A stretch of DNA of 64,000 nucleotides. Origin: Halostagnicola sp. A56 (GTDB lineage Archaea > Halobacteriota > Halobacteria > Halobacteriales > Natrialbaceae). Made by a program: the position numbers and the translations under genes. The stretch lies in the NCBI RefSeq assembly GCF_000691505.1, contig NZ_JMIP02000015.1:62001-126000 (forward strand). The letters are read 5' to 3'. Each line of letters starts with the position of its first letter. Position 1 is the first letter of the stretch. Shown here piece by piece: positions 1 through 64,000 of the stretch. Below the pieces are notes generated by a model that was given only the letters and a program-made list of their open reading frames with translations, searched no databases and had not been told where the DNA came from.

Positions 1-546
1 GACCTCGCCCGCACCGTCGGCGAACACGACGCGGTCGCGAACGCCGTCGATCGCGTCCTCGAGTCGCCGATCGGGAGCGTGGCCATCGGGAACCCGCTCT
101 CGAAGCGGGCGATGAAACTGGCGTACAACTCGCCGTTTCTCGTCTCGATGCTGCCCGACACCGCCACGGGCTACGTGACCCTCCCGTCGATCATCGGCGA
201 AGAACACGGCCGAACGATCCACTGGGACAACGAAATCGAGCCGCCATCCCTCGAGGAGCGGATCGGCGAGCTGACCTACGATACGGACGTCGGGAACCCC
301 CACATCCACCTTCGGGACGACTCGGCCGAGGCGAGCGGGGCCGCCGTCTACGCCTGCCCGGTCAGTGCCGAGGATTTCGGCGGCGGCTGTTATCGATCGG
401 AGACGGTTCGGGCGAACGGCAGCGAGGAGACGCTGGTCAGTCTGGACACCCAGCCCTGCGTCGAGTGTGGGACCTGCGCCGTCGTCGCCGATACCGACTG
501 GGAGCACCCGCGCGGTGGCAAGGGCGTCGAGTTCCGCGAGGGGTGA
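1..546 (+). CDS. fixX: FixX-like ferredoxin domain / ETF-quinone oxidoreductase C-terminus (5' end outside window)
   Basis: The frame is open to the left edge, so the gene starts outside the window; a GTG at 79 is a possible internal start but nothing marks it as the real one. The C-terminus carries CVECGTC followed by HPRGGKGVEFREG, the signature of FixX and of the ferredoxin-like end of electron-transfer-flavoprotein:quinone oxidoreductases. Only this cysteine cluster plus two upstream cysteines (YACPV and GGGCY) are seen, consistent with one 4Fe-4S site. The family passes electrons from ETF (FixAB) to membrane quinone. The upstream residues look like the end of a FixC-type flavoprotein, so this could be a FixC-FixX fusion or a separate FixX; the missing 5' part would decide. 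Confidence 0.75.
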   Translation, partial: DLARTVGEHDAVANAVDRVLESPIGSVAIGNPLSKRAMKLAYNSPFLVSMLPDTATGYVTLPSIIGEEHGRTIHWDNEIEPPSLEERIGELTYDTDVGNPHIHLRDDSAEASGAAVYACPVSAEDFGGGCYRSETVRANGSEETLVSLDTQPCVECGTCAVVADTDWEHPRGGKGVEFREG

Positions 547-557
547 TACCGCGAACT

Positions 558-944
558 ATGAGCCGATACGGTCCGCGAATCGCGGCGCTCGCCCGTCGAG
601 CCGACCGCGACCGAGCGGCGTTCGATCCCAGAACGGCGACCCCGGAAGAGGGCCGGACGTACCTCCGCGAGGGGGCCGGACCCGCGATCTGGCTCTACCT
701 CGAGGCACACACTGGCGGTCGGACGGGCCGTTTCACAGCGCCCGAACTGACGGCCCTCCGCGGGGCGATGAACGCGTGGTTCGAGTGCTATACGCGCTGT
801 CACGGCGTCTCCTTCGAGGCGGAGTTCACCATTCGCGAAGCGGCGACGGTGTTGCTCGAGACGCGGAACGTGTTCGAGACGGCGCAGTTGCTGACGCGAG
901 TTCCACAACGAGTCGAACGGACTCGTCGAACCAGTCAAACGTGA
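558..944 (+). CDS. Conserved haloarchaeal hypothetical protein next to fixX
   Basis: A 128-residue acidic/arginine-rich soluble protein starting at ATG 558 (MSRYGPRIAAL), 12 bases after the fixX stop, so probably co-transcribed with it. An earlier in-frame start at 465 lies inside fixX and is unlikely. No membrane segment, signal peptide or cofactor motif is visible; there are two cysteines in the WFECYTRCHG region. I do not recognise a function. The tight link to an ETF/Fix gene suggests a role linked to electron transfer or simply a conserved neighbour, which is inference. Confidence 0.6.
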   Translation: MSRYGPRIAALARRADRDRAAFDPRTATPEEGRTYLREGAGPAIWLYLEAHTGGRTGRFTAPELTALRGAMNAWFECYTRCHGVSFEAEFTIREAATVLLETRNVFETAQLLTRVPQRVERTRRTSQT

Positions 945-1313
945 ATCGGTGAACTCGAGGAGAGCAAGGCACTACAGCGTTAGTTTTCGTATTCCGCCGA
1001 AATATCTTCGTTCCCAGGGTCTGGACCGATGAGCCGCTCGTTTTCGGCCTCACGGACTATCGTTTGTATAAGCTAGCATCCATCCAGAATATCTCATATA
1101 AATAACAGATAGTTACTGTTTTCCCCGGAAAATAGCAACTATTGTTTGATTTCTGTGGGTGTTGGCGTCAGACGATGTTTCAACGCTCGAAAAATAGTTG
1201 CACTGTATCGATATGGTTCTCGAGGGCCCCTCTAGAGGGTCTTATCAACCGAATAAGCCGGTCGACGGTCGACGAGAAAGGATGGCAAAACGAGTGTCCA
1301 ACCGCGCGAGCGA
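945..1313. other. Gene-free AT-rich intergenic region
   Basis: Between the converging Fix-linked gene and the membrane HTH gene lies about 370 bases without a convincing ORF. It is clearly AT-richer than the flanks and holds the inverted repeat listed at 1109-1142, plus a related sequence (AAAAATAGTTGCAC) near 1190 that matches the repeat's arm. It may contain transcription stops for both genes. Confidence 0.5.
1109..1142. repeat. Inverted repeat (16-base arms, 2-base centre)
   Basis: ATAGTTACTGTTTTCC (1109-1124) pairs with GGAAAATAGCAACTAT (1127-1142), 14 of 16 positions matching around a CC centre. Lying between convergent genes it could be a hairpin terminator or a protein-binding dyad. 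The T-stretch inside the arm is not followed by a longer T-run. Confidence 0.5.
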
Positions 1314-1808
1314 TCAGGCGACGGGGTTGCCGACGTTGTCCGAATCGGATTGATTGGGGTCGTTCGCGTCTACCTCGGCCAGCGTGATGACGTTCTCTCG
1401 GCCGAGCGAGGTCTTCTCGATCGTGCCGTTGTCGTGCATCTTCGAGAGCGTGCGGCTGACTTTCGACTTCGACCAGCCGGTTTCGTCTGCGATCTCGTGT
1501 TGTCGGATGCGGCCGTGGTTCTCGACGAGCAATCGGACGACTTGGCCCTCGTCGCTCAGAAGTTCGGGCGGCGTTTCGGCGGAGACGACGCTCTCGTAGG
1601 CGGGTGACTCCGTCGCCGGCGGTTCGTCTTCCGGGGGGGCCTCGCGGCGGTCGTCCTCGGACGGGCGCTGGGGCGAAACCGAAACCTCCCGATCGGAGAG
1701 GGCAGTTGTCACCCGGACCCCGACGAGTGCGGCGATCAGGACGAACAGGACCACGATCAGAGCCGACTCCCACACGGAGATCGACCGGACGAGCTGTATC
1801 AGTGGCAT
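1314..1808 (-). CDS. Membrane-anchored helix-turn-helix protein
   Basis: 164 residues. One hydrophobic segment at about residues 14-36 is followed by a charged, proline-rich linker (about 40-75) and a winged helix-turn-helix at about 88-145, with the recognition-helix-like ETGWSKSKVSRTLSKM. This layout is shared by haloarchaeal membrane-tethered MarR/IclR-like regulators. It should sit in the cytoplasmic membrane with the DNA-binding domain inside. It may regulate its own gene or nearby surface genes; no target is evident. It is transcribed convergently to the Fix region. Confidence 0.75.
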   Translation of the reverse strand: MPLIQLVRSISVWESALIVVLFVLIAALVGVRVTTALSDREVSVSPQRPSEDDRREAPPEDEPPATESPAYESVVSAETPPELLSDEGQVVRLLVENHGRIRQHEIADETGWSKSKVSRTLSKMHDNGTIEKTSLGRENVITLAEVDANDPNQSDSDNVGNPVA

Positions 1809-2311
1809 GTCTCCGACGGAGGTGACGGTAATTTCGACGACGTGGGCTGTCGACCCGTCCGGAACGGCGAGGTGAGATCCCGAATCCAGGACGGTATCGG
1901 TAGCTCGAGTCGAGTCAGTACGGCGTGAGCAACGCTGCTATCGGGCTGTAAGCTGGACACCATAGTTTCGCCATGTGCTGATCGCGCGGGGCCGAACGTG
2001 TTGTTTCGACATCACGCTGATCATACTATGTACCGGACCTATAGCACCTTCATTATGGGTTTATACAGCTTCGTTTAACAGGCTGCTAACGCGCGAGCGG
2101 GCCGAAATCGGCGAACGAGTGGGATACGGGCGTCTCGAGACTTCCTTCGTGGAATCTCGAAACGGGTGAGCGCGAGACAACTGTTTATCTGCGGTATAGT
2201 AAACCGCTCGAGCCTGCTTGTCGAGTCTGACGCCGGTTCCACGAACGCGGGACCACGGGGAGTGGTTCCGTCGCACGATCGCGTGCGCTGGACCTGCAAC
2301 GAGAGAGACTC
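1809..2311. other. Gene-free region upstream of the glycan operon
   Basis: About 500 bases between the divergent HTH gene and the sugar dehydrogenase gene. No ORF here is convincing. AT-rich patches near 2020-2075 and around 2183-2200 (GTTTATC...GGTATAG) are plausible promoter elements for the operon starting at 2312, which would then have a leader of roughly 90 bases. Confidence 0.4.
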
Positions 2312-3709
2312 ATGACTCCTACAATTAGCGATACAGAAGAACGAACTGGCGAGCAAGAGACCGACGGACCGGTCAACCCCGGCCAGGACAGCGCGTCGCT
2401 CGATCACGTTCGGGAGACGGCAGCGGACAAACCGACTATCTGCGTGGTCGGGCTCGGCTACGTCGGGCTGCCGCTCGCGGTTGGATTCGCCGAATCCGAC
2501 TACCGCGTGATCGGTTTCGATGTCGACGACACGACCGTCGAAACCCTGCGAGACGGCACCGACACGACCGGCGACTTGAGCGACGAGGCGGTCCAGAACG
2601 ACGAGCTCACCTACACCTCCGATTCGGCGGCGGTGAGCCGGGCGGAGTACGTCATCATCGCGGTCCCGACGCCGGTGCGGGACGACGACCGACCAGACCT
2701 CAGCTTCGTCGAGAGCGCGGCGACCACCGTCGGCTCGAAGATCGAGACGGGCACGACGGTCATCCTCGAGTCGACCGTCTACCCCGGCACGACCCGCGAG
2801 GTACTCGTCCCGGCGATCGAACGCGCCTCCGGGATGACCGCAGGCGAGGATTTCTCGGTCGGCTACTCGCCGGAGCGAGCGACGCCCGGCGACGCGGAAC
2901 ACGGGCTCGAGGACGTCGTCAAAGTCGTCAGCGGACAGGACGAGGAGGTCCTCGAGGACGTGGCGACGCTGTACGAGTCGATCGTCGATGCCGGGGTCCA
3001 CCGCGCGCCGGCGATCGAAGTCGCCGAGGCGTCGAAAGTCGTCGAGAACTCACAGCGCGATCTCAACATCGCGTTCGTCAACGAGCTCTCGATCGCGTTC
3101 GAGCACATGGACGTCGACACGCAGGCGGTGCTCGATGCCGCGAGCACGAAGTGGAACTTCCACGGTTACCGGCCGGGACTGGTCGGCGGCCACTGTATTC
3201 CGGTCGATCCGTACTTCTTTACCTACCGGTCGGCCCAGGAAGGGTTCGATCCCGAACTGATGGAGACGAGTCGGAAGGTAAACGAATCGGTGCCCGACCA
3301 CGTCGCCGATCTGACGATCAAGGCACTCAACGACTGTCAGAAGGCACTCAGCACGAGTCGCGTGCTCGTCCTCGGACTGGCGTACAAACCCGGCGTCGGG
3401 GACATTCGGAGCTCGAAAGTCGCCGACGTTATCGAGTCGCTCGAGGAGTACGACATCGATATCGAAGGCTACGACCCGTTCGCGGACAACGACGCCGTGA
3501 GAGATGCCTTCGGCATCGACGTACAGGAGACGCTGTCGTTCGAGGGCTTCGACGCGATCTTGCTCGCGACACCCCACGCGGAGTTCGAACACATCGACCT
3601 CACCGCCGTCGCCGACGAAGTCGCCGACGATCCGGCTCTCGTCGACGTGATGGGCGCACTCGAGCACGACGCGGCGACGGCTGCGGGCTTCGAGTATCGG
3701 AAGCTATGA
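2312..3709 (+). CDS. Nucleotide-sugar (UDP-HexNAc-type) dehydrogenase
   Basis: 465 residues of the UDP-glucose/GDP-mannose dehydrogenase family, which oxidise C6 of an NDP-sugar to a uronic acid in two NAD-dependent steps. A 40-residue acidic N-terminal extension precedes the Rossmann motif VVGLGYVGLPLA (about 46-57). The catalytic cysteine is present in GGHCIPVDPY (Cys295). VVENSQRDLNIAFVNELS resembles TviB/WbpO and WecC enzymes that use UDP-N-acetylated sugars rather than UDP-glucose; that substrate assignment is inference. The C-terminal domain continues to the stop. It heads a tightly packed operon with two glycosyltransferase-type proteins and a membrane protein, which points to N-glycan or surface polysaccharide synthesis. 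Confidence 0.9.
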   Translation: MTPTISDTEERTGEQETDGPVNPGQDSASLDHVRETAADKPTICVVGLGYVGLPLAVGFAESDYRVIGFDVDDTTVETLRDGTDTTGDLSDEAVQNDELTYTSDSAAVSRAEYVIIAVPTPVRDDDRPDLSFVESAATTVGSKIETGTTVILESTVYPGTTREVLVPAIERASGMTAGEDFSVGYSPERATPGDAEHGLEDVVKVVSGQDEEVLEDVATLYESIVDAGVHRAPAIEVAEASKVVENSQRDLNIAFVNELSIAFEHMDVDTQAVLDAASTKWNFHGYRPGLVGGHCIPVDPYFFTYRSAQEGFDPELMETSRKVNESVPDHVADLTIKALNDCQKALSTSRVLVLGLAYKPGVGDIRSSKVADVIESLEEYDIDIEGYDPFADNDAVRDAFGIDVQETLSFEGFDAILLATPHAEFEHIDLTAVADEVADDPALVDVMGALEHDAATAAGFEYRKL

Positions 3710-3876
3710 CTGATTGGGGGGACACAGCCGTCGTCGGGGGAATCGACCTGGGGAAGCCGTGGATCCAAACTGCTGTCTCAGTGCGGCAGACGGCCTCGCG
3801 TTGGGAACCGGCCGCTCGAGCGGGTTCCGTCCCCACCGAAAGCACTGCGTTCACCAACGAGGGAGACCACGAGTGA
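3706..3876 (+). CDS. Possible 56-residue coupled small ORF
   Basis: A short ORF starts at ATG 3706, whose ATGA overlaps the stop of the dehydrogenase, and ends in TGA at 3874-3876, overlapping the GTG start of the next gene (GTGA). Double overlap of this kind is usual for translationally coupled genes. The 56-residue product has no recognised motif or membrane segment. It may be a real small protein, a remnant of a longer enzyme lost from the operon, or chance, since random frames are often open in high-GC DNA. Confidence 0.35.
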   Translation: MTDWGDTAVVGGIDLGKPWIQTAVSVRQTASRWEPAARAGSVPTESTAFTNEGDHE

Positions 3877-4949
3877 AAGTCATCGTCACGATCCAGCATC
3901 CGGGTCACGTCCACTTCTTTCGCAACGCCGTCGCGGAACTCGACTCGCGCGGGCACGATGTCTTCGTGTTCGCACGCGAGAGCGAAGTCGCGACCGACCT
4001 GCTCGAGGCCTACGGGATCGAATACGAACTACTGGCGGGCGAATCCGACTCGATGCTCTCGCTCGCGACCGTCCAGGCGACCTACGAGGCGCGGTTGCTC
4101 CGTCGCGCGCGCCGGATCGAACCGGACGTGATCACCGCCATCGGCGGCGTCGCGGCGGCTCACGTGGCGACGCTCCTGCGGACGAAGAGCCTGGTGTTTT
4201 ACGACACGGAGCACGCGACGCTCATCCAGCGGCTGGGGTATCCGTTCGCCGACGTCATCTGCACCCCCGAGTGTTACCGCGGGGAGATCGGCGACAAGCA
4301 GGTCACCTATCCCGGCTACCACGAACTCGCGTATCTGCACCCCGACCGGTTCGACCCCGATCCGGCCGTTCTCGAGGCCGTCGGACTGGCGCCCGAGGAG
4401 ACCTTCGCCGTCGTCCGCCTGAGCAGCTGGGACGCCTCTCACGACGTCGGACAGGGCGGGTTCGCCGACCCCCGAGCGGTCGTCTCGCGTCTCGAGGACG
4501 CCGGTGCAACGGTCTTGCTCACGGCGGAAGGCGACCCGCCGCCGGATCTCGACCCCTACGAGTTCACCGCACCGCCGGAGCGGATGCACGATCTGCTCGC
4601 GTTCGCCGACCTGGTCGTCGGCGAGGGGGCGACGACCGCGGCCGAAGCCGCCGTGCTCGGGACCCCCTCGGTCTACGTCAACTCCCAGTCGCTCGGCTAC
4701 ACGAGCGAACTCGAGGAAGAGTACGGCCTCCTGTTTGCGTTCAACGGCGACGATCGCCACGCTCGCTCCCTCGAGAAGGCGGTCTCGATCCTCGAATCGA
4801 CGACGGCAGAGACCGACAGGTGGAAGCGACGACGCGAACGTCTGCTCGAGGAACGCATCGACGTGACGTCTCTGATCGTCCAGCAAATCGAATCGGCGGC
4901 GCGCGCGACCAACGCGGATCGGTCCGCCGTCGCCACGAACCACGGATAG
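3873..4949 (+). CDS. DUF354 family glycosyltransferase-like protein
   Basis: 358 residues from GTG 3873 (MKVIVTIQHPGHVHFFRN). An in-frame ATG at 3714 would add 53 residues covering the upstream small frame and lacks homology-like character, so GTG is preferred. The family is a GT-B-like fold related to UDP-GlcNAc 2-epimerase/MurG proteins; here the N-terminal half carries the HPGHVHFFRN motif and the C-terminal half the sugar-nucleotide site (VVGEGATTAAEAAVLGTPSV). Its natural substrate is not known. It is encoded between the sugar dehydrogenase and a GT4 enzyme, so it probably acts on the same glycan. A paralogue is encoded at 48419-49522. Confidence 0.8.
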   Translation: MKVIVTIQHPGHVHFFRNAVAELDSRGHDVFVFARESEVATDLLEAYGIEYELLAGESDSMLSLATVQATYEARLLRRARRIEPDVITAIGGVAAAHVATLLRTKSLVFYDTEHATLIQRLGYPFADVICTPECYRGEIGDKQVTYPGYHELAYLHPDRFDPDPAVLEAVGLAPEETFAVVRLSSWDASHDVGQGGFADPRAVVSRLEDAGATVLLTAEGDPPPDLDPYEFTAPPERMHDLLAFADLVVGEGATTAAEAAVLGTPSVYVNSQSLGYTSELEEEYGLLFAFNGDDRHARSLEKAVSILESTTAETDRWKRRRERLLEERIDVTSLIVQQIESAARATNADRSAVATNHG

Positions 4950-4951
4950 CA

Positions 4952-5914
4952 ATGAAGGTACTACAGTTGGTTACGTCCCCGCGGCCGTTTTTCGAACAGC
5001 AGGTGTCGGTTCTCGAAGATCGCGGCGTCGAGTGTACGGTTCTCGGCGTTCCGGGCGAGTACGACGGTGATGCGGGCCGAACGCCCCTCGAGTACGCACG
5101 ATACTACCCGAAGATCCTCTCGCAGGTCCGAGCGACCGACTTCGATCTGGTCCACGCGAACTACGGCCTCACCGCCCCGTTCGCGCTCGCACAGCCGCTC
5201 CGACCGGTCGTGCTCACCCTGTGGGGAACCGACCTGATGGGCGACCACGACTGGCTCCGCGCGGTCAGTCGGCTCGGCGCCCGCCGATCTGACGCCGTGA
5301 TCGCCCCGAGTCGGGCGATGGCCCGGCGACTCGAGACGGACCACGAACTGATCCCCTTCGGTGTCGACACGGACCTGTTCAGACCAATATCTCAGATTCG
5401 CGCGCGCGAGCGGGTCGGCTGGGAGACTGACCGACCGATCGCGCTCTTTCCGTACGACGAGGAGCGCTCGGTCAAGGACGTCTCCCGCGCTCGCGAGCTC
5501 GTCGAGCGGACGAATGCGGACCTAGAGTTGCGGACGGTACACGGCGTCGACCACGAGCGAATACCAGACTACATGAACGCGAGCGACGTCCTCCTCGTCA
5601 CCTCGAAGCGCGAGAGCGGGCCGATGGTCGTCAAAGAGGCCGCCGCGTGTAACCTACCGGTCGTCTCGACTGCGGTCGGGTTCGTCCCCGAGACCGTCGG
5701 CGACGTGTCGAACTGCGTCGTCAGCGATCGCGACGAGGACCTGATCGCCGGACTCACGACCATCGCCGAGGAGCGTCCGCTCTCGGACGGCCGCGAGGCG
5801 ATCGACGGCCTCAGCCTCGAGTCGATGGGCGAATCGATCGTCTCTCTCTATCGGACCGTCCTCGAGACGGACGGATCGGCGCGAGCGAGCGGAGGTGTCG
5901 CGCGTGGGTCTTAG
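4952..5914 (+). CDS. Glycosyltransferase family 4
   Basis: 320 residues starting at ATG 4952, two bases after the preceding stop. The longer frame reaching back to 4271 overlaps the DUF354 gene and is rejected. Features of GT4 enzymes: FFEQQVSVLEDRG near the N-terminus, VHANYGLTAPFALAQ, VTLWGTDL-like segment (about 88-95), IPFGVDTDLF, and the C-terminal nucleotide-sugar site ESGPMVVKEAAACNLPVVST. It should transfer a sugar from an NDP donor at the cytoplasmic face. The donor may be the uronic acid made by the first gene of the operon, which is inference. Its last 20 bases overlap the next gene. Confidence 0.88.
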   Translation: MKVLQLVTSPRPFFEQQVSVLEDRGVECTVLGVPGEYDGDAGRTPLEYARYYPKILSQVRATDFDLVHANYGLTAPFALAQPLRPVVLTLWGTDLMGDHDWLRAVSRLGARRSDAVIAPSRAMARRLETDHELIPFGVDTDLFRPISQIRARERVGWETDRPIALFPYDEERSVKDVSRARELVERTNADLELRTVHGVDHERIPDYMNASDVLLVTSKRESGPMVVKEAAACNLPVVSTAVGFVPETVGDVSNCVVSDRDEDLIAGLTTIAEERPLSDGREAIDGLSLESMGESIVSLYRTVLETDGSARASGGVARGS

Positions 5915-7886
5915 GTCGCTCTCCGAGCACCGACCGTTTCGACTCGATACAGTCGCTGCGATCGCCGGCCTCCTGATCGCGCTGGCGCTGTTACCCCTAC
6001 AGCTGCTCGTCTCCGAAGTCTACCTCGAGACGGTGCCGATCGTGCTCGCGCTTGCCTGCGGGTTGTATCTCGTCTCGTTGTACCAACAGACCGACGCGGA
6101 CGCCTTGCCGGCGCTGCCCTCGAGCGTCGCGATGACCCTGCCGTCGATCGTCCTCGTCGGCCTCTCGGCCATGGTGGTACTGCCGGTTATGCAGGGCGAG
6201 CGGACCATCCACTTCTTCGCGCTCTCGGCGATCGTCGGGACGCTCGTGCTCCTCCAGATCCTCTGTACCGCCGATCGAGACTTCAACCGGGGCGTCGTGC
6301 TCCTCCAGATCGTGCTGTTCGCGATCGTCTTCCGCTTTACCGCCCTGTACGTGACGCCCGGCTACATCGGCATCGACGTCTGGACGCACATGGAGTTCGT
6401 CGAGCAGATTCGGGACGCGGAGATGCTCGGCGCGATCTCCCACGACAAACACTACGGCTCGCCGTTTTACCACTTGCTGGTCGTCGCGAGTTCGTTCATC
6501 TATGATATCCCGCTTCGCGGAGCGCTGTATCTCTCCGTGGGAGTCGTCATGCCGCTCTCGGTCGTGCTCGTCTACGCGACGGCAAACCTGCTCGTCTCCG
6601 CGCGGTGGGCGACGCTCGCGACGGCGCTCTTTGCCTTCGCCAACTACGTCTCGATGTGGGGGATGCAACTCATCCCGACCAGTCTCGGGCTGTTGTTCTT
6701 CCTCGGCATGCTGTACGCGCTGATCCGGGTCATGCGCGTCGAGTACACCGGCCGGGACTTCTCGCTTTTGATCCTCTTTAGTATCGCGATCATCCTCACA
6801 CATCAGGTGTCGACGTTCATCATGCTTGTCTTGCTGCTGGCCGCGTTCGCCGCACAGCTGATCTTCGTGGTCGGTCCCGTCGGACTGGCGCGACTCGACA
6901 CCAGCGTGTTCCGCGCGAAGAAACCGGTCAACCTGATCGGACTCGTCGTCTTCAACTTCGGACTGACGATCTTCATCTGGTCGCTGACACCCTACGGCGA
7001 GAACTCGTTCCTCGGAACGGTGTTGCAGTTCTTCACCGAAACCCTCGAGGAAAGCGCCGGCTTCCTGAACATCGCGGGCGGCTCGACCGGCGGGGCGGCG
7101 AGCGGGGCAGAGGCCGGGACGACGCTGCTCGAGCAGGTGTTGCCGTACATCGACAACCTCGGGTTCCTGCTCTTGCTCTGTGTGACCTTCGCCGGGTGTC
7201 TGTACGTCGTCCATAGACGGCGGGCCGAGCAGTCGGTCTTCACGCTGTTGATCGGTGCAGCGGTCATGCTCGTGTTCATACTCGTCCTGCCGATGTTCGG
7301 GATCCGGAACTTCATCCCGACCAGGTGGTTCGCGTTCCTGTTTGCGCCGATGGCGATCCTCGGCGCGATCGGACTCCGTTCGCTCAACCGAAACCTGTCG
7401 CCGCGGATCGTCGTCAGCGTCCTGCTGGTGTTCGCACTCGTCTACCCGGGCGCGATGATCGTCGCCGTCGAGAGCAACGCCGAGAATCCGATTTTCTCGG
7501 ACCAGCACGAACGCCTCGCCTACGACGAGTCGGAACTGGCCGCAGTCGAATCGATCGGCGACCTGACCGGCTCGCCCGACGGGAGCGAAATCCGACCTGA
7601 TCAGCAGTTGTACACGGATCATCCGTACCAGACGGTGTTCAGTCGGACGAGGGCGTATCCGTCGACGGAACCCGCGACGATACCCGAGAACGGATCCGTC
7701 CAGCATCGGTACACGGTCTATCGAACGGCCCAATCGGCCGACGCGACGTACTTCGTGGACGAAAACGGTCAGGAGCGACAGGCCTCCGTCTCCGAACACC
7801 AACTCTGTCGACCCGGACAGGCGGTCGTGTACACCAACGGCGACGTCTCGCTGTGTACGCCGTCGCCCGTGACGAACTCGGCCTGA
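5895..7886 (+). CDS. Polytopic membrane protein, GT-C-like (glycan operon)
   Basis: 663 residues with about 13 hydrophobic segments in residues 15-530 and a soluble C-terminal tail of about 130 residues. Start is GTG 5895, overlapping the GT4 gene by 20 bases; GTG 5904 is an alternative. The loop IGIDVWTHMEFVEQI (around residue 160) has the acidic residue plus histidine arrangement often found in the first outer loop of GT-C glycosyltransferases using lipid-linked donors. It could be a lipid-linked sugar transferase or a polymer assembly protein facing outside. No Wzx/Wzy family identity is clear. It is the last gene of the operon. Confidence 0.7.
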   Translation: MSRVGLRSLSEHRPFRLDTVAAIAGLLIALALLPLQLLVSEVYLETVPIVLALACGLYLVSLYQQTDADALPALPSSVAMTLPSIVLVGLSAMVVLPVMQGERTIHFFALSAIVGTLVLLQILCTADRDFNRGVVLLQIVLFAIVFRFTALYVTPGYIGIDVWTHMEFVEQIRDAEMLGAISHDKHYGSPFYHLLVVASSFIYDIPLRGALYLSVGVVMPLSVVLVYATANLLVSARWATLATALFAFANYVSMWGMQLIPTSLGLLFFLGMLYALIRVMRVEYTGRDFSLLILFSIAIILTHQVSTFIMLVLLLAAFAAQLIFVVGPVGLARLDTSVFRAKKPVNLIGLVVFNFGLTIFIWSLTPYGENSFLGTVLQFFTETLEESAGFLNIAGGSTGGAASGAEAGTTLLEQVLPYIDNLGFLLLLCVTFAGCLYVVHRRRAEQSVFTLLIGAAVMLVFILVLPMFGIRNFIPTRWFAFLFAPMAILGAIGLRSLNRNLSPRIVVSVLLVFALVYPGAMIVAVESNAENPIFSDQHERLAYDESELAAVESIGDLTGSPDGSEIRPDQQLYTDHPYQTVFSRTRAYPSTEPATIPENGSVQHRYTVYRTAQSADATYFVDENGQERQASVSEHQLCRPGQAVVYTNGDVSLCTPSPVTNSA

Positions 7887-8876
7887 ACCACCGCGGGCTC
7901 GAGTGAGCCGACCTGAAGTCGGTCCGATCGGCCGTTCGTTTTCTCGATCGTATCGACGAACCGCTCGAGTCCAGATACTACCCACACGAACCGATCGACG
8001 CCCCCTCCTCTGACCGTCGGTGTGTCACCTTCACAGAGGAAGCTGGTGAATCGACAGAGAGCATTGGGGTAGACATTCGTAGTGACGCTTCGAATGAGCC
8101 CAATCGCTTGGCTATCAGCGATTCGGCGAAAACTGAAACCGGAATCGTCCGAAAATGGTGCAGTGAGCTACCTGATATAGCGACAGCAGACGATTGCCGT
8201 CTAGCGATTCACCAGAGCCCCAGAGGCCGACCGAGCGGCTGTTCGAGCTACCAAAGTACTGTTCCCACGAGGCGCTCAGACGACGACTGATCGGCTTTGA
8301 CGCCGCGAGCAGAGCCCTCGGCACGGTGGCATCGATCGTGTCCAGTCTCTCGAGCACCCTCGAGGCGTTGCACAACGGACCCTTCGTCCCTCGACCCGCC
8401 GAATCGATTCCAGAGTGCTGAGAATCCTCCGAATCACGGTCGCTACAGGATCACACTCCGATCGTCAGACGTCGCCTGCTCGTCCCAGAACGAGACTGAG
8501 TCCCCGCCGTCGGGGCGGTGAATACGCGAATAGTGTGGCCTGGTACCGAGGCTCTCTTAGCCTGTTTATAGGGCGTCTCCGACGCGACTTACTGGCTCGA
8601 TCGACGCGCTCGGTCTTGAATCGCATCGCTCGCTGTCGTCGACGAATCACCCGCGAAACCGTTCGATCCCCGGCGGAAACGCGAGACTCGCACGAAGATG
8701 CTCGCGTTCAGTTACCCCGTTACGCTCGAGAACGGTTACCTGTAGTCCGGACACGACCGCCGTACGCTCGAGAACGGAAGCGGATGTCTATAGCTCGCTG
8801 GAGTACTGGAAAACCGATTTTTACGCAAAACAACGCGGTCGACGAACGCTGAGAGCTGGTGGCCGTCGGGTGAGCC
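7887..8876. other. About 1 kb without a convincing gene
   Basis: Short frames exist on both strands but none resembles a known protein or shows the acidic composition of neighbouring genes. On the minus strand near 8465-8540 a short frame reads GGDSVSFWDEQATSDDRSVIL before a stop, which might be the tail of a decayed gene. A 15-base direct repeat (TACGCTCGAGAACGG) occurs at 8721-8735 and 8763-8777. A TATA-like GTTTATAGG lies near 8564-8572. Confidence 0.4.
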
Positions 8877-9878
8877 TTATTCCACTTCGATCGGAAGCCG
8901 AAGGGACTCGTCGGCGTTTTCGGGCGTCGGATTCGCCGGCGGCTCCCCGGTGTACAACAGGAGTGTGAGCCGCCGATTGTCACCTGCCGACGGCGGCGTG
9001 ACCTCGAGCGATTCGTTTCGGGTTTCGCCGTCGGCGACGCTGATCGATTCGTTGGTAAGGGCCGTCCGCTCTATGACCGACGCCGAGTTCTCGCCCCCGT
9101 CGCCGTACTCGACCTGTTCGAAGAGCGCGACCACGGTGTAGGTCTGATCGCTGTGTTCCTGGTTCGTGATCGAGAACGGAACGGTGTACGGCTCGCCGGC
9201 GGTCGCCGTCGAGTCGTACACTGTCTGCATCTCACCGTCTAGCTCCGATCCCTGGACCGAAAACTCGGTGAAGCCGTCGTGCTGAACTGGATTCGCGACG
9301 GCGAATCCGGCGCTCGCGACGAGCAGGGCTAGTCCCAACGTGAGGGCGACGTTGTACGGCCGAGTATTCGTCTTCGTGTACGGTGACGACTGGTCCCCAC
9401 CAGTTAGCATGGGTAAGACTAACATGTTCGACGGAACGAACCGATTCGAGGGTGGAACGCGGTACCGAGAGACGATCGCCACGAGGGTGAGACAGACCGT
9501 CAGTATTGAAACCCCGAGGAGCACCGGTCTGGAGGTGATACCCCATGGGGTTACGGTCGCAATGAGGGGTACCACGGGGACGAATGCGACGCTAAACGCG
9601 ATCGACAGAATGAGACGCTCAATCGGCTCAATTCCCCCGCTGAGCAGCACCGCTCGTCCGAGCCCAGTTCGTTCGTCGTCGAACGACCGCTGATCGTCGC
9701 CGACCGTATCCGGAAACAGGATAGCGACGAGTGCGTATCCGGGGAAGAACACGACGAGCGGAATGGCCAGTAGAATCCGCAGATAGCCCGAAATCCCCGC
9801 GAACAGTCCGATCGTGATGGCACCGGTACCCGCGACGACGAGCGCAAGGTCGAGAAACCACCAGTTGGTGTCACTCAT
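8877..9878 (-). CDS. DUF1616 family membrane protein
   Basis: 333 residues from ATG 9878 (MSDTNWWFLDLAL); an upstream in-frame ATG at 9914 would add 12 residues. Four hydrophobic segments in the first 140 residues (including RILLAIPLVVFFPGYALVAILFP, here split by its typical FPGY motif), one more at about residues 190-210, then an outer domain of about 130 residues with beta-strand character. This is the layout of archaeal DUF1616 proteins, whose function is unknown; they often sit near polysaccharide or S-layer glycan genes, which fits the operon just upstream. The final domain ends in PIEVE. Confidence 0.75.
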   Translation of the reverse strand: MSDTNWWFLDLALVVAGTGAITIGLFAGISGYLRILLAIPLVVFFPGYALVAILFPDTVGDDQRSFDDERTGLGRAVLLSGGIEPIERLILSIAFSVAFVPVVPLIATVTPWGITSRPVLLGVSILTVCLTLVAIVSRYRVPPSNRFVPSNMLVLPMLTGGDQSSPYTKTNTRPYNVALTLGLALLVASAGFAVANPVQHDGFTEFSVQGSELDGEMQTVYDSTATAGEPYTVPFSITNQEHSDQTYTVVALFEQVEYGDGGENSASVIERTALTNESISVADGETRNESLEVTPPSAGDNRRLTLLLYTGEPPANPTPENADESLRLPIEVE

Positions 9879-10242
9879 ACACGGCTGAACGGGCCGAACA
9901 CGGTTTATTATCACTCCCGTAAGCCCGGAAAATCAGGGCTATTTGGGGGTCGATCTTCGACTTCTTATAAGATATCTGGTGAGTGTTTTGCAGATAAGAG
10001 TTTCGCCGGTTCTGTACCGTTTCAAAATCGGAAATGGCCGTAAATTCGGTAGGAAGGTTACTATATTTATTCCCGTCCGCAGGAAACATGTTGGAATGTT
10101 GGTGGTTTGTGGGAATCCAAACGCAGAATCTGTGTGGTCTACCGGCAGGGGTAGGAGTTGAGACTGGTCTTCTCAATGCACAGAGGCAATATCGGTTTGA
10201 GTCAATTACATCACATCACGTCTTCCTCCCATCATCACTGTC
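9879..10242. other. Gene-free AT-rich region
   Basis: About 360 bases between DUF1616 and TrmB genes. GC content drops sharply here, marking the left edge of the low-GC island. A strong TATA-like CTATATTTATT is at about 10059-10069 on the plus strand but no credible gene follows it before the antisense TrmB gene. Confidence 0.4.
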
Positions 10243-11031
10243 TCACTCAAGGAGGGGAACAGCATCGGTCCACAGTCGTTGGAAGTACTGCTCAAACTCG
10301 GAGACTACCTGCGAATCTTTGATCCCGATCACACCGATCCTGTCTTCACCAGATACTGGATGTAGCACATCGATCGTCGTCTCCACATTGTCCACGATAT
10401 CAAACGAAAGCGCAATCTCAGGAGTCGTTCTGACAGTTATGTCTGCGGGCTGTTTTTTAATTAGATGTGGGAATCGGTCGGGGAGTACGGTAACTGCTTT
10501 TTCACTGAAGAGGAGGTCAACAGACAAATCCGTATTAGCACCCTCGAAAAAGCCTTCCACTTCAGATTGGAGTGTCTCCCACGTCGCATCCTCGTAGGGA
10601 GGCCCGACAGTTGCTTTGACAACATTCTCCGCGGTTCGCATATGCTGCTGGAGCGCTGTACTCATTTCGTCACTCCCGAGCGATCCAAGCCAGAAACTAC
10701 TCTCTGTTGGTGGTGTCGGCAAAAGGTTCGAACGAACTGTTTCTGCTTTCTCGCGGTAACGATCCCACTCTTGTTTCAGTTCATACGTTCGTTCAGCCAG
10801 AAGCCTGTCGACGACGGTTTCTGGCTGTACGGCCACGTACCGATTTGGGTCGCTTGACTGTCTCCAGATCAACTTGCGAGCTTCAAGGCCGTTTAGTACG
10901 TCGTAGATACGGCCTTTTGGGACTCCACTAGTATCAGAGAGTTCAGCTGCCGTCACTGCTCCTGTTACGAGAAGGGTTCGATAGGCCTTCTCCTCGTAAC
11001 TTGAGAGTCCAAGCTCGCCCAATTCCGTCAT
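10243..11031 (-). CDS. TrmB family transcriptional regulator
   Basis: 262 residues. The N-terminal winged helix at about residues 5-75 (LGLSSYEEKAYRTLLVTG...VPKGRIYDVLNGLEARKL) is the TrmB DNA-binding domain; a coiled-coil-like helix follows at 75-105 (ERTYELKQEWDRYREKAETV), then an effector/dimer domain to the end. TrmB proteins control sugar transport, metabolism or other processes in archaea. It is transcribed away from the SMR exporter gene across an 83-base gap with a perfect dyad, so it probably controls that gene and itself. Codon and base use is more AT-rich than surrounding core genes, suggesting recent acquisition. Confidence 0.88.
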   Translation of the reverse strand: MTELGELGLSSYEEKAYRTLLVTGAVTAAELSDTSGVPKGRIYDVLNGLEARKLIWRQSSDPNRYVAVQPETVVDRLLAERTYELKQEWDRYREKAETVRSNLLPTPPTESSFWLGSLGSDEMSTALQQHMRTAENVVKATVGPPYEDATWETLQSEVEGFFEGANTDLSVDLLFSEKAVTVLPDRFPHLIKKQPADITVRTTPEIALSFDIVDNVETTIDVLHPVSGEDRIGVIGIKDSQVVSEFEQYFQRLWTDAVPLLE

Positions 11032-11050
11032 GCTTTGTCATTGTGCCTCC

Positions 11051-11077
11051 AAACAAATTGTAAGTGCTGTTTTGTTT
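11051..11077. promoter_or_regulatory. Dyad in the TrmB-SMR divergent promoter
   Basis: AAACAAA (11051-11057) and TTTGTTT (11071-11077) form a perfect inverted repeat separated by 13 bases, between the divergent start codons at 11031 and 11115. Position and symmetry suit an operator for the TrmB regulator. Confidence 0.45.
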
Positions 11078-11114
11078 CAATAGTCGTATCTCGGGGGCTT
11101 CGAGACCTAACGAT

Positions 11115-11447
11115 ATGCATCCATACGTACTGCTCGCTGGTGCAATACTCTCCGAATTATTCGGGACAACTGCCCTCAAACTCTCGGAGGGATTTTCACA
11201 ACCGGTTCCCAGTATTGGGGTTGTCCTCGGATATGGGGCAGCGTTCTATCTACTATCCCTGACGTTAGAGGAATTACCGATGGGTGTCGTCTATGGGACA
11301 TGGGCAGCATTGGGTATTGTCGGTGTGGCAGGTATCGGGGCCGTTGTTTTTGATGAACCAGTTGATCTGGCAGGCCTTCTCGGAATTGGCCTCATTATCG
11401 GTGGCGTCTACTGCGTCAACGTGTTGTCACAGATGTCTGCCCACTAA
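11115..11447 (+). CDS. SMR family small multidrug exporter
   Basis: 110 residues from ATG 11115 (MHPYVLLAGAILSELF). Four hydrophobic helices and the essential membrane glutamate in the first helix (ILSELFGTTALKLSEGF, Glu14) identify the EmrE/QacE/SugE family, proton-coupled antiporters of cationic compounds. The conserved VVYGTWAALG and late GLLGIGLIIGGVYCVNVLS are present. Length is normal. It is divergent from a TrmB regulator; the IS element begins just after its stop, without disrupting it. Confidence 0.9.
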   Translation: MHPYVLLAGAILSELFGTTALKLSEGFSQPVPSIGVVLGYGAAFYLLSLTLEELPMGVVYGTWAALGIVGVAGIGAVVFDEPVDLAGLLGIGLIIGGVYCVNVLSQMSAH

Positions 11448-11479
11448 GATGGTGGGCACCGGGCCTGTGTGAACCGCCG

Positions 11480-11494
11480 CGGGGTCAAGCCCCG
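11480..11494. repeat. IS end hairpin, tnpB side
   Basis: CGGGG/CCCCG stem around TCAAG, 15 bases past the tnpB stop. It matches the hairpin at the other end of the element and probably forms part of the right end and of the 3' part of a tnpB-overlapping guide RNA. Confidence 0.6.
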
Positions 11495-11508
11495 AGGCTT
11501 CCCGTGGG

Positions 11509-12784
11509 TTAGTCGGACACTCCCTCGAGACCATCGGTATGATATCCTGTAGCGGTGTCGTGGGTCACGGTCGGGGCGTCCACGGCCCCCGATGCCTGCC
11601 GTCGCACCGTCCGCACTTGGGGAAGGCTGTTGAGAGCAGGCACATTCCAGTCCTGATGCTTCTCGATGCCTTTCACGGCGATGTTGACGCTTGCACCTCG
11701 GTCGCTGTGGTCTTGATGCCCGCACGACCGACATTTGAACCGTTTCTTGTTTCGGTTCGCTCGAGCCGTGTGTCCGCACATCGGACACCGTTGGCTCGTG
11801 TACGCAGGATCAATCCACGCAGTCGGGATGCCCTCGAACGCCGCCTTGTACGACGTATAGAACTGAAGAGCGCGGAATGGGAGGTGGTGCAAACGTCGGT
11901 TCATCCGCGTGCCGTAGTCGATACTGTCGCACATTTCTTTGAGGTCTTCAAAGACGATGCACGCCGTCTCGAACTGACGGCTCCACTCCACGATGTGCCG
12001 AGATACCTTGTGGAGTCGGTCGCGGACAAACCGTTCTTCGCGCCCTTCGAGCGTGTCGTGAGTACTGTCTTTCCCCGCGTTCTGGACGCGCTTCCGCATC
12101 GTGAAGTAGCGGTGGCGCTCGAACTTGATTTCGGGGAAGTCGATAACCAGCGTGTCCTCTACGCCATCCTCGGAGAGTACGGTGAGAGCCACGTTGTCCT
12201 CGTTCACGTCCACACCGACAACCGTCCGTGAGTTCTGCTTGTTCCGAACGGTCTGCTCGGTGTTGGTGACGTTGACGTGCAACTCGGGGTTGTCGTTGTG
12301 GAATAGGGCTTCTGTCGTCCCAATCTTGCACACGTCGCTTGTGAGCGCGGTCTTGAGAATGTCGAGGTTGGCGTCGTCGCCTTCGAGGACGCCCTTGACG
12401 TGCTTGTAGGGCTTTGCGCTGATGCGGAACGCCACATCTCCGTCGTCGGTGAGCGACAGATTGTACCCTTCCTCGTAGTTGGCTCGGAGCGGGTACGTTC
12501 CGTCTTTGTGTGACTCGGGAGTCCGAAGTCGTCGTACTCGTAGTAGTTCTCCATCGCACCGAGGGCTTTCGCAACGACGCGCTGAGTCGTGTTCTTCACG
12601 AGGTCGGCGTCGTCGCCACGCGGTCGGGAATTGCGTCCCAGTCCACGCCTTCTTTGGCGAGACGGATGGTTTCGTTGTAAACCGAGCGGGCTTCGAGCGC
12701 GGCGTCGTACAACAGACTCTCGTTGTCACTCTGAATGTCAAGTTGGAAGTCTAGTGTCTTGACGAGGGCCTGTTCGTCGGTCAT
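11509..12784 (-). pseudogene. tnpB: tnpB (IS605 OrfB, RNA-guided nuclease) with two frameshifts
   Basis: The protein can be followed through three frames: MTDEQALVKTLDFQLDIQSD from 12784, then KNTTQRVVAKALGAMENYYE, then DGTYPLRANYEEGYN to the stop at 11509. Breaks lie near 12613 and 12507, each explained by loss of one base. The RuvC residues survive (VVGVDVNEDN, IVFEDLKEM, HSDRGASVNIA), as does the zinc ribbon (CPMCGHT and CRSCGHQ). TnpB is an RNA-guided DNA nuclease that helps the element persist. Here the N-terminal wedge region is out of frame, so a full-length protein is not made unless the breaks are sequencing errors. Its start overlaps the DUF2080 stop (ATGA). Confidence 0.88.
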
Positions 12785-12936
12785 TCTTCGTCTTGTTCGG
12801 TGGGTTCTGAGGTTCGGACGACTTTCACGTCGGCTCCACGCCAGCGTTTGGGGACGGTGACGTGGGCGCTGTTCCCGAACGGTTTGACCTCGCCGTCGAG
12901 AACTTCCTCGCCGTCGATTTCAAAGCGATTCGCCAT
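12781..12936 (-). CDS. DUF2080 family transposon-encoded small protein
   Basis: A 51-residue protein starting at ATG 12936 (MANRFEIDGEEVLDGEVKPF) and ending at a TGA that overlaps the tnpB ATG. The core KPFGNSAHVTVPKRWRG has the character of a short SpoVT/AbrB-like strand-rich DNA-binding protein. Proteins of this family are encoded just upstream of tnpB in many haloarchaeal IS200/IS605 elements; their role is not established. It may regulate the divergent tnpA/tnpB promoters, given the 53-base gap to tnpA. Confidence 0.75.
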   Translation of the reverse strand: MANRFEIDGEEVLDGEVKPFGNSAHVTVPKRWRGADVKVVRTSEPTEQDEE

Positions 12937-12989
12937 ACCTGTGTATATCCTTTGGATATACTTAACTGTATCGGTGGAATAGGTTCGAT

Positions 12990-13388
12990 ATGGGAGAGAA
13001 GCGGTCGAATCACACGGTGTACTACGTCAATTACCACTTCATGTGGTGTCCAAAATACCGCCACGCGATTCTCGAACCAATCGAGGACTCGCTGGAAGCG
13101 AGTTTCCGCGACGTGTGTGACGAGTACGGCTACGAGATACTGTCGCTCCACATCTCACCCGACCACACACATCTGTTCCTCACCGCCCACCCAAAACACG
13201 CTCCGAGCGAGATTGTGCGAACGGTCAAGAGCATCACGGCGCGGGAGATGTGGGAACAACACGAGTCGTTCTTGGAGGAGGACCTGTGGGGCGGAGGATT
13301 TTGGGAGGAATCGTACTACGTGGGAACGGCGGGAGATGTTTCGACCGACACGATTGAGCAATATATCGAGCGAACGGAACACGTTTAA
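12990..13388 (+). CDS. tnpA: IS200/IS605 TnpA, Y1 HUH transposase
   Basis: 132 residues, normal length. The metal-binding histidine pair is in LHISPDHTHLFL and the nucleophilic tyrosine in TIEQYIERTEHV near the C-terminus, the order expected for Y1 transposases. These act as dimers on single-stranded DNA, recognising the subterminal hairpins. All key residues are present, so it is probably active. It is divergent from the DUF2080-tnpB genes. Confidence 0.92.
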   Translation: MGEKRSNHTVYYVNYHFMWCPKYRHAILEPIEDSLEASFRDVCDEYGYEILSLHISPDHTHLFLTAHPKHAPSEIVRTVKSITAREMWEQHESFLEEDLWGGGFWEESYYVGTAGDVSTDTIEQYIERTEHV

Positions 13389-13408
13389 CGGAGCTTACGG
13401 CCTTCACC

Positions 13409-13427
13409 CTCGGGGTCAAGTCCCGAG
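13409..13427. repeat. IS end hairpin, tnpA side
   Basis: CTCGGG/CCCGAG stem around GTCAAGT, 20 bases past the tnpA stop; its core matches the hairpin at 11480-11494. Confidence 0.6.
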
Positions 13428-13520
13428 GCACTCGGCCTGCTCCGACTGTAGAAACAACCGAAAAGTGGCACTGTGTTCCAACATCTTGTTCGTCCGCTCT
13501 TGAGTTGTTGTTCTCCAACG

Positions 13521-14108
13521 ATGTCAAACAGGTATGATGTAATCATCGCTGGGGCAGGTCCAGCGGGGGCGCAGTGTGCACGAGATCTAGCTGACCGTGG
13601 GTACGATGTTGTCGTCCTAGAAACCGAAGCAGAAGATGAATTCCCAGCTCAAAGTAACAAATCTACCGGCGGAACGTTTGCGTCAATGATGACCTCCTTC
13701 GGCATCCCGGATGACGTCGTTATGCACGCGACTGAATCAGTAGTTCTTGAATCTCCAAATGAACACTTTATCCAGGACCAGCCGGGCTTTGTCTTGGACT
13801 TCGAGGCGTTCAAGAAGTTCCTTGTCGAGGATGGTCGTCACAAGGGTGCTGAGTATCGGTTTGATGCTCGTGTTCGTGACCCGATCGTCGAAGATGGTGA
13901 TCTCGTTGGTGTCCGTTATAACCGTGACCAGGAGGTCTTTGGCGAAATCGTTATTGATGCTACGGGTCCGGCTGCGCCACTGGCTAAAGATCTGGGGATA
14001 GCCAATCTTGAGCGGGAGAACCACGCGATTGGTATTGAATACTTATTCGAAGGCGTCGATCTCAATCATCCCGAGTTCCCCCATGTTACTGGAACACCCG
14101 ATGACTGA
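13521..14108 (+). pseudogene. Geranylgeranyl-reductase-like flavoprotein, N-terminal fragment
   Basis: 195 residues from ATG 13521. The FAD-binding motif DVIIAGAGPAGAQCARDLADRG and later IVIDATGPAAPLA place it in the geranylgeranyl reductase/FixC flavoprotein family, whose haloarchaeal members saturate isoprenoid chains of archaeal lipids. Full-length members have about 400 residues or more; this one stops after GIEYLFEGVDLNHPEF, in the middle of the catalytic region. No continuation is seen in other frames downstream. It therefore looks like a truncated remnant in the low-GC island beside the IS element. The N-terminal half itself is intact and unfragmented. Confidence 0.75.
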
Positions 14109-14420
14109 GAGGGGTTTCGCTACTAATTTATCTGGCCCACAAGATGACATACATTAGATGTTTTCGACGTTTGATAGCGAGAGTAGCGCGCAGGCCTCGC
14201 GGCAAGAATTTCGGTTCGAGAGCCGTTCGTTCACGGCATGGGGTCGTGACACGTACGATCTCGCAGATCGTGTAACAAATCGGGCGGTTGGTCTCTCGAG
14301 AGTACGGATTCTCGAGTCGCCGGAGAACTGAACAAATCGTGTAGGACCGCCGAACTGTTTTTCGGATACCGACCGAAATCCGCCATCCGATTTAAATATT
14401 GGGTCTGCATACCGCTTGCC
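14109..14420. other. Intergenic region before the PAS transducer
   Basis: About 310 bases with no gene seen. It contains the end of the low-GC island and the promoter of the transducer gene near its right edge. Confidence 0.4.
14391..14398 (+). promoter_or_regulatory. TATA box of the PAS transducer gene
   Basis: TTTAAATA about 26 bases before the ATG at 14421 predicts transcription starting at or beside the start codon, the usual leaderless arrangement in haloarchaea. Confidence 0.6.
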
Positions 14421-16148
14421 ATGCGTAACTTAGTGACGGGGTTGGTCGGCCTGACCGGCCCAGCAGCATCGGCAGATTCGTCGACGGAATCTGGACCTAA
14501 CGAGACCGAGGAAACGACCGTCGGCGGCCATACCGGCAACTGGGAGGACGTCGACGGTGCGTTGGTCGACCCGACCGGCGATGTCGAGCGCGTTTCAGCG
14601 GAAACGCCGTTCGGAGAGGCAACCGCCGAGTCGATCATCGTGAGCTACCTACAGGGGTCGACCGACCCGATTTTCGTCATCGACGCCGAGGGGAACTTCA
14701 CCCACTCGAACGCGGAGTGTCGCGACCTCTTCGGGCGCGTTCCCGGCGAGCTGCTCGAGAAGAACCTCTTCGATCTCGACGAGGCCGACAACTCCGTGAT
14801 GAAAGAGGTCCTCGAGACCGAAGAGTCGATCCAGAACTTAGAGGGCGTCGTCGAGGTCGACGGCGAGACGATCTACGTTAGCCGAACGTTCTTCCCGCTT
14901 TTCGATGCCGACGGCGAACTGACCGGGGCGATCGAGATCAACCGCAACGTGTCCGAACGCGTCGAGGCGGTCAATCGCCAGGAGACCTTAGAGCAGTATC
15001 AGGCCTACCAACAGGAGGTCGTCGAGTCGTTCCAGGGATGGATGGACAGGCTCAGCGACGGCGATTTCACGATCGACCCGACGGTTCCGGAGCCCGAGGG
15101 CGACTCCGAGGAGGTACAGGAAGCCTACGATCGGTTCTCGACGATGGCCGCGGACCTCTCGACGGCGGTCGACGCCATTCACGACGCCCTCGCGGAAGTG
15201 CGACACAATTCGGCGCAGTTGAGCGAGATCAGCGACACCCTCGTCGACGCGGCCGAGGAGACCTCGAGCGCGACCGTCGAGATCGATCGGGCGAGCCGGG
15301 CCGTCGATTCGAAAACGAGCGAGCAGGCCGAGCAGGCGGCCGTCGCCGAGGAAAACGTCTCGAACCTCTCGGCAGCGATCGAGGAGATCACGGCGAACGC
15401 GGGCACCATCGAGCAGCGGGCGTCGGAGGCGAGCGACCGCACGGATCAGGGCGCGACCGACGCCGAAACGGCACTCGAGCGCATGGCGGAATCGATGTCG
15501 GCGTCAGAGGAGACGGTAACGAAGATCCAGACGCTCCAGGAACGGATGGGAACCATCGGGGAGATGGCGGAACTCGTCGGCGACATCGCCGACCAGACGA
15601 ACCTGCTTGCGGTCAACGCCAACATCGAAGCGGCGCGCGCCGACGGCACCGGCGATCGGTTCGCAGTCGTCGCCCAGGAGATAAAGCGCCTCGCCGACGA
15701 GTCCAAAGAGACCGCCGAGGGGATCTCGAGCGACCTTGAGGGGATACAATCGGATGTCGCCGATACCGTCGAAACGGTCGAACGGAGCAACAGTACGATC
15801 GAGACGAGCGCCGAGGCCGTCGACGGCATCGTCGATCACATCGACGAAATCGACGACGCGGTGCGTGAAACGGACCAGGGAATCCAGAACATCGCCCGCG
15901 CGGCCGAGGATCAGGCGGCCGACGCACAGGCCGTCCAGGACATCGTGACCGATCTCTCGGAGCGCAGCGCCGAGATCGACGACCGGATGGACGCCGTCTC
16001 GACGAACATCGACCAGCAGACCGAGACCATCGACCGGATGGCCGAGATCTCGGAGTCGATCGACGAGATGGCCGCCGAAATGGAGACGCGCCTCGACCGG
16101 TTCGACCTCGAGACCGCCGGAAGCGGACCGGATTCGGCCGCCCCGTAG
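14421..16148 (+). CDS. Soluble PAS-domain chemotaxis transducer (MCP/Htr)
   Basis: 575 residues without a membrane segment. A PAS domain lies at about 75-180 (SIIVSYLQGSTDPIFVIDAEGN...FGRVPGELLEKN). A coiled HAMP-like/linker region leads into a long methyl-accepting signalling domain from about 250 onward. Its hairpin tip, the binding site for CheA/CheW, is [20 protein letters not shown] followed by GDRFAVVAQEIKRLADES. It should sense an intracellular signal, perhaps redox or a small ligand; no heme- or FAD-specific residue is obvious. No che genes are nearby, so it works with a distant signalling cluster. Confidence 0.9.
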   Translation: MRNLVTGLVGLTGPAASADSSTESGPNETEETTVGGHTGNWEDVDGALVDPTGDVERVSAETPFGEATAESIIVSYLQGSTDPIFVIDAEGNFTHSNAECRDLFGRVPGELLEKNLFDLDEADNSVMKEVLETEESIQNLEGVVEVDGETIYVSRTFFPLFDADGELTGAIEINRNVSERVEAVNRQETLEQYQAYQQEVVESFQGWMDRLSDGDFTIDPTVPEPEGDSEEVQEAYDRFSTMAADLSTAVDAIHDALAEVRHNSAQLSEISDTLVDAAEETSSATVEIDRASRAVDSKTSEQAEQAAVAEENVSNLSAAIEEITANAGTIEQRASEASDRTDQGATDAETALERMAESMSASEETVTKIQTLQERMGTIGEMAELVGDIADQTNLLAVNANIEAARADGTGDRFAVVAQEIKRLADESKETAEGISSDLEGIQSDVADTVETVERSNSTIETSAEAVDGIVDHIDEIDDAVRETDQGIQNIARAAEDQAADAQAVQDIVTDLSERSAEIDDRMDAVSTNIDQQTETIDRMAEISESIDEMAAEMETRLDRFDLETAGSGPDSAAP

Positions 16149-16265
16149 CCGTCGTAGGCCCGAAGGTATCGAAGCCACGCCCGTGTGAGCCACGCAGCAG
16201 TCGGGCGTGAGCCACGTAGCCATCGGAGATCACGCAACTGTTGAAGGCTACACAGCGTCGAACCG

Positions 16266-18659
16266 TTATAGACGGTTTCGATACCGCCTCATCGTCGTCC
16301 ACCCGAAGAACGAGGCCATCGCGATCACGGCCGATACGGCTCCGAATCCGCTGGTTGGAAGCGTGCGCCTCGAGAGGACGACCGTCACGGAGTCTCGCTC
16401 GCCGCTCTCGAGAATCGCGCTCTCTGCGGATCCCGATCCCGCCCCGTCCGCTTTTGCTTCGATCGTGTAGCGCTCTCCCGTTCCGGGCACCGTCACCGCG
16501 AGCGTTCCGTTCCCGTCGGTCCGCTTCGTCGATTCGAACGCCGCTCTCGAGCCACGCGCGATCGACAGCGACGCGTTCTCGACGGGGTCGCCGTCGCCCG
16601 TTTCGGCGGTGATCTCGAGGGTCGCGTTCCCATAGAGCGCGTACGATTTGGTGACCGAGTCGGCATCCGCCTCGAGCGAGAGCGAGGCGGTTTCGGGTTC
16701 GTAGCCGTCGGCGGCTATCTGCAGGTCGTACTCGCCCAGCGTCGGGACGTGCCCGGCGACGTAGGTTCCGTTTTCGACGTGGGTCGCAGTGTACGTTCCG
16801 TGTTCGCCGACGAATTCGACCGTCCCGGCGTCGATTCCGGTCCCGAAGTGGGCGTCGGCGAGTCGTATCTCGGCCGTCCCGGAGCCAGCGAGCGCGGAAT
16901 CGATCATCGTCGTCTCGTCGGCCGGAACGTCGCTCGTCTTAGTGACGCCCTCGTAGCCGTCCGCACCGATGGAGACGGTGTACTTCTGCGCGCCGGGGAG
17001 CCCCGTCACGTCGTACGCGCCGTCCGCGTCCGTCGTCGTCTCGTACTCGGTGCCGTCGGCTGCGGTCAGCGCCACCGTCGCGTCGGGGATCGGATCGCCC
17101 GTTTCGCGGTCGGTGACCGTCCCGTCGACGGTGGCGTGGGTCCCGAGCGCGTCGATCGCCGCGGAGGCGTCGACGATGCCGTGTCCGTAGCGCGTGTCGG
17201 GTTCCGTCTCGCAATCGTCCGATCGCATGCACGCGTTGTCCGGTTTTTTGGCCGTCTCTCGAAGCGCCTCGACGATTTCCTCGGCCGCGAGATCTTCCGG
17301 CGTCGCAGACTGTACGAGCGCGACCACGCCGGCGACGTGCGGTGCCGCGATGCTGGTTCCGCTTGCCGTCCGGTAGTCGTCGTCGGGGGCCGTGCTCTCG
17401 ATGCCGACGCCCGGCGCGACGACGCCCGGCGTGTGGTAGGTCTCGGGCCAATCGTCCGGCGCGTCCCATCCCCACGCGTCGTCGGTCTCGATCGTTTCGC
17501 CGCTCGAGAACGGGGCGACGCCCCGGGATTCGTTCGTCGCACCCACGCTCAGCGCGTCGTAGACGTTCCCCGGCGTGAGCGAAGAGCCGTTCCCACGATT
17601 GCCGCTCGCGCCGACGACGACCGTTCCCGCGTCGTTCGCGGTCTCGACGGCGTCGATGAACGACTCGCTGTAGCGGTACCAGCCGAGGCTGATGCTGACG
17701 GCGTCGGCCTCGTGCTCGACGGCCCACTCGAGTCCCTCGAGGACGGCCGATTCGGATGTCCTGCACGTACCATCCGAACAGTCCGCGACGACAGCGCCGT
17801 GGAGGAGGGCCGCGTCAGGCGCGACGCCGATCGGCGTGCCGCGCTCCACGCCGCCGGTCGCGACGCCGGAGACCAGCGTCCCGTGGTCAGCGTAGACGGT
17901 CGGCTCGGCGGACGGATCGGTCGTGAAGTCCTTCCACCGCTCGAGGTCGATGTCGGGGTGACTGTCGTCGACGCCGGAATCGAGGACCGCAATCGTCGCG
18001 CCCTCGCCGGTCGTCCGGAACTCCTCCCAGACCGCAGAAACGTTAGTTTGCTCGAGGTTGTACGGCACGTCGTCGGTGGTACTCGAGGCGAGCGCGGCCG
18101 CGTCCGAGTCCGGCGACTGGTCGTCTCTGGCCTGCAGGACAGAGATATCCGCTTCCGGGCGAACGTGGGAAACTCGGTCGAGTTCGGCTATCCCAGCCAC
18201 GGCGTCCGACGGTTCCACTCGGTCCGCGTCCACGGTCACCACCGCGGCGTTGTCGATCCAGAACCCGTGTTCGAAGCTGACGCCTGCAGTTTCGTTTGCG
18301 TACGTCTCGAGCGGCTGCTGGAGAGAATCGGCCGCTGCCCGCCGCATGGCGGCCTCGTCCTCGATCGAACGGGTCGTCGGGTCCTGGAACTCGACGACGA
18401 CGGACTGCGTTCCGGTCGCGTTTTCGAGGGCCGGATCGATCGTCGGCTGGTTCGAATCGGTCTCGAGCGCATCGGTGGCTCCGACCCACTGGGGCTGTGC
18501 ACCCGATAGATCGCTCTCGCTTCCACCGTCCGCAAGGGTGTCGGTTCCGGCGGCGGCCGCGGGCCCGCTTGCCATCGCGAGTGACACCGCGAGGATCACC
18601 ACGAGCGTGATCGAGCGCCAGTTTCGACGTCGATCTCCACCCCTCACTGACCGTGACAT
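16266..18659 (-). CDS. Secreted subtilisin-like (S8) serine protease with repeat domains
   Basis: 797 residues. An N-terminal hydrophobic signal (about 17-37, ending SGPAAAAG) precedes an inhibitor-like propeptide (about 80-170). The catalytic triad is Asp227 (AVLDSGVDD), His259 (YADHGTLVSG) and Ser436 (SGTSIAAPHVAG), with the oxyanion Asn354 in GASGNRGNG. After the protease domain come carboxypeptidase-regulatory-like beta domains (about 510-590, then 600-750). The C-terminus has a hydrophobic segment GFGAVSAVIAMASFFGW followed by basic MRRYRNRL, suggesting membrane anchoring. It is thus a halolysin-related, probably cell-surface protease. The ends of this and the transducer gene converge. 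Confidence 0.9.
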   Translation of the reverse strand: MSRSVRGGDRRRNWRSITLVVILAVSLAMASGPAAAAGTDTLADGGSESDLSGAQPQWVGATDALETDSNQPTIDPALENATGTQSVVVEFQDPTTRSIEDEAAMRRAAADSLQQPLETYANETAGVSFEHGFWIDNAAVVTVDADRVEPSDAVAGIAELDRVSHVRPEADISVLQARDDQSPDSDAAALASSTTDDVPYNLEQTNVSAVWEEFRTTGEGATIAVLDSGVDDSHPDIDLERWKDFTTDPSAEPTVYADHGTLVSGVATGGVERGTPIGVAPDAALLHGAVVADCSDGTCRTSESAVLEGLEWAVEHEADAVSISLGWYRYSESFIDAVETANDAGTVVVGASGNRGNGSSLTPGNVYDALSVGATNESRGVAPFSSGETIETDDAWGWDAPDDWPETYHTPGVVAPGVGIESTAPDDDYRTASGTSIAAPHVAGVVALVQSATPEDLAAEEIVEALRETAKKPDNACMRSDDCETEPDTRYGHGIVDASAAIDALGTHATVDGTVTDRETGDPIPDATVALTAADGTEYETTTDADGAYDVTGLPGAQKYTVSIGADGYEGVTKTSDVPADETTMIDSALAGSGTAEIRLADAHFGTGIDAGTVEFVGEHGTYTATHVENGTYVAGHVPTLGEYDLQIAADGYEPETASLSLEADADSVTKSYALYGNATLEITAETGDGDPVENASLSIARGSRAAFESTKRTDGNGTLAVTVPGTGERYTIEAKADGAGSGSAESAILESGERDSVTVVLSRRTLPTSGFGAVSAVIAMASFFGWTTMRRYRNRL

Positions 18660-18738
18660 TATCGAATTCGAGACAGTCCGCTCGCTTAAGAATGGGGTTA
18701 CGTTGTCTCGAGTCGACAGGATGGCCGCAGAGGGGCGG

Positions 18739-20214
18739 CTACTCGGATCGTTCCTCGAGTTCTACCTCGGCCGCCCGCAGGAGGCTGTCGATGATTTCGG
18801 GCGTCGTCGGGTGATAGGCCCGATCCGGAATCTTACGAACGTCGAGCGCCATCTCGACGGCCAGTTGCATCGTCTTTGCCATCACGTCAGCGTGGAGGTG
18901 AAGCCCCTGGTAGCCAAGCACCGAGCCGTCCTCGGCGTTGACGACCAGCGTCGCCCGTCCTTCGGAATGGTTCTTCGACTTGAACACGCCCTCGGAGGAC
19001 GCCTCGCTCGAGACGACGATGGTATCCATATCGCTCGCGCTCACCGTCGCCGGGGTGTGTCCGATCCGAGCGAACGGGTAGACGCCCAGTCCCGAGAAGA
19101 TGACGTGGTGGGGGACGTTCGCGTACGCCTCGAGATCATGCCCCCGGTCGTGACGGAGCACGTTTCGCCCGGCCGCGAACCCCTGTTCCTTGGCGACGTG
19201 TAAGATCGGCTCTCTCCCGTTGACATCGCCGACCACGAACACGCGCTCGTCGTCGCGGGCCTGCATCGTCGAGCCCACCCAGCCTTCCTCGACCTCGAGT
19301 CTCGTGTTCTCGAGCCCCAGGCCGTCCACGTTGGGTCGGCGACCGGTGAAGAGATAGAGCTCCTCGGCCTCGAGCGTTTCTTCTGTGCCGTCTCGGTCGA
19401 CGTGCAGGCGAACGCCGTCGGACGCGGTCGCCGTCGCGTTGCGATCCCGGTTGCTCTGATCATCGCCCGATCCGATAGCCTCGAGTCGTTTCTCGTCCGT
19501 CTCCGTGAGAATCTCTACGTCGAAGTGCTCGCGGTAGAGCTCGAGGACCGTCTCGCCGTACTCGGGTTCGAACTCGTCCAAGGGGTGCTCGTCGTGTTCG
19601 ATGACCGTGACGTCGACGCCGCCGATCTCCGAGAGGTAGGGAACGAGCTCGAGGCCGATGTAGCCAAAGCCCATCACGATGGCGCTGTCGGGGAACTCGG
19701 TCGCGTCGAGGACGTCCGCGCTCGTCGAAAACGGCACGTCCTCGATGCCGGGCAGATCGGGAACGTCGACCACAGAGCCCGTCGCGATGACGACGTAATC
19801 GGGCTCGAGCGTTCGATCTCCGACCTCGAGCACGCGGTCGTCGACGAACTCGGCGGTGTCGTGGACGAACTCGACGTTCTCGCGTTCGGCGAGTTCGTGG
19901 ACGTGGTCCCGGCGGTGCTGTGCGAACCCGAGGACGTGGTCGTCTTTCTGCTCGACGACGCGCTCGGGGACGACCTCGGGAACGCCCTCGAGCCGGTCGT
20001 CATGTCTGACTTGGTACCGGTGCTGTGCGGCCGAGAGAACGTCTTTCGAGGGCATACACCCCCTGAGAATACAGAGCCCCCCACCCGGTTCGCCGTCGTC
20101 TATCAGGGTTAGCTCGAGGTCGCGTTCGGGGTCCTCGTCCGCGCGGTCGATCAGTTCGTCGGCGACGGCGACGCCCGCGCTGCCGTAGCCGCCGACGATC
20201 GCGACGTGTACCAT
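18739..20214 (-). CDS. Dihydrolipoyl-dehydrogenase-like pyridine nucleotide-disulfide oxidoreductase
   Basis: 491 residues from ATG 20214 (MVHVAIVGGYGSAG); an upstream in-frame start adds 8 unlikely residues. FAD-binding at the N-terminus, redox cysteines Cys48 and Cys53 in GGLCILRGCMPSK, NAD-binding GFGYIGLELVPYLSE, and the C-terminal catalytic pair in YHPTTPEIIDSLL are all present. This is a complete class I flavoprotein disulfide oxidoreductase. It is not beside 2-oxoacid dehydrogenase genes, and the NAD motif deviates from GGGxxG, so the disulfide substrate is uncertain; lipoamide, mercuric or a low-molecular-weight thiol disulfide are possible. Confidence 0.85.
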   Translation of the reverse strand: MVHVAIVGGYGSAGVAVADELIDRADEDPERDLELTLIDDGEPGGGLCILRGCMPSKDVLSAAQHRYQVRHDDRLEGVPEVVPERVVEQKDDHVLGFAQHRRDHVHELAERENVEFVHDTAEFVDDRVLEVGDRTLEPDYVVIATGSVVDVPDLPGIEDVPFSTSADVLDATEFPDSAIVMGFGYIGLELVPYLSEIGGVDVTVIEHDEHPLDEFEPEYGETVLELYREHFDVEILTETDEKRLEAIGSGDDQSNRDRNATATASDGVRLHVDRDGTEETLEAEELYLFTGRRPNVDGLGLENTRLEVEEGWVGSTMQARDDERVFVVGDVNGREPILHVAKEQGFAAGRNVLRHDRGHDLEAYANVPHHVIFSGLGVYPFARIGHTPATVSASDMDTIVVSSEASSEGVFKSKNHSEGRATLVVNAEDGSVLGYQGLHLHADVMAKTMQLAVEMALDVRKIPDRAYHPTTPEIIDSLLRAAEVELEERSE

Positions 20215-20299
20215 AGGATGGCTTTCGCGCCGACACAAAAAATCGTTCCGCGACTACGGAGACGGAGAGCCTGGGTACCCAATTCAGTTGTCGTGCCGA

Positions 20300-21466
20300 T
20301 TAGCTGTAGACTCGAGCGGCCGCGGCCGACAGCAGCGTCACGACCGAGACGCCGACGCCGAAGCCGGGCACGGTGTCGCCGAGCGCGCTGCCGTCGGCGC
20401 TCGCGCTCTGGACCGCCACATTTCGCTCCGAGAAGTGGTTGACGGCGATGAGCACGTCAGCCGACGCGTCGGCCTCGCCCGACTGGGTCACCATGTACCG
20501 CGACTGGTCGCCCCCGATGGCGCCCTCGAGTTCGCTGTAGGATGAGGCTTCGGCGGCGGCCTCGCCGTCGACCGTCACCTCGAGGTCGTCGGCCGACTCG
20601 GCACCCGCCACCGCCGCATCGGAGACCGACGCGATGATAACCGTGCCCTCGCTCTGGGCGCGTTCGGCGGTCATCTCGAGGCGCTGTTCGCTCTCGGCCT
20701 GCGTCTCGACGGCGATATCCTCGCCGTAGGTGGCCACGTCGGCGACCCGCTCGCCGTCCTGCTCGTTTGCGTAGACTTCGGCCGTCGCCGTGCCGTTCGC
20801 GATCAGCCGTTCCTGTTCCTTGGCTGCCTCGTCGCGCTCGCCGTCGTCGTACGATCGGAAGACGAGCGTCGAGTCGCCGCTGAGGTCTGCCGTCACGTCG
20901 CCCTCGTCGTTGACGCGGACCTCGCCGTCGCCGGCGACGACGAGGGTTCCGGTTCGGTTCTCGCTTTCGACGACGACGGCGTCGCCGTCGCTCTCGGCCG
21001 TCGCGTTGCTCTCCTCGGCGAGCGCCACTTCGACGTACTGGGATTCGCCGCCGGCATCAACGGTCAAGATACCCCGTTCGGTGTCGTGGGCGCTCATCGA
21101 GGCGGATCCCTCCGAGGCAATCTCTACTCGGGTGTCCGTCTGCGCGCTCAACTCGAGTCCGAGTCCGGAGACGTTCGTCACCGCCGACAGTCCCGTACTG
21201 CTCCCGATTCCCGTCTCGCTCTCGTGGTCGCTCTGGGAGGTGACACTGACGTTCTCGAACACCGTCTCGCCGCCGACGCTGTAGTTCGTCACCGCGGTGT
21301 TCGATGTCTCGAACGCGACATGCGTTCCCGCGTAGGCCTCGCCCTCGGCGTCGCTCGACTGGGTCGGTTCCTGGGTGTTCGCGCCTGCGGCCCCGCCCAC
21401 CGCGGCGGCTGTGAGCATCGCGGTCGTTACCAACACTGCGAGTGCGATTGCGGTTCGTCTGGACAT
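20300..21466 (-). CDS. Secreted surface protein with PGF-CTERM-like anchor
   Basis: 388 residues from ATG 21466, giving MSRRTAIALAVLVTTAMLTA as a clean signal peptide cut near AVGGAAGA. The middle is threonine-, serine- and acid-rich, beta-type, with no recognised catalytic motif. The last residues PGFGVGVSVVTLLSAAAARVYS fit the PGF-CTERM signal processed by archaeosortase A, which removes the tripartite tail and attaches the protein to a membrane lipid. It should be a lipid-anchored cell-surface protein. Function unknown. Several NxS/NxT sites could be N-glycosylated. Confidence 0.75.
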   Translation of the reverse strand: MSRRTAIALAVLVTTAMLTAAAVGGAAGANTQEPTQSSDAEGEAYAGTHVAFETSNTAVTNYSVGGETVFENVSVTSQSDHESETGIGSSTGLSAVTNVSGLGLELSAQTDTRVEIASEGSASMSAHDTERGILTVDAGGESQYVEVALAEESNATAESDGDAVVVESENRTGTLVVAGDGEVRVNDEGDVTADLSGDSTLVFRSYDDGERDEAAKEQERLIANGTATAEVYANEQDGERVADVATYGEDIAVETQAESEQRLEMTAERAQSEGTVIIASVSDAAVAGAESADDLEVTVDGEAAAEASSYSELEGAIGGDQSRYMVTQSGEADASADVLIAVNHFSERNVAVQSASADGSALGDTVPGFGVGVSVVTLLSAAAARVYS

Positions 21467-21607
21467 GACGGTCTCGACTTCCGACGGGACGATAAAGCAG
21501 TTTCTGGCAAAACCGTCCAATTGTGTTTGCTATTCGCTCGCAAGAGGGGCGATGCTACTACCTCGGTGGAATCGGCTAAACCGGCGAAAACACAGTTTAG
21601 CGGCCGC

Positions 21608-22561
21608 TCATCGAGAGATATCCGACGTCTGCTCGCCGACGACCGAGTCGACTTCCTCCGGCGTGACGACCGCGATATCGCCGGGGATGGTCCGTTTGAG
21701 CGCGGCCGTCGCCGCGGCGTACTCGAGCGCGCTCGAGACGCCGTCGCCGTCGATCCGGCGGGCGAGAAACGCGCCCGTAAACGCGTCACCGGTCCCGATC
21801 GGATCGACGGTCTCGGTCTCGTAGGCGTCGTGTTCGTGGTACTCGCCGTCGTGCCAGGCGAGCGCGCCCGCCGAACCGCGGGTGATCACGACCGTCTCGA
21901 ACCCGTGTTCGGTCCCGAGCGTCTCCGCGAGGGCCTCCGCGTCGCCCTCGAGGTCCAGTACCTGACGGGCGTCTCGAGCCGCGACGACGAGTAGGTCGAC
22001 GTTTTCGAAGAGCGCTGTCAGCGTCTCCTTCGCCTCGGACGAACTCCAGAGCTTGTTCCGGTAGTTCAGGTCGAACGCCGTCGTCGTCCCGGCCTGGCTC
22101 GCGGTCTCGAGCAGCGTCGCCGTCGTCTCCGCGAGCGTCGTCGACAGCGCGGGCGTGATCCCCGACGTAAAAAACACTTCGGCGTCTCGAAGCGCCTCGA
22201 GATCGAACTCGTCGGCTTCGGCGGTCGTTACCGCCGCGTTCGCTCGATCGTAGACGACGTTCGTTCCGCGCGGCTTTCCCGCCTGCTCGAGGTAGTAGGT
22301 TCCCTGCCGGCCCTCCTCCGTCCAGACCGGGTCGGCGTCGATGCCGTATCGCTCGAGTTCGCCGGCGACGCGCCGCCCCAGCGGGTTGTCTGGCAGCTTC
22401 GAGAGCCACGTCGAGGGGGTTCCCAGCCGCTCTGCTGCGATTGCGACGTTGCTCTCTGCACCCGCCGCGCGAACCTCGAACTCGCCTGCAGTCTCGATTC
22501 GCTCGTTTCCGGCCGGCGAGAGCCGAAGCATCGTTTCGCCGAAGGTAACGAGATCACTCAC
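21608..22561 (-). CDS. kdgK: 2-keto-3-deoxygluconate kinase (PfkB family)
   Basis: 317 residues from GTG 22561 ([16 protein letters not shown]); GTG codons at 22570 and 22576 are alternatives. PfkB signatures are present: [14 protein letters not shown] near the N-terminus and the catalytic [14 protein letters not shown] near residue 255. In haloarchaea this type phosphorylates 2-keto-3-deoxygluconate (or deoxygalactonate) in the semi-phosphorylative Entner-Doudoroff pathway. NYRNKLWS in the middle is typical of KDG kinases. Other sugar kinases of the family cannot be excluded, but the match in motifs and length is good. Confidence 0.83.
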
Positions 22562-22673
22562 GAGTTTCACCGCCACAGGGGCGTGCTGTCTGCCGTAATT
22601 CGGTCATGTCTGCCAAAACGGATGGCGTAATAAAAGGTATACTGATCTCTCGAGCGCTCGCGGGAGACGTCCC

Positions 22674-23723
22674 CTACGTTCGCCTGACGAGAACGGAGTC
22701 GCTCGTGCGTTCCCGGTCGAATTCGTAGCCGAATCGCTCGAGCAGGCCGAGACTGGTCTCGACGTGGTCGGTGACGGCCGGCAGCCGAACCACGCCGCCG
22801 GCGAGTGCGAGAAAGATTAGCAGTTGATCTCCGAGGTGTCGGTCGACCGTCGCGTCGGACTCGAGGAATCGATTCGCCGCGTCCGCTGCATCCTCGCCGA
22901 CGTGCTCGGCCGGTTTCCCCCGCTCGCCGAGCGAACTGAACCCCGCCAACCCGCCGGCGTGTTCCAGTCGGAGCACGATCGCCGACCCCGGACAGTCGCT
23001 CGCGGCGGTCGTCAGCCGTCGAGTCCGAACTTCGATCCCGTCGGTATCGTCGTCGCGCGTCGAAAGCCGCTCGAGCGCTCCCCCTGCCTGTCTGTGGGCC
23101 ACGTCGCTGTCCGCGAGCGACGCCGACTCGGTCGAGTACGCTCGCACGCCATCGACCGGCCCTCGGGTTTCGAGATCGATCGGCTCGAGATCCGACGGGG
23201 CCAGGTGAATCGTCGCCCGCCCGCCGCCGTCCGGATAGAAGCCGCGGCGGTCCACGTCACAGCACACCTCGAGCCCGAAGCGCCGTAGGAGCGGGTATTT
23301 GACCTCCGTCGCGTACTCGATCGGCGGCGACCAGGCCACGTCGGTCCCGCCGGTGACGGTGAGCGAGAGCGGGTCCTCGAGCGCGCTCGCGAGCGGCAAG
23401 ACGGCGTCGAACAGGAGCGTGATGCTGCCCGCGGTACCGATGTCGACGGCGTAGCTACCGCCCGGGACGGTTGCGTTTTCCCCGCCGGCGTCGAGACTGG
23501 GATCGAACTCGATCGTTTCCGAGCCGACCTCGCTGCCAGAGATGTCGGCAGCGCAAACCGCTGCCATCGTCTCGAGCACCGCGAGGTGCTGGGGTCGAAG
23601 CCCCGGCGTTGAGCGATTGCTCCGGACGTTCTCGATTCGGACCGGTTCACTCTCGAGGGCCGCGAGCGAGAGCGCCGTCCGGACGAACTGGCCGCCGGCG
23701 TCCGCGCCGTCGAGTTCGCGCAT
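22674..23723 (-). CDS. rtcA: RNA 3'-terminal phosphate cyclase
   Basis: 349 residues, usual length. It converts RNA 3'-phosphate ends to 2',3'-cyclic phosphates with ATP, through a covalent AMP-histidine. The catalytic histidine lies in VDRHLGDQLLIFLALAGG near the C-terminus. Family motifs GGQFVRTALSLAALESEP (start), STPGLRPQHLAVLETM, FYPDGGGRATI and GERGKPAEHVGEDAA are all seen. It stands alone between kdgK and proline dehydrogenase; no RtcB gene is beside it. Confidence 0.93.
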   Translation of the reverse strand: MRELDGADAGGQFVRTALSLAALESEPVRIENVRSNRSTPGLRPQHLAVLETMAAVCAADISGSEVGSETIEFDPSLDAGGENATVPGGSYAVDIGTAGSITLLFDAVLPLASALEDPLSLTVTGGTDVAWSPPIEYATEVKYPLLRRFGLEVCCDVDRRGFYPDGGGRATIHLAPSDLEPIDLETRGPVDGVRAYSTESASLADSDVAHRQAGGALERLSTRDDDTDGIEVRTRRLTTAASDCPGSAIVLRLEHAGGLAGFSSLGERGKPAEHVGEDAADAANRFLESDATVDRHLGDQLLIFLALAGGVVRLPAVTDHVETSLGLLERFGYEFDRERTSDSVLVRRT

Positions 23724-23808
23724 AGCCGTCCCTTGGGCGGGCCAAGTGGATTGCTCTGTCGTTCGCGGTCTAACACCGGTCGCTACGGACGAAACGTACG
23801 GCTGTCGC

Positions 23809-24774
23809 TCACGAAAGGATCGCGCGGACGGCGAACAGTAGGTTCTCCTTTCGTTCGCGGACGCGCCGGTAGAAGTACGACAGCCAGCGCGAGCCGTAGG
23901 GAACGTACTGATAGACCGTGACGCCGTCGGCCGCCAGGTCGCGTTGCGCGTCGCCCCGAACGCCCATCAGCATCTGGACCTCGTAGGGCGTTCCGTGCTC
24001 CTCGTGTAACTGCTTCGAGTAGTCGATCATCTCCGGATCGTGGCTCCCGACCGCGATTCCGCCGTCTCGGTTCTCGAAGGCGTCCTCGAGCAGGGTTCGG
24101 TAAGCCTCGTCGACCCGATCCTTCTCTTTGTAGGCGATGGACTTCGGCTCGTCGTAGGCCCCTTTGACGAGTCTGACTTTGCCCGGCACGTCCGCCAACC
24201 GCTCTACGTCCTCGCGCGTGCGTTTGAGGTTCGCCTGCAGACAGAGCCCGAGGACCCCCTCGACGGCCGCCCGGTCCTCGTCCACCGCTTCGCCCGACCC
24301 GTTCGTCGCCGCCGCCGTCGTCTCGCTCGCAGCCGATTCCGTCGGCTCGCCATCAGCCGGTTCCGTCGCTCGAGCGCCCCGGTCCGGCGCGTACTCTCGA
24401 GCCAGCCGTTCGTACGCCTCGAGGGTCGCATCGGTCGTCGTGTGATCTTCCATGTCGACCCAGACGAAGACGCCGCGTTCAGCCGCCTGGGAGACGATCC
24501 GCTTGAGGTTCGACTCGAACTCCTCGGAGCCGATATCGAGGCCGATCTGCGAAGGCTTGACCGAGATGCAGGCGTCGAACGCCGTTCGCGCGATGGAGTC
24601 GACGAGCGACCGGTAGGCGTCGACGTCCGCGGCGACCGCGTCCGGGTCCGCGTGGTGTTCGCCGAGCACGTTGAGGATCGCTCCGACCTCCTCGTCGTCG
24701 AGCGCCTGGACGTGCTCGAGGGCCGTCGCTGGCGACGTTCCGGCGACGAACCGGGTAGCGATCGGTGGTATCAT
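23809..24774 (-). CDS. Proline dehydrogenase
   Basis: 321 residues. A TIM-barrel flavoenzyme that oxidises proline to pyrroline-5-carboxylate and passes electrons to the quinone pool. Supporting motifs are SVKPSQIGLD, VWVDMEDHTTTDATLEAYE, GLCLQANLKRTREDVE, RLVKGAYDEPKSIAY, AVGSHDPEMID and the C-terminal YGSRWLSYFYRRVRERKEN that closes the FAD/substrate site. An insertion of about 40 residues rich in Ala/Thr/Glu (about 130-172) lies between two barrel elements and looks like a halophilic disordered loop. The gene is divergent from P5C dehydrogenase, the next enzyme of proline catabolism. Confidence 0.92.
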   Translation of the reverse strand: MIPPIATRFVAGTSPATALEHVQALDDEEVGAILNVLGEHHADPDAVAADVDAYRSLVDSIARTAFDACISVKPSQIGLDIGSEEFESNLKRIVSQAAERGVFVWVDMEDHTTTDATLEAYERLAREYAPDRGARATEPADGEPTESAASETTAAATNGSGEAVDEDRAAVEGVLGLCLQANLKRTREDVERLADVPGKVRLVKGAYDEPKSIAYKEKDRVDEAYRTLLEDAFENRDGGIAVGSHDPEMIDYSKQLHEEHGTPYEVQMLMGVRGDAQRDLAADGVTVYQYVPYGSRWLSYFYRRVRERKENLLFAVRAILS

Positions 24775-24959
24775 CCCACATGATATTTCGGCCGAGGGTG
24801 CTTAAGCGCTACACCGATATCCGCTTTGAGTGCTGGCGGTCCCAGAAGAGCGCTCGAGCGTCGGCGCCTTCGATGCGTCCGAGTTCCGCTCGGCGGACGA
24901 GGCCGACACGTCCGGGAGCCGACCGACTGATTCAGACATTGATGTACCGTATTCTCCAC

Positions 24960-25000
24960 CGCACATATTATATATTTCCTGTATTCTATTTATTTTACAC
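24960..25000. promoter_or_regulatory. AT-rich promoter region of the proline catabolism genes
   Basis: The gap between divergent proline dehydrogenase and P5C dehydrogenase genes contains a long AT block (CATATTATATATTTCC, then CTATTTATTTTACACC) about 60-95 bases before the start at 25056. It holds likely TATA elements for the plus-strand gene. Confidence 0.45.
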
Positions 25001-25055
25001 CATCTCTCCGCTTCGTGAGGGGTAGCTACAATTCTCTCGAGGGTGAACGAAGCGT

Positions 25056-26645
25056 ATGGACCGCCAATCGACCGAAGATCCGTACGGACACTACGTCGCA
25101 GGCGAGTGGACCGCCGGCGACGGAACGGAGACGTTCGACAGCACGAACCCGGCGACCGGTGAGGCGCTCGCGACGTTCGAACGCGGAACCGAGTCGGACG
25201 TCGACCGGGCGCTCGCGGCCGCCGCCGAGGCCGCCGACGAGTGGCGGGCGCTCTCCTACATCGATCGCGCGGAACACCTCTGGGACATCTACCACGAACT
25301 CCGCGAGCGGACGGACGAACTGGGCGAGATCGTCACGAAGGAGTGCGGCAAAGAGATCTCGGAGGGGCGGGCGGATGTCGTCGAAGCCTATCACATGGTC
25401 GAGTGGGCCGCGGGCAACGCTCGCCACCCCCACGGCGACGTGGTCCCGAGCGAAATCGCTTCGAAAGACGCGTACATGCGCCGCAAACCGCGCGGCGTCG
25501 TCGGCTGTATCACCCCCTGGAACTTCCCCGTCGCGATTCCCTTTTGGCACATGGCCATCGCACTGGTCGAGGGCAACACGGTCGTCTGGAAGCCCGCCGA
25601 ACAGACGCCGTGGTGCGGCCAGATCATCGCCGAGATGTTCGAGGACGCGGGCGTTCCAGACGGTGTCTTCAACATGGTCCAGGGCTTCGGCGACGCTGGC
25701 GCGGCCATCACCGACGACGAGCGCGTCGACACGGTCCTCTTTACCGGTTCGGCGGAAGTCGGCCAGGAGATCGCAAGCAAGGTCGGCGGCGAACCCGGCA
25801 AACTCGCGGCCTGCGAGATGGGCGGCAAGAACGGCATCGTCGTCACCGAGAAGGCAGACCTCGACATCGCCGTCCACGCCGCGGTCATGTCGAGTTTCAA
25901 GACCACCGGCCAGCGCTGTGTCTCTTCTGAGCGCCTGATCGTCCACACCAACGTCTACGAGGAGTTCAAAGACCGCTTCGTCGATGTCGCCGAGCGAATC
26001 TCGGTAGGCGACCCGCTCGAGGAGGACACGTTCATGGGGCCGGTGATCGAGCCCGATCACGTCGAAAAGATCGCGAGACACAACGAACTGGCCCGCACGG
26101 AAGGAGCCGAGGTGCTCGTCGACCGCTTCGAACTCGGGGACGAAGAGATTCCCGAGGGACACGAAAACGGGGCGGCCACCGCCGCCGATGGCGAGGGAAG
26201 CGACAGCAACGCGAACGGCTACTGGGTTGGGCCGTTCGTCTACGAAATTGAGTACGACCCCGACCTGCGTTCGCTAAACGAGGAGTGTTTTGGCCCGCAC
26301 GTCGCGCTCATCGAGTACGACGGCGATATCGACCGGGCGCTCGAGATCCACAACGACACCCCCTACGGCCTCGCGGGCGCGATCATCTCCGAGGACTACC
26401 GACAGATCAACCGCTTTCGCGACCACGCGGAACTGGGGCTCGCATACGCGAACCTGCCGTGTATCGGCGCGGAGATCCAGCTACCGTTCGGCGGCGTCAA
26501 GAAATCCGGCAACGGCTATCCGAGCGCGCGAGAAGCCATCGAGGCGGTCACGGAACGCACCGCCTGGACGGTGAACAACTCGAGAGAGATCGAGATGGCA
26601 CAGGGGCTCTCCGCGGACATCACGACCGGCGAAAAACGCGAGTAG
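25056..26645 (+). CDS. 1-Pyrroline-5-carboxylate dehydrogenase (aldehyde dehydrogenase family)
   Basis: 529 residues. Oxidises glutamate semialdehyde to glutamate with NAD(P). Catalytic cysteine in TTGQRCVSSERL and the general-base glutamate in CEMGGKNGI; the NAD-binding TPWNFPVAIPFWHMA and FTGSAEVGQEIAS are intact. A Gly/Asn/Ala-rich insertion (about 369-388) separates the substrate loop, similar in style to the insertion in the neighbouring proline dehydrogenase. The substrate call rests mainly on the divergent proline dehydrogenase gene; other aldehydes remain possible from the protein alone. Confidence 0.87.
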   Translation: MDRQSTEDPYGHYVAGEWTAGDGTETFDSTNPATGEALATFERGTESDVDRALAAAAEAADEWRALSYIDRAEHLWDIYHELRERTDELGEIVTKECGKEISEGRADVVEAYHMVEWAAGNARHPHGDVVPSEIASKDAYMRRKPRGVVGCITPWNFPVAIPFWHMAIALVEGNTVVWKPAEQTPWCGQIIAEMFEDAGVPDGVFNMVQGFGDAGAAITDDERVDTVLFTGSAEVGQEIASKVGGEPGKLAACEMGGKNGIVVTEKADLDIAVHAAVMSSFKTTGQRCVSSERLIVHTNVYEEFKDRFVDVAERISVGDPLEEDTFMGPVIEPDHVEKIARHNELARTEGAEVLVDRFELGDEEIPEGHENGAATAADGEGSDSNANGYWVGPFVYEIEYDPDLRSLNEECFGPHVALIEYDGDIDRALEIHNDTPYGLAGAIISEDYRQINRFRDHAELGLAYANLPCIGAEIQLPFGGVKKSGNGYPSAREAIEAVTERTAWTVNNSREIEMAQGLSADITTGEKRE

Positions 26646-26705
26646 CGACGCGGAACGTGACTGAGGAGATCGAACAGGAGCCGTCGGTAGCTCCGATAAC
26701 GAGCG

Positions 26706-28373
26706 TTAGTCGTCGTGATCCCGTAGGTTGTGGACCTCGGCCTCGATCTCCTCGGCGAGTTCGGCCTGATATTCGTTGGCCTCGGCGATTTCGTTGCTGG
26801 CCTCGGCGATCTCCTCGGCTTTCCCCATCGAGGAGTCGGTCATGCTGGCGACCTCTTCGGTGCTTGCGGCCTGATCGTCCGTCGCGTCGGCGACTTCCTG
26901 AATGCCGGTCGTCGCTTCCTGAACGGAGGTTTCGATTCGGTTGAGGTCCTCGACGGCGTCCTCGACGAGATCGACCGCATCGTCGGTCTCGGCTCCCGCC
27001 CGATTCATGCTCTCGACGGTGCTCTCGGTCTCGCGTTGAATCTCTTCGATCATCTGCTCGATGTTCGTCGCCTCCTCCTGAGACTCCTCGGCGAGGGCTT
27101 TGACCTCGTCTGCGACGACGGCGAAGCTGTCACCGGCCTCGCCCGCGGTCGCCGCCTCGATCGAGGCGTTGATCGCCAGCAGGTTCGTCTGATCGGCGAT
27201 CGTGTTGATCACCTTGACGATTTCGTCGATCTTCTCGACCCGCTCGCGGAGGTTCTCGACATCCTCCGAGACCTCACTGGCGGCCTGCTCGAGGCTCTCC
27301 ATCTTCTCGAGTGCGTCTCCGGCCGTGTCGGAGGCGTTATCAGCGATATCCCTGGCGTTCTCGCTCGTCGAACTGACCTCCTCGGCGTTCGAGGCGATTT
27401 CCTCGACCGTCGCCGAGAGGCTCGAGACTTCGCCGGACACCTGGGACATCGATTCGACTTGCTCGTCGGCGAGTTGACCGACTTCGTTCGACCGCTCGAC
27501 GACATCGTCGGCGGACTCGCGAAGCTCCGAGACGCTCGCTTCGACGCTTTCTGACACCCGCTCGCGCCGTCTGAGTTCCGCCTCGATGTCCGCGTAGGAG
27601 TGAATGTACGTGTCCATCACGACCTGCTGGTCGAGATTGATGAGTTTGAGCGCCGAGAGCGTGCGCTCGACGACCTCGTCGACGGCCTCGTCGACCGCCG
27701 CCTGCGCCTCACTCGCGGTGAGAAGCGTCTCGTCTCGAGCTTTCGTCGCCGCCGCGCTCGAACCCGGTGCTGCATCCGTCTCCGCCGCGCCCACATCCCC
27801 CGTCGTGCCTGAATCCGCCGCATCCGCATCCGCGACGCCCGAACCCGCAGGCGACTCCGCCGTTGCTGTCGGCTCGGTTTCCGTCGGCTCGCGGGCAAGC
27901 GTCGGCCGATCTTTGGCTTCGCTCGCGACCGCCTCGAGAATCCCCTCGTAGTAGATCGAATACGCGCCCAGATAGATTTCCGGACCGAGATCGAGCATAT
28001 CGTGTAGCTTCCCGATCTTCGCCCGCCGATCGAAGTACTGCTGTCCGTACTCGCCCCGACCCAGGTCCCTGAGGTACTCCGCCTGGGTGCGTTTGAGCGC
28101 CTCGACCTCCTTGCTCGAGGCGTTCAGTATCTCGGTTGTCTCCTCGTGAGACTGCATCTCCGCGTAGAAGTCGTCCACGAGATCGTCCGCGATGGAATCT
28201 AACAGCCCCGACATCGACTCGAGACGACGCACGTCCTCCCGGTCGAACCGCGTGAATTCCTTTCGCCACTCGATCCGCGTCGCGTCGATGCCGAGTTCGT
28301 CGGTCAACTGCGACCCGCTAACGCTTCGACGATCCGCATCAGAGATCTTGTACTCGCTCCCATCACCGGTCAT
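26706..28373 (-). CDS. HemAT-type globin-coupled aerotaxis transducer
   Basis: 555 residues. The N-terminal globin sensor (about 20-190) has the proximal histidine His124 in [15 protein letters not shown] followed by [16 protein letters not shown], matching the heme ligand position of HemAT. A low-complexity Ala/Thr/Glu linker (about 155-215) separates its last helices. The C-terminal signalling domain has the tip [21 protein letters not shown]. No membrane segment. It should bind oxygen and signal to CheA. Its promoter TATA box is at 28403-28409. A second, truncated relative lies directly upstream on the same strand. Confidence 0.9.
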
Positions 28374-28402
28374 AATAACGATTTTTCAATTCTCTTTTGA
28401 GT

Positions 28403-28409
28403 ATATAAA
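28403..28409 (-). promoter_or_regulatory. TATA box of the HemAT gene
   Basis: Read on the minus strand this is TTTATATA, about 30 bases before the start codon at 28373, predicting a very short leader. Confidence 0.55.
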
Positions 28410-28494
28410 TCCACTTGTTATTCCGGGCAGACGGGGTTTCTGGAGGCGGGACTGACGGCTCTGAACGGAGCGATTCAACACAAACAGATTCGCG

Positions 28495-29925
28495 TTACTG
28501 ATCCTCAGTCAGTCGTTTTGCTTCCGTCTCGAGGTCGTCCATGAGGTCGAACTGCTCGTCCGCGACGTCGGCGATTTCTTCGGACTTATCAGACACTTCC
28601 TCAGTCTGACGTTTCGCCTCTTCTGTCATACTTGCGACTTCCTCGATGCTCGCCGCTTGATCGTCGGTCGCCTCCGCGACCTGATTGATTCCCTCGGAAG
28701 TGTCGCTGACCAGATCCTCGATACGCGAGAGGTTGTCGACCGTCTCCTGGACCATCTGGACGCTCTCGTCCAGTTCCTCGATCGCCGTCTCGAGACTCGT
28801 CGCGGTGTGTTCGGTGTCCTCTTGGATCTGCGTGACCGTGCGTTCGATGTTCTTCGCTTCCGTTTTGGAGTTTTCGGCCAGCGACTTCACCTCGTTCGCG
28901 ACCACCGCGAACCGATCGCCCGTCTGGCCGCTGTCTGCGGCCTCGATCGAGGCGTTGACCGCGAGCAGGTTCGTCTGGTCTGCGATGTCGTTGATGACCT
29001 CGACGACCTCGTCGATCTCTTGAACACCCTCTCGCAGGGCCTCGACGTCTTCGGAGACCTGTTCGGTCGCTTGCTCGACGCTTTCCATGCTCTCGATCGC
29101 ATGCTCGCCGTTCTCGAGGGAATCCTCGACGAACTCGGCGCTCTCGTCACTGGTCGAACTGACTTCCTGTGCGTTCGAGGCGACCTCCTCGACCGTCGCG
29201 GAGACCGTCGAAACTTCGCTCGTGACCGTCGAGATCGATTCGGACTGTGTTGAGGTCATCGCATCGATCTCGTTCGAGGCTTGTTGGACGTCTGTAGTCG
29301 CATCCCGGAGTTCCGCGACCATCTCCTGGGTTCGCTGGGCGATCGATTCGCGGCGCTCGAGGTCCTCCTCGAGGTTGGCGTAGGACTTGACGTACTGATC
29401 GACCGCGACCTGCTGGTCTAAGTTCAGTAACTTGACCATCGACACGATCCGCTGAACCAGCGTCTCGACGCCATCTCGGACGGTATCGGCGGCGACGTCG
29501 GCATCGGAATCGGCGTCCGCGACGCCGATCTCCTCGAGCATATCAGTCGCGATCCCTTCGGCCAGGATCTCAGTGTGAATGGTGTAAGCGCCGATGACGA
29601 TACTGGGCTCGACTCCCATCTGCTCGTAGCGCTCGCCCGCGTCTGCCCGTTCCTGATAATACTGCCTCCCGTACGACCCGGACGCCATCTGGTCTACGTA
29701 GCCGTACGTTTGCTGTCGAAGGTTCTCGGCACCGGCCGAGTCGATGGTTCCCATCTCGATCGAGTGATCTGCGATGGTTTGAGCGATGGTGTCTGACTGC
29801 GATCGGATGACCGACGAGATTTCCTCGAGTCGTTTCCGATCGCTCTCGTCGAATCGCGTGAACTCCTTTCGCCACGCCAGCGATTCGCCGTCGATGCCGA
29901 GTTTCTCGGACTGATCGACTGCTTC
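28495..29925 (-). pseudogene. HemAT-like globin transducer lacking its 5' end and proximal histidine
   Basis: The frame is clearly coding from about 29925 ([20 protein letters not shown]) to the stop at 28495, but no start codon precedes that point: upstream sequence belongs to rpoA1 in another frame. The first usable ATG, 29754, would give 419 residues missing the first globin helices. The sensor aligns without gaps to HemAT at 26706-28373, yet the residue matching its heme-binding His124 is tyrosine (ERADAGERYEQMGVEP). It may be a heme-free or differently ligated sensor. The signalling domain is complete ([18 protein letters not shown]). The missing start makes it a truncated gene or chimera. 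Confidence 0.8.
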
Positions 29926-31973
29926 GTGATGGTGTCGACGATCTCGCCACCGAACTCGCCGACCTCGTCTTCGGCGATGGTTCCCTCGATGAGCTGTCCG
30001 TCCTCGATGATGACGTCCTCGCCGATCGTTCCGATGAACTCGAGATCGAGATCGTTCGGCAGGAGTTCGGAGAAGACGTCCCGGCCGGTCCAGAACGGCT
30101 CTCCCTCGTCGTCGATACCGCTGGGTTCGGGCAGTTCGTCGATCCGCGTCGCACGGAGCAAGTCGAGTGCCTGCGTCTCGTTGAATCGTGGGTTGTCGTG
30201 GGTAAGCAGATACGTTCCCGAGATGTGATCCTGAATCGCGCCGATGATGTTCTCACCGAAGCGCGGCGAGAGGATCTGTTCTTGCACGCGCATGAGAACT
30301 CGGGCCTCTGCTCGAGCCTCCTCGTTTTGCAGCGCGTGCATGTTCATCTCGTCGCCGTCGAAGTCGGCGTTGTACGGCGGACAGACGACGGTGTTCAGTC
30401 GGAACGTCTTGTACGGCATGACCACGACCTCGTGGGCCATGATCGACATCCGGTGCAGCGACGGCTGACGGTTGAAGATGATGATGTCGCCGTCGATGAG
30501 GTGCCGGTTGACCTCCCAGCCGGGACCGATCGTCTGAATGCCCTCGGCGTCTGAGTCCTCGGTCATGCCCGCGAGCGCCTCACAGTTTTTCTCCGTGACC
30601 TTGAGTCGGCGGCCGTCGGGCCGGCGAACGTAGTTCGCGCCGGGGTGCGTGTTCGGCCCGTTCGCGACGTACCGTCGTGCTTCCTCGACGTTTCGCTCGG
30701 TGACGAGCATCGTCTGGGTCATCTCCGAGGCGACGCGATCCGGTACCCCGACCTCGTTGAGCGAGAGGGTCGGGTCGGGCGAGATGACGGTTCGGGCGGA
30801 GAAGTTCACGCGCTTGCCCGAGAGCGAGCCGCGGAATCGGCCCTCCTTGCCCTTCAGTCGCTGGCTGAGGGTTTTGAGGGGGCGACCCGAGCGGTGGCGG
30901 GCCGGCGGCGTTCCCGAGATCTCGTTGTCCATGAACGTCGTGACGTGGTACTGGAGCAGTTCCCAGAGATCCTCGATGATCAGCTGTGGCGCACCAGCCT
31001 CGCGATTCTCCATGAACCGCTGGTTGATCCGGATGATGTCCACGAGCTTGTGCGTGAGGTCGTCCTCGCTACGCTGGCCGTTGTCGAGCGTGATCGACGG
31101 CCGCGCCGTCACCGGCGGCACCGGCAGGACGGTGAGGATCATCCACTCCGGCCGGGAGCGGTCGGCGTCGATGCCGAGCACCTCGATGTCCTCGTCGGGA
31201 ATCGCCTCGAACCAGTCCCGGATGTCACTCGGCATCAGCTTGTTCGTGTCCTCCTCGGTGAGGTCGATGTCGAGTGCCTTCTCGATGGCCTTGCGCTGAC
31301 TCTCGCGCGGGCGGAACGACCCCGAGAGGATCTCGTTGACTCGAGTGATTTCGATGTCGGTCTTCTCGGCGAGTTCATCGGGTGTCGTTCGCTCGATGCC
31401 TTCCTCCTCGTCGCCCTGCATCGCGCCGGCGATGCGCTGGGAGAACTCGCTGGTGAGAACCTGCTGGACCTCGTAGTAGGTCGTCGGCTTCTCGTGGTCG
31501 ATGTCGTACTGAATTTCGCCGCAGTGTGGACACCGGTCCTTCTTTCGCGCCTGTCGAATCGCCGCCTTGGTGACATCGTTCAGGTCGCGGCCGAGTTTCC
31601 GCGACTCGGTGATGTCGTCGCGGAACTCGTCGCGTTCGTCCTCGGTCAACAGGAGCTTCGAACACTCCCGGCAGGTGCCACGAAGGAGGCGTCGGATGAG
31701 TTTCGTAAAGCCGACGTGGATAACCGGCGCGGCCAGTTCGATGTGGCCGAAGTGGCCGTTACAGGACCCGGAGTGTTTCCCGCAGGTCTTGCACTCGAGA
31801 CCGGGGTCGATGACGCCCAGTCGCGGGTCCATCAGCCCCATGTCGATGGGGAACCCGTCGTCGTCGTAGGTGTCCGCGGTGATGATCTTCGTCGCGCTCA
31901 TCTCCCGATACTCCTCGGGCTCCATGAGCCCGAAGTTTATCGATCCGATGTCTTTTGGTGTGCTATCTTGCAT
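29694..31973 (-). pseudogene. rpoA1: RNA polymerase subunit A' (rpoA1), 3' end replaced
   Basis: The first about 684 codons are a normal haloarchaeal A' subunit: zinc-binding CKTCGKHSGSCNGHFGH, HRSGRPLKTLSQRLKGKEGRFRG region (split here), and the catalytic NADFDGDEM near residue 535. Homology stops at EFGGEIVDTITK (about 29922); the remaining 75 codons run out of frame through the HemAT-like gene and are not polymerase. Roughly the last quarter of A', which includes the trigger-loop side of the subunit, is missing, as are rpoA2 and the genes that normally follow. The start ATG lies one base after the rpoB1 stop. As it stands it cannot make a working subunit. Confidence 0.9.
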
Positions 31974-31974
31974 G

Positions 31975-33803
31975 TTAGACGGCGTCTATTAGTTCCAGTC
32001 GTGGTGCGATACCCAGCGCCTTCATCTCGTCTAAGAGGAGCTTGAACGCGTAGCTCATCTCGATCTCGTGGATGTCGGTCTCCTCGTCGCAGTTCGGGCA
32101 GTAGACCCGACGCTGCTCGACGTTCTCGACCGCGCTCATCCCACACTGTCCGCAGACGTTGATGAACTCGCGGTCGGACTCGTCGAGCAGTCGTTCCTTG
32201 AGCGTCATGGCCGCTCCATGGCCGATGAAGACGTCCCGCTCCATCTCTCCGATACGGAGTCCGCCCTCGCGGGCGCGACCCTCGGTCGCTGCCGGGTGAG
32301 CACCTGCACCGGCCCGCGAGAGCGGGCGTGCAGTTTGTTCGAGACCATGTGGTAGAGCTTCTGGTAGAAGATGATCCCGACGAAGATCTCGGCCTCGATC
32401 TTCTCGCCCGTGACGCCGGAGTACATCGTCTCCTTGCCCGACGAGTCGAAGCCGGACTCCTCGAGTCCGCCTCGTAGCTCGTCTTCGTCCTCGCCGAGGA
32501 ACGGCGTCCCGTCGACGCGCCGCCCCTCCATCGCGCCGAGTTTGCCGCCGATCATCTCGAGGATGTGTCCGACGGTCATCCGCGAAGGCAGCGCGTGCGG
32601 ATTGATCACGAGGTCGGGGACGACGCCCGCTTCGGTGAAGGGCATATCCTCCTGTGGTGCGAGGTGGCCGACGACCCCCTTCTGGCCGTGGCGGCTGGCG
32701 AACTTGTCCCCGAGTTCGGGGATCCGCTCGTCGCGCACGGAGACCTTCGAGAGCTTCGAGCCATCCTCGCCTTCCATCAGTGTGACCGTGTCGACGACGC
32801 CGCTCTCTCCCGAGCGCATCGTGACCGACGTTTCGCGGCGTTTCTGCGGCGAGAGACCGCCCATGTCGTCGGGCTCCTCGAGGAAGCGCGGCGGGCTCGT
32901 CTTCCCGAGCAGGACGCTGTTTTCGTCGACATCCGTTTCGGGGTTGACCAATCCGTCCTCGTCCAGATGCGTGTAAGCTTCTTCGCCGCGAGCACCGCGG
33001 ACGTCCTGGGAGGGGATCTCGAATCGATCCTCCTGTCCGCCTGGGTAGCGTCGTTCTTCGCCCTCGTAGGTCCGGAAGAAATGCGAGCGAGCGAGCGCGC
33101 GCTCGACGCTGGCTTTGTTCATGACCAGCGCGTCCTCGATGTTGAACCCCTCGTAGCTCATCACGGCGACGACGAAGTTCTGCGCCGCAGGCCGTTCGTC
33201 GAAGCCGATCTGCTCGGTCGTCTGCGTTTTGACCATCGAGAGCTGCGGATAGTGCAGCAGGTGCTGGCGCGTGTCTGGACGGATCCGGTAGTTCGCAGAG
33301 GGCAGCCCCAGCGACTGTTTGACCATCCCCGCACCCATCGTAATCCGCGGCGAGGCGTTGTGTTCCGGGTACGGAATCATCCCCGCACCGATCCCGAAGA
33401 TCAGCTGCGGGTCGATCTCGAGGTGCGTGTGGCGTTCGTTGAGATCGTCCTCGTCGACCGCGACGTAGATGTCCTCTTCTTCCTCCGCGTCGATGAACTC
33501 GATGTAGCCGTGGGCGACGAGGTCCTCGAACTCGAGTTCGTCGTTTTGGAGCGCTTCGATCTCCTCGTCGGAGATCCGCGGTTCGCCGTCCTCGACGACC
33601 AACAGCGGCCGTCGCGCCCGTCCGGCGTCGGCGTTGATGATCACTTCGCGCGTGCGCTCTTTGACGGAGACGTTGACCATCTCCGAGACGTCGCCGAGAC
33701 GTCGTGCTTCGCGGATCTGTTCGGCAAGTTCGTGCGGATCGTCGTGGGTCCCCACCAGCGATCCGTTCACGTACACCTTGGCTTCTCGTTGTTGGCTACT
33801 CAT
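31975..33803 (-). pseudogene. rpoB1: RNA polymerase subunit B' (rpoB1) with a frameshift
   Basis: From ATG 33803 the frame reads as B' to [16 protein letters not shown], then shifts near 32288. The true continuation [20 protein letters not shown] lies in the next frame and runs to the stop at 31975-31977, including the zinc ribbon CGQCG...CPNC. Restoring one C in the CAGC(C)GACC stretch repairs it. The catalytic-core motif [14 protein letters not shown] is intact. Without correction the product lacks the last about 110 residues, including the clamp and switch region. Either a sequencing error or decay of a spare copy explains it. Six bases separate it from rpoB2. Confidence 0.9.
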
Positions 33804-33809
33804 TAGTGG

Positions 33810-35390
33810 TTAGTCGTCTGCGGGCGACGTCGTTCGCTCGATGCCTTCGATGCCGGGAATCCCCTCGACTCCCATCGACGCCAGTTCGCGTTTGAGTTCC
33901 TGTTCGTCCTCGACGTTCTGGGAGAGTTCCATCGCCTGTGCGAAGTTCTTCACCAGCCCACAGTTCGGTCCCTCGGGCGTCTCCGAGGGGCAGATGCGAC
34001 CCCACTGGGTCGCGTGCAGGTCCCGCGCCTCGAAGTGTGGCTGTGACCGCGAGAGCGGCGAGCGAAGGCGGCGAAGGTGTGACAGAACTCCCATGAAGTC
34101 GGTCCGGTCGACCAGCTGGGAGACGCCCGACCGGCCTCCGACCCAGTTGCCCGTCGCGATCGGGTGCTCGAGTCGTTCCGTGAGCACGTCCGATCGAACG
34201 ACGGTGTTGACCGACAGCTGACGGTTTCGCATGTTAGCTCGCTCGAGCTGATATTTCACGTCCCGGGCCAGCTTGTTGAGCGCCGTCCGGAACAGGTCTT
34301 TCATCAGGTCGCCGCTGACCTTCAGGCGCTTGTTCGCGTAGTGGTCCTTGTCGTCGGATTCGCGTCGATCGAGCGCGAGTTCGAAACACGCCTCGGCCAT
34401 CCGACAGAGGTAGTGTGCCTTGTTGATTCGGACGTCTTCCTCCTCAACGCCGTCCTCGTGGAGGTGCGGGAGCAGGTACCGGTCGATGACGTAGTTCGCT
34501 CGTTTGAGCTGGTAGTTTTTGCCCTGCCCGGAGGCGACTCGTTTCCCGAGTTCTTCGATCGCCTGCTCTTCGGTCTGGACCTCGGCTTCCTCCAGATTCT
34601 CGAGCATGTACTTGACGACCTCGGGGTCGTTCGAGACCTTGTGGACGATCTCCTCGTCGGACTCGAGTCCGAGCGCGCGAACGAGCGTGACGAAGTTGAT
34701 CGAGCCCGAAACGGACGGGAACGAGACCTCGAGGAGGCCGTCTCGAGTACGTTCACACAGCACAAGCGCGCGATAGCCACGGCGCTGGGAGAACGTCTTG
34801 GCGACCTGAATCTCGTCGCCGTACTTGGTATCGTACTCCGCGAGGATCTTGTTCGGCGCGAGGTCCTCGCTGGTCATGAGCACGCGCTCGGAGCCGTTGA
34901 CGATGAAGTAGCCGCCGGGGTCGGCCGGGTCCTCGCCGATGTCGATCAGTTCCTGATCCGAAAAGCCCGCGATGTTACACTTATCGGAGCCGACCATGAC
35001 CGGCATCCGACCGATCTTCGTCTCCGTGGAGTCGACGACCCGCTGATCGCCCTCCTCGCCCTTGACGATGGACATCTCCATGAATACGGGCGCGGAGTAG
35101 GTGATGTTTCGGAGTCGAGCCTCCTGCGGGTACAACAGCTCCTCGGACCCGTCGGCTTCCCGAACGCGGGGTGTGACGACGCGGACGTCGCCGAGTTCGA
35201 CGTGCACTGGCTCTTCGCCCTCTTTGTCGCCGATGTCCGTATCGATCGTCTCCTTCTCGTCGACGACACGTTGCATCCCTCGGTTGAGAAAGGAGTTGAA
35301 CGAGCGGTAGTGATGTTCTGCGAGTCGTTCCTTCGAGAAGTATTCGCGCGAAATGTCCCGTCGTTTGGATCTGTTGAGTTCTGTTGCCAT
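33810..35390 (-). CDS. rpoB2: RNA polymerase subunit B'' (rpoB2)
   Basis: 526 residues, full length for the haloarchaeal B'' subunit, which forms the N-terminal half of the second largest polymerase subunit in organisms with split rpoB. Recognisable motifs include NRGMQRVVDEKE near the N-terminus, GGYFIVNGSERVLMTSEDLAPN, RVLMT and the C-terminal DLHATQWGRICPSETPEGPNCGLVKN. No defect is seen. Its ATG directly follows the stop of the rpoH remnant (TAAATG). It is the only fully intact gene of the rpo block in this window. Confidence 0.95.
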   Translation of the reverse strand: MATELNRSKRRDISREYFSKERLAEHHYRSFNSFLNRGMQRVVDEKETIDTDIGDKEGEEPVHVELGDVRVVTPRVREADGSEELLYPQEARLRNITYSAPVFMEMSIVKGEEGDQRVVDSTETKIGRMPVMVGSDKCNIAGFSDQELIDIGEDPADPGGYFIVNGSERVLMTSEDLAPNKILAEYDTKYGDEIQVAKTFSQRRGYRALVLCERTRDGLLEVSFPSVSGSINFVTLVRALGLESDEEIVHKVSNDPEVVKYMLENLEEAEVQTEEQAIEELGKRVASGQGKNYQLKRANYVIDRYLLPHLHEDGVEEEDVRINKAHYLCRMAEACFELALDRRESDDKDHYANKRLKVSGDLMKDLFRTALNKLARDVKYQLERANMRNRQLSVNTVVRSDVLTERLEHPIATGNWVGGRSGVSQLVDRTDFMGVLSHLRRLRSPLSRSQPHFEARDLHATQWGRICPSETPEGPNCGLVKNFAQAMELSQNVEDEQELKRELASMGVEGIPGIEGIERTTSPADD

Positions 35391-35438
35391 TTATTCCACC
35401 ACGAGTCGGTAAATGACCGCCTGATCGGTCGTCCGCCG
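35391..35438 (-). pseudogene. rpoH: rpoH 3' remnant (last 14 codons)
   Basis: Read on the minus strand just before rpoB2 is RTTDQAVIYRLVVE followed by a TAA at 35391-35393. This is the conserved end of archaeal RNA polymerase subunit H, which normally precedes rpoB2. Upstream of about 35438 the frame no longer resembles subunit H (about 75 residues when complete), and it meets a stop about 16 codons further up without any start. The rest of rpoH is therefore missing. Confidence 0.7.
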
Positions 35439-35667
35439 TCGGTTTTCCGGGCGTCTCGAACGGGATGCTGATCTCGAAATATCTTATCTCCGACCCGAGT
35501 TAAATCTCAAACCAAACAGATTAATTACCCTTTGTATCGGAAACCGTATCCGGGCCGTTTCAGCGGTTACTCGGTAGTAGGTTCCATCTGATAGCTTCGA
35601 CCAGGGTAGGTCGTGACATACTTCGATCAAAAACCTCCGGGTTTATACGGTCGGATGGTGGCCGGTC
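35439..35667. other. Junction region between rpo block and pckA
   Basis: About 230 bases with no gene. It includes an AT-rich stretch (35478-35533) that could serve as a minus-strand promoter (TTTAACTCGG and TAAGATATTT on that strand) for the rpoB2-rpoB1-rpoA1 genes, and the pckA promoter near its right end. Confidence 0.4.
35642..35648 (+). promoter_or_regulatory. TATA box of pckA
   Basis: TTTATAC lies 26-32 bases before the two candidate start codons at 35668 and 35674, so the mRNA is probably leaderless. Confidence 0.5.
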
Positions 35668-35673
35668 ATGTAT

Positions 35674-37185
35674 ATGTCCGAAACCGGGGCGGAGTCCCGT
35701 CCGCTGGTCAGACAGCTTCCCGATCCGATCACAGCGTCGAACGTCCGAACCAACCCGTCGCTCGAGGAACTGCGCGAGTTCGCGAGCCCGGACGAGACGA
35801 CGACCGAGTACGGGTCGCCGTCGTACGTCAGCGAGGTGCGCTCTCGAAGCGCGGACCGGACGAAAAACGCGATCGATGCCGAGTTCTCCGACGACGACTC
35901 CGATCTGCTCGCCGACGCCGTAGCCATCGCCGACGAGCGGGAGATGCTCTGCGTCGACCGGTTGCTGGGTCGCCACCCCGACGCGACGTTTTGTTGTCGG
36001 CTGTTCGTCCCGGTCGAACACGCTCGGATCGCGCTGGCGTGGGCGAAGTTGTTCGAGCCGACGGACGGCCGCGACCCCGACTTCGTGACCGTCCAGGCGC
36101 CCGACTACGACGAGCGGGCGATCCGGGTCCTCCCCGACGAGGGGTTCACCGCCGTTCTCGGGACCGATTACCTCGGCGAGGCGAAGAAGTCGTTCCTCCG
36201 GCTGTTCATGCGTCGGATCAAAGAACGCGGCGGCCTCGGTCTCCACGCGGGCAGCAAGCGCGTTCGCGTCCGCGACGACGACGGCGACCTCCGGACCGTC
36301 GGCCAGGTCTTCATGGGCCTCTCGGCGACCGGTAAGTCGACCCTAACCTCACACGGCTGCTGGCTCGAGGAGCCCGAAGCGGCCGTGATGGTCCAGGACG
36401 ACGTCTGCGGATTGTTGCCCGACGGCTCCGTCCCCGGAAGCGAGGGCGGCGGGCTGTTCATCAAAACCATCGGTCTCGATCCCGACGAACAACCGGGCCT
36501 CTACGAGGCGGCGACGGCCGAATCCGCCGTCCTCGAGAACGTCGCCGTCGACGACGACGGAACGGTCGACTTCGACGAGCCGCGATACACCTCGAATTCG
36601 CGCGCGGTCGTCCAGCGCGACGAACTCGAGAGCGCCGACGAAGAGATCGACCTCGACCGGATGGACCAGGTCTTCTTCATCACGCGCAACCCGCTGATGC
36701 CACCCGTTGCGAAACTCGACACCGAGCAGGCCGCCGCCGCGTTCATGCTCGGCGAATCGATCGAGACCAGCGCGGGCGACCCATCCCGCGCGGGCGAGTC
36801 GATCCGCGTGGTGGGAACGAATCCATTCATCGTCGGTCCGGAGGGCGAGGAGGGCAACATCTTCCAGGACCTGATCGACGATCTCGATGTCGACTGTTAT
36901 GTGATCAACACCGGCTATCTCGGCGACGAGTCCAAGGACATCGGCGTCACCGAGTCCGTGACGGTCCTCACGGAAGTCGCGCGCGGAACGATCGAGTGGA
37001 CCGACGACGAACGGACCGGACTGACCATCCCCGAGTCGGTGCCGGGACTCGCCATCGAGGAGTACTACGTCCCCGACCACGTCGACGACTACGACGACGC
37101 CCTATCCTCGCTGCGGGCGGACCGACGCGCCTATCTCGAGGCATTCGGCGAACTCCGCGACGAGATCGTCGACGCCGTCTACTGA
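35674..37185 (+). CDS. pckA: Phosphoenolpyruvate carboxykinase (ATP)
   Basis: 503 residues from ATG 35674 (MSETGAESRPLVRQLPDP); ATG 35668 would add two. It converts oxaloacetate and ATP to PEP, CO2 and ADP in gluconeogenesis. The kinase P-loop variant GLSATGKSTLTSHG, the metal-binding VQDDVCGLLP, and FIKTIGLDPDEQPGLYEA are typical of the ATP-type enzyme. IKERGGLGLHAGSKRVRV and FFITRNPLMPPVAKL also fit. It is the first intact gene to the right of the broken polymerase segment. Confidence 0.92.
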   Translation: MSETGAESRPLVRQLPDPITASNVRTNPSLEELREFASPDETTTEYGSPSYVSEVRSRSADRTKNAIDAEFSDDDSDLLADAVAIADEREMLCVDRLLGRHPDATFCCRLFVPVEHARIALAWAKLFEPTDGRDPDFVTVQAPDYDERAIRVLPDEGFTAVLGTDYLGEAKKSFLRLFMRRIKERGGLGLHAGSKRVRVRDDDGDLRTVGQVFMGLSATGKSTLTSHGCWLEEPEAAVMVQDDVCGLLPDGSVPGSEGGGLFIKTIGLDPDEQPGLYEAATAESAVLENVAVDDDGTVDFDEPRYTSNSRAVVQRDELESADEEIDLDRMDQVFFITRNPLMPPVAKLDTEQAAAAFMLGESIETSAGDPSRAGESIRVVGTNPFIVGPEGEEGNIFQDLIDDLDVDCYVINTGYLGDESKDIGVTESVTVLTEVARGTIEWTDDERTGLTIPESVPGLAIEEYYVPDHVDDYDDALSSLRADRRAYLEAFGELRDEIVDAVY

Positions 37186-37393
37186 CCGCTCGAATCGGAG
37201 TGGGATTGACGATCGATCCGGTTCGGCGACTCGGACGGCGCTCGAAACCTGTTCGGTTTCTTCGAATTTACGATATTCCAATAGTGGCTCTGTCTCGATG
37301 GTACTCGCTGAATTCTTCACGATTTTTCGCCGATACATGCAGCGTTTGCCGAACACAGTCACGGTTATATGTGTCCAGTTCGCATACCCGCCA

Positions 37394-37579
37394 ATGAGCG
37401 TCGAACTTCGAACTCCGACCGCCCGCGTCTGTGAACGGTGTGGTCGCGGTGAACGGTGGGACGAAACGCTTGAAGCCTGGCAGCTTGCAACCGAAAACGG
37501 CGAAAAACAAGTCGGAAACCCGCACTGTCTCCACGAGTGGGATATTAACGGCGCGTTCAATCCGATTCAAGGAAACTAA
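37394..37579 (+). CDS. HEWD family small zinc-finger-like protein
   Basis: 61 residues from ATG 37394 (MSVELRTPTARVCERCGRGE). It has a CxxC pair (CERC) and later CLHEWDINGAFNPI, with the HEWD tetrad that names this haloarchaeal family. An upstream in-frame ATG at 37298 is rejected because the extension has no conserved character. The cysteines and histidine could bind zinc. Function unknown. Confidence 0.75.
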   Translation: MSVELRTPTARVCERCGRGERWDETLEAWQLATENGEKQVGNPHCLHEWDINGAFNPIQGN

Positions 37580-37670
37580 CCCGTCACAAGCACCGGGAGA
37601 GCGAGCGCGTAGCCGGGTGCTCACTTCTCGAGCCGCGACGTTTTTCCACCGCTGAGCCGTCTCTCGATCC

Positions 37671-37973
37671 GTGCCGACAGTCTATCTCACATCGCCGCCG
37701 GACGCGGCCGCGGAGATCGCCGAAACCCTGCTCGAGGAGCGCCTTGCCGCCTGCGTGAATCGACTCCCGTCGGAGTCGATCTATCGGTGGGAGGGCGAGA
37801 TTCAACGAGAAGCGGAAGCCATCCTGCTCGCGAAGACGACCGACGAGGCTTACGACGATCTCCTCGCGCGCGTCGAGGAGGTACACCCCCACGAGGTCCC
37901 CTGTATCGAGCGCTTCGACGAGGATCACGTACTCGAGTCGTTCGCGACCTGGCGAGCCGAGAACGTCGATTGA
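37671..37973 (+). CDS. cutA: CutA family divalent-cation tolerance protein
   Basis: 100 residues from GTG 37671 (MPTVYLTSPPDAAAEIAETL). Typical CutA sequence: LLEERLAACVNRLP, SIYRWEGEIQREAEAILLAKT and the C-terminal HPHEVPCIERF. The family forms very stable trimers resembling PII proteins; a role in copper tolerance is known from bacteria but the archaeal function is unclear. Length is normal. Confidence 0.9.
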   Translation: MPTVYLTSPPDAAAEIAETLLEERLAACVNRLPSESIYRWEGEIQREAEAILLAKTTDEAYDDLLARVEEVHPHEVPCIERFDEDHVLESFATWRAENVD

Positions 37974-38075
37974 CGACGGTCGTCGGGCCGCCGGTCACTC
38001 TCCCTGTCAGATTGTCACAGGATCGGACTGCCCGAAAAAGCAACCCTTAAAACTCGAGCGAGGATTCATTCGGGT

Positions 38076-38552
38076 ATGGCTGGAACCATCGAAGTGCTCG
38101 TTCCGGGTGGCCAGGCCAACCCTGGCCCACCGCTCGGTCCCGAGCTCGGACCGACGCCCGTCGACGTGCAGGCGGTCGTCAACGACATCAACGAACAGAC
38201 TGAAGCGTTCGACGGCACCGAAGTACCTGTCACCGTCGAGTACGACGAAGACGGCTCCTACTCGATCGACGTCGGCGTCCCGCCGACGGCGGCGCTCGTT
38301 AAAGACGAGGCCGGCTTCGAGACGGGAAGCGGCGAACCGCAAGTCGATTTCGTCGCCGACATCTCGGTCGAACAGGTCAAAACGATCGCCGAGCAGAAAC
38401 ATCCGGACCTGCTCGCCTACGACACGAAAAATGCCGCCAAAGAGGTCGTCGGCACCTGCGCCTCGATGGGCGTCACCATCGAGGGCGACGACGCCCGCGA
38501 GTTCAAGGCGAAGGTCGACGACGGCGAGTACGACGACGTTCTCGTCGAGTAA
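38076..38552 (+). CDS. rpl11: 50S ribosomal protein L11
   Basis: 158 residues. VPGGQANPGPPLGPELGPTPVD is the conserved N-terminal region that binds the GTPase-associated centre of 23S rRNA; the C-terminal domain follows and ends in an acidic halophilic tail. An AT-rich CCTTAAAAC about 25-30 bases upstream is a likely promoter. It precedes the L1-L10-L12 operon by about 600 bases, the usual archaeal neighbourhood. Confidence 0.97.
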   Translation: MAGTIEVLVPGGQANPGPPLGPELGPTPVDVQAVVNDINEQTEAFDGTEVPVTVEYDEDGSYSIDVGVPPTAALVKDEAGFETGSGEPQVDFVADISVEQVKTIAEQKHPDLLAYDTKNAAKEVVGTCASMGVTIEGDDAREFKAKVDDGEYDDVLVE

Positions 38553-38689
38553 CTCGAGAGCTCCCCGATCGAGCTCACGATTTTCGTTGTTCGTCCCTCG
38601 AGAGATATCGCTCGGTGATACAATCGCACTTCCAGCAACCGGCACGGACCGGGAGTAGCGTTATTTTTCTGGGCCCGAAAGCCACGTCT

Positions 38690-38977
38690 ATGTCCGACGA
38701 CGAGACGGAACTCGAGTACGAAAGCACGCTCTCGCGCGAAGACGTCGCGACCCACTTCGAGACGTTCGCGGAGAACTTGCGTTCCTCGGAGGGGTTCGAC
38801 CTCGAAATAGGCGACGAAACGGTCGCCATCGCACCGCCCGAGTCGCTCGAGTTCGAACTCGAACTCGAGGACGAACCGGAAGACGACGGCGTCGAGCGAA
38901 GCATCGAGTTCGAACTCGAGTGGATGCGCACCGACGAGGAGGACCCGCTCCCCGAGCCCGACGTCGTCGAAGAGTGA
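38690..38977 (+). CDS. amphi-Trp domain small protein
   Basis: 95 residues from ATG 38690. Alternating hydrophobic strands (LEIGDETVAIAPPESLEFELELE) and a final IEFELEWM fit the amphi-Trp domain family, common in haloarchaea and of unknown function. Very acidic. Located between L11 and the L1 operon leader; it has its own AT-rich upstream segment (TTATTTTTCT near 38661) and may be independently transcribed. Confidence 0.7.
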   Translation: MSDDETELEYESTLSREDVATHFETFAENLRSSEGFDLEIGDETVAIAPPESLEFELELEDEPEDDGVERSIEFELEWMRTDEEDPLPEPDVVEE

Positions 38978-39083
38978 ACGATCAGGTGCGGTTTTCACGG
39001 CCCCGTCAGGCCCTCGCATGACGTCGCGGTCTACGAGCGCGCGGTTCGACGGTTTTAAGTTCGTCATGGGATTTCTCTCAAAG

Positions 39084-39104
39084 GAGACAGGCTTCGCCTG
39101 TTTC
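39084..39104 (+). promoter_or_regulatory. Leader hairpin of the L1-L10-L12 operon (possible L1 operator)
   Basis: A 9-pair stem (GAGACAGGC/GCCTGTTTC, one G-U pair) around TTC lies in the leader. A TATA-like TTTTAAG is at 39052-39058 and a strong ribosome binding site GGAGGTGA at 39136-39143. L1 represses its own operon by binding the mRNA leader in several archaea, and a leader site was proposed for Halobacterium. That this hairpin is the site is inference. Confidence 0.45.
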
Positions 39105-39146
39105 ACTGACCCGTAGGAGCATCCCTGCGTACTACGGAGGTGAACG

Positions 39147-39779
39147 ATGGCAAATTCGGATATCGAAACAGCAGTCGCTCGAGCGCTCGAGGACGCGCCG
39201 GATCGGAACTTTACCGAGACGGTCGACCTCGCAGTCAACTTGCGCGACCTAGATTTAGACGAACCGTCGAATCGTGTCGACGAGTCCGTCGTCTTGCCGT
39301 CCGGAACCGGCCAGGAAACCCAAATTATCGTCATCGCCGAGGGAGAAACTGCAGTCCGCGCCGAAGAGGTCGCGGACGACGTTCTCTCGGGCGACGACGT
39401 GGCCGATCTGGACGACGACGAGGCCAAAGACCTCGCAGACGAGACGGACTTCTTCATCGCCGAAGAGGAGATGATGCAAGATATCGCCCGGCACCTCGGG
39501 ACCATTCTCGGTCCGCGAGGAAAGATGCCGGACCCGCTCTCGCACGACCAGGACGTCGTCGAGACCGTCAACAGACTCAAGAACACGGTTCAGATCCGCT
39601 CGCGGGATCGGCGCACGTTCCACACGCGCGTCGGTGCCGAAGACATGAGCGCGGAGGATATCGCCGACAACGTCGACGTTATCCTTCGCCGACTGCACGC
39701 CGACCTCGAGAAGGGTCCACAGAACATCGATTCGGTCTTCCTGAAGACGACGATGGGCCCGTCCGTGGAGGTGGCCTGA
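39147..39779 (+). CDS. rpl1: 50S ribosomal protein L1
   Basis: 210 residues. Contains [17 protein letters not shown] and [19 protein letters not shown], both conserved in L1, which forms the mobile L1 stalk of the large subunit. First gene of the L1-L10-L12 operon; preceded by an unusually clear Shine-Dalgarno sequence six bases before the ATG. It may also act as translational repressor of its own operon. Confidence 0.96.
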
Positions 39780-39780
39780 G

Positions 39781-40818
39781 ATGAGCGCAGAAGCCGAGCG
39801 CAAAACTGAGAACCTGCCACAGTGGAAAGAACAGGAGGTCGCCGAACTCTCGGAGCTCATCGACGACTACGAGAGCATCGGTGTGGTCGGCATCGCCGGC
39901 ATTCCGAGCAAACAGCTTCAGGACATGCGCCGCGGCCTCCACGGCACTGCCGTGGTCCGCGTCAGCCGAAACACGCTCCAGACGCATGCATTAGAGGAGG
40001 CCGGACTCGACGAACTCGTCTCCCACATCGAGGGACAGGTCGGGCTGGTCGCGACGGACAGCAATCCGTTCGCACTCTACAAGGAACTCGAGGCTTCGAA
40101 GACGCCCGCCCCGATCAACGAGGGCGAGGTCGCCCCGAACGACATCGTCATCCCGGAGGGTGACACCGGCGTCGATCCCGGTCCGTTCGTCGGCGAACTC
40201 CAGAGTATCGGCGCGAACGCGCGCATCGAGGACGGTTCGATTCAGGTCATGGAGGACTCGACGGTCCTCGAGGCCGGCGAAGAAGTGTCGGCCGACCTCT
40301 CGAACGTGCTCAACGAACTCGGCATCGAACCGAAGGAGGTCGGACTCGACCTTCGCTCGGTCGTCGCCGAGGGCGTGCAGTTCGACCCCGAAGACCTCGA
40401 CATCGACGTCGACGCCTACGAGAGCGATGTGGCGACGGCCGCGGCTCGCGCACGGAACCTCGCGATCAACGCGACGTTCCCGACCGACGCGACCGCACCG
40501 ACGCTCATCGCGAAGGCGACGGGCGAGGCCAAGAGCCTCGGCCTACAGGCGGCAATCGAGTCCCCCGACCTCGCCGACGACCTCGTGAGCAAGGCAGATG
40601 CACAGCTTCGTGCACTCGCCGCGCAGATCGAGGACGAGGAGGCGCTGCCGGAGGAACTCCAGGGCGTCGAGGCGCCGACTGCCACGCAGGCGGAGCCCGA
40701 CGACGAAGACGAATCGGCTGACGACCAAGACGAATCCGACGACCAGGACGCCGAGGCGGACGACGACGATGACGACGAGGACGCCGGCGGCGAAGGTCTC
40801 GGTGCGATGTTCGGATAA
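39781..40818 (+). CDS. rpl10: 50S ribosomal protein L10 (P0)
   Basis: 345 residues, starting one base after the L1 stop. The N-terminal rRNA-binding domain contains [18 protein letters not shown]; the C-terminal part carries the helices that bind L12 dimers, then a very acidic tail ending [10 protein letters not shown]. It is the base of the L12 stalk that recruits translation GTPases. Confidence 0.96.
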
Positions 40819-40833
40819 CTTGAACTTAGGACA

Positions 40834-41181
40834 ATGGAATACGTATACGCTGCACTCATCCTGAACGAAGCGGACGAAGAGATCAACGAAGACAACCTGA
40901 CGGACGTACTCGACGCAGCCGGTGTCGACGTCGAAGAATCCCGAGTCAAGGCGCTCGTCGCCGCACTCGAGGACGTCGACATCGACGAGGCCGTCGACGA
41001 GGCCGCAGCAGTTCCCGCCGCGGGCGGCGCAGCAGGCGGTGCGGCCGCAGCGGAAGGCGGCGCTGACGAAAGCGGAGACGACGAAGACGAAGGCGGCGAC
41101 GCCGATGCGGGAGCCGACGAGGACGAAGACGACGAAGACGAAGGCGACGGTGGCGAAGGTCTCGGCGAACTCTTCGGATAA
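40834..41181 (+). CDS. rpl12: 50S ribosomal protein L12 (P1-type)
   Basis: 115 residues. N-terminal dimerisation domain ([18 protein letters not shown]), an Ala/Gly hinge, then an extreme Asp/Glu tail ending EGLGELFG, nearly the same as the end of L10, as usual for archaeal stalk proteins that contact elongation factors. Last gene of the operon; a T-rich CCTTTCTTTC near 41205-41214 could end transcription. Confidence 0.96.
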
Positions 41182-41298
41182 CTCGCCTCGAGACGATTTC
41201 GATCCTTTCTTTCGACGATACACACAGAGCGCCGCCAGTGAATAGCGTCGTAGCGCCCGATACCAGGGTTAATAACCGATCCCGCGGCCAGACCGGGC

Positions 41299-42540
41299 AT
41301 GGCCGTCCCCGCTCTCGAGTCGCTGGTCGATCCCACGTTGTCGGCCCAGCTCGTCGCGTGGGTACTCGCGGGCGCGGCCCTCGGGAGCTGTAGCGGGCTG
41401 ATCCCGGGATTACACGCGAACAATTTCGCGCTATTGCTGGCAGGCGTCGCGCCCTCGATTCCCGGCCGGCCGCTTTTCGTCGGCTGTGCGATGCTCGCGG
41501 CTGGCGTCGTCCACACGTTCGTCAACGCCGTCCCGGCGATGGCACTCGGGGTACCCGACGCCGAGATGGCAGTCACCGCGTTGCCCGCACACCGAATGGT
41601 ACTCGAGGGCCGCGGGTACGAGGCGATTCGACTCTCCGCGCTCGGGAGTTTGCTCGCGGTTCTCGCGGCGGTCCCGCTCGCGCTCCCGATCACTTGGGGC
41701 ATCACTGCTGTCTATCCGACGATCAGCGCGAATCTCCCGATCGTGCTCGCGATGATCGTCGTTGCACTGATCGCCTCGGAGCGCACCTGGAAGCGACGTG
41801 CGGGGGCCGCCCTCTCTTTCGGTCTGGCGACGGCACTCGGCGCGGCGACGCTCGATCTCACCCCCGACGCGCCCCTCGAGGCCGGCGGGATGCTCGCGCC
41901 ACTTTTCGCCGGACTGTTCGGCGCACCTGTACTGATCGAAGCGATTCGCGGCGGTGGCGTCCCGCCCCAGCGCGACGAAGCGATTCGGATGCCGCGTCGG
42001 CTGGTCGGGGTAACAGCGCTGGCGGGTTCGTTCGCGGGTGCCGTCGTCGGGTACATTCCAGGCATCTCCGCGGCCATCGCGGCGGTCGCCGTCCTCGTCT
42101 TCGTTCCGGGCGAATCGGGAAACCGGGGCTACATCGTCGCGACGAGCGGCGTCGACACGGCGAACTCGATTTTCGCGCTGTTCGCGCTCGTCTCGCTCGG
42201 ACAGCCCCGAACCGGCGTCATGATCGCCTTCGACAACGTGAACGCGCCGCTCGACGTGCCGATCTTGCTCTCGAGTATCGTCATCGCCGGGCTGGCCGGT
42301 TTCGTCCTCGTGATCGTACTGGGTGACGCGTATCTCGAGTTCGTGGGGCGACTCGCCTACTGGAAGATCTCGATAGCGGTCCTCGGGTTGTTGCTCGCGC
42401 TTTCGTACCTGTTCACCGGGCTCGTCGGCATCGGCGTGTTCCTCGTCGCAGCCGCGGTCGGACTGGTTCCGGTCCGCCTTCGAGCGCGGCGCGTGCACCT
42501 GATGGGCGTGCTCATCGGGCCGCTGATGCTGGGGCTGTGA
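41299..42540 (+). CDS. TctA/DUF112-like membrane permease
   Basis: 413 residues with about 11-12 hydrophobic segments. GSCSGLIPGLHANNFALLL resembles the conserved first motif of the tripartite tricarboxylate transporter TctA/DUF112 family, and VVGYIPGISAAIAAV is its internal repeat counterpart. Bacterial relatives need a periplasmic binding protein and a small TctB subunit; neither is next to it. Archaeal members usually occur alone and their substrates are unknown. Upstream GTTAATAACC near 41268 may be the promoter. Confidence 0.78.
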   Translation: MAVPALESLVDPTLSAQLVAWVLAGAALGSCSGLIPGLHANNFALLLAGVAPSIPGRPLFVGCAMLAAGVVHTFVNAVPAMALGVPDAEMAVTALPAHRMVLEGRGYEAIRLSALGSLLAVLAAVPLALPITWGITAVYPTISANLPIVLAMIVVALIASERTWKRRAGAALSFGLATALGAATLDLTPDAPLEAGGMLAPLFAGLFGAPVLIEAIRGGGVPPQRDEAIRMPRRLVGVTALAGSFAGAVVGYIPGISAAIAAVAVLVFVPGESGNRGYIVATSGVDTANSIFALFALVSLGQPRTGVMIAFDNVNAPLDVPILLSSIVIAGLAGFVLVIVLGDAYLEFVGRLAYWKISIAVLGLLLALSYLFTGLVGIGVFLVAAAVGLVPVRLRARRVHLMGVLIGPLMLGL

Positions 42541-42575
42541 GGTCCCGCGGTCGCTTCTCACGCCCGTAGACCAAC

Positions 42576-42593
42576 ACGAACGATTATGTTCGT
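42576..42593. promoter_or_regulatory. Short dyad before the MBL-alcohol dehydrogenase operon
   Basis: ACGAAC (42576-42581) and GTTCGT (42588-42593) are perfect inverted arms around GATTAT, 31 bases upstream of the start at 42624. The position over the expected promoter suggests a regulator site, though the arms are short. Confidence 0.35.
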
Positions 42594-42623
42594 AATCCGT
42601 GTAGTACGACGGGGATCACAACC

Positions 42624-43430
42624 ATGGTTAATGCTAGCATCGATGTCCTGTACCGCGGGGCGCTCGAGTGCGACCAGAACTACATGATCGAGGGGGAGAC
42701 GCTCGGCACGAAAGACGAGCCGAATCCGGACCTGACCTACGACGAGATACCCGTCTGGAACCTCCTCATCGACCACCCCGAGGGGACGATCCTCTGGGAT
42801 ACCGGCTCGCACCACGACGCCCTCGAGGGCCACTGGCCCGAAGGACTCAAACAGGCGTTTTACCCGTACGACGCGCACGAATACCCGCTCGATGAGGTTC
42901 TCGAGGAGAACGGCTACGAACTCGAGGACATCGACTACGTGTTCCAGACGCACTTGCACCTGGACCACGCGGGTGGGCTGGAGTTTTTCGACGGCACGGA
43001 CGTTCCGATTTTCGTCCACGAGCGCGAACTCAAATTCGCCTACTACAGCGCGAAGACCGACAAGGGAAGCGGCGCGTACATCCTCGAGGACTTCGATCAC
43101 GACCTGAACTGGGAGGTTCTCCACCGCGATCGAGAGCAACACTTCGAGGATGTCGAGTTCGTGCGTTTCCCCGGACATACGCCCGGCCTGACCGGGACGA
43201 TGATCCACCTCGACGACGACGGAACCGTGGTCTTTACCGGCGATCAGGTCTATCAGGCGCCGAACTACGAGGACGAGCAACCGCTCGGCGCGTCGCTGCT
43301 CTGGGGGAAAACCGAGTGGTACGAGAGTCTGCGGCGGATCAGGGAGTTCGAACGCCGCCACGACGCGGAGGTCGTCTACGGTCACGACGCCGATCAATTT
43401 GAAGCGATCCGCGAGGGGTGGGGACAGTGA
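42624..43430 (+). CDS. Metallo-beta-lactamase fold hydrolase (N-acyl homoserine lactonase-like)
   Basis: 268 residues. The metal-binding HLHLDHAGG motif, FPGHTPGLTGTMIH and TGDQVYQAPNY match the lactonase-like branch of the metallo-beta-lactamase fold. It probably hydrolyses a lactone or thioester. Its last bases overlap the next gene's GTG start (GTGA), so the hydrolase and the iron alcohol dehydrogenase are probably made together and may act on the same hydroxy acid or lactone, which is inference. Confidence 0.83.
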   Translation: MVNASIDVLYRGALECDQNYMIEGETLGTKDEPNPDLTYDEIPVWNLLIDHPEGTILWDTGSHHDALEGHWPEGLKQAFYPYDAHEYPLDEVLEENGYELEDIDYVFQTHLHLDHAGGLEFFDGTDVPIFVHERELKFAYYSAKTDKGSGAYILEDFDHDLNWEVLHRDREQHFEDVEFVRFPGHTPGLTGTMIHLDDDGTVVFTGDQVYQAPNYEDEQPLGASLLWGKTEWYESLRRIREFERRHDAEVVYGHDADQFEAIREGWGQ

Positions 43431-44740
43431 GTTACGACCGATCGGTTTCGGCAGAGCAACACGCGCTCGAGCCCGAGACCGTCTGGCACTTACAGATGCC
43501 CCAGATCCGATTCGGCCGGGACGCCGTCGAAGAGTTGGGGTTCCAGCTTCGGGACCTCGGTGTCGAAGCGGGCGCGCGCGGGCTGGTCGTCACCGACGAG
43601 AACCTCGACGACATCGGGCACGTCGATCGGGTCACGGACCACCTCGAGGACGCCGGCTACGACGCGACCGTCTGGGACGGCGTCGAACGCGAGCCGTCGC
43701 TCGAGGTCGTCGGTGAGTGCATCTCGTTCGTTCGCGAGAACGAAGGCGAGGACGGGTACGACTTCTACCTCGGGTTCGGGGGCGGAAGCTGCATCGACGT
43801 CGCGAAGACGACGCGCGCCGTGATCGCCAACGGCGGCGAAGCGCTCGATTACATCGCCGAGCCGACGGGGAACGGCGAGGCGTTGACCGAGTCGGGACCG
43901 CCGCTCGTCCTCATGCCGACGACCGCCGGGACCGGCGCCGAAATCTCGCCTGTCGCGATCCTCTCGGTCGAGGAACAGGAGATCAAAGAGGGAATCTCGA
44001 GCAACCACATCCGGGCAGACGCGGCCGTGCTGGATCCGACGTTCACGACCACTCTGCCGCCCGAAATGACGGCCAAGACCGCGATGGACGCGCTCGGTCA
44101 CGCCATCGAGGGCTACACGACCCACCCCTTCGACGGGCTGCTCCGCGCGACGGATCCACAAGAACGGCCGGTCTACGCCGGCCGAACGGAACTCACCGAG
44201 ATGTTCTCCGAAAAGGCGATCGACCTGCTCTCGAGTAACGTTCGGACGGCCGTCCACAACGGCGACGATATAGCGGCTCGAGCGGCCATGCTCAAGGGCG
44301 CGCTGTTCGGCGCGATCGCTGGGCTCACCGCGGGTGCGAGTCTCTGTCACGCGATGGCCTACCCGGTCGGGAACCGCTATCACACGTATCACGGCGAGAC
44401 GATCGCGGTCCTCACGCCGGCCTCGACGCTCGGGTACAACGCCGCGAGCGATCCGGAGCGATTCGCGGAGGTGAGCAGGCTACTCGGCGTCGATACGGGC
44501 GGCCTCGGCGCTCGAGAAGCGGCCGATCTCGCTCGCGAGGAGTACGTTCGGCTCCAGCAGGATCTGAACGTCATCCCAAGCGGGCTCAACGAACTCGCGG
44601 GCATCGACGAGGACGATATCGACTGGCTCGCGAGTCAGACGGTCGAAACTCAGCAGCGACTGCTCCGGTGTAACCCGCGACCCGTGACGGAGGACGACGC
44701 GGCCGCGATATTCCGGGACGCGCTGTATAACTGGGAGTAG
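43427..44740 (+). CDS. Iron-containing alcohol dehydrogenase (hydroxyacid-oxoacid transhydrogenase-like)
   Basis: 437 residues from GTG 43427, overlapping the MBL stop; GTG 43418 is an alternative. FGGGSCIDVAKTTRAV binds the nucleotide; metal ligands fall in KTAMDALGHAIEGYTTHP, LCHAMAYPVG and YHTYHGETIAVL. The overall pattern, including QIRFG near the start and long ERPVYAGRTELTEMFSEKAI insertion, is close to the ADHFE1 type that couples 4-hydroxybutyrate oxidation to 2-oxoglutarate reduction. A simple alcohol dehydrogenase remains possible. Confidence 0.83.
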   Translation: MSYDRSVSAEQHALEPETVWHLQMPQIRFGRDAVEELGFQLRDLGVEAGARGLVVTDENLDDIGHVDRVTDHLEDAGYDATVWDGVEREPSLEVVGECISFVRENEGEDGYDFYLGFGGGSCIDVAKTTRAVIANGGEALDYIAEPTGNGEALTESGPPLVLMPTTAGTGAEISPVAILSVEEQEIKEGISSNHIRADAAVLDPTFTTTLPPEMTAKTAMDALGHAIEGYTTHPFDGLLRATDPQERPVYAGRTELTEMFSEKAIDLLSSNVRTAVHNGDDIAARAAMLKGALFGAIAGLTAGASLCHAMAYPVGNRYHTYHGETIAVLTPASTLGYNAASDPERFAEVSRLLGVDTGGLGAREAADLAREEYVRLQQDLNVIPSGLNELAGIDEDDIDWLASQTVETQQRLLRCNPRPVTEDDAAAIFRDALYNWE

Positions 44741-44837
44741 GGGTCGATGCAGTTGTGTCCGGAGTCGGAAACGGGACACCGGCAGGACGTGCCGAGGTCC
44801 AGCATCGGTTTACGTCGCGACGCCCTATCCGGGTATC

Positions 44838-45743
44838 ATGAAGGACAGCATTCTGGACACCATCGCATCGCCGCTCGTCCAGGTCGACTCCCGGGAGGGG
44901 GTGACGGTCGCCGCCAAGATCGAATCGTTCAACCCGGGCGGGTCGGCCAAGGATCGACCGGCACTCGAGATGGTCCGCGCGGCCGAACGCGACGGCGTAA
45001 TCGAGCCGGGCGATCGCCTCGTCGAACCGACCAGCGGCAACACCGGGATCGGACTCGCGCTCGTCTGTGCCGCCCGCGACTACGATCTCACGATCGTGAT
45101 GCCGGCCTCGAAGTCCAAGGAGCGACGCCAGATCATGGCGGCCTACGGCGCCGACCTCGAACTCGTCGACGGCGAGATGGAAGACGCTCGCGAGCGCGCG
45201 GACGAACTCGAGGCCGAGGGTGCGATCCAGCTCGGTCAGTTCGAAAACCCGGCCAACCCGGAGGCCCACTACCGGACGACCGGCGAGGAAATCGTCGAAC
45301 AAGTCGGCGAGCGGGAGGTCGACGCCTTCGTCGCCGGCGTCGGCACTGGTGGGACGCTCTCCGGTGCCGGTCGACGGCTCCGCGAGGAGTTCCCTGACGT
45401 CGACATCGTCGCGGTCGAGCCGGAGCGAAACGCCGTCCTCTCGACGGGCGAGGCCGGGAGCGACGACTTCCAGGGAATGGGGCCAGGGTTCGTCAGCGAC
45501 AACCTCGATCGCGACCTGATCGATTCGATCGAGACGGTTCGACTCGAGGACGCCGAAGACGAGTGCCGTCGGCTCGCGCGTGAGGAGGGCGTCCTCGTCG
45601 GCCAGTCCAGCGGCGCGACGAGCATCGTCGCCCGTCGCGTCGGTGAACGGATCGCCGCCCCAGACGCCGAGGACGATCCGCTGGTCGTCACCGTCTTCTG
45701 GGACAGCGGCGAGCGGTACCTCTCGACCGGGCTGTTCGACTGA
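44838..45743 (+). CDS. cysK: Cysteine synthase (O-acetylserine sulfhydrylase family)
   Basis: 301 residues. A PLP enzyme: Lys38 in NPGGSAKDRPALEM forms the Schiff base, PTSGNTGIGLALVC binds substrate, and GVGTGGTLSGAGRRL binds the cofactor phosphate. It should replace the acetyl group of O-acetylserine with sulfide to give cysteine. A cystathionine beta-synthase-like role is possible but there is no CBS or heme extension. It stands alone, with about 100 bases separating it from the alcohol dehydrogenase. Confidence 0.9.
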   Translation: MKDSILDTIASPLVQVDSREGVTVAAKIESFNPGGSAKDRPALEMVRAAERDGVIEPGDRLVEPTSGNTGIGLALVCAARDYDLTIVMPASKSKERRQIMAAYGADLELVDGEMEDARERADELEAEGAIQLGQFENPANPEAHYRTTGEEIVEQVGEREVDAFVAGVGTGGTLSGAGRRLREEFPDVDIVAVEPERNAVLSTGEAGSDDFQGMGPGFVSDNLDRDLIDSIETVRLEDAEDECRRLAREEGVLVGQSSGATSIVARRVGERIAAPDAEDDPLVVTVFWDSGERYLSTGLFD

Positions 45744-45906
45744 CGGAACTCGCCCACGCCCGCTGGTGTCGGAGTCGATCTGCTCTCGAACATCTGCTTC
45801 GTTTGCGAGTTCACCGTCGAGGGAGTGGACGAGACGGGATCGATGGATGAAAGACGTCTTTTAGCTAGCCGGAGATACATATTCTCGAGCGGTGTAGGGG
45901 GATACG

Positions 45907-46647
45907 ATGACACGGTCCTCACGACGACACCTCCTCGCGGGCGGCGCCGGACTGATCGCGCTCACCGCGGGTTGTCTCGATAGCAGCGGATTGGCCGCCT
46001 CTCCCGGCCCGGGAAACGACGCTGACAACGAAACGAGCGACGACGGAACCGACACCGACGACGGCGGCGACACCGAGTCGAGCGACGCCGAAGGCGACGA
46101 CAGTAACGGAGAACCCGACGACGGACTCGAGTCGACGACCACTACGTTCCAGCACGGCGATCGACCGGAAGACCCCACGGTCGACCTGTTGACGAGCGAA
46201 GACCAGGCGGACCGCTGGGTTTCCGATCGATCGATCGGCGACGCCGTTTCCGAGTTCGTCGACGAGACGGACTTCGAGGAGGCGGGCGTGATCGCGCTCG
46301 AGGCCGGGGCGAACACCGCGTGCTACGAACTCGCGGTCGAATCCGTCGGCCTCGAGGACGAGACGGTGACCGTTCACGCCGAAGTTACCCAGACTGGCGA
46401 CGAGAACCAGCTGTGCGCCCAGCAACTCACGGCGGTCGGCGCGCTCGTTCGCGCGTCGATCGACGGCGAACAACCCGACTCGATTTCCGTCACGATCGTC
46501 GATGTCGACGGGGACGAGCACGGACGCGGCATCAGCGTGTCGAGTGGCAGTGCAAGCGCGAGCGCGTCCAAGTCCGTCTCGACGAATCGATCCGAGGGGG
46601 AGAGCGGTTCCGACGGCGACTCGGAGACCGACACCGCGTCCGACTAG
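45907..46647 (+). CDS. Tat-exported lipoprotein of unknown function
   Basis: 246 residues. SSRRHLLAGGAGLIALTAGCLD has the twin arginines and a lipobox with Cys23, typical of haloarchaeal Tat lipoproteins. A very acidic, low-complexity spacer (about 38-80) leads to a compact domain of about 110 residues (DRWVSDRSIGDAVSEFV ...) with two cysteines (NTACYELAV and QLCAQQL) that may form a disulfide. The tail is Ser/Asp-rich. No recognised enzyme motif. Confidence 0.75.
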   Translation: MTRSSRRHLLAGGAGLIALTAGCLDSSGLAASPGPGNDADNETSDDGTDTDDGGDTESSDAEGDDSNGEPDDGLESTTTTFQHGDRPEDPTVDLLTSEDQADRWVSDRSIGDAVSEFVDETDFEEAGVIALEAGANTACYELAVESVGLEDETVTVHAEVTQTGDENQLCAQQLTAVGALVRASIDGEQPDSISVTIVDVDGDEHGRGISVSSGSASASASKSVSTNRSEGESGSDGDSETDTASD

Positions 46648-46723
46648 TCGGTCCTCGCTCTCGCTCACGAGAGTTGTTCCGCTCCAGACGGTCTCGAAAG
46701 TAGTTCCGTCTCGGAGTCCGATC

Positions 46724-47668
46724 TCAGGCGCTGGTGCCGTTCTCGGCGTCGGATCCGCTCTCGGCGGTAGTACCGTTCTCGAGAAAGTCCCGTAGGCGCT
46801 CGCCGAACTCGGTGGGTCGCTCGCGCGGAACCCAGTGCCCGCAGTCCTCGAGGAGTTCGAGTCGCGAGTCGGGGAGCAGTTCGTGGGCCCGCTTCGACCA
46901 GCGGGCGGGAAAGAGCGGATCGTCGACGCCGTGGACGAGCAGCGTCGGCACCGACAGCGACTCGAGGTCGTCCGTAAAATCAGTCCGGGCGTCGCCTTCG
47001 GCGGTTATCTCCGCGCGTTGGAACGCCTCGAAGGCGGTTCCGGCACCGGGTTCGATCGCTCGAGCGCGAAACGCGTCGACGAACGCGGACTCGAGCGCGT
47101 CGGCGTCGGCGACGACGGCGTCCAGCGCGAACCTCGCGGTCTCCGCGGAGAGTCCCGTCGCGAGCCATCCGAGCGAGTTCGCGCCGGGGACATGCGCCGT
47201 CCCCTTGAAAAACTGTCCGCCCGGAATCCGTTTTCCGAGTCCGTAGCTGTCGACGAGCGCGAGTTTCGCGACGGTTTCGGGGTGTTCGAGTGCGTACCCG
47301 AGCGCCGCGGCGCCGCCCATCGAGATGCCGACGAGGGTGACCGGCTCGTCCGCGAGGCCGGTTTCGGCGAGAAATCCCTCGAGGACGGAGACGTAGCGCT
47401 CGATCGTCTGCTCGCCGATGGGGGCGCCGTTCCCGCCGGTAACGACGCTATCACCGTATCCCGGCCAGTCCGGCGCGTAGACTCGGTAGTCGTCGGCCAG
47501 TGCGTCGATGGTGTGGTTCCACGAGAGCGTCGCGTCGTCGACGCCGCCGCCGTGGAGCAAGACGACGGGATCGCCGCCGGTCCCGGCGCGGCGATAGCTG
47601 AGACGGATCCGCGACCGACCGGCTTGCCCGTCCGGTCGAATCGTCACGACGCCGGTTCCGCCGGTCAT
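46724..47668 (-). CDS. Alpha/beta hydrolase
   Basis: 314 residues. LLHGGGVDD forms the oxyanion region, GISMGGAAALGYA holds the nucleophile serine, DDPLFP the acid and DCGHWVPRE the histidine, so the triad is complete. The lid region suggests an esterase or C-C bond hydrolase of the common soluble type; the substrate is unknown. Its ATG overlaps the stop of the upstream gene (ATGA), so the two are coupled. Confidence 0.85.
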   Translation of the reverse strand: MTGGTGVVTIRPDGQAGRSRIRLSYRRAGTGGDPVVLLHGGGVDDATLSWNHTIDALADDYRVYAPDWPGYGDSVVTGGNGAPIGEQTIERYVSVLEGFLAETGLADEPVTLVGISMGGAAALGYALEHPETVAKLALVDSYGLGKRIPGGQFFKGTAHVPGANSLGWLATGLSAETARFALDAVVADADALESAFVDAFRARAIEPGAGTAFEAFQRAEITAEGDARTDFTDDLESLSVPTLLVHGVDDPLFPARWSKRAHELLPDSRLELLEDCGHWVPRERPTEFGERLRDFLENGTTAESGSDAENGTSA

Positions 47669-48315
47669 CGGGTGAACGCTGCTTCGGTGAGTCGGACGAC
47701 GAGGGTCTCCTCGACGTCCCGAAGGTCGTATTCGGGCAGGTCGCCGTCAGTTCGGCGAACGTACAGCGGTTCGACCAACCGCTGTGGGCCGAACGCGGTC
47801 GCGACGCCGCGATCCGATGGCCGTTCGCTCGGTTCGGCGGTCGATTCGTCGGCTGACTCGTCGGTCGACTCGAGTTCGGAAGCAACCGAGCCAGGGCGAC
47901 CGGATCCGCCCTCGCCAGCCTCGTCGTCGGGCGAATCGGCGTTCGGCCCTCGAGCTGTGTCCCCCTCTCCGGCAGTATCGGGCTGTTCGAGCCCGTAGAC
48001 TTTGCAAAACTCGCCAGTCTCTTCGGGGTCGATGTCGCCGTTTCGGAGCCGTTCGGCCAGCCCCCGCGAGAGCCACTCCTCGTCGTCGATGCTCGGTTCC
48101 TGAACGAGACACTCCTCGACGAACCGAGTGAGGTACCACTGCAGGTCGTTGAGCAACGAGACGGCTGCGCCGACGCTGACGGTTCGGACGGCGAGTGCGT
48201 TCTCGAACGGGCGCTCGAGGTCGTACGTCGCCAGCGCTTCCCTGGACGTCTCTCGAGAGAGCAGTTCGTACTGGAGGTTCACACCGTCTTCCCCGATGAG
48301 ACAGACGCGGGTCAC
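47665..48315 (-). CDS. Conserved haloarchaeal protein (possibly DUF5804) with low-complexity insert
   Basis: 216 residues. Two conserved-looking blocks, MTRVCLIGEDGVNLQYELLS to GLEQPD (1-113) and PQRLVEPLYVRRTDGDLPEY to the end, are separated by about 60 residues rich in Ser, Glu, Asp and Pro. The architecture and the phrase DLPEYDLRDVEETLVVRL resemble a haloarchaeal DUF; the DUF5804 label is from memory and uncertain. Translationally coupled to the alpha/beta hydrolase. Confidence 0.6.
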   Translation of the reverse strand: MTRVCLIGEDGVNLQYELLSRETSREALATYDLERPFENALAVRTVSVGAAVSLLNDLQWYLTRFVEECLVQEPSIDDEEWLSRGLAERLRNGDIDPEETGEFCKVYGLEQPDTAGEGDTARGPNADSPDDEAGEGGSGRPGSVASELESTDESADESTAEPSERPSDRGVATAFGPQRLVEPLYVRRTDGDLPEYDLRDVEETLVVRLTEAAFTR

Positions 48316-48418
48316 TGGTGTGTTGTGCGTGGGACTCGGTAATGTGGGTTTCGCCTCCGCGTCGCGCTCGCGCGACCGATTCGGTCGCCTCGCCGATTCC
48401 GATCCGAAAACCGAGGCG

Positions 48419-49522
48419 TCACTGAGTCGTCGCCCGCGGTCTCTGCGCTTCGGCGCGCGGACTCGCGAGGACGCGCTCGACGTCGCCGCGAGCCTCCGCC
48501 ACGTCGACGATCAGTTCCGTGAGGTCGACGAGTCCGCTCACGTAGGCGTCGCGTCGCTCGCGATGCCGGGCGCGCGCGTTCTCATCTCGGAGCACCTCGA
48601 GTGCGCGATCCCTGACTCGCCCGTAGTGATCGCACTCCTCGAGCAGGCCGACGTCCGCGAGCGCGGCGAACTCGCCGAACTCGCGGTCTTCGGTGCCGCC
48701 GTAGCGGATCGCAGGCGTTCCGAGCAGTCCCGCCTCGGTGACGATGGTTCCCGTATCCGCAACCAGCAGGTGCGCCTCCCGGATCGCGTCGTGGAGCAAC
48801 GCCGGGTGGAGGTCGTACTCGCGCGCCGGGAGGTCTCGAAAGTCCATCGCCCCGGCCTCGTCGGAAACGAAAACGGTCGCCTCCTCCGAGAGCGCCTCGA
48901 GGAGGTCCCGGCGCTGTGTCAGCGAAAAGCCGGCTGCGCCGACGTCGTGAAGCGCGTCGAAGGCGTTGAACCGGACGATCGCGTACCGCTCGTCGTCGGC
49001 GACGCCCAGGCGGTCTCGAATGTCCGGTATCGGCTCGTAGACCGCCGGGTGGAGGTACGCACACTCTTTGAAGCCGTCGAAGGTGTAGTGATTCGGTCCG
49101 AGGTCACGCCGCGTCGCATGCGGGGTGATGATCGCGTCGGCGAACGGCCGGGAGACGGTGTGGTTGAAGTCGCCCGGTTCGTCGTCGAGCAACAGGACGG
49201 TGGGAGTCGAAGTGACGAGTCCCGAAAACGCGGCGTAGGGTCCGCGACCGAAGAGGACGTCGGGATCGAACCGTCGTGCCTCGAGTGCGATGTCTGCGAG
49301 CTGGCCGGTGAGTTCGCGCGCGAACTCGAGTCGGGAGTATGCAGTTGCTTCGTGACTGCCGTACACTCCGTACGTGATACCAAAAAAATCCAGAAGGTCG
49401 GTTGTGCATCCATACTCGCGGGCAAGCACGAGCACGTCGTGCCCTCGGTCGACGAGCCGATCGATGGCGTTTCTGTACGTGTGGACGTGTGCCGGCGTAT
49501 TCGTGAAGACGAGAACCCGCAT
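48419..49522 (-). CDS. DUF354 family glycosyltransferase-like protein
   Basis: 367 residues. VLVFTNTPAHVHTYRNAIDRL at the start and LLVADTGTIVTEAGLLGTPAIRYG in the C-terminal half correspond to the same motifs in the protein encoded at 3873-4949, a paralogue in this window. This copy is not in an obvious glycan operon. It probably takes part in surface glycan synthesis; the sugar substrate is unknown. Confidence 0.8.
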   Translation of the reverse strand: MRVLVFTNTPAHVHTYRNAIDRLVDRGHDVLVLAREYGCTTDLLDFFGITYGVYGSHEATAYSRLEFARELTGQLADIALEARRFDPDVLFGRGPYAAFSGLVTSTPTVLLLDDEPGDFNHTVSRPFADAIITPHATRRDLGPNHYTFDGFKECAYLHPAVYEPIPDIRDRLGVADDERYAIVRFNAFDALHDVGAAGFSLTQRRDLLEALSEEATVFVSDEAGAMDFRDLPAREYDLHPALLHDAIREAHLLVADTGTIVTEAGLLGTPAIRYGGTEDREFGEFAALADVGLLEECDHYGRVRDRALEVLRDENARARHRERRDAYVSGLVDLTELIVDVAEARGDVERVLASPRAEAQRPRATTQ

Positions 49523-49796
49523 CGCCTCCCCGTTGCCGCTATCGACCCTTTGTAATTAGAATGGTACAACTGACGGTACTCGGTCCTATCAAAAATACAT
49601 ACATTAGCGGGCCGCTATATGTGTGTAGTCTCCCCGAAACGATCGAGTAACTGTTACATATATCCGGCTAGCCGTCGCATATGATAGTATACAAAAGTGG
49701 GTCGATAGCCGCAGAGGCACGACAGCTGGGGACAGCGACCGGACTATGATTCTGCAATGATGGGATTTCCCACAGATAGATTACGTGTCCAGCCGC

Positions 49797-49829
49797 GGTT
49801 CGATCGCGGTTCGATCACGGTTCGATCAG
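49797..49829. repeat. Three tandem 11-base units over the thiI stop
   Basis: CGGTTCGATCG, CGGTTCGATCA and CGGTTCGATCA lie in tandem, spanning the last codons of thiI and its stop. Slippage could alter the C-terminus of ThiI. Confidence 0.4.
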
Positions 49830-50993
49830 ATCCGCGTCGTCGGCCGCCGCCGTCGCCCGCTCGAGCAGTCCATCGGGTTCGACCGCCAGAAGCCGCTCGA
49901 GTCGCGCGTTGGTTTCGGCCCGATCGGGGGCGACTCGATTACAGCCTGCATCGATAGTCGAATCGGCGTACGTCCCGATATCACGGGCCGTCGCGACGAT
50001 ATCCTGCTTGTCTCGGGTAAGCAGCGGGCGGTGGATCGGCAGGTCGGTGACGCGACTGGTGACGCCGAGGTTCTGTGCGGTCTGGCTCGATTTCTGTCCG
50101 ACCGCTTCACCAGTCACGATCCCGCTCGCGCCGGTCCGCTCTGCGATTCGTTCGGCGGCCCGATAGAAAAATCGCCGCAGTGATAGCATCCGTCCCGTCT
50201 CCATCTCCTCGACGAGCGTCGCCACCGCCTCGCCGCCGGGAACCCGATAGACGCGCATGTCGAAATTTGGCGCGTACCGGGAGAGCACGCGAACGGTTTC
50301 CATTGCCCGCGCCTCGTGATCGATCCCACCGTACTCGCCCAGATCGACGTAGACCGGAACGATCGGCGATCCCCGTTTCATCATCTCGTAGGCGGCGACG
50401 GGCGAGTCGATGCCGCCGCTTACCAGCGCGACCATCGGTTCCTGGGAGCCGAGCGGCAGTCCGCCCGGCCCGGAGACCGAATCGAGGTAGACGAACGCCT
50501 CCTCCTCACGGATTTCGACGCCGAACGTGAGGTCTGGATCCTCGAGGTCGACCTCGGGTTCGAACTCGTCTTCGACGGCTTCCCAGACGACCGTGCCACC
50601 CTCTCGAGCGACGTCCTCGCTGGTGTAGGGAAGCTGTTTGTCCGCGCGGTTGACCTCGAGAGCGAACGAGCCCCCGGTGTAGTGGCGGCGCGCCGTTTCG
50701 GCCAACACGTCGTAGATCTTCGCTCGGTCCGGCTCGAGGGTGACGGCGGCGCTGGCCGAGACGACGCCGAACGTCGATGCGGCGGCTTCGACGGCGTCTT
50801 CGATATCGGTTTCGGCAGTCGTGATCAACGGTCGGTGCCAGCGCCGATCGACCGCGCCGGAGACCGATCGATCCTCGAGCGCGGCCTCGAGGTTCTCGAC
50901 GAGAATCCGAAGCATGTACCGCTTGACGGTCGTGCTTTTGGTGTTTACGTCCCCGTGGCGAACGAGGACGGTGTCGGCTCCTGGCGGGTGCAT
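49815..50993 (-). CDS. thiI: tRNA 4-thiouridine synthase ThiI
   Basis: 392 residues. An N-terminal ferredoxin-like region and THUMP domain (to about 165) precede the ATP pyrophosphatase domain with the P-loop VSGGIDSPVAAYEMMKRG. TGEAVGQKSSQTAQNL follows as in the family. It adenylates and sulfurates U8 of tRNA; archaeal ThiI lacks the bacterial rhodanese domain, as here. Confidence 0.93.
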   Translation of the reverse strand: MHPPGADTVLVRHGDVNTKSTTVKRYMLRILVENLEAALEDRSVSGAVDRRWHRPLITTAETDIEDAVEAAASTFGVVSASAAVTLEPDRAKIYDVLAETARRHYTGGSFALEVNRADKQLPYTSEDVAREGGTVVWEAVEDEFEPEVDLEDPDLTFGVEIREEEAFVYLDSVSGPGGLPLGSQEPMVALVSGGIDSPVAAYEMMKRGSPIVPVYVDLGEYGGIDHEARAMETVRVLSRYAPNFDMRVYRVPGGEAVATLVEEMETGRMLSLRRFFYRAAERIAERTGASGIVTGEAVGQKSSQTAQNLGVTSRVTDLPIHRPLLTRDKQDIVATARDIGTYADSTIDAGCNRVAPDRAETNARLERLLAVEPDGLLERATAAADDADLIEP

Positions 50994-51124
50994 AGCGTTC
51001 GATAGACGCGCCCCGATATAAGGGGGTTACGAGGCGAGGGAGTCGCCGTGGTTCGGTCGGACGACGCCGCGCACGACCGACACCGAACGAAAGTCCCGGT
51101 GACTTAGACGATCGATTCGGTGGC

Positions 51125-52399
51125 TTAGACGACTGACTCGTCGACCGTCGGACTGAGGCTTCCCGTGTGGGTGTAGATCCCTGCGACGAGAACGACCGCA
51201 CCACAGAGCGGGATGAAGACGCTGAGCGCGTACAGGAAGTCGAACCCGACGGATTGTGCGATCGGGACCGCGATCAGCGGACCGAGTCCGCCGCCGACAT
51301 CGCCGAGGACGTTGTTCGTGGCCATCGCGCGCCCCATCCTGTCTTCGGGCGTGAGATCGGCCAGCAGCGCCGTGAGCGGGCCGCCGACCCCGCCCTGACC
51401 GGCACCGATGAGGCCACAGGCCGCGACGACGTACCAGAACGAGGGCGCCATCGTCAGGACGACGAATCCGAGACAGTTCGTCAGCAGAAAGCAGACGAGA
51501 ACGGGAACGCGCGCGCCGACGCTATCGCTGATGGCGCCGCCGGAGATCGTGAACACCGACCCCGAGAGGACCGAGACGGCCATCAGCAGTCCGGAGGTGC
51601 CCTGCTCCTCGTAGTCGATGGCTGATCCGAACAGTTCGACCGAGAGGGTGAGTGACTCGGCCTCGAGGTAGATGACGAGCGTCGAAAACAGTACACCCAC
51701 GTACGCGAAGTAGAGCCCGAAGTTGACCAGCCCGACGGTGACCGCCGGGAGCGTCAACTCGAGGTCTAACGGCGAAACCGATCTATCGGAGGATTCGACG
51801 TGCGTTTCCGGGACGATGAAGTAGGCGATGACGCTCGCCAGTCCCGCGAACGCCGCGGCCATCACGAACGCCGTCGCGTTGCTGTACAGTTCACTGACGA
51901 GCCCGCCAAGTACCATCCCCGCCGGGAATCCGAACGTGATACCGGCCCGGACGATACCCATGCTGGTGCCGCGCGAAGCGGTTTCGCTGACGTCCGCCGT
52001 AATCGTATATGCCGTCGCGAACACGAGCGCGCTCCCGATCCCCCACATGACCCGCGCGAGAACGAACCAGAACTCGGGAACGTCGGGAACGAACGGGAGC
52101 TCCGGGGCGAGGATCGCGACGACGTATCCGAACGTGGCGACGCCTTCGACGGCCAGTCCGGCGATAAAGGGCGTTCGCGTCCCGATCCGGTCGACGAGGA
52201 TGCCCGCCGGTGCGTTCGCGACCAACCGCGTCCACCGATTGGCGGAGAGAATAACGCCGACCATCACCGCCGAGATGCCGAGTACTTCGCCGAGATTCGG
52301 CAGGATAGGGAAGATCACGCCGCCCCCGAACCCGACGAAGAAGGTGCTCGCGACGACGGCGAGCACGACCGCTCGAGGGTTCGGAGTCGAATCGGACAC
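51125..52399 (-). CDS. MFS transporter
   Basis: 424 residues with twelve hydrophobic segments. Cytoplasmic loop motifs ANRWTRLVANAPAGILVDRIGTR (split by the second helix) and GSALVFATAYTITADVSE fit the major facilitator superfamily. FFVGFGGGVIFPILPNLGEVL at the N-terminus resembles drug or sugar exporters. The substrate is not evident. Stands alone beside metK. Confidence 0.85.
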   Translation of the reverse strand: MSDSTPNPRAVVLAVVASTFFVGFGGGVIFPILPNLGEVLGISAVMVGVILSANRWTRLVANAPAGILVDRIGTRTPFIAGLAVEGVATFGYVVAILAPELPFVPDVPEFWFVLARVMWGIGSALVFATAYTITADVSETASRGTSMGIVRAGITFGFPAGMVLGGLVSELYSNATAFVMAAAFAGLASVIAYFIVPETHVESSDRSVSPLDLELTLPAVTVGLVNFGLYFAYVGVLFSTLVIYLEAESLTLSVELFGSAIDYEEQGTSGLLMAVSVLSGSVFTISGGAISDSVGARVPVLVCFLLTNCLGFVVLTMAPSFWYVVAACGLIGAGQGGVGGPLTALLADLTPEDRMGRAMATNNVLGDVGGGLGPLIAVPIAQSVGFDFLYALSVFIPLCGAVVLVAGIYTHTGSLSPTVDESVV

Positions 52400-52526
52400 T
52401 ACCGGGCCACCACGGTATTTCGGTTCGTAACACCGGATTCGGCGGGCGGAATAATGATTATTCCGACTGCCACGTCTCCGCGATACCGCGGCTCAAAAGC
52501 GAGTTGAACGGGGAGGACTCGAGCGC

Positions 52527-53732
52527 TTAGAACGTCGATAGCTCGCCGTCGATGACGCTGCGGGTGATTTCGGTGACGTTGGCAAGTCGATCGTCGACGA
52601 TCGCTTCGATCTCGTCTTCGACGTCCGAGAGGACGACACCGTCGGCGGTGACGACGTGGACGTCCGCGACGTGCGGTTGGTCGATCGGCCGACCGATCTG
52701 ACTGAGCAGTCGCACGCGTAGGTCGCGGATCCCGTCGACGTCCTCGACGACCCGCTCTGCGATGTCCGTCGAGAGCAGGTTGTAGATCTTGCCGATATGA
52801 TTGACGGGGTTCTTCCCGCTGGTCGCCTCCATCGACATCGAGCGGTTCGGCGAGATGAGGCCGTTGGCGCGGTTACCCCGGCCGACGGAGCCGTCGTCTC
52901 CCTGTTCGGCGGAGGTTCCCGTCACGGTCAGATAGATCGCACCCTCGTCGTAATCGTCGGCGGTGTTGACGTAGACGTTCACGTCGCGGTCCGTGTACTC
53001 CGTCGCGATTTCCGCGACGAACTCGCGGACTGAGTCGACGGCGTCGACGTACGCGTCCATGTTCGGAAGGTACTCGTCGATCATCGCCGCGGCGACGGTC
53101 ACGTCGATCTGATCGCCCTCGCGTTTGCCCATGATCTTCACGTCGGGACCCAGATACGGGTTGTCGTCGGCGAACTCCCCGTTGAGTCGACGCTCCGCGT
53201 TGTAGACGATCTGTTCGGTCTCCGAAAGCGGCGCGTGGCCGACGCCGAAGCTGGTGTCGTTGGCCATCGGAACGGTCACCTCGTCCTCGCCGAAGACCTC
53301 CTGCAGATCACCGCTTCCCTCGCCCAGTTTCACGTCGACGACGATGTCCTCGCCGTATGTGAGCTGTGGGATTTCGGACTCTACGTACTCGCGCGCGGCC
53401 TTGAGCGCGATCGTCTCGGTCGGAATCGTCTGTCCCTCGTAGCGTTTGGTGGCTCGACCAACGATGAGCACGTAGATCGGATCGACGACTTCGCCGCCGC
53501 CGAATGCCGGCGCGGCCTCGCCGGCCACGAGTTGGGTCTCGTCGGTGTTGAAGTGCAAGACCGTTCCCACGCGCTCGAGATATTCGCGGGCCAACGCTCC
53601 GGCGACGTGTTCGGCGATGCCGTCGCAGATCGAATCGGGGTGACCGATCCCCTTTCGCTCGACGATTTCGACTTCCTGATCCTCGACTGCTCGACGGTCG
53701 ATCGGTTCGACCCTGATGTTCCGCTCGCTCAT
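52527..53732 (-). CDS. metK: S-adenosylmethionine synthetase, archaeal type
   Basis: 401 residues from ATG 53732 ([19 protein letters not shown]). An upstream in-frame start adds 29 unlikely residues. The archaeal form differs strongly from bacterial Met[21 protein letters not shown] near the N-terminus and [20 protein letters not shown] in the middle are highly conserved. It makes S-adenosylmethionine from methionine and ATP. Length is normal. Confidence 0.95.
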
Positions 53733-53854
53733 TGGATGGTCTTGTCCGAGCGTGGTTCTATAACTTGCGGAAACAGTTCCAGCTAATAATATGCTTCTCG
53801 GTAATCTCCTACGGATCACCCCTTCGAGAACACTGCTCGAGCTCCCGAAACCCG

Positions 53855-54406
53855 TCAGTCCTCGAGGAGCAGTCCCAGATACGACGTGCGAACCGTCTCC
53901 GCCGCTTCGAGGCCGAGTCGCTCGAGCACCTCGAACGCGCCCTCGCGTGCGAACTCGAGATCGTCGTCGGTGGCGTCGGTCTCGACTTCGACGTACTCAC
54001 CGACGCCGTCGACGGCGTCGCAGGTGATCGTATAGCCCTCGAAGTCGTCGAGTTCGAAGCGCTCGCGTCGCTTGCGAACGGTCGCAGCGGGATCGAACCC
54101 GAGGTTTCGAAGCACCGCGTCGAACGCCTCTCCGTCCTCGAGGCCCGTTTCTATCTCCTCGCGCGTCTTGGACTCGTCGTCCACGAGCGGGCCTTTGTAC
54201 GTCACCACGGCTTCGGAATCCTGTTCGTCGACGGGGCGCTCTCGACGAATCCGGAGCGCTTCGTCGGTCTCGGGGAACGACCGGTGTGGCGCGTCGTAGT
54301 ACGTGTCCGTCTGGACGACGGCCCCGAGCGGAGTCGCCTCGAGTTCGGCGAGTCGCTGGCGGACGCGCTCGAGATCGGCGGGGACTTTCACTTCGACCTC
54401 GTACAT
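53855..54406 (-). CDS. CYTH domain protein (class IV adenylate cyclase/CyaB-like)
   Basis: 183 residues from ATG 54406. The ExExK signature of the triphosphate tunnel fold is at the very start (MYEVEVKV), followed by TDTYYDAPHRSF, LRIRRE and the charged strands DDFEGYTITCDAVDGVGEYVE (shown in part). The family hydrolyses or cyclises triphosphorylated substrates such as ThTP, ATP or inorganic triphosphate; the archaeal substrate is not settled. A much longer frame continuing to 55516 is antisense to the FKBP gene and is rejected. Confidence 0.88.
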   Translation of the reverse strand: MYEVEVKVPADLERVRQRLAELEATPLGAVVQTDTYYDAPHRSFPETDEALRIRRERPVDEQDSEAVVTYKGPLVDDESKTREEIETGLEDGEAFDAVLRNLGFDPAATVRKRRERFELDDFEGYTITCDAVDGVGEYVEVETDATDDDLEFAREGAFEVLERLGLEAAETVRTSYLGLLLED

Positions 54407-54544
54407 GGTCACCTCGAGGCGAAGCGGCGGTAAGTATCGGTCGTTTTGATCCACGCGTCGGTCCGCTCTCCCGAGCCAGCGCCGCCGGCGACGCGCCGGC
54501 GCGAAAACGTCGTCCTTAAATGTAGACAGGGGGACGTACAACGT

Positions 54545-55513
54545 ATGACCGAGGATCAAGAGGCCGAGCTCGATGAGCAGGCCGATGACGTCGACGAAGA
54601 AAGCGAAGAAGAGACCGCCGAGGGACTCCAGAACGGAGACTTCGTCGAGATCGCTTACACCGCACGCACCGTCGAAGAGGGACAGCTCGTCGATACGACC
54701 GACCCGGAGGTCGCCGAGGAGGAAGGCGTCGACGACCAGGACCAGGAGTTCGAGCCGCGAACGATCGTCCTCGGTGAAGGGCACATCTTCGAAGGCGTCG
54801 AAGAAGCGATCACCGGCGGCGAAGCCGGTGACGAGGGATCCGTGACGATTTCCGCCGAAGCGGCCTTCGGCGAGTACGATCCCGACGACGTCCAGACCGT
54901 CAGCGCCGACAAGATCGACGAGGACGACCGCTATCCCGGCGCGCACGTCCACATCGACGGCGAACACGGTTACATCAGCACGATCATCGGCGGCCGCGCT
55001 CGCGTCGACTTCAACCACCCGCTGGCCGGCGAGGACGTCGAGTACGAGTACGAAATCCTCGAAGAGGTCGACGACCGCGAACAGCAGGCCCAGGGCCTCA
55101 TCGAGATGTACCTCGACCAGAAACTCGAACTCTGGATCGAGACGGACGAGGTCGAAGAGGAAGTCCCCGTCGAGCCCGACGAAGATGAAGACGAGGACGC
55201 CGAACCGGAGTTCGAGACCGAGACGGTCGAGAAGGAGACGCTCTACGTCGAAGCGACGCCACAGCTGTCGATGAACCAGCAGTGGATGTTCTCGAAACAG
55301 CAGATCGCACAGGACGTCATGGACAAGATCGGCGTCGACCGCGTCATCGTCCAGGAAACCATCGACGGCATGGGCGGCATGGGCATGCCCGGCATGATGG
55401 GCGGCGGCATGGGCGGTATGGGCGGCGGCGACATCGAGGACGCGCTCGAGGACGCCGACGTGGACGCTGACGAGATCGTCGACGAACTCGAAGGCGCAGT
55501 CGACGAAGAGTAG
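54545..55513 (+). CDS. FKBP-type peptidyl-prolyl isomerase (SlyD-like) with Met/Gly-rich tail
   Basis: 322 residues from ATG 54545. The FKBP core (about 18-150) contains FVEIAYTARTVEEGQLVDTT, FEPRTIVLGEGH and EAITGGEAGDEGSVTISAE, with an inserted-in-flap domain (DRYPGAHVHIDGEHGYISTI, about 125-150) as in SlyD-like chaperones. An archaeal C-terminal extension (about 180-280) follows. The last part is rich in Met and Gly (MGGMGMPGMMGGGMGGMGGG) before an acidic end, as in chaperonin-like tails. It should assist folding and may bind metal. Confidence 0.88.
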   Translation: MTEDQEAELDEQADDVDEESEEETAEGLQNGDFVEIAYTARTVEEGQLVDTTDPEVAEEEGVDDQDQEFEPRTIVLGEGHIFEGVEEAITGGEAGDEGSVTISAEAAFGEYDPDDVQTVSADKIDEDDRYPGAHVHIDGEHGYISTIIGGRARVDFNHPLAGEDVEYEYEILEEVDDREQQAQGLIEMYLDQKLELWIETDEVEEEVPVEPDEDEDEDAEPEFETETVEKETLYVEATPQLSMNQQWMFSKQQIAQDVMDKIGVDRVIVQETIDGMGGMGMPGMMGGGMGGMGGGDIEDALEDADVDADEIVDELEGAVDEE

Positions 55514-55582
55514 CAACGGACTCGAGCAGCGATTTTGAACTGATTTTTCGGCACCTACCGTCCGATCCAGCAGTTCGTGCGC

Positions 55583-56869
55583 CTAGGCGATGTCTCTGCT
55601 AGTATCGACCGCGACCCCGTCGGCGAGCTCGAGGCTGATCGCCGTCGCCGGTTGGGGCCCGCGCCGACGCTTCGGAACCGCCAGTGTGTGGTTGGGGTCG
55701 GGACTCGAACGATCGGTGGCGAGGTCGAGAACGACGTCGGCGGCGTGTTCGGTTCGCGTGCGATTTTCCGGCTCTGCGAGCCCCTTCAAACAGTGAAGGT
55801 AGCCGACGCTTCCGGTCGTTTCCAGCCGGTCGGCGAGCTCGCCGAGGAACTCGACGTAGGCTGTCGTCTCTGCGCGCTCGAGGACGTCCATCGTGTCGAC
55901 GATCAGATTCGCTCCGTTCGGGAGATCCGCCAGGAGGCGACCGGCGTCTTCGAGCGGCGTCTCGTCGCCGATCGATTTCACGGTCGGGTCGCCGACTGTC
56001 GCACACGTCGACTCGAGCGCGCGAGCGACGGCGTCGACGGATCGCTCGGTCGTGAGGTACACCGTCGGCCGGGCCGACGTGAGTTCGTACAACAGCAGTT
56101 CGGACTGGCTCGCCGCGGCGGCGCTGAACGCGACGAGCGAGCCGGGGGCGATTCCACCCTCGAGCGTTCTGTCGAGGCTTTCGATGCCGGTCGCGAGCCG
56201 ACCGGTCGGCCGCTCCCGTTCCGTGGAATCCTCCGAGAGATGTCCCTCCGATACCAGCGCGTCGGCCAGCGTGTCGTAGGCGTCGCGAGCGGAACTCGAA
56301 TCGAGGGGGTCGTCCACTGGTGGGACGGTCGCGAGGACCGGCACGTCGATCCGCTCGTCGTACCGATCCGGCACCGTCTCAGCTCCCGAAAGCACCGTTC
56401 CGGCGACGGGCGTCTCGAGTCGACGCGCGATGGCGATCGTCTTGGCCGCGGCGGTCAGGCTCTCGTCCGTCGGGGTAGTGACGACGACGGCGACGCGGGC
56501 TGCCCCGAGCGGATCTGCGAGGTCGGGTCCCGCGCCCGACGGACAGTCGAGGACGATATCGGCCGCTTCGGTGCTCAGTTCTCGGAGTTGTGCTTGCATC
56601 GTCGCGGAACCGGACTCGAGCGGTGCCGGGAGGACGCGCGCGTTCGAGTCCTCGGGTATGGGCTGGGCGACATCGGTGAGGGGTTCGTTTGCCCCTGACC
56701 GACCGACGGCCGGCTCCCGGTCGACGCCAGCAACGGTGTGGAGGTTCGGTAACTGCCGGTCCGTATCGACGGCGATCGTGCGAGTTCCGGCGCGCTCGAG
56801 TGCCTTTGCGAGTGCGAGTGCCGTCGTCGTCTTGCCACAGCCACCTTTCGACCCGGCGATTGCGATCAT
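55583..56869 (-). CDS. MinD/ParA-type ATPase fused to a KaiC/RecA-like domain
   Basis: 428 residues. The N-terminal half is a deviant Walker ATPase: AGSKGGCGKTTTALALAKAL (residues 5-24) and VLDCPSGAGPDLADPLG, with VAVDTDRQLPN-like switch residues nearby. From about residue 228 the sequence RLATGIESLDRTLEGGIAPG is the KaiC-family entry motif, but its P-loop is degraded to AFSAAAASQSE, so this half probably does not bind ATP in the usual way. The combination suggests a regulatory or positioning protein whose second domain senses a partner. Transcribed convergently with the FKBP gene; a T-run (GATTTTTCGG) near 55540 lies between them. Confidence 0.75.
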   Translation of the reverse strand: MIAIAGSKGGCGKTTTALALAKALERAGTRTIAVDTDRQLPNLHTVAGVDREPAVGRSGANEPLTDVAQPIPEDSNARVLPAPLESGSATMQAQLRELSTEAADIVLDCPSGAGPDLADPLGAARVAVVVTTPTDESLTAAAKTIAIARRLETPVAGTVLSGAETVPDRYDERIDVPVLATVPPVDDPLDSSSARDAYDTLADALVSEGHLSEDSTERERPTGRLATGIESLDRTLEGGIAPGSLVAFSAAAASQSELLLYELTSARPTVYLTTERSVDAVARALESTCATVGDPTVKSIGDETPLEDAGRLLADLPNGANLIVDTMDVLERAETTAYVEFLGELADRLETTGSVGYLHCLKGLAEPENRTRTEHAADVVLDLATDRSSPDPNHTLAVPKRRRGPQPATAISLELADGVAVDTSRDIA

Positions 56870-56964
56870 ACGCGAGACTGGCCTCGGTTTAGTACTTGAA
56901 CCCTCGCCGAGTGCGATCGAAGAATGGAGGGATTCAAGGTGGACGCAACTGCGTACACGAACGG

Positions 56965-57882
56965 ATGCGACACGATCACCTCATCACGAGCAAACAACTG
57001 TCGCGGGCGGATATCGAGACCGTCCTCGATCACGCAGCCGAGATCGACGCCGACAGGTCGGCCGTCGCCGACAAATATTCCGATCGGCTCCTCGGCTTGC
57101 TCTTTTTCGAACCGAGCACGCGGACGAAACTCAGCTTCGAGACCGCCATGAAACGTCTCGGCGGGGACGTCATCGACATGGGTTCGGTCGACTCCTCGAG
57201 CGTGACCAAAGGCGAGAGCCTCGCGGACACGATCCGCGTTATCGAAGGCTACGCCGACGCGCTCGTCTTGCGCCACCCGAAACAGGGCGCGGCGACGATG
57301 GCGAGCGAGTTCGTCGACGTGCCGCTGGTAAACGCCGGGGACGGGGCGGGTCACCACCCCACCCAGACGATGCTCGATCTGTACACGATCAGGGAGAACG
57401 CGGGGCTCGACGACCTGACGATCGGCATCATGGGCGACCTGAAATACGGTCGGACCGTCCACTCGCTGGCGTACGCGCTCACGAAATTCGACGCACAGCA
57501 ACACTTCATCAGTCCCGACAGCCTCGCGCTCCCGCGAGAGGTCGTCTACGACCTCCACCAGGAGGGGGCGTCGATCCGCGAGCACGACGGCCTCGAGGAG
57601 GTCCTGCCCTCGCTCGACGTCCTCTACGTGACGCGGATCCAGCGCGAACGATTCCCGGACGAAAACGAGTACCAGAAGGTCGCCGGCGAGTACCAGATCG
57701 GTCCCGACTCGCTCTCGAGCGCATCGGACGACCTGACGATTATGCATCCGCTACCTCGGGTCGACGAAATTGCACCCGAAGTCGACGATACCGAGTACGC
57801 GGCCTATTTCGAGCAAGCGCACAACGGCGTCCCCGTTCGAATGGCACTGCTCGATCTCCTGCTTGGTGATTCAGATGACTAA
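56965..57882 (+). CDS. pyrB: Aspartate carbamoyltransferase, catalytic chain
   Basis: 305 residues from ATG 56965 ([18 protein letters not shown]). [15 protein letters not shown] binds carbamoyl phosphate, HPTQTMLDL and MHPLPR complete the active site. It makes carbamoyl aspartate in pyrimidine synthesis. Its stop overlaps pyrI (ATGACTAA), ensuring coupled production of the holoenzyme. Confidence 0.96.
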
Positions 57883-58414
57883 CGACGAACGCAAAAACGG
57901 CGCCCACCACGACTCCAACGAGTCCGGTGAAACCGACGATTACGGAACCGGTCACGCACACGACCACGAACTACGAGTCAGCAAAATTCATAATGGAACC
58001 GTCATCGATCACGTTCGGAGCGGACAGGCGCTAAACGTCCTCGCCGTGCTCGGCATCGACGGGAGCGAGGGCGAGGAGATCTCAATCGGGATGAACGTCC
58101 CGTCCGACCGGTTCGCCAGAAAAGACATCATCAAGGTGGAGGATCGTGAACTGAGTCAGGACGAGGTGGACGTGCTGACGCTCATCGCGCCGGACGCGAC
58201 GATTAACATCGTTCGCGAGTACGAAGTCGTCGAGAAGTCCCGCGTCGATCGGCCCGACGTGGTCGAGGGCGTACTCTCGTGTTCGAATTCGGGGTGTATC
58301 ACGACAGGCGACGAACCGGTCACCTCGAAGTTCGACGTGCTCGAGGACGCCGTTCGCTGTGCGTACTGCGAGACGATTTTTCGGGAGGACATTCCGGCGT
58401 TGATCGACACCTGA
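57875..58414 (+). CDS. pyrI: Aspartate carbamoyltransferase, regulatory chain
   Basis: 179 residues from ATG 57875. An acidic, His-rich N-terminal extension of about 28 residues precedes [20 protein letters not shown], the start of the allosteric nucleotide-binding domain. The C-terminal zinc domain has four cysteines (CSNSGC and CAYC) that contact PyrB. It transmits CTP/ATP control to the catalytic chain. Confidence 0.95.
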
Positions 58415-58590
58415 TCGGTCGGCCACCGCCTCGTGGCGATCCGCCCTCGTTCTCGAGCGAGTGGGCTTCCGTTCGGAGTCGAACCTCGAGGCCGTCGCCT
58501 GGAGGGGCCGTAAAACCGGTTCGGCGATGGATCAGCCCCCGTGAACTAACAGAAATCATAAATACGTTGTGGCCGTAGTATTGACTGGAT

Positions 58591-58722
58591 ATGTCGCGCA
58601 CACTCAAAATCCTAGTCGCCCTGTTCGCAATCGCCGTCCTCTGGAAGGTCTTCTCCGGGAGCGGGTCTTCGGAGGTCGAGTACGATTTCGAACCGGCCGA
58701 GAAGGCCGAGCAGACGGAATAA
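58591..58722 (+). CDS. 43-residue single-pass membrane protein
   Basis: ATG 58591 begins MSRTLKILVALFAIAVLWKV, one hydrophobic helix (about 5-19), followed by an acidic tail FEPAEKAEQTE. A TATA-like TCATAATAC at 58557-58565 sits 26-34 bases upstream, so the mRNA would be leaderless, which supports the start. Small proteins of this form are common in haloarchaea and lack assigned functions. Confidence 0.6.
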   Translation: MSRTLKILVALFAIAVLWKVFSGSGSSEVEYDFEPAEKAEQTE

Positions 58723-58843
58723 CACGCCAACCAACTCGATCGAATAGGCCGGACTGGTGGTAGTTCGGACACCGGTCGAACGGCCCGCCGCCAGCAGACG
58801 GGAAACCCGAACCGCTTACCCGTGCGGCGTCGTACGGACGACT

Positions 58844-59677
58844 ATGTACGGCGTCGTCACGCGCAACGAAGACGAACTTGACTGGCCGGAGTTCGATCGC
58901 GCCTTTTACGAAGTCAAAGACGTGACCGGCAGGTCCGCAGCGCCCGCCGAGAACGCGGTGAACATGGTCTCGTGTTTCGGTGACAACGCGGCGGCCGACG
59001 CCGAACCGTCGCTGGTCCCGATCGATGACGAGGGAAACGCCGCCACTCGAGACCGGCCCTACTTCGACTGGGCGTACATCTGCCCGACCCGCGAGGAGTA
59101 CCGCGAGGGGCTGTTCGAGATCATCGACGACTGCGTCGCGGCAAACGGGGACGTTCGACTCGACGACATCGGCTTCCCGCGGGCCGAGTACTGTCACTGT
59201 GATACCTGTACAGAGCGCTTCGCCGAGAGCGAGTACGACGACCGTCTCGAGTGGCGCGCGAGCGTCATCACGGAGTTCGTCGTCGAGGCTGCGGATCGAA
59301 TCCCCGGACGCGTCTACATGACGCTGTATCCCGACCCCTACCCCGGACACCTCTACGAGCGCGCGGGGATCGATCTCGAAGCGATCGAGCCCGTCGTCGA
59401 CGAGTTCGTCGTTCCGCTGTACGACATGGCCTACTCGACGACCTACTGGCTCGAGACGATCGCGAAGGGGTTCGAAAGCGCGCTCGAGACCCCCTTCAGT
59501 ATCGAGTTGTACGCCATCGATATCGAGATCGACGATCTCATCGGCGCCGCGAACGTCGCCGACGCCTACGCCGAGTCGGTGCTCTTCGGGTACGAGGCGA
59601 GCAACGGTCGGGCGACGCTGCGACGCATGCGGGCTGATCAGCGATCGGGCGTCTCCCACGGGGAACCGAACGGTTAG
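58844..59677 (+). CDS. Conserved haloarchaeal protein, TIM-barrel glycosidase-like
   Basis: 277 residues from ATG 58844 (MYGVVTRNEDELDWPEF). The segment DIGFPRAEYCHCDTCTERF, with its cluster of three cysteines, resembles the strand-plus-CxxC segment seen in several glycoside-hydrolase-like TIM-barrel proteins, and VYMTLYPDPYPGHLYERAG could be a following strand. This is a weak resemblance; the enzyme activity is unknown. An upstream GTG at 58757 is less likely. Confidence 0.6.
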   Translation: MYGVVTRNEDELDWPEFDRAFYEVKDVTGRSAAPAENAVNMVSCFGDNAAADAEPSLVPIDDEGNAATRDRPYFDWAYICPTREEYREGLFEIIDDCVAANGDVRLDDIGFPRAEYCHCDTCTERFAESEYDDRLEWRASVITEFVVEAADRIPGRVYMTLYPDPYPGHLYERAGIDLEAIEPVVDEFVVPLYDMAYSTTYWLETIAKGFESALETPFSIELYAIDIEIDDLIGAANVADAYAESVLFGYEASNGRATLRRMRADQRSGVSHGEPNG

Positions 59678-59686
59678 TCGGGCCGT

Positions 59687-60145
59687 CTAGAGACGGTCGT
59701 CATCGTCGTCGGTACGGCTTCTGTTATCGTCCGTCCGTGTTCTGTCGTCTCGCGAATCGTCGTCCATCAGGCCGTCGTCGTCATCGTCCATCAAACCCCC
59801 ATCATCATCGTCGAGGATGCCGTCGTCGTCAGTCTGCCTCGAGTCGTCTCCCGCCGTTGAACCGGCGCCCGCGGTGGTGCCGGTGCCGGCGTCGCCCGTG
59901 TCACCGAGATCGCCCTCGAGTCGTACTTCGTCGTCGGAGACGCGAGCGACGGCCTCTTCCTGGAGCGGGAACATCTCCTCGTCGGTGTCCTGCCACCCGA
60001 GTTTCGCCTTTATCGTGTCGGTGATACCCGCATCAGGTTTGACGTGTGCGGTCCCGTGTTCGACGTCAGCAACGATTCCGACCTCGTCGCCGTTCTCGTT
60101 GACGACGCTCTTTCCCACGTCGTCGTCGGTGAATTGTGCGCACAT
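59687..60145 (-). CDS. PRC-barrel domain protein with acidic tail
   Basis: 152 residues from ATG 60145 (MCAQFTDDDVGKSVVNENG). The first about 75 residues are a PRC barrel (GDEVGIVADVEHGTAHVKP); the remaining half is almost pure Asp/Gly/Thr/Arg with repeated DDDGLMDDD units and is probably disordered. PRC barrels often bind RNA or proteins. Function unknown. Confidence 0.7.
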   Translation of the reverse strand: MCAQFTDDDVGKSVVNENGDEVGIVADVEHGTAHVKPDAGITDTIKAKLGWQDTDEEMFPLQEEAVARVSDDEVRLEGDLGDTGDAGTGTTAGAGSTAGDDSRQTDDDGILDDDDGGLMDDDDDGLMDDDSRDDRTRTDDNRSRTDDDDDRL

Positions 60146-60236
60146 TGCACTGTCCACCACGGGAGAGATCGGTATGCCGGTAATGCTTGCAAGTGACAGT
60201 GACACGGCGACCGCTCGTCGCTTCCGACCGCTTCGA

Positions 60237-60905
60237 TCAGACCGGCGACGTGAACCCCGCGTTTCCCCGACCAGCAGATGTCTCGAACTCGGCGGTCACG
60301 AGCGCGCGGTACGCGCGTCGAAGCCGTTCGGATAGCGCCTGATGTGATACGCCCAGCTCGTCGGATAACTCTTGCATCGTGATCTTGCGTGGGATCTCGA
60401 AATAGCCTCGCTCGACCGCCGCGAGAAGGGTGTGGTACTGCTGTGTCGTCAATCCGTACCGCGTGTGCATCTCGGTCGTCGGATCGAACAGCCGAACGAT
60501 CGTCGGCTCGAGACCGGCCGAACGAAGGTGCTCGTAGAACGTTTCGATAGTCTCACGCTCGCGGAATCGAACGCTGAACCGCCACACTCCTTCAGCGGCA
60601 CTCGCCGAGAGGACGGTCCCACCCTCCGCATCGACTATTTCGAAGACGTCGGCGCTTCGCGGATGGAACTCGATGTCGTACAGCCATCGATCGTCACCGC
60701 CGCCGATCTGCGTAACCGTTCGGATCGCGCTCGCATCCTCGAGCGCCGACTCGATTTCTGCGGCCGTCGATCCCGACAACCACAGCGTTCGATTGCTCGA
60801 GGCGATCACCTGCTCCATCTCACAGGAGAGCGTGGGAATCTCCTCGAAGACGTCTCCGAGGCTCGTTTCGGACGCGGCCAATTCGATGTCCGCTATTGAA
60901 GCCAT
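60237..60905 (-). CDS. Bacterio-opsin activator (Bat)-type HTH-10 regulator
   Basis: 222 residues. The C-terminal LTTQQYHTLLAAVERGYFEIPRK followed by LSDELGVSHQALSERLRRA (about 150-205, split here by the first helix) is the HTH-10 domain of the Bat family. The first about 140 residues are the family's sensor-like GAF-related region without a cofactor site. It probably regulates nearby or distant genes; it is divergent from the SppA gene. Confidence 0.88.
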   Translation of the reverse strand: MASIADIELAASETSLGDVFEEIPTLSCEMEQVIASSNRTLWLSGSTAAEIESALEDASAIRTVTQIGGGDDRWLYDIEFHPRSADVFEIVDAEGGTVLSASAAEGVWRFSVRFRERETIETFYEHLRSAGLEPTIVRLFDPTTEMHTRYGLTTQQYHTLLAAVERGYFEIPRKITMQELSDELGVSHQALSERLRRAYRALVTAEFETSAGRGNAGFTSPV

Positions 60906-61124
60906 ACCTCCGATAGCGCTGAACGCGCAATAACCGCACTTCCAAACATATTAGCGCCGTTCGTTCGGACAGTAACTCCGACAGACTAGTCGGGCGCGCG
61001 GTCACCGATGTCGTTTCGGACGACAAAACCGTAGTCAGTCAGTCACTTCGGGTTCCGCCCGCGTTTTCTGAGTCAGAAACTTCCCTCCGCGAGTTATGTA
61101 CCGTATGTGTGAATACCAGCTTAC

Positions 61125-62051
61125 ATGACTTTATGGCCATTTAACAGGCTTTCACGAGGACAGCAAGTTGCCGTGGTCGCGTTGCTCGCAATCGCCGCCG
61201 GCGCACTCGTAGCCCCGCAGGTGTACGCCTTCGGAAGTGGCGGGGAGGGGACGGTAAAGGTCGTCGAAGTAAGTGGTATGATCGACTCGGACACGTCCCA
61301 ACAGTTCGAAGACGAACTCCGCGAGGCGCGGCACAACGACTCCGTCGAGGCGGTCGTTCTCGAGGTAGACAGCGGTGGCGGCCAACCCGCCTCGAGCGAG
61401 CGGATGTACACCGCAGTCGAACGGACCACCGATGAGATGCCGGTAACCGCGTACGTCGACTCGATGGGTGCTTCGGGTGCTTACTACGCGATGGTACCCG
61501 CCGACAGGATCTACGTTTCTCCCTCCTCCGCTGTGGGTAGCGTCGGCGTGACCGGACCGGCACCGACCCCGACCGGCCCGAGCGCGGGACAGAGCGGCCC
61601 CGACAAAGGATCGCTCCACCCCGAGGACGACCGCGCCGGGAGCGAATTGATCCAAGAAACGTTCATCGACAGCGTCATGGAACAACGCGGCGACAAAATC
61701 TCGCTGGATCGCGAAGAAGTCGCACACGCCCGGACCTACTACGGTGTCGAAGCGGTCGGCAACGGATACGCCGACGAGATCGGCACGCTCGACGACGCGA
61801 TCCACGACGCGGCCGACTCTGCAGGACTTGACTCCTATAACCTCGAGTTTAACCGAAGCGAGTCGAGCGACGTCGGTCTTCTCGGACTCGAGACGACTGC
61901 AGGGGGCGAGGCGACCATCGAGGCGTCGGACGACTCGAGCATCAATCCCTACCAACCGCAACTGATCGCACCGGAGGTCTGGCACCACGAGGTCGCACCG
62001 CAACTGCCGGATTCCACCGTCGCTGTGGAGTCCGGAGGTGACCAGCAATGA
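61125..62051 (+). CDS. sppA: SppA-type membrane serine protease (S49)
   Basis: 308 residues. One membrane segment at about 14-34, then the S49 domain: VSGMIDSDTSQQFEDELREA, VVLEVDSGGGQPASSE, the nucleophile Ser117 in SMGASGAYYAM, and Lys161 in GPDKGSLHPEDD at the position of the catalytic lysine. Ser-Lys dyad proteases of this family degrade cleaved signal peptides. Its stop overlaps the start of the DUF4350 gene, so the two probably work together. Confidence 0.85.
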   Translation: MTLWPFNRLSRGQQVAVVALLAIAAGALVAPQVYAFGSGGEGTVKVVEVSGMIDSDTSQQFEDELREARHNDSVEAVVLEVDSGGGQPASSERMYTAVERTTDEMPVTAYVDSMGASGAYYAMVPADRIYVSPSSAVGSVGVTGPAPTPTGPSAGQSGPDKGSLHPEDDRAGSELIQETFIDSVMEQRGDKISLDREEVAHARTYYGVEAVGNGYADEIGTLDDAIHDAADSAGLDSYNLEFNRSESSDVGLLGLETTAGGEATIEASDDSSINPYQPQLIAPEVWHHEVAPQLPDSTVAVESGGDQQ

Positions 62052-63097
62052 GCGCGAGCGCTCGGACGCTTCTCGCCACGTTCGTCTTCGGATTCGTGGT
62101 GACGATCGGTCTCGTCGCCGCCGGAACGGTCGTCGTCGAGGACGGCACGCCAGACCTGCCCGATACCGAACAGGATCACTTCCAACCGGACGAAGCACTC
62201 CCCGCTGAAACGTCGGACGGTGGCGAGATCACGATGGACAGTCAAGCGCAGACGAACACTGTCGTGATTCACACCGGCGGAGCGGCCGGCGGGCAGACCT
62301 CGCTCGGACAACTGCCGATTCAGGACACCGGAGACGGTCCCGAACTCTCGACCGGGTCCCTCGGCGGTACCGAACGGGGCGTTACCCCGCTCGTCACGAC
62401 CCTCATCGAGAACGGCCACGAGGTCGAATTCTACGCCGGAGCGGCGACCGACGGACAACTCTCGCAGGCGCTCAGTGACGCCGACGCGTTCATCGCGCCA
62501 GGCTCCGTCTCGTTCACCGAACAGGATCGCGAAACCATCTCGACCTTCACCGATGCCGGTGGTCGATTCGTGATGACCGCCAATCCGGGTAGCTCGGCTA
62601 CCGTCGCCGAACTCGGCGCTTCGAACGGGCTGTATACCGAAGCAGGCTACCTCTACAACCTCACCGAAAACGACAATAACTACCTCAGCATCTTCGCCGA
62701 ACCGACCGGCAGTTCCGACCTGACCGACGGCGTCGAGGAAGTCGTCTTCCGGAGTAGTTCCGCCGTCGGCTCGAGTGACGGCGATGCCGTCCTCGAGACG
62801 GAAGCAACGATGTCGACGACGCGTGAAGACGGCTCCTACGGCGTTGCCGCGGTCGATGGAGATGTCGCGGTGATCGGCGACTCGAGTTTCCTCGAGCCCG
62901 AAAACGCACACCGCGCGGACAACAACGTCCTCGTCGGCAACGTCGCCGACTTCCTCGTGACGGGCTCGGTCGACGAGGCGAGCCTTCCGGGTGCAGGTAA
63001 CCAAACACCTGCGGGACAACCGTCGACGGGCGGCCAATCGCAGATTCCGGTGGGCGGTGCTGAAGACATTCCGGAGATGAACAACGAGTCGGCGTAA
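62048..63097 (+). CDS. DUF4350 family exported protein
   Basis: 349 residues from ATG 62048 (ATGA overlap with sppA). An N-terminal anchor (about 6-27) is followed by a GATase-like alpha/beta domain: VTPLVTTLIENGHEVEFY, DADAFIAPGS and FTDAGGRFVMTANPG, typical of DUF4350. Gly/Gln-rich linker at the end, no second membrane helix. Such domains are thought to bind small ligands or proteins; the function is unknown. The pairing suggests a membrane protein quality or secretion role. Confidence 0.72.
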   Translation: MSASARTLLATFVFGFVVTIGLVAAGTVVVEDGTPDLPDTEQDHFQPDEALPAETSDGGEITMDSQAQTNTVVIHTGGAAGGQTSLGQLPIQDTGDGPELSTGSLGGTERGVTPLVTTLIENGHEVEFYAGAATDGQLSQALSDADAFIAPGSVSFTEQDRETISTFTDAGGRFVMTANPGSSATVAELGASNGLYTEAGYLYNLTENDNNYLSIFAEPTGSSDLTDGVEEVVFRSSSAVGSSDGDAVLETEATMSTTREDGSYGVAAVDGDVAVIGDSSFLEPENAHRADNNVLVGNVADFLVTGSVDEASLPGAGNQTPAGQPSTGGQSQIPVGGAEDIPEMNNESA

Positions 63098-63149
63098 CGG
63101 TAAACAGTACGCTCTCCGTCTCGAAATTTTGGCGTTTCGATACCGGTTC

Positions 63150-63569
63150 CTAGGAATACCTTCGAATGTGCTCCGCTAGCTCGGTGTACTCACTGTCGAG
63201 ATCCTCGAGTAGCTTTCTGTCGGCGGTGTACACTTTCGTATCGAGCTTCTGAGCGAGTGCGACGTACGAAGCGTCGTAGATCGTACTGTCGAGGTCGTCT
63301 GCAATCGCTGCGACGGAGCCACTTTCTGTGAACGGCACGAGATCGATACCGTACTCGGGAAGCGATTCAGCGGCTGCTTCGAGGCGGTCGCCATCGTAGT
63401 GGCCGCTATATCTGAGCGCGTTGATCGCCTCGAACGGCATGAGTGCTGGAGCGACGAGGTCGAATTTCCCCTCGAGATACGCATCGCGTAACGCTCGAGC
63501 CTGCTCGTGGTGCTGTTCGGGAATGTACCACTTGACGACGACACTCGTGTCGACGACGATCGCGGACAT
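63150..63569 (-). CDS. vapC: VapC-type PIN domain toxin
   Basis: 139 residues. Acidic metal ligands are in VVDTSVVVKWY, PFEAINALR, YDASYVALAQ and YTADRKLLED, completing the PIN nuclease site. VapC toxins cleave tRNA or rRNA and are neutralised by VapB. Its start overlaps the vapB stop (TGATG), the standard toxin-antitoxin order with the antitoxin first. Confidence 0.9.
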   Translation of the reverse strand: MSAIVVDTSVVVKWYIPEQHHEQARALRDAYLEGKFDLVAPALMPFEAINALRYSGHYDGDRLEAAAESLPEYGIDLVPFTESGSVAAIADDLDSTIYDASYVALAQKLDTKVYTADRKLLEDLDSEYTELAEHIRRYS

Positions 63570-63781
63570 CAGTTACCGTCCGCCCCGTATCGCTTCTCTC
63601 GCCACTCGCGGACGATCTCAGCCGTGTTTTCGTTTTGTACGTCGTCCTCGTCAATTTCGTTGCTTAACCGTTCGCTCGTCGCTACCGCGTGACCGGTGTT
63701 GCGCGCTTCTAACTGCTCGATCTCCTCTTCGATGTTGGACCTGATGACGGCGCTCCAGTTGATTTCGCCGTGTTCGTCCAT
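63569..63781 (-). CDS. vapB: VapB-type antitoxin, probably 5'-frameshifted
   Basis: 70 residues from ATG 63781 (MDEHGEINWSAVIRSNIEEE). Antitoxins of this kind usually begin about 12 residues earlier with a MTVxVPDDLKKE strand; exactly that (LRVPDDLKKE) is encoded just upstream, but it joins an ATG at 63819 only if one base is restored near 63810. As it stands the DNA-binding beta strand is out of frame. The C-terminal toxin-binding part is intact, so it may still neutralise VapC. Confidence 0.7.
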   Translation of the reverse strand: MDEHGEINWSAVIRSNIEEEIEQLEARNTGHAVATSERLSNEIDEDDVQNENTAEIVREWREKRYGADGN

Positions 63782-63789
63782 CTCTTTCT

Positions 63790-63921
63790 TTAAGTCGTCC
63801 GGAACTCGAAGACTGTCATATTACCCTCGTCTCTCATCGTCTCCAAAATCATTTCGTCCGTCCGCGTCATCCAATCAGCGCGCTTTCTAGCCACGCCCAC
63901 CGATTCAACTGTGGAACTCAT
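63790..63921 (-). pseudogene. PhiH1-repressor-like winged-helix fragment
   Basis: A 43-residue frame from ATG 63921 contains RADWMTRTDEMILETMRDEG, resembling the first helices of haloarchaeal PhiH1-type winged-helix repressors (usually 80-120 residues). It runs into the vapB start region and stops there. It looks like the stub of a regulator gene fused to the antitoxin's 5' end, possibly left by an insertion or recombination event. Confidence is limited by its shortness. Confidence 0.4.
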
Positions 63922-64000
63922 AGCTGTGTTGGTGTAAATCAATTCTCTGTAGGTAAAACAGTACCGACAGTTACTAGCCTACTGCCAACTGTATTATCCA

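Follow-up and report, generated by a model that had tools for sequence, protein, structure and literature searches.

The 64,000-nucleotide stretch of Halostagnicola sp. A56 analyzed here (the window) encodes a 428-amino-acid protein in which a MinD-type ATPase is fused to DUF7125, a domain that sequence and structural model show to have a KaiC fold without the ATP-binding loop. This anatomy, a MinD half joined to a KaiC-fold half, is near certain. With moderate confidence, we propose that the fusion regulates pilus-type machines, driven by its MinD half and using the dead KaiC domain as an ArlH-like adaptor; the cargo is suggested by the gene neighbors of relatives, not by those of the window's own copy. 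The features of the fused gene and its locus are as follows.

55583–56869, minus strand: fused gene, MinD-type ATPase plus DUF7125 pseudo-KaiC, 428 aa (ORF, Pfam, 91% copy)
56255–56869, minus strand: MinD half, residues 1–205 (Pfam CbiA and ParA; phmmer; Foldseek)
56825–56848, minus strand: deviant Walker A KGGCGKTT, residues 8–15 (K8 in 45/45 and K13 in 40/45 aligned fusions)
56738–56767, minus strand: switch I DTDRQLPNLH, residues 35–44 (D37 in 45/45 aligned fusions)
56534–56560, minus strand: Walker B/switch II with DCPSG, residues 104–112 (D108 in 45/45 aligned fusions)
56204–56248, minus strand: linker, residues 208–222 (pLDDT <50 at 213–222)
55586–56203, minus strand: DUF7125 pseudo-KaiC half, residues 223–428 (Pfam PF23442, AlphaFold2, fold matches)
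56099–56122, minus strand: replaced P-loop AAAASQSE, residues 250–257 (E257 in 81/81 aligned family rows)
55895–55912, minus strand: Walker B strand, residues 320–325 (D325 in 81/81 family rows)
55664–55672, minus strand: K-x-R, residues 400–402 (K and R in 81/81 rows; aligned with KaiC LKFRG, LKMRG)
56974–57882, plus strand: pyrB (aspartate carbamoyltransferase), divergent neighbor, marker of the ancestral locus (Pfam; synteny)
54446–55513, plus strand: FKBP-type prolyl isomerase, convergent neighbor, marker of the ancestral locus (Pfam; synteny)

According to the ORF list and its translation, the gene is a single minus-strand frame with an ATG start that spans exactly 55583–56869. It is not a chance product because a full-length copy with 91% identity is present in a genome of the same genus, and the original prediction of a true fusion is borne out. 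The nearest named loci are those of Halostagnicola sp. A-GB9-2 (61%), a Natrialbaceae MAG (53%), and Natribaculum breve (51%).

The N-terminal half was identified as MinD/ParA by Pfam (CbiA, E 2e-13), by phmmer against the archaeal MinD 1g3q (E 1.6e-12), and by Foldseek, which matched the MinD folds 1ion (E 2.6e-14) and 1g3q. All marks of MinD/ParA proteins are present, including KGGxGK[ST] with the signature lysine, the DxD of switch I, and the Walker-B Asp, and the deviant Walker motif is intact (KGGCGKTT), as had been predicted. Its score against NCBIfam minD_arch (TIGR01969) is 73.7 bits, below the cut-off of 201.75, and this half is a member of the wider MinD/ParA superfamily outside the curated minD_arch subfamily; a MinD2-type protein (L215) also falls under this cut-off with 190.2 bits. 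In the AlphaFold2 model of the full fusion (pLDDT 81.7), a low-confidence linker joins the two domains, whose mutual orientation is not fixed at the pTM of 0.51.

Residues 223–428 match Pfam DUF7125 (PF23442) with an E value of 3e-57 (193.5 bits against a cut-off of 29.1) and cover the profile end to end, from 2 to 207 of 207. AlphaFold2 modeled this half alone with high confidence (pLDDT 90.7, pTM 0.88), and the PDB matches listed for the model include KaiC, SSO2452, PH0284, FlaH, and RecA/RadA (lowest Foldseek E value 2e-11; VIA Z scores of roughly 20–21; FlaH 4wia at VIA Z 20.0). Because the model matches KaiC and RecA structures, the RecA-like fold on which the original prediction hinged is indeed predicted for the C-terminal half. 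Its Pfam KaiC score of 18.7 bits is below the cut-off of 26.6, and a weak sequence match to 2w0m was found (E 3e-7).

The original prediction also held that the KaiC-like P-loop is replaced by Ala/Ser residues. AAAASQSE does occupy the KaiC P-loop position, but this replacement is family-wide: GxxxxGK[ST] was found in the first 60 residues of none of the 162 distinct DUF7125 sequences (those in fetched loci at ≥60 bits), 146 of which have a loose form of the replacement motif. In an 81-row alignment (from an 84-row reduced set, without L021, L139, and L141; L001, identical to the window, was also omitted), the motif PASQSE is kept with A in 80, P in 75, A in 77, S in 79, Q in 78, and E in 81 rows, and just four of 199 eight-residue windows, the motif's own included, are at least as conserved. 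The replacement is therefore a kept feature and not decay, and P-loop loss is a trait of the DUF7125 family rather than a peculiarity of the fusion. Asp 104, Lys 179, and Arg 181 of DUF7125 (325, 400, and 402 of the fusion) are invariant in all 81 rows, and in profile alignments Lys 179 and Arg 181 fall on LKFRG and LKMRG of KaiC, whose K-x-R we take to contact the ATP of the adjoining subunit. DUF7125 thus shares the fold, the Walker-B Asp, and the K-x-R with KaiC, SSO2452, and PH0284, but differs from such KaiC-like proteins in the missing P-loop (162/162) and the sub-cut-off Pfam KaiC score. The fusion gives a Pfam family of unknown function a likely role together with a warning, namely a KaiC-like fold with no P-loop ATP binding.

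Of 242 Halobacteria genomes, 233 carry DUF7125 above its cut-off; the seven genomes of the class that lack it include no Natrialbaceae. DUF7125 is also above cut-off in 127 of 246 genomes of the phylum sample, although many of the non-haloarchaeal matches are partial and may represent ordinary KaiC-like proteins. The loci of twelve near full-length non-haloarchaeal matches were fetched (L245 and L246 are near-copies, the latter a 4.7-kb contig). None of the 12 relatives has a P-loop at the expected place, a late [PQ]K-x-R can be made out by eye in 11, and no fusion-type MinD lies near any of them.

The fusion itself occurs in at least 60 of 125 genomes of Natrialbaceae (GTDB family code f1, equated via the nearest named loci), counted as long unbroken matches among those listed, to which low-scoring ones may add. 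Outside this family it was found in none of 80 fetched DUF7125 loci, a set biased to high scores in which some places were fetched twice; the unfused halves are adjacent in 61 of these loci (55 by script and six from its coordinates) and not adjacent in 19. The phylogenetic spread asked for in the original prediction is thus that of a fusion seen in Natrialbaceae only, with the halves often adjacent genes elsewhere, and the claim that such fusions are rare is right outside Natrialbaceae and wrong within it. Long open frames in G038, G192, G200, G257, and G040, as well as in G056, G064, G070, G075, G078, and G082, carry the two parts on separate ORFs and no fusion, and in G054 the DUF part is split over two ORFs, neither of which is that of its MinD.

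Within Natrialbaceae, the halves are separate neighbors in genera g9 and g7 (eight genomes), as seen directly in G010, G012, G260, and G261, by coordinates in G235, G236, and G253, and by a single in-frame stop in G264. A conserved in-frame stop with readthrough between the paired genes was considered and rejected because 42 distinct junctions spread over the three frames (11, 17, and 14). At E 1e-15, 52 of 125 Natrialbaceae gave no match to the MinD half, yet no member of this family is among the seven genomes without DUF7125, indicating that DUF7125 is kept where a fusion-type MinD is missing. Four loci (L207–L210; G069, G045, G154, and G198) have a fusion-clade MinD in genomes without detected DUF7125. 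Two genomes (G065 and G241) have one MinD match in two pieces and a barely detectable DUF7125 (E 8.5e-4 and 3.8e-4), which may reflect joint decay of the pair.

Two genomes of genus g60 encode four MinDs each at E 1e-12, which helped to place the MinD half. One lies on a frame of 638–666 codons and was taken as MinD4 on the basis of the length we assume for that protein. Another carries K16 and a K-to-D spacing of 101 (L215/L218). This is the numbering of H. volcanii MinD2, for which K16A and D117A are reported (PMC11621097; PMC11588486). In the DUF7125-linked MinD, the lysine is K13 and the spacing to the Walker-B Asp is 83 or 90; in a 59-row tree, this MinD stands apart from the MinD1, MinD2, and MinD4 types. 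The four MinD positions of G113 (456400, 718705, 790849, and 2370791) fit the order HVO_0595, 0322, 0225, and 1634, and the DUF7125-linked MinD would therefore be MinD3. By elimination, with the three other g60 MinDs fitting MinD1, MinD2, and MinD4, and by gene spacing, the MinD half of the fusion thus probably falls in one clade with the unstudied H. volcanii MinD3 (HVO_1634), which is unfused there, unlike the Natrialbaceae fusion. Genus g60 is taken as Haloferax-like from the number, residue numbering, size, and spacing of its MinDs, and H. volcanii DUF7125 scored above cut-off as a control.

It had also been considered that the MinD half is MinD2 and DUF7125 is HVO_0596, because HVO_0596 follows minD2. 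MinD2 (HVO_0595) is likewise a MinD with a downstream partner gene, HVO_0596, likely in the same operon (PMC11588486). This identity is refuted by the K16/D117 numbering of MinD2 against K13 and the shorter spacing of the DUF7125-linked MinD, and by the tree. The available extracts of PMC11621097 and PMC11588486 yielded no phenotype for MinD3.

The 60 fusions fall into two types. Seven (type A) lie at the pyrB-FKBP locus and comprise those of the window, three genomes of the same genus, both g16 genomes, and one g14 genome; most fetched stand-alone Natrialbaceae DUF7125 copies are also at this locus. The other 53 (type B) lie elsewhere, usually beside a MinD1-type gene, and of the 28 type-B genomes in the distance test described below, 27 have a second, stand-alone DUF7125 listed. 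In the trees, the MinD half of every fusion included falls into a single clade (support 98; 100/99 in the 59-row tree). The DUF halves of type B also form a clade (99; 99/96), those of type A group with stand-alone copies with a support of only 86, and the DUF halves of both types together with the stand-alone copies form a clade (99; 99/90) that leaves the pair L014 of genus g7 outside. The simplest history would be one fusion and a duplication, after which most lineages lost the MinD half from the pyrB locus; domain exchange between copies may be an alternative. Two independent fusions are disfavored by the single clade of MinD halves. The unfused L014, although from family f1, groups with other families (L110, 96/93) and may therefore have been acquired, so that it need not represent the ancestral state of Natrialbaceae.

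Several type-B loci (L067–L072, L079, L183, L188, and L189) share a repeated cluster in which the fusion is followed by a protein without Pfam match, a protein that matches TrkA-C weakly, and a MinD1-type gene. Many type-B fusions are followed by two ORFs, unk7293 and TrkA-C, whose homologs were found in four of six genomes searched; none of the ORFs listed around these homologs matched any MinD query. The P-loop lysine of the MinD half is replaced by Thr in five of 45 aligned fusions, all of type B (L018, L021, L022, and L067 with KGGCGTST; L169 with KGGCGTTV), whereas the signature lysine is kept, and in these lineages the MinD half may be turning inactive.

The evidence for a pilus-type cargo comes from gene neighborhoods of relatives. 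T2SSE and T2SSF genes precede the DUF7125 relative in five of the 12 non-haloarchaeal loci, directly in L247, L250, L252, and L253 and across a 0.9-kb gap in L245; T2SSF was identified by Pfam in all five, whereas T2SSE was assigned by Pfam in L247 and through its resemblance to the L247 gene in the other four. Neither gene was seen within about 8 kb in the remaining seven loci, among them the 4.7-kb contig L246. Among haloarchaea, T2SSE and T2SSF lie downstream of DUF7125 in the same orientation in Halogeometricum pallidum (L137) and on a plasmid of H. mediterranei (L257), where the other neighbor of DUF7125 is a type IV pilin gene; in L139 DUF7125 is ahead of T2SSE, and on plasmid L260 T2SSE and a pilin lie within 4 kb and T2SSF within 7 kb. 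Three of five plasmid copies (L258, L259, and L261) have neither T2SSE nor T2SSF within about 8 kb, and neither was seen in L140, L141, L146, and L149, whose flanks are short. Overall, T2SSE or T2SSF is present in eight of 92 DUF7125 loci of at least 10 kb. DUF7125 members next to these genes occur on both sides of the deepest split of the rooted tree, in which the outgroup branch is very long.

Distances to T2SSE were searched in 28 of the 53 type-B genomes and in three type-A genomes. All 31 of these MinD3 genomes contain a T2SSE match of 56–80 bits, a grouping by score rather than by clade (the Tad-like T2SSE class, as in L064 and L172). The type-B fusion is within 15 kb of T2SSE in 17 of the 28 genomes, from six genera (0.9 expected for uniform placement), and beyond 15 kb in 11, versus none of 27 copies at the pyrB locus within this distance; given the kinship of these 28 genomes, the linkage may stem from a single ancestral position. 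For the window's fusion, no T2SSE was detected anywhere on the 300-kb contig at E 1e-8. The T2SSE of L172 most resembles TadA-type ATPases but scores below the NCBIfam cut-offs. TFIIB genes lie beside several type-B fusions (L068 and L172–L175), which fits the published association of TFIIB with pilus loci: the regulators described as linked to type IV pili in archaea include FleN/MinD-like and KaiC-family ATPases and TFIIB homologs (Makarova 2016; PMC4858521). Both classes of the fusion are thus named in that work and TFIIB is shared as a neighbor, although its available extracts mention neither a MinD-KaiC fusion nor loss of the P-loop.

A possible mechanism is that an old haloarchaeal gene pair was fused into a two-domain regulator, whose MinD3-type half would bind ATP and switch between monomer and sandwich dimer, by analogy with other deviant-Walker ATPases, marking a place or state in the cell. 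The DUF7125 half would most likely dock as an adaptor on a type IV pilus-type machine, with its T2SSE ATPase and T2SSF platform, as KaiC-like FlaH/ArlH does on the archaellum ATPase; FlaH interacts with the FlaI ATPase (PMC4858521). DUF7125 has the KaiC fold in common with FlaH/ArlH, and its relatives sit in T2SSE-T2SSF clusters, but it lacks the P-loop, and these clusters are of T2SSE/T2SSF genes not identified as archaella. Fusion would fix one adaptor per ATPase subunit, so that ATP-driven MinD dimers would bring two adaptors together, and the paired adaptors could control where or when the machine gets built. The fusion bears on the wider question of how archaeal MinD proteins recognize cargo. 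Deletion of a predicted partner of H. volcanii MinD2 gave no phenotype (PMC11588486). Here, the partner is on the same chain, has a clear fold, and has some relatives near pilus genes, which makes a specific cargo and E257, D325, K400, and R402 testable. We found no experiments on either half in the literature and nothing on DUF7125 or HVO_0597 by name; a MinD-KaiC fusion is absent from the titles and abstract openings of the related papers listed, a scope that leaves aside the 2017 paper on KaiC-like hubs in archaea cited by PMC13286277.

The original prediction had suggested control of polarity or a motility complex, and polar placement of motility machines by the fusion, in the manner of MinD2 and MinD4, has to be weighed. 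In H. volcanii, MinD2 and MinD4 influence where archaella and chemotaxis arrays lie (PMC11588486), FlaH is among the folds listed for the C-terminal half (4wia, Z 20.0), and the archaellum family Arch_fla_DE is commoner in Natrialbaceae with a fusion-type MinD (55/72) than in those without (28/53; Fisher p 0.007, uncorrected for kinship, the former including one genome that lacks the DUF half and three whose matches are partial). This association is weak and has many exceptions: it drops to 45/60 versus 38/65 (p 0.06) for fused genomes only, and 17 of the 72 genomes lack Arch_fla_DE, with no match in either g16 genome (G019 and G278) despite their fusion. The motility reading is weakened further because the MinD half lies outside the MinD2 and MinD4 clades and fits MinD3, and the H. 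volcanii quadruple minD deletion could not be told apart from the minD2/minD4 deletion in motility (PMC11621097). We therefore consider a motility role unlikely, and the neighborhoods of relatives point to type IV pilus-type machines instead. One DUF-less copy of the fusion-clade MinD (G020; L145:1402–2124, L184:6399–9079) lies 24 bases behind a CheC/CheX gene, which would suit a link to chemotaxis; it overlaps an ORF matching the MinD1-type query.

Alternatively, the dead subunit may act in trans, its K-x-R serving the ATP site of a live KaiC-like or other RecA-fold neighbor and thereby making or tuning a mixed ring, with MinD setting place or amount. The invariance of the K-x-R (81/81) and its alignment with LKFRG/LKMRG, despite loss of the P-loop half of the site, speak for this, as does L256 (L256:1881–3378; G445), where the gene directly ahead of the pseudo-KaiC is KaiC-like and has a near-canonical P-loop, so that the two may form a live-dead pair. 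Such a neighbor is present in just one of 12 non-haloarchaeal loci, however, no partner is known in haloarchaea, and the residues may be kept for folding or another ligand, so that action in trans seems doubtful. Equally doubtful is a broader version, in which DUF7125 and its relatives would be an old dead-KaiC subunit of pilus-type machines throughout the phylum, stripped of the ATP-receiving half of its site but retaining the half that KaiC presents to its neighbor (K-x-R), and so acting in trans on a live ATPase; a dedicated MinD would have been added in haloarchaea and joined on the same chain in Natrialbaceae, where a positioning ATPase would then itself carry the switch of the machine it places. 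More improbable still is that DUF7125 simply stimulates or restrains the MinD half and has no cargo of its own: operon-like pairing and fusion would be expected of such a regulator, but genomes lacking a match to the fusion-type MinD retain DUF7125, and its relatives lie beside pilus genes without such a MinD nearby. At the window's own locus, a plus-strand ORF at 58757–59677 without Pfam match is conserved near pyrB in many Natrialbaceae.
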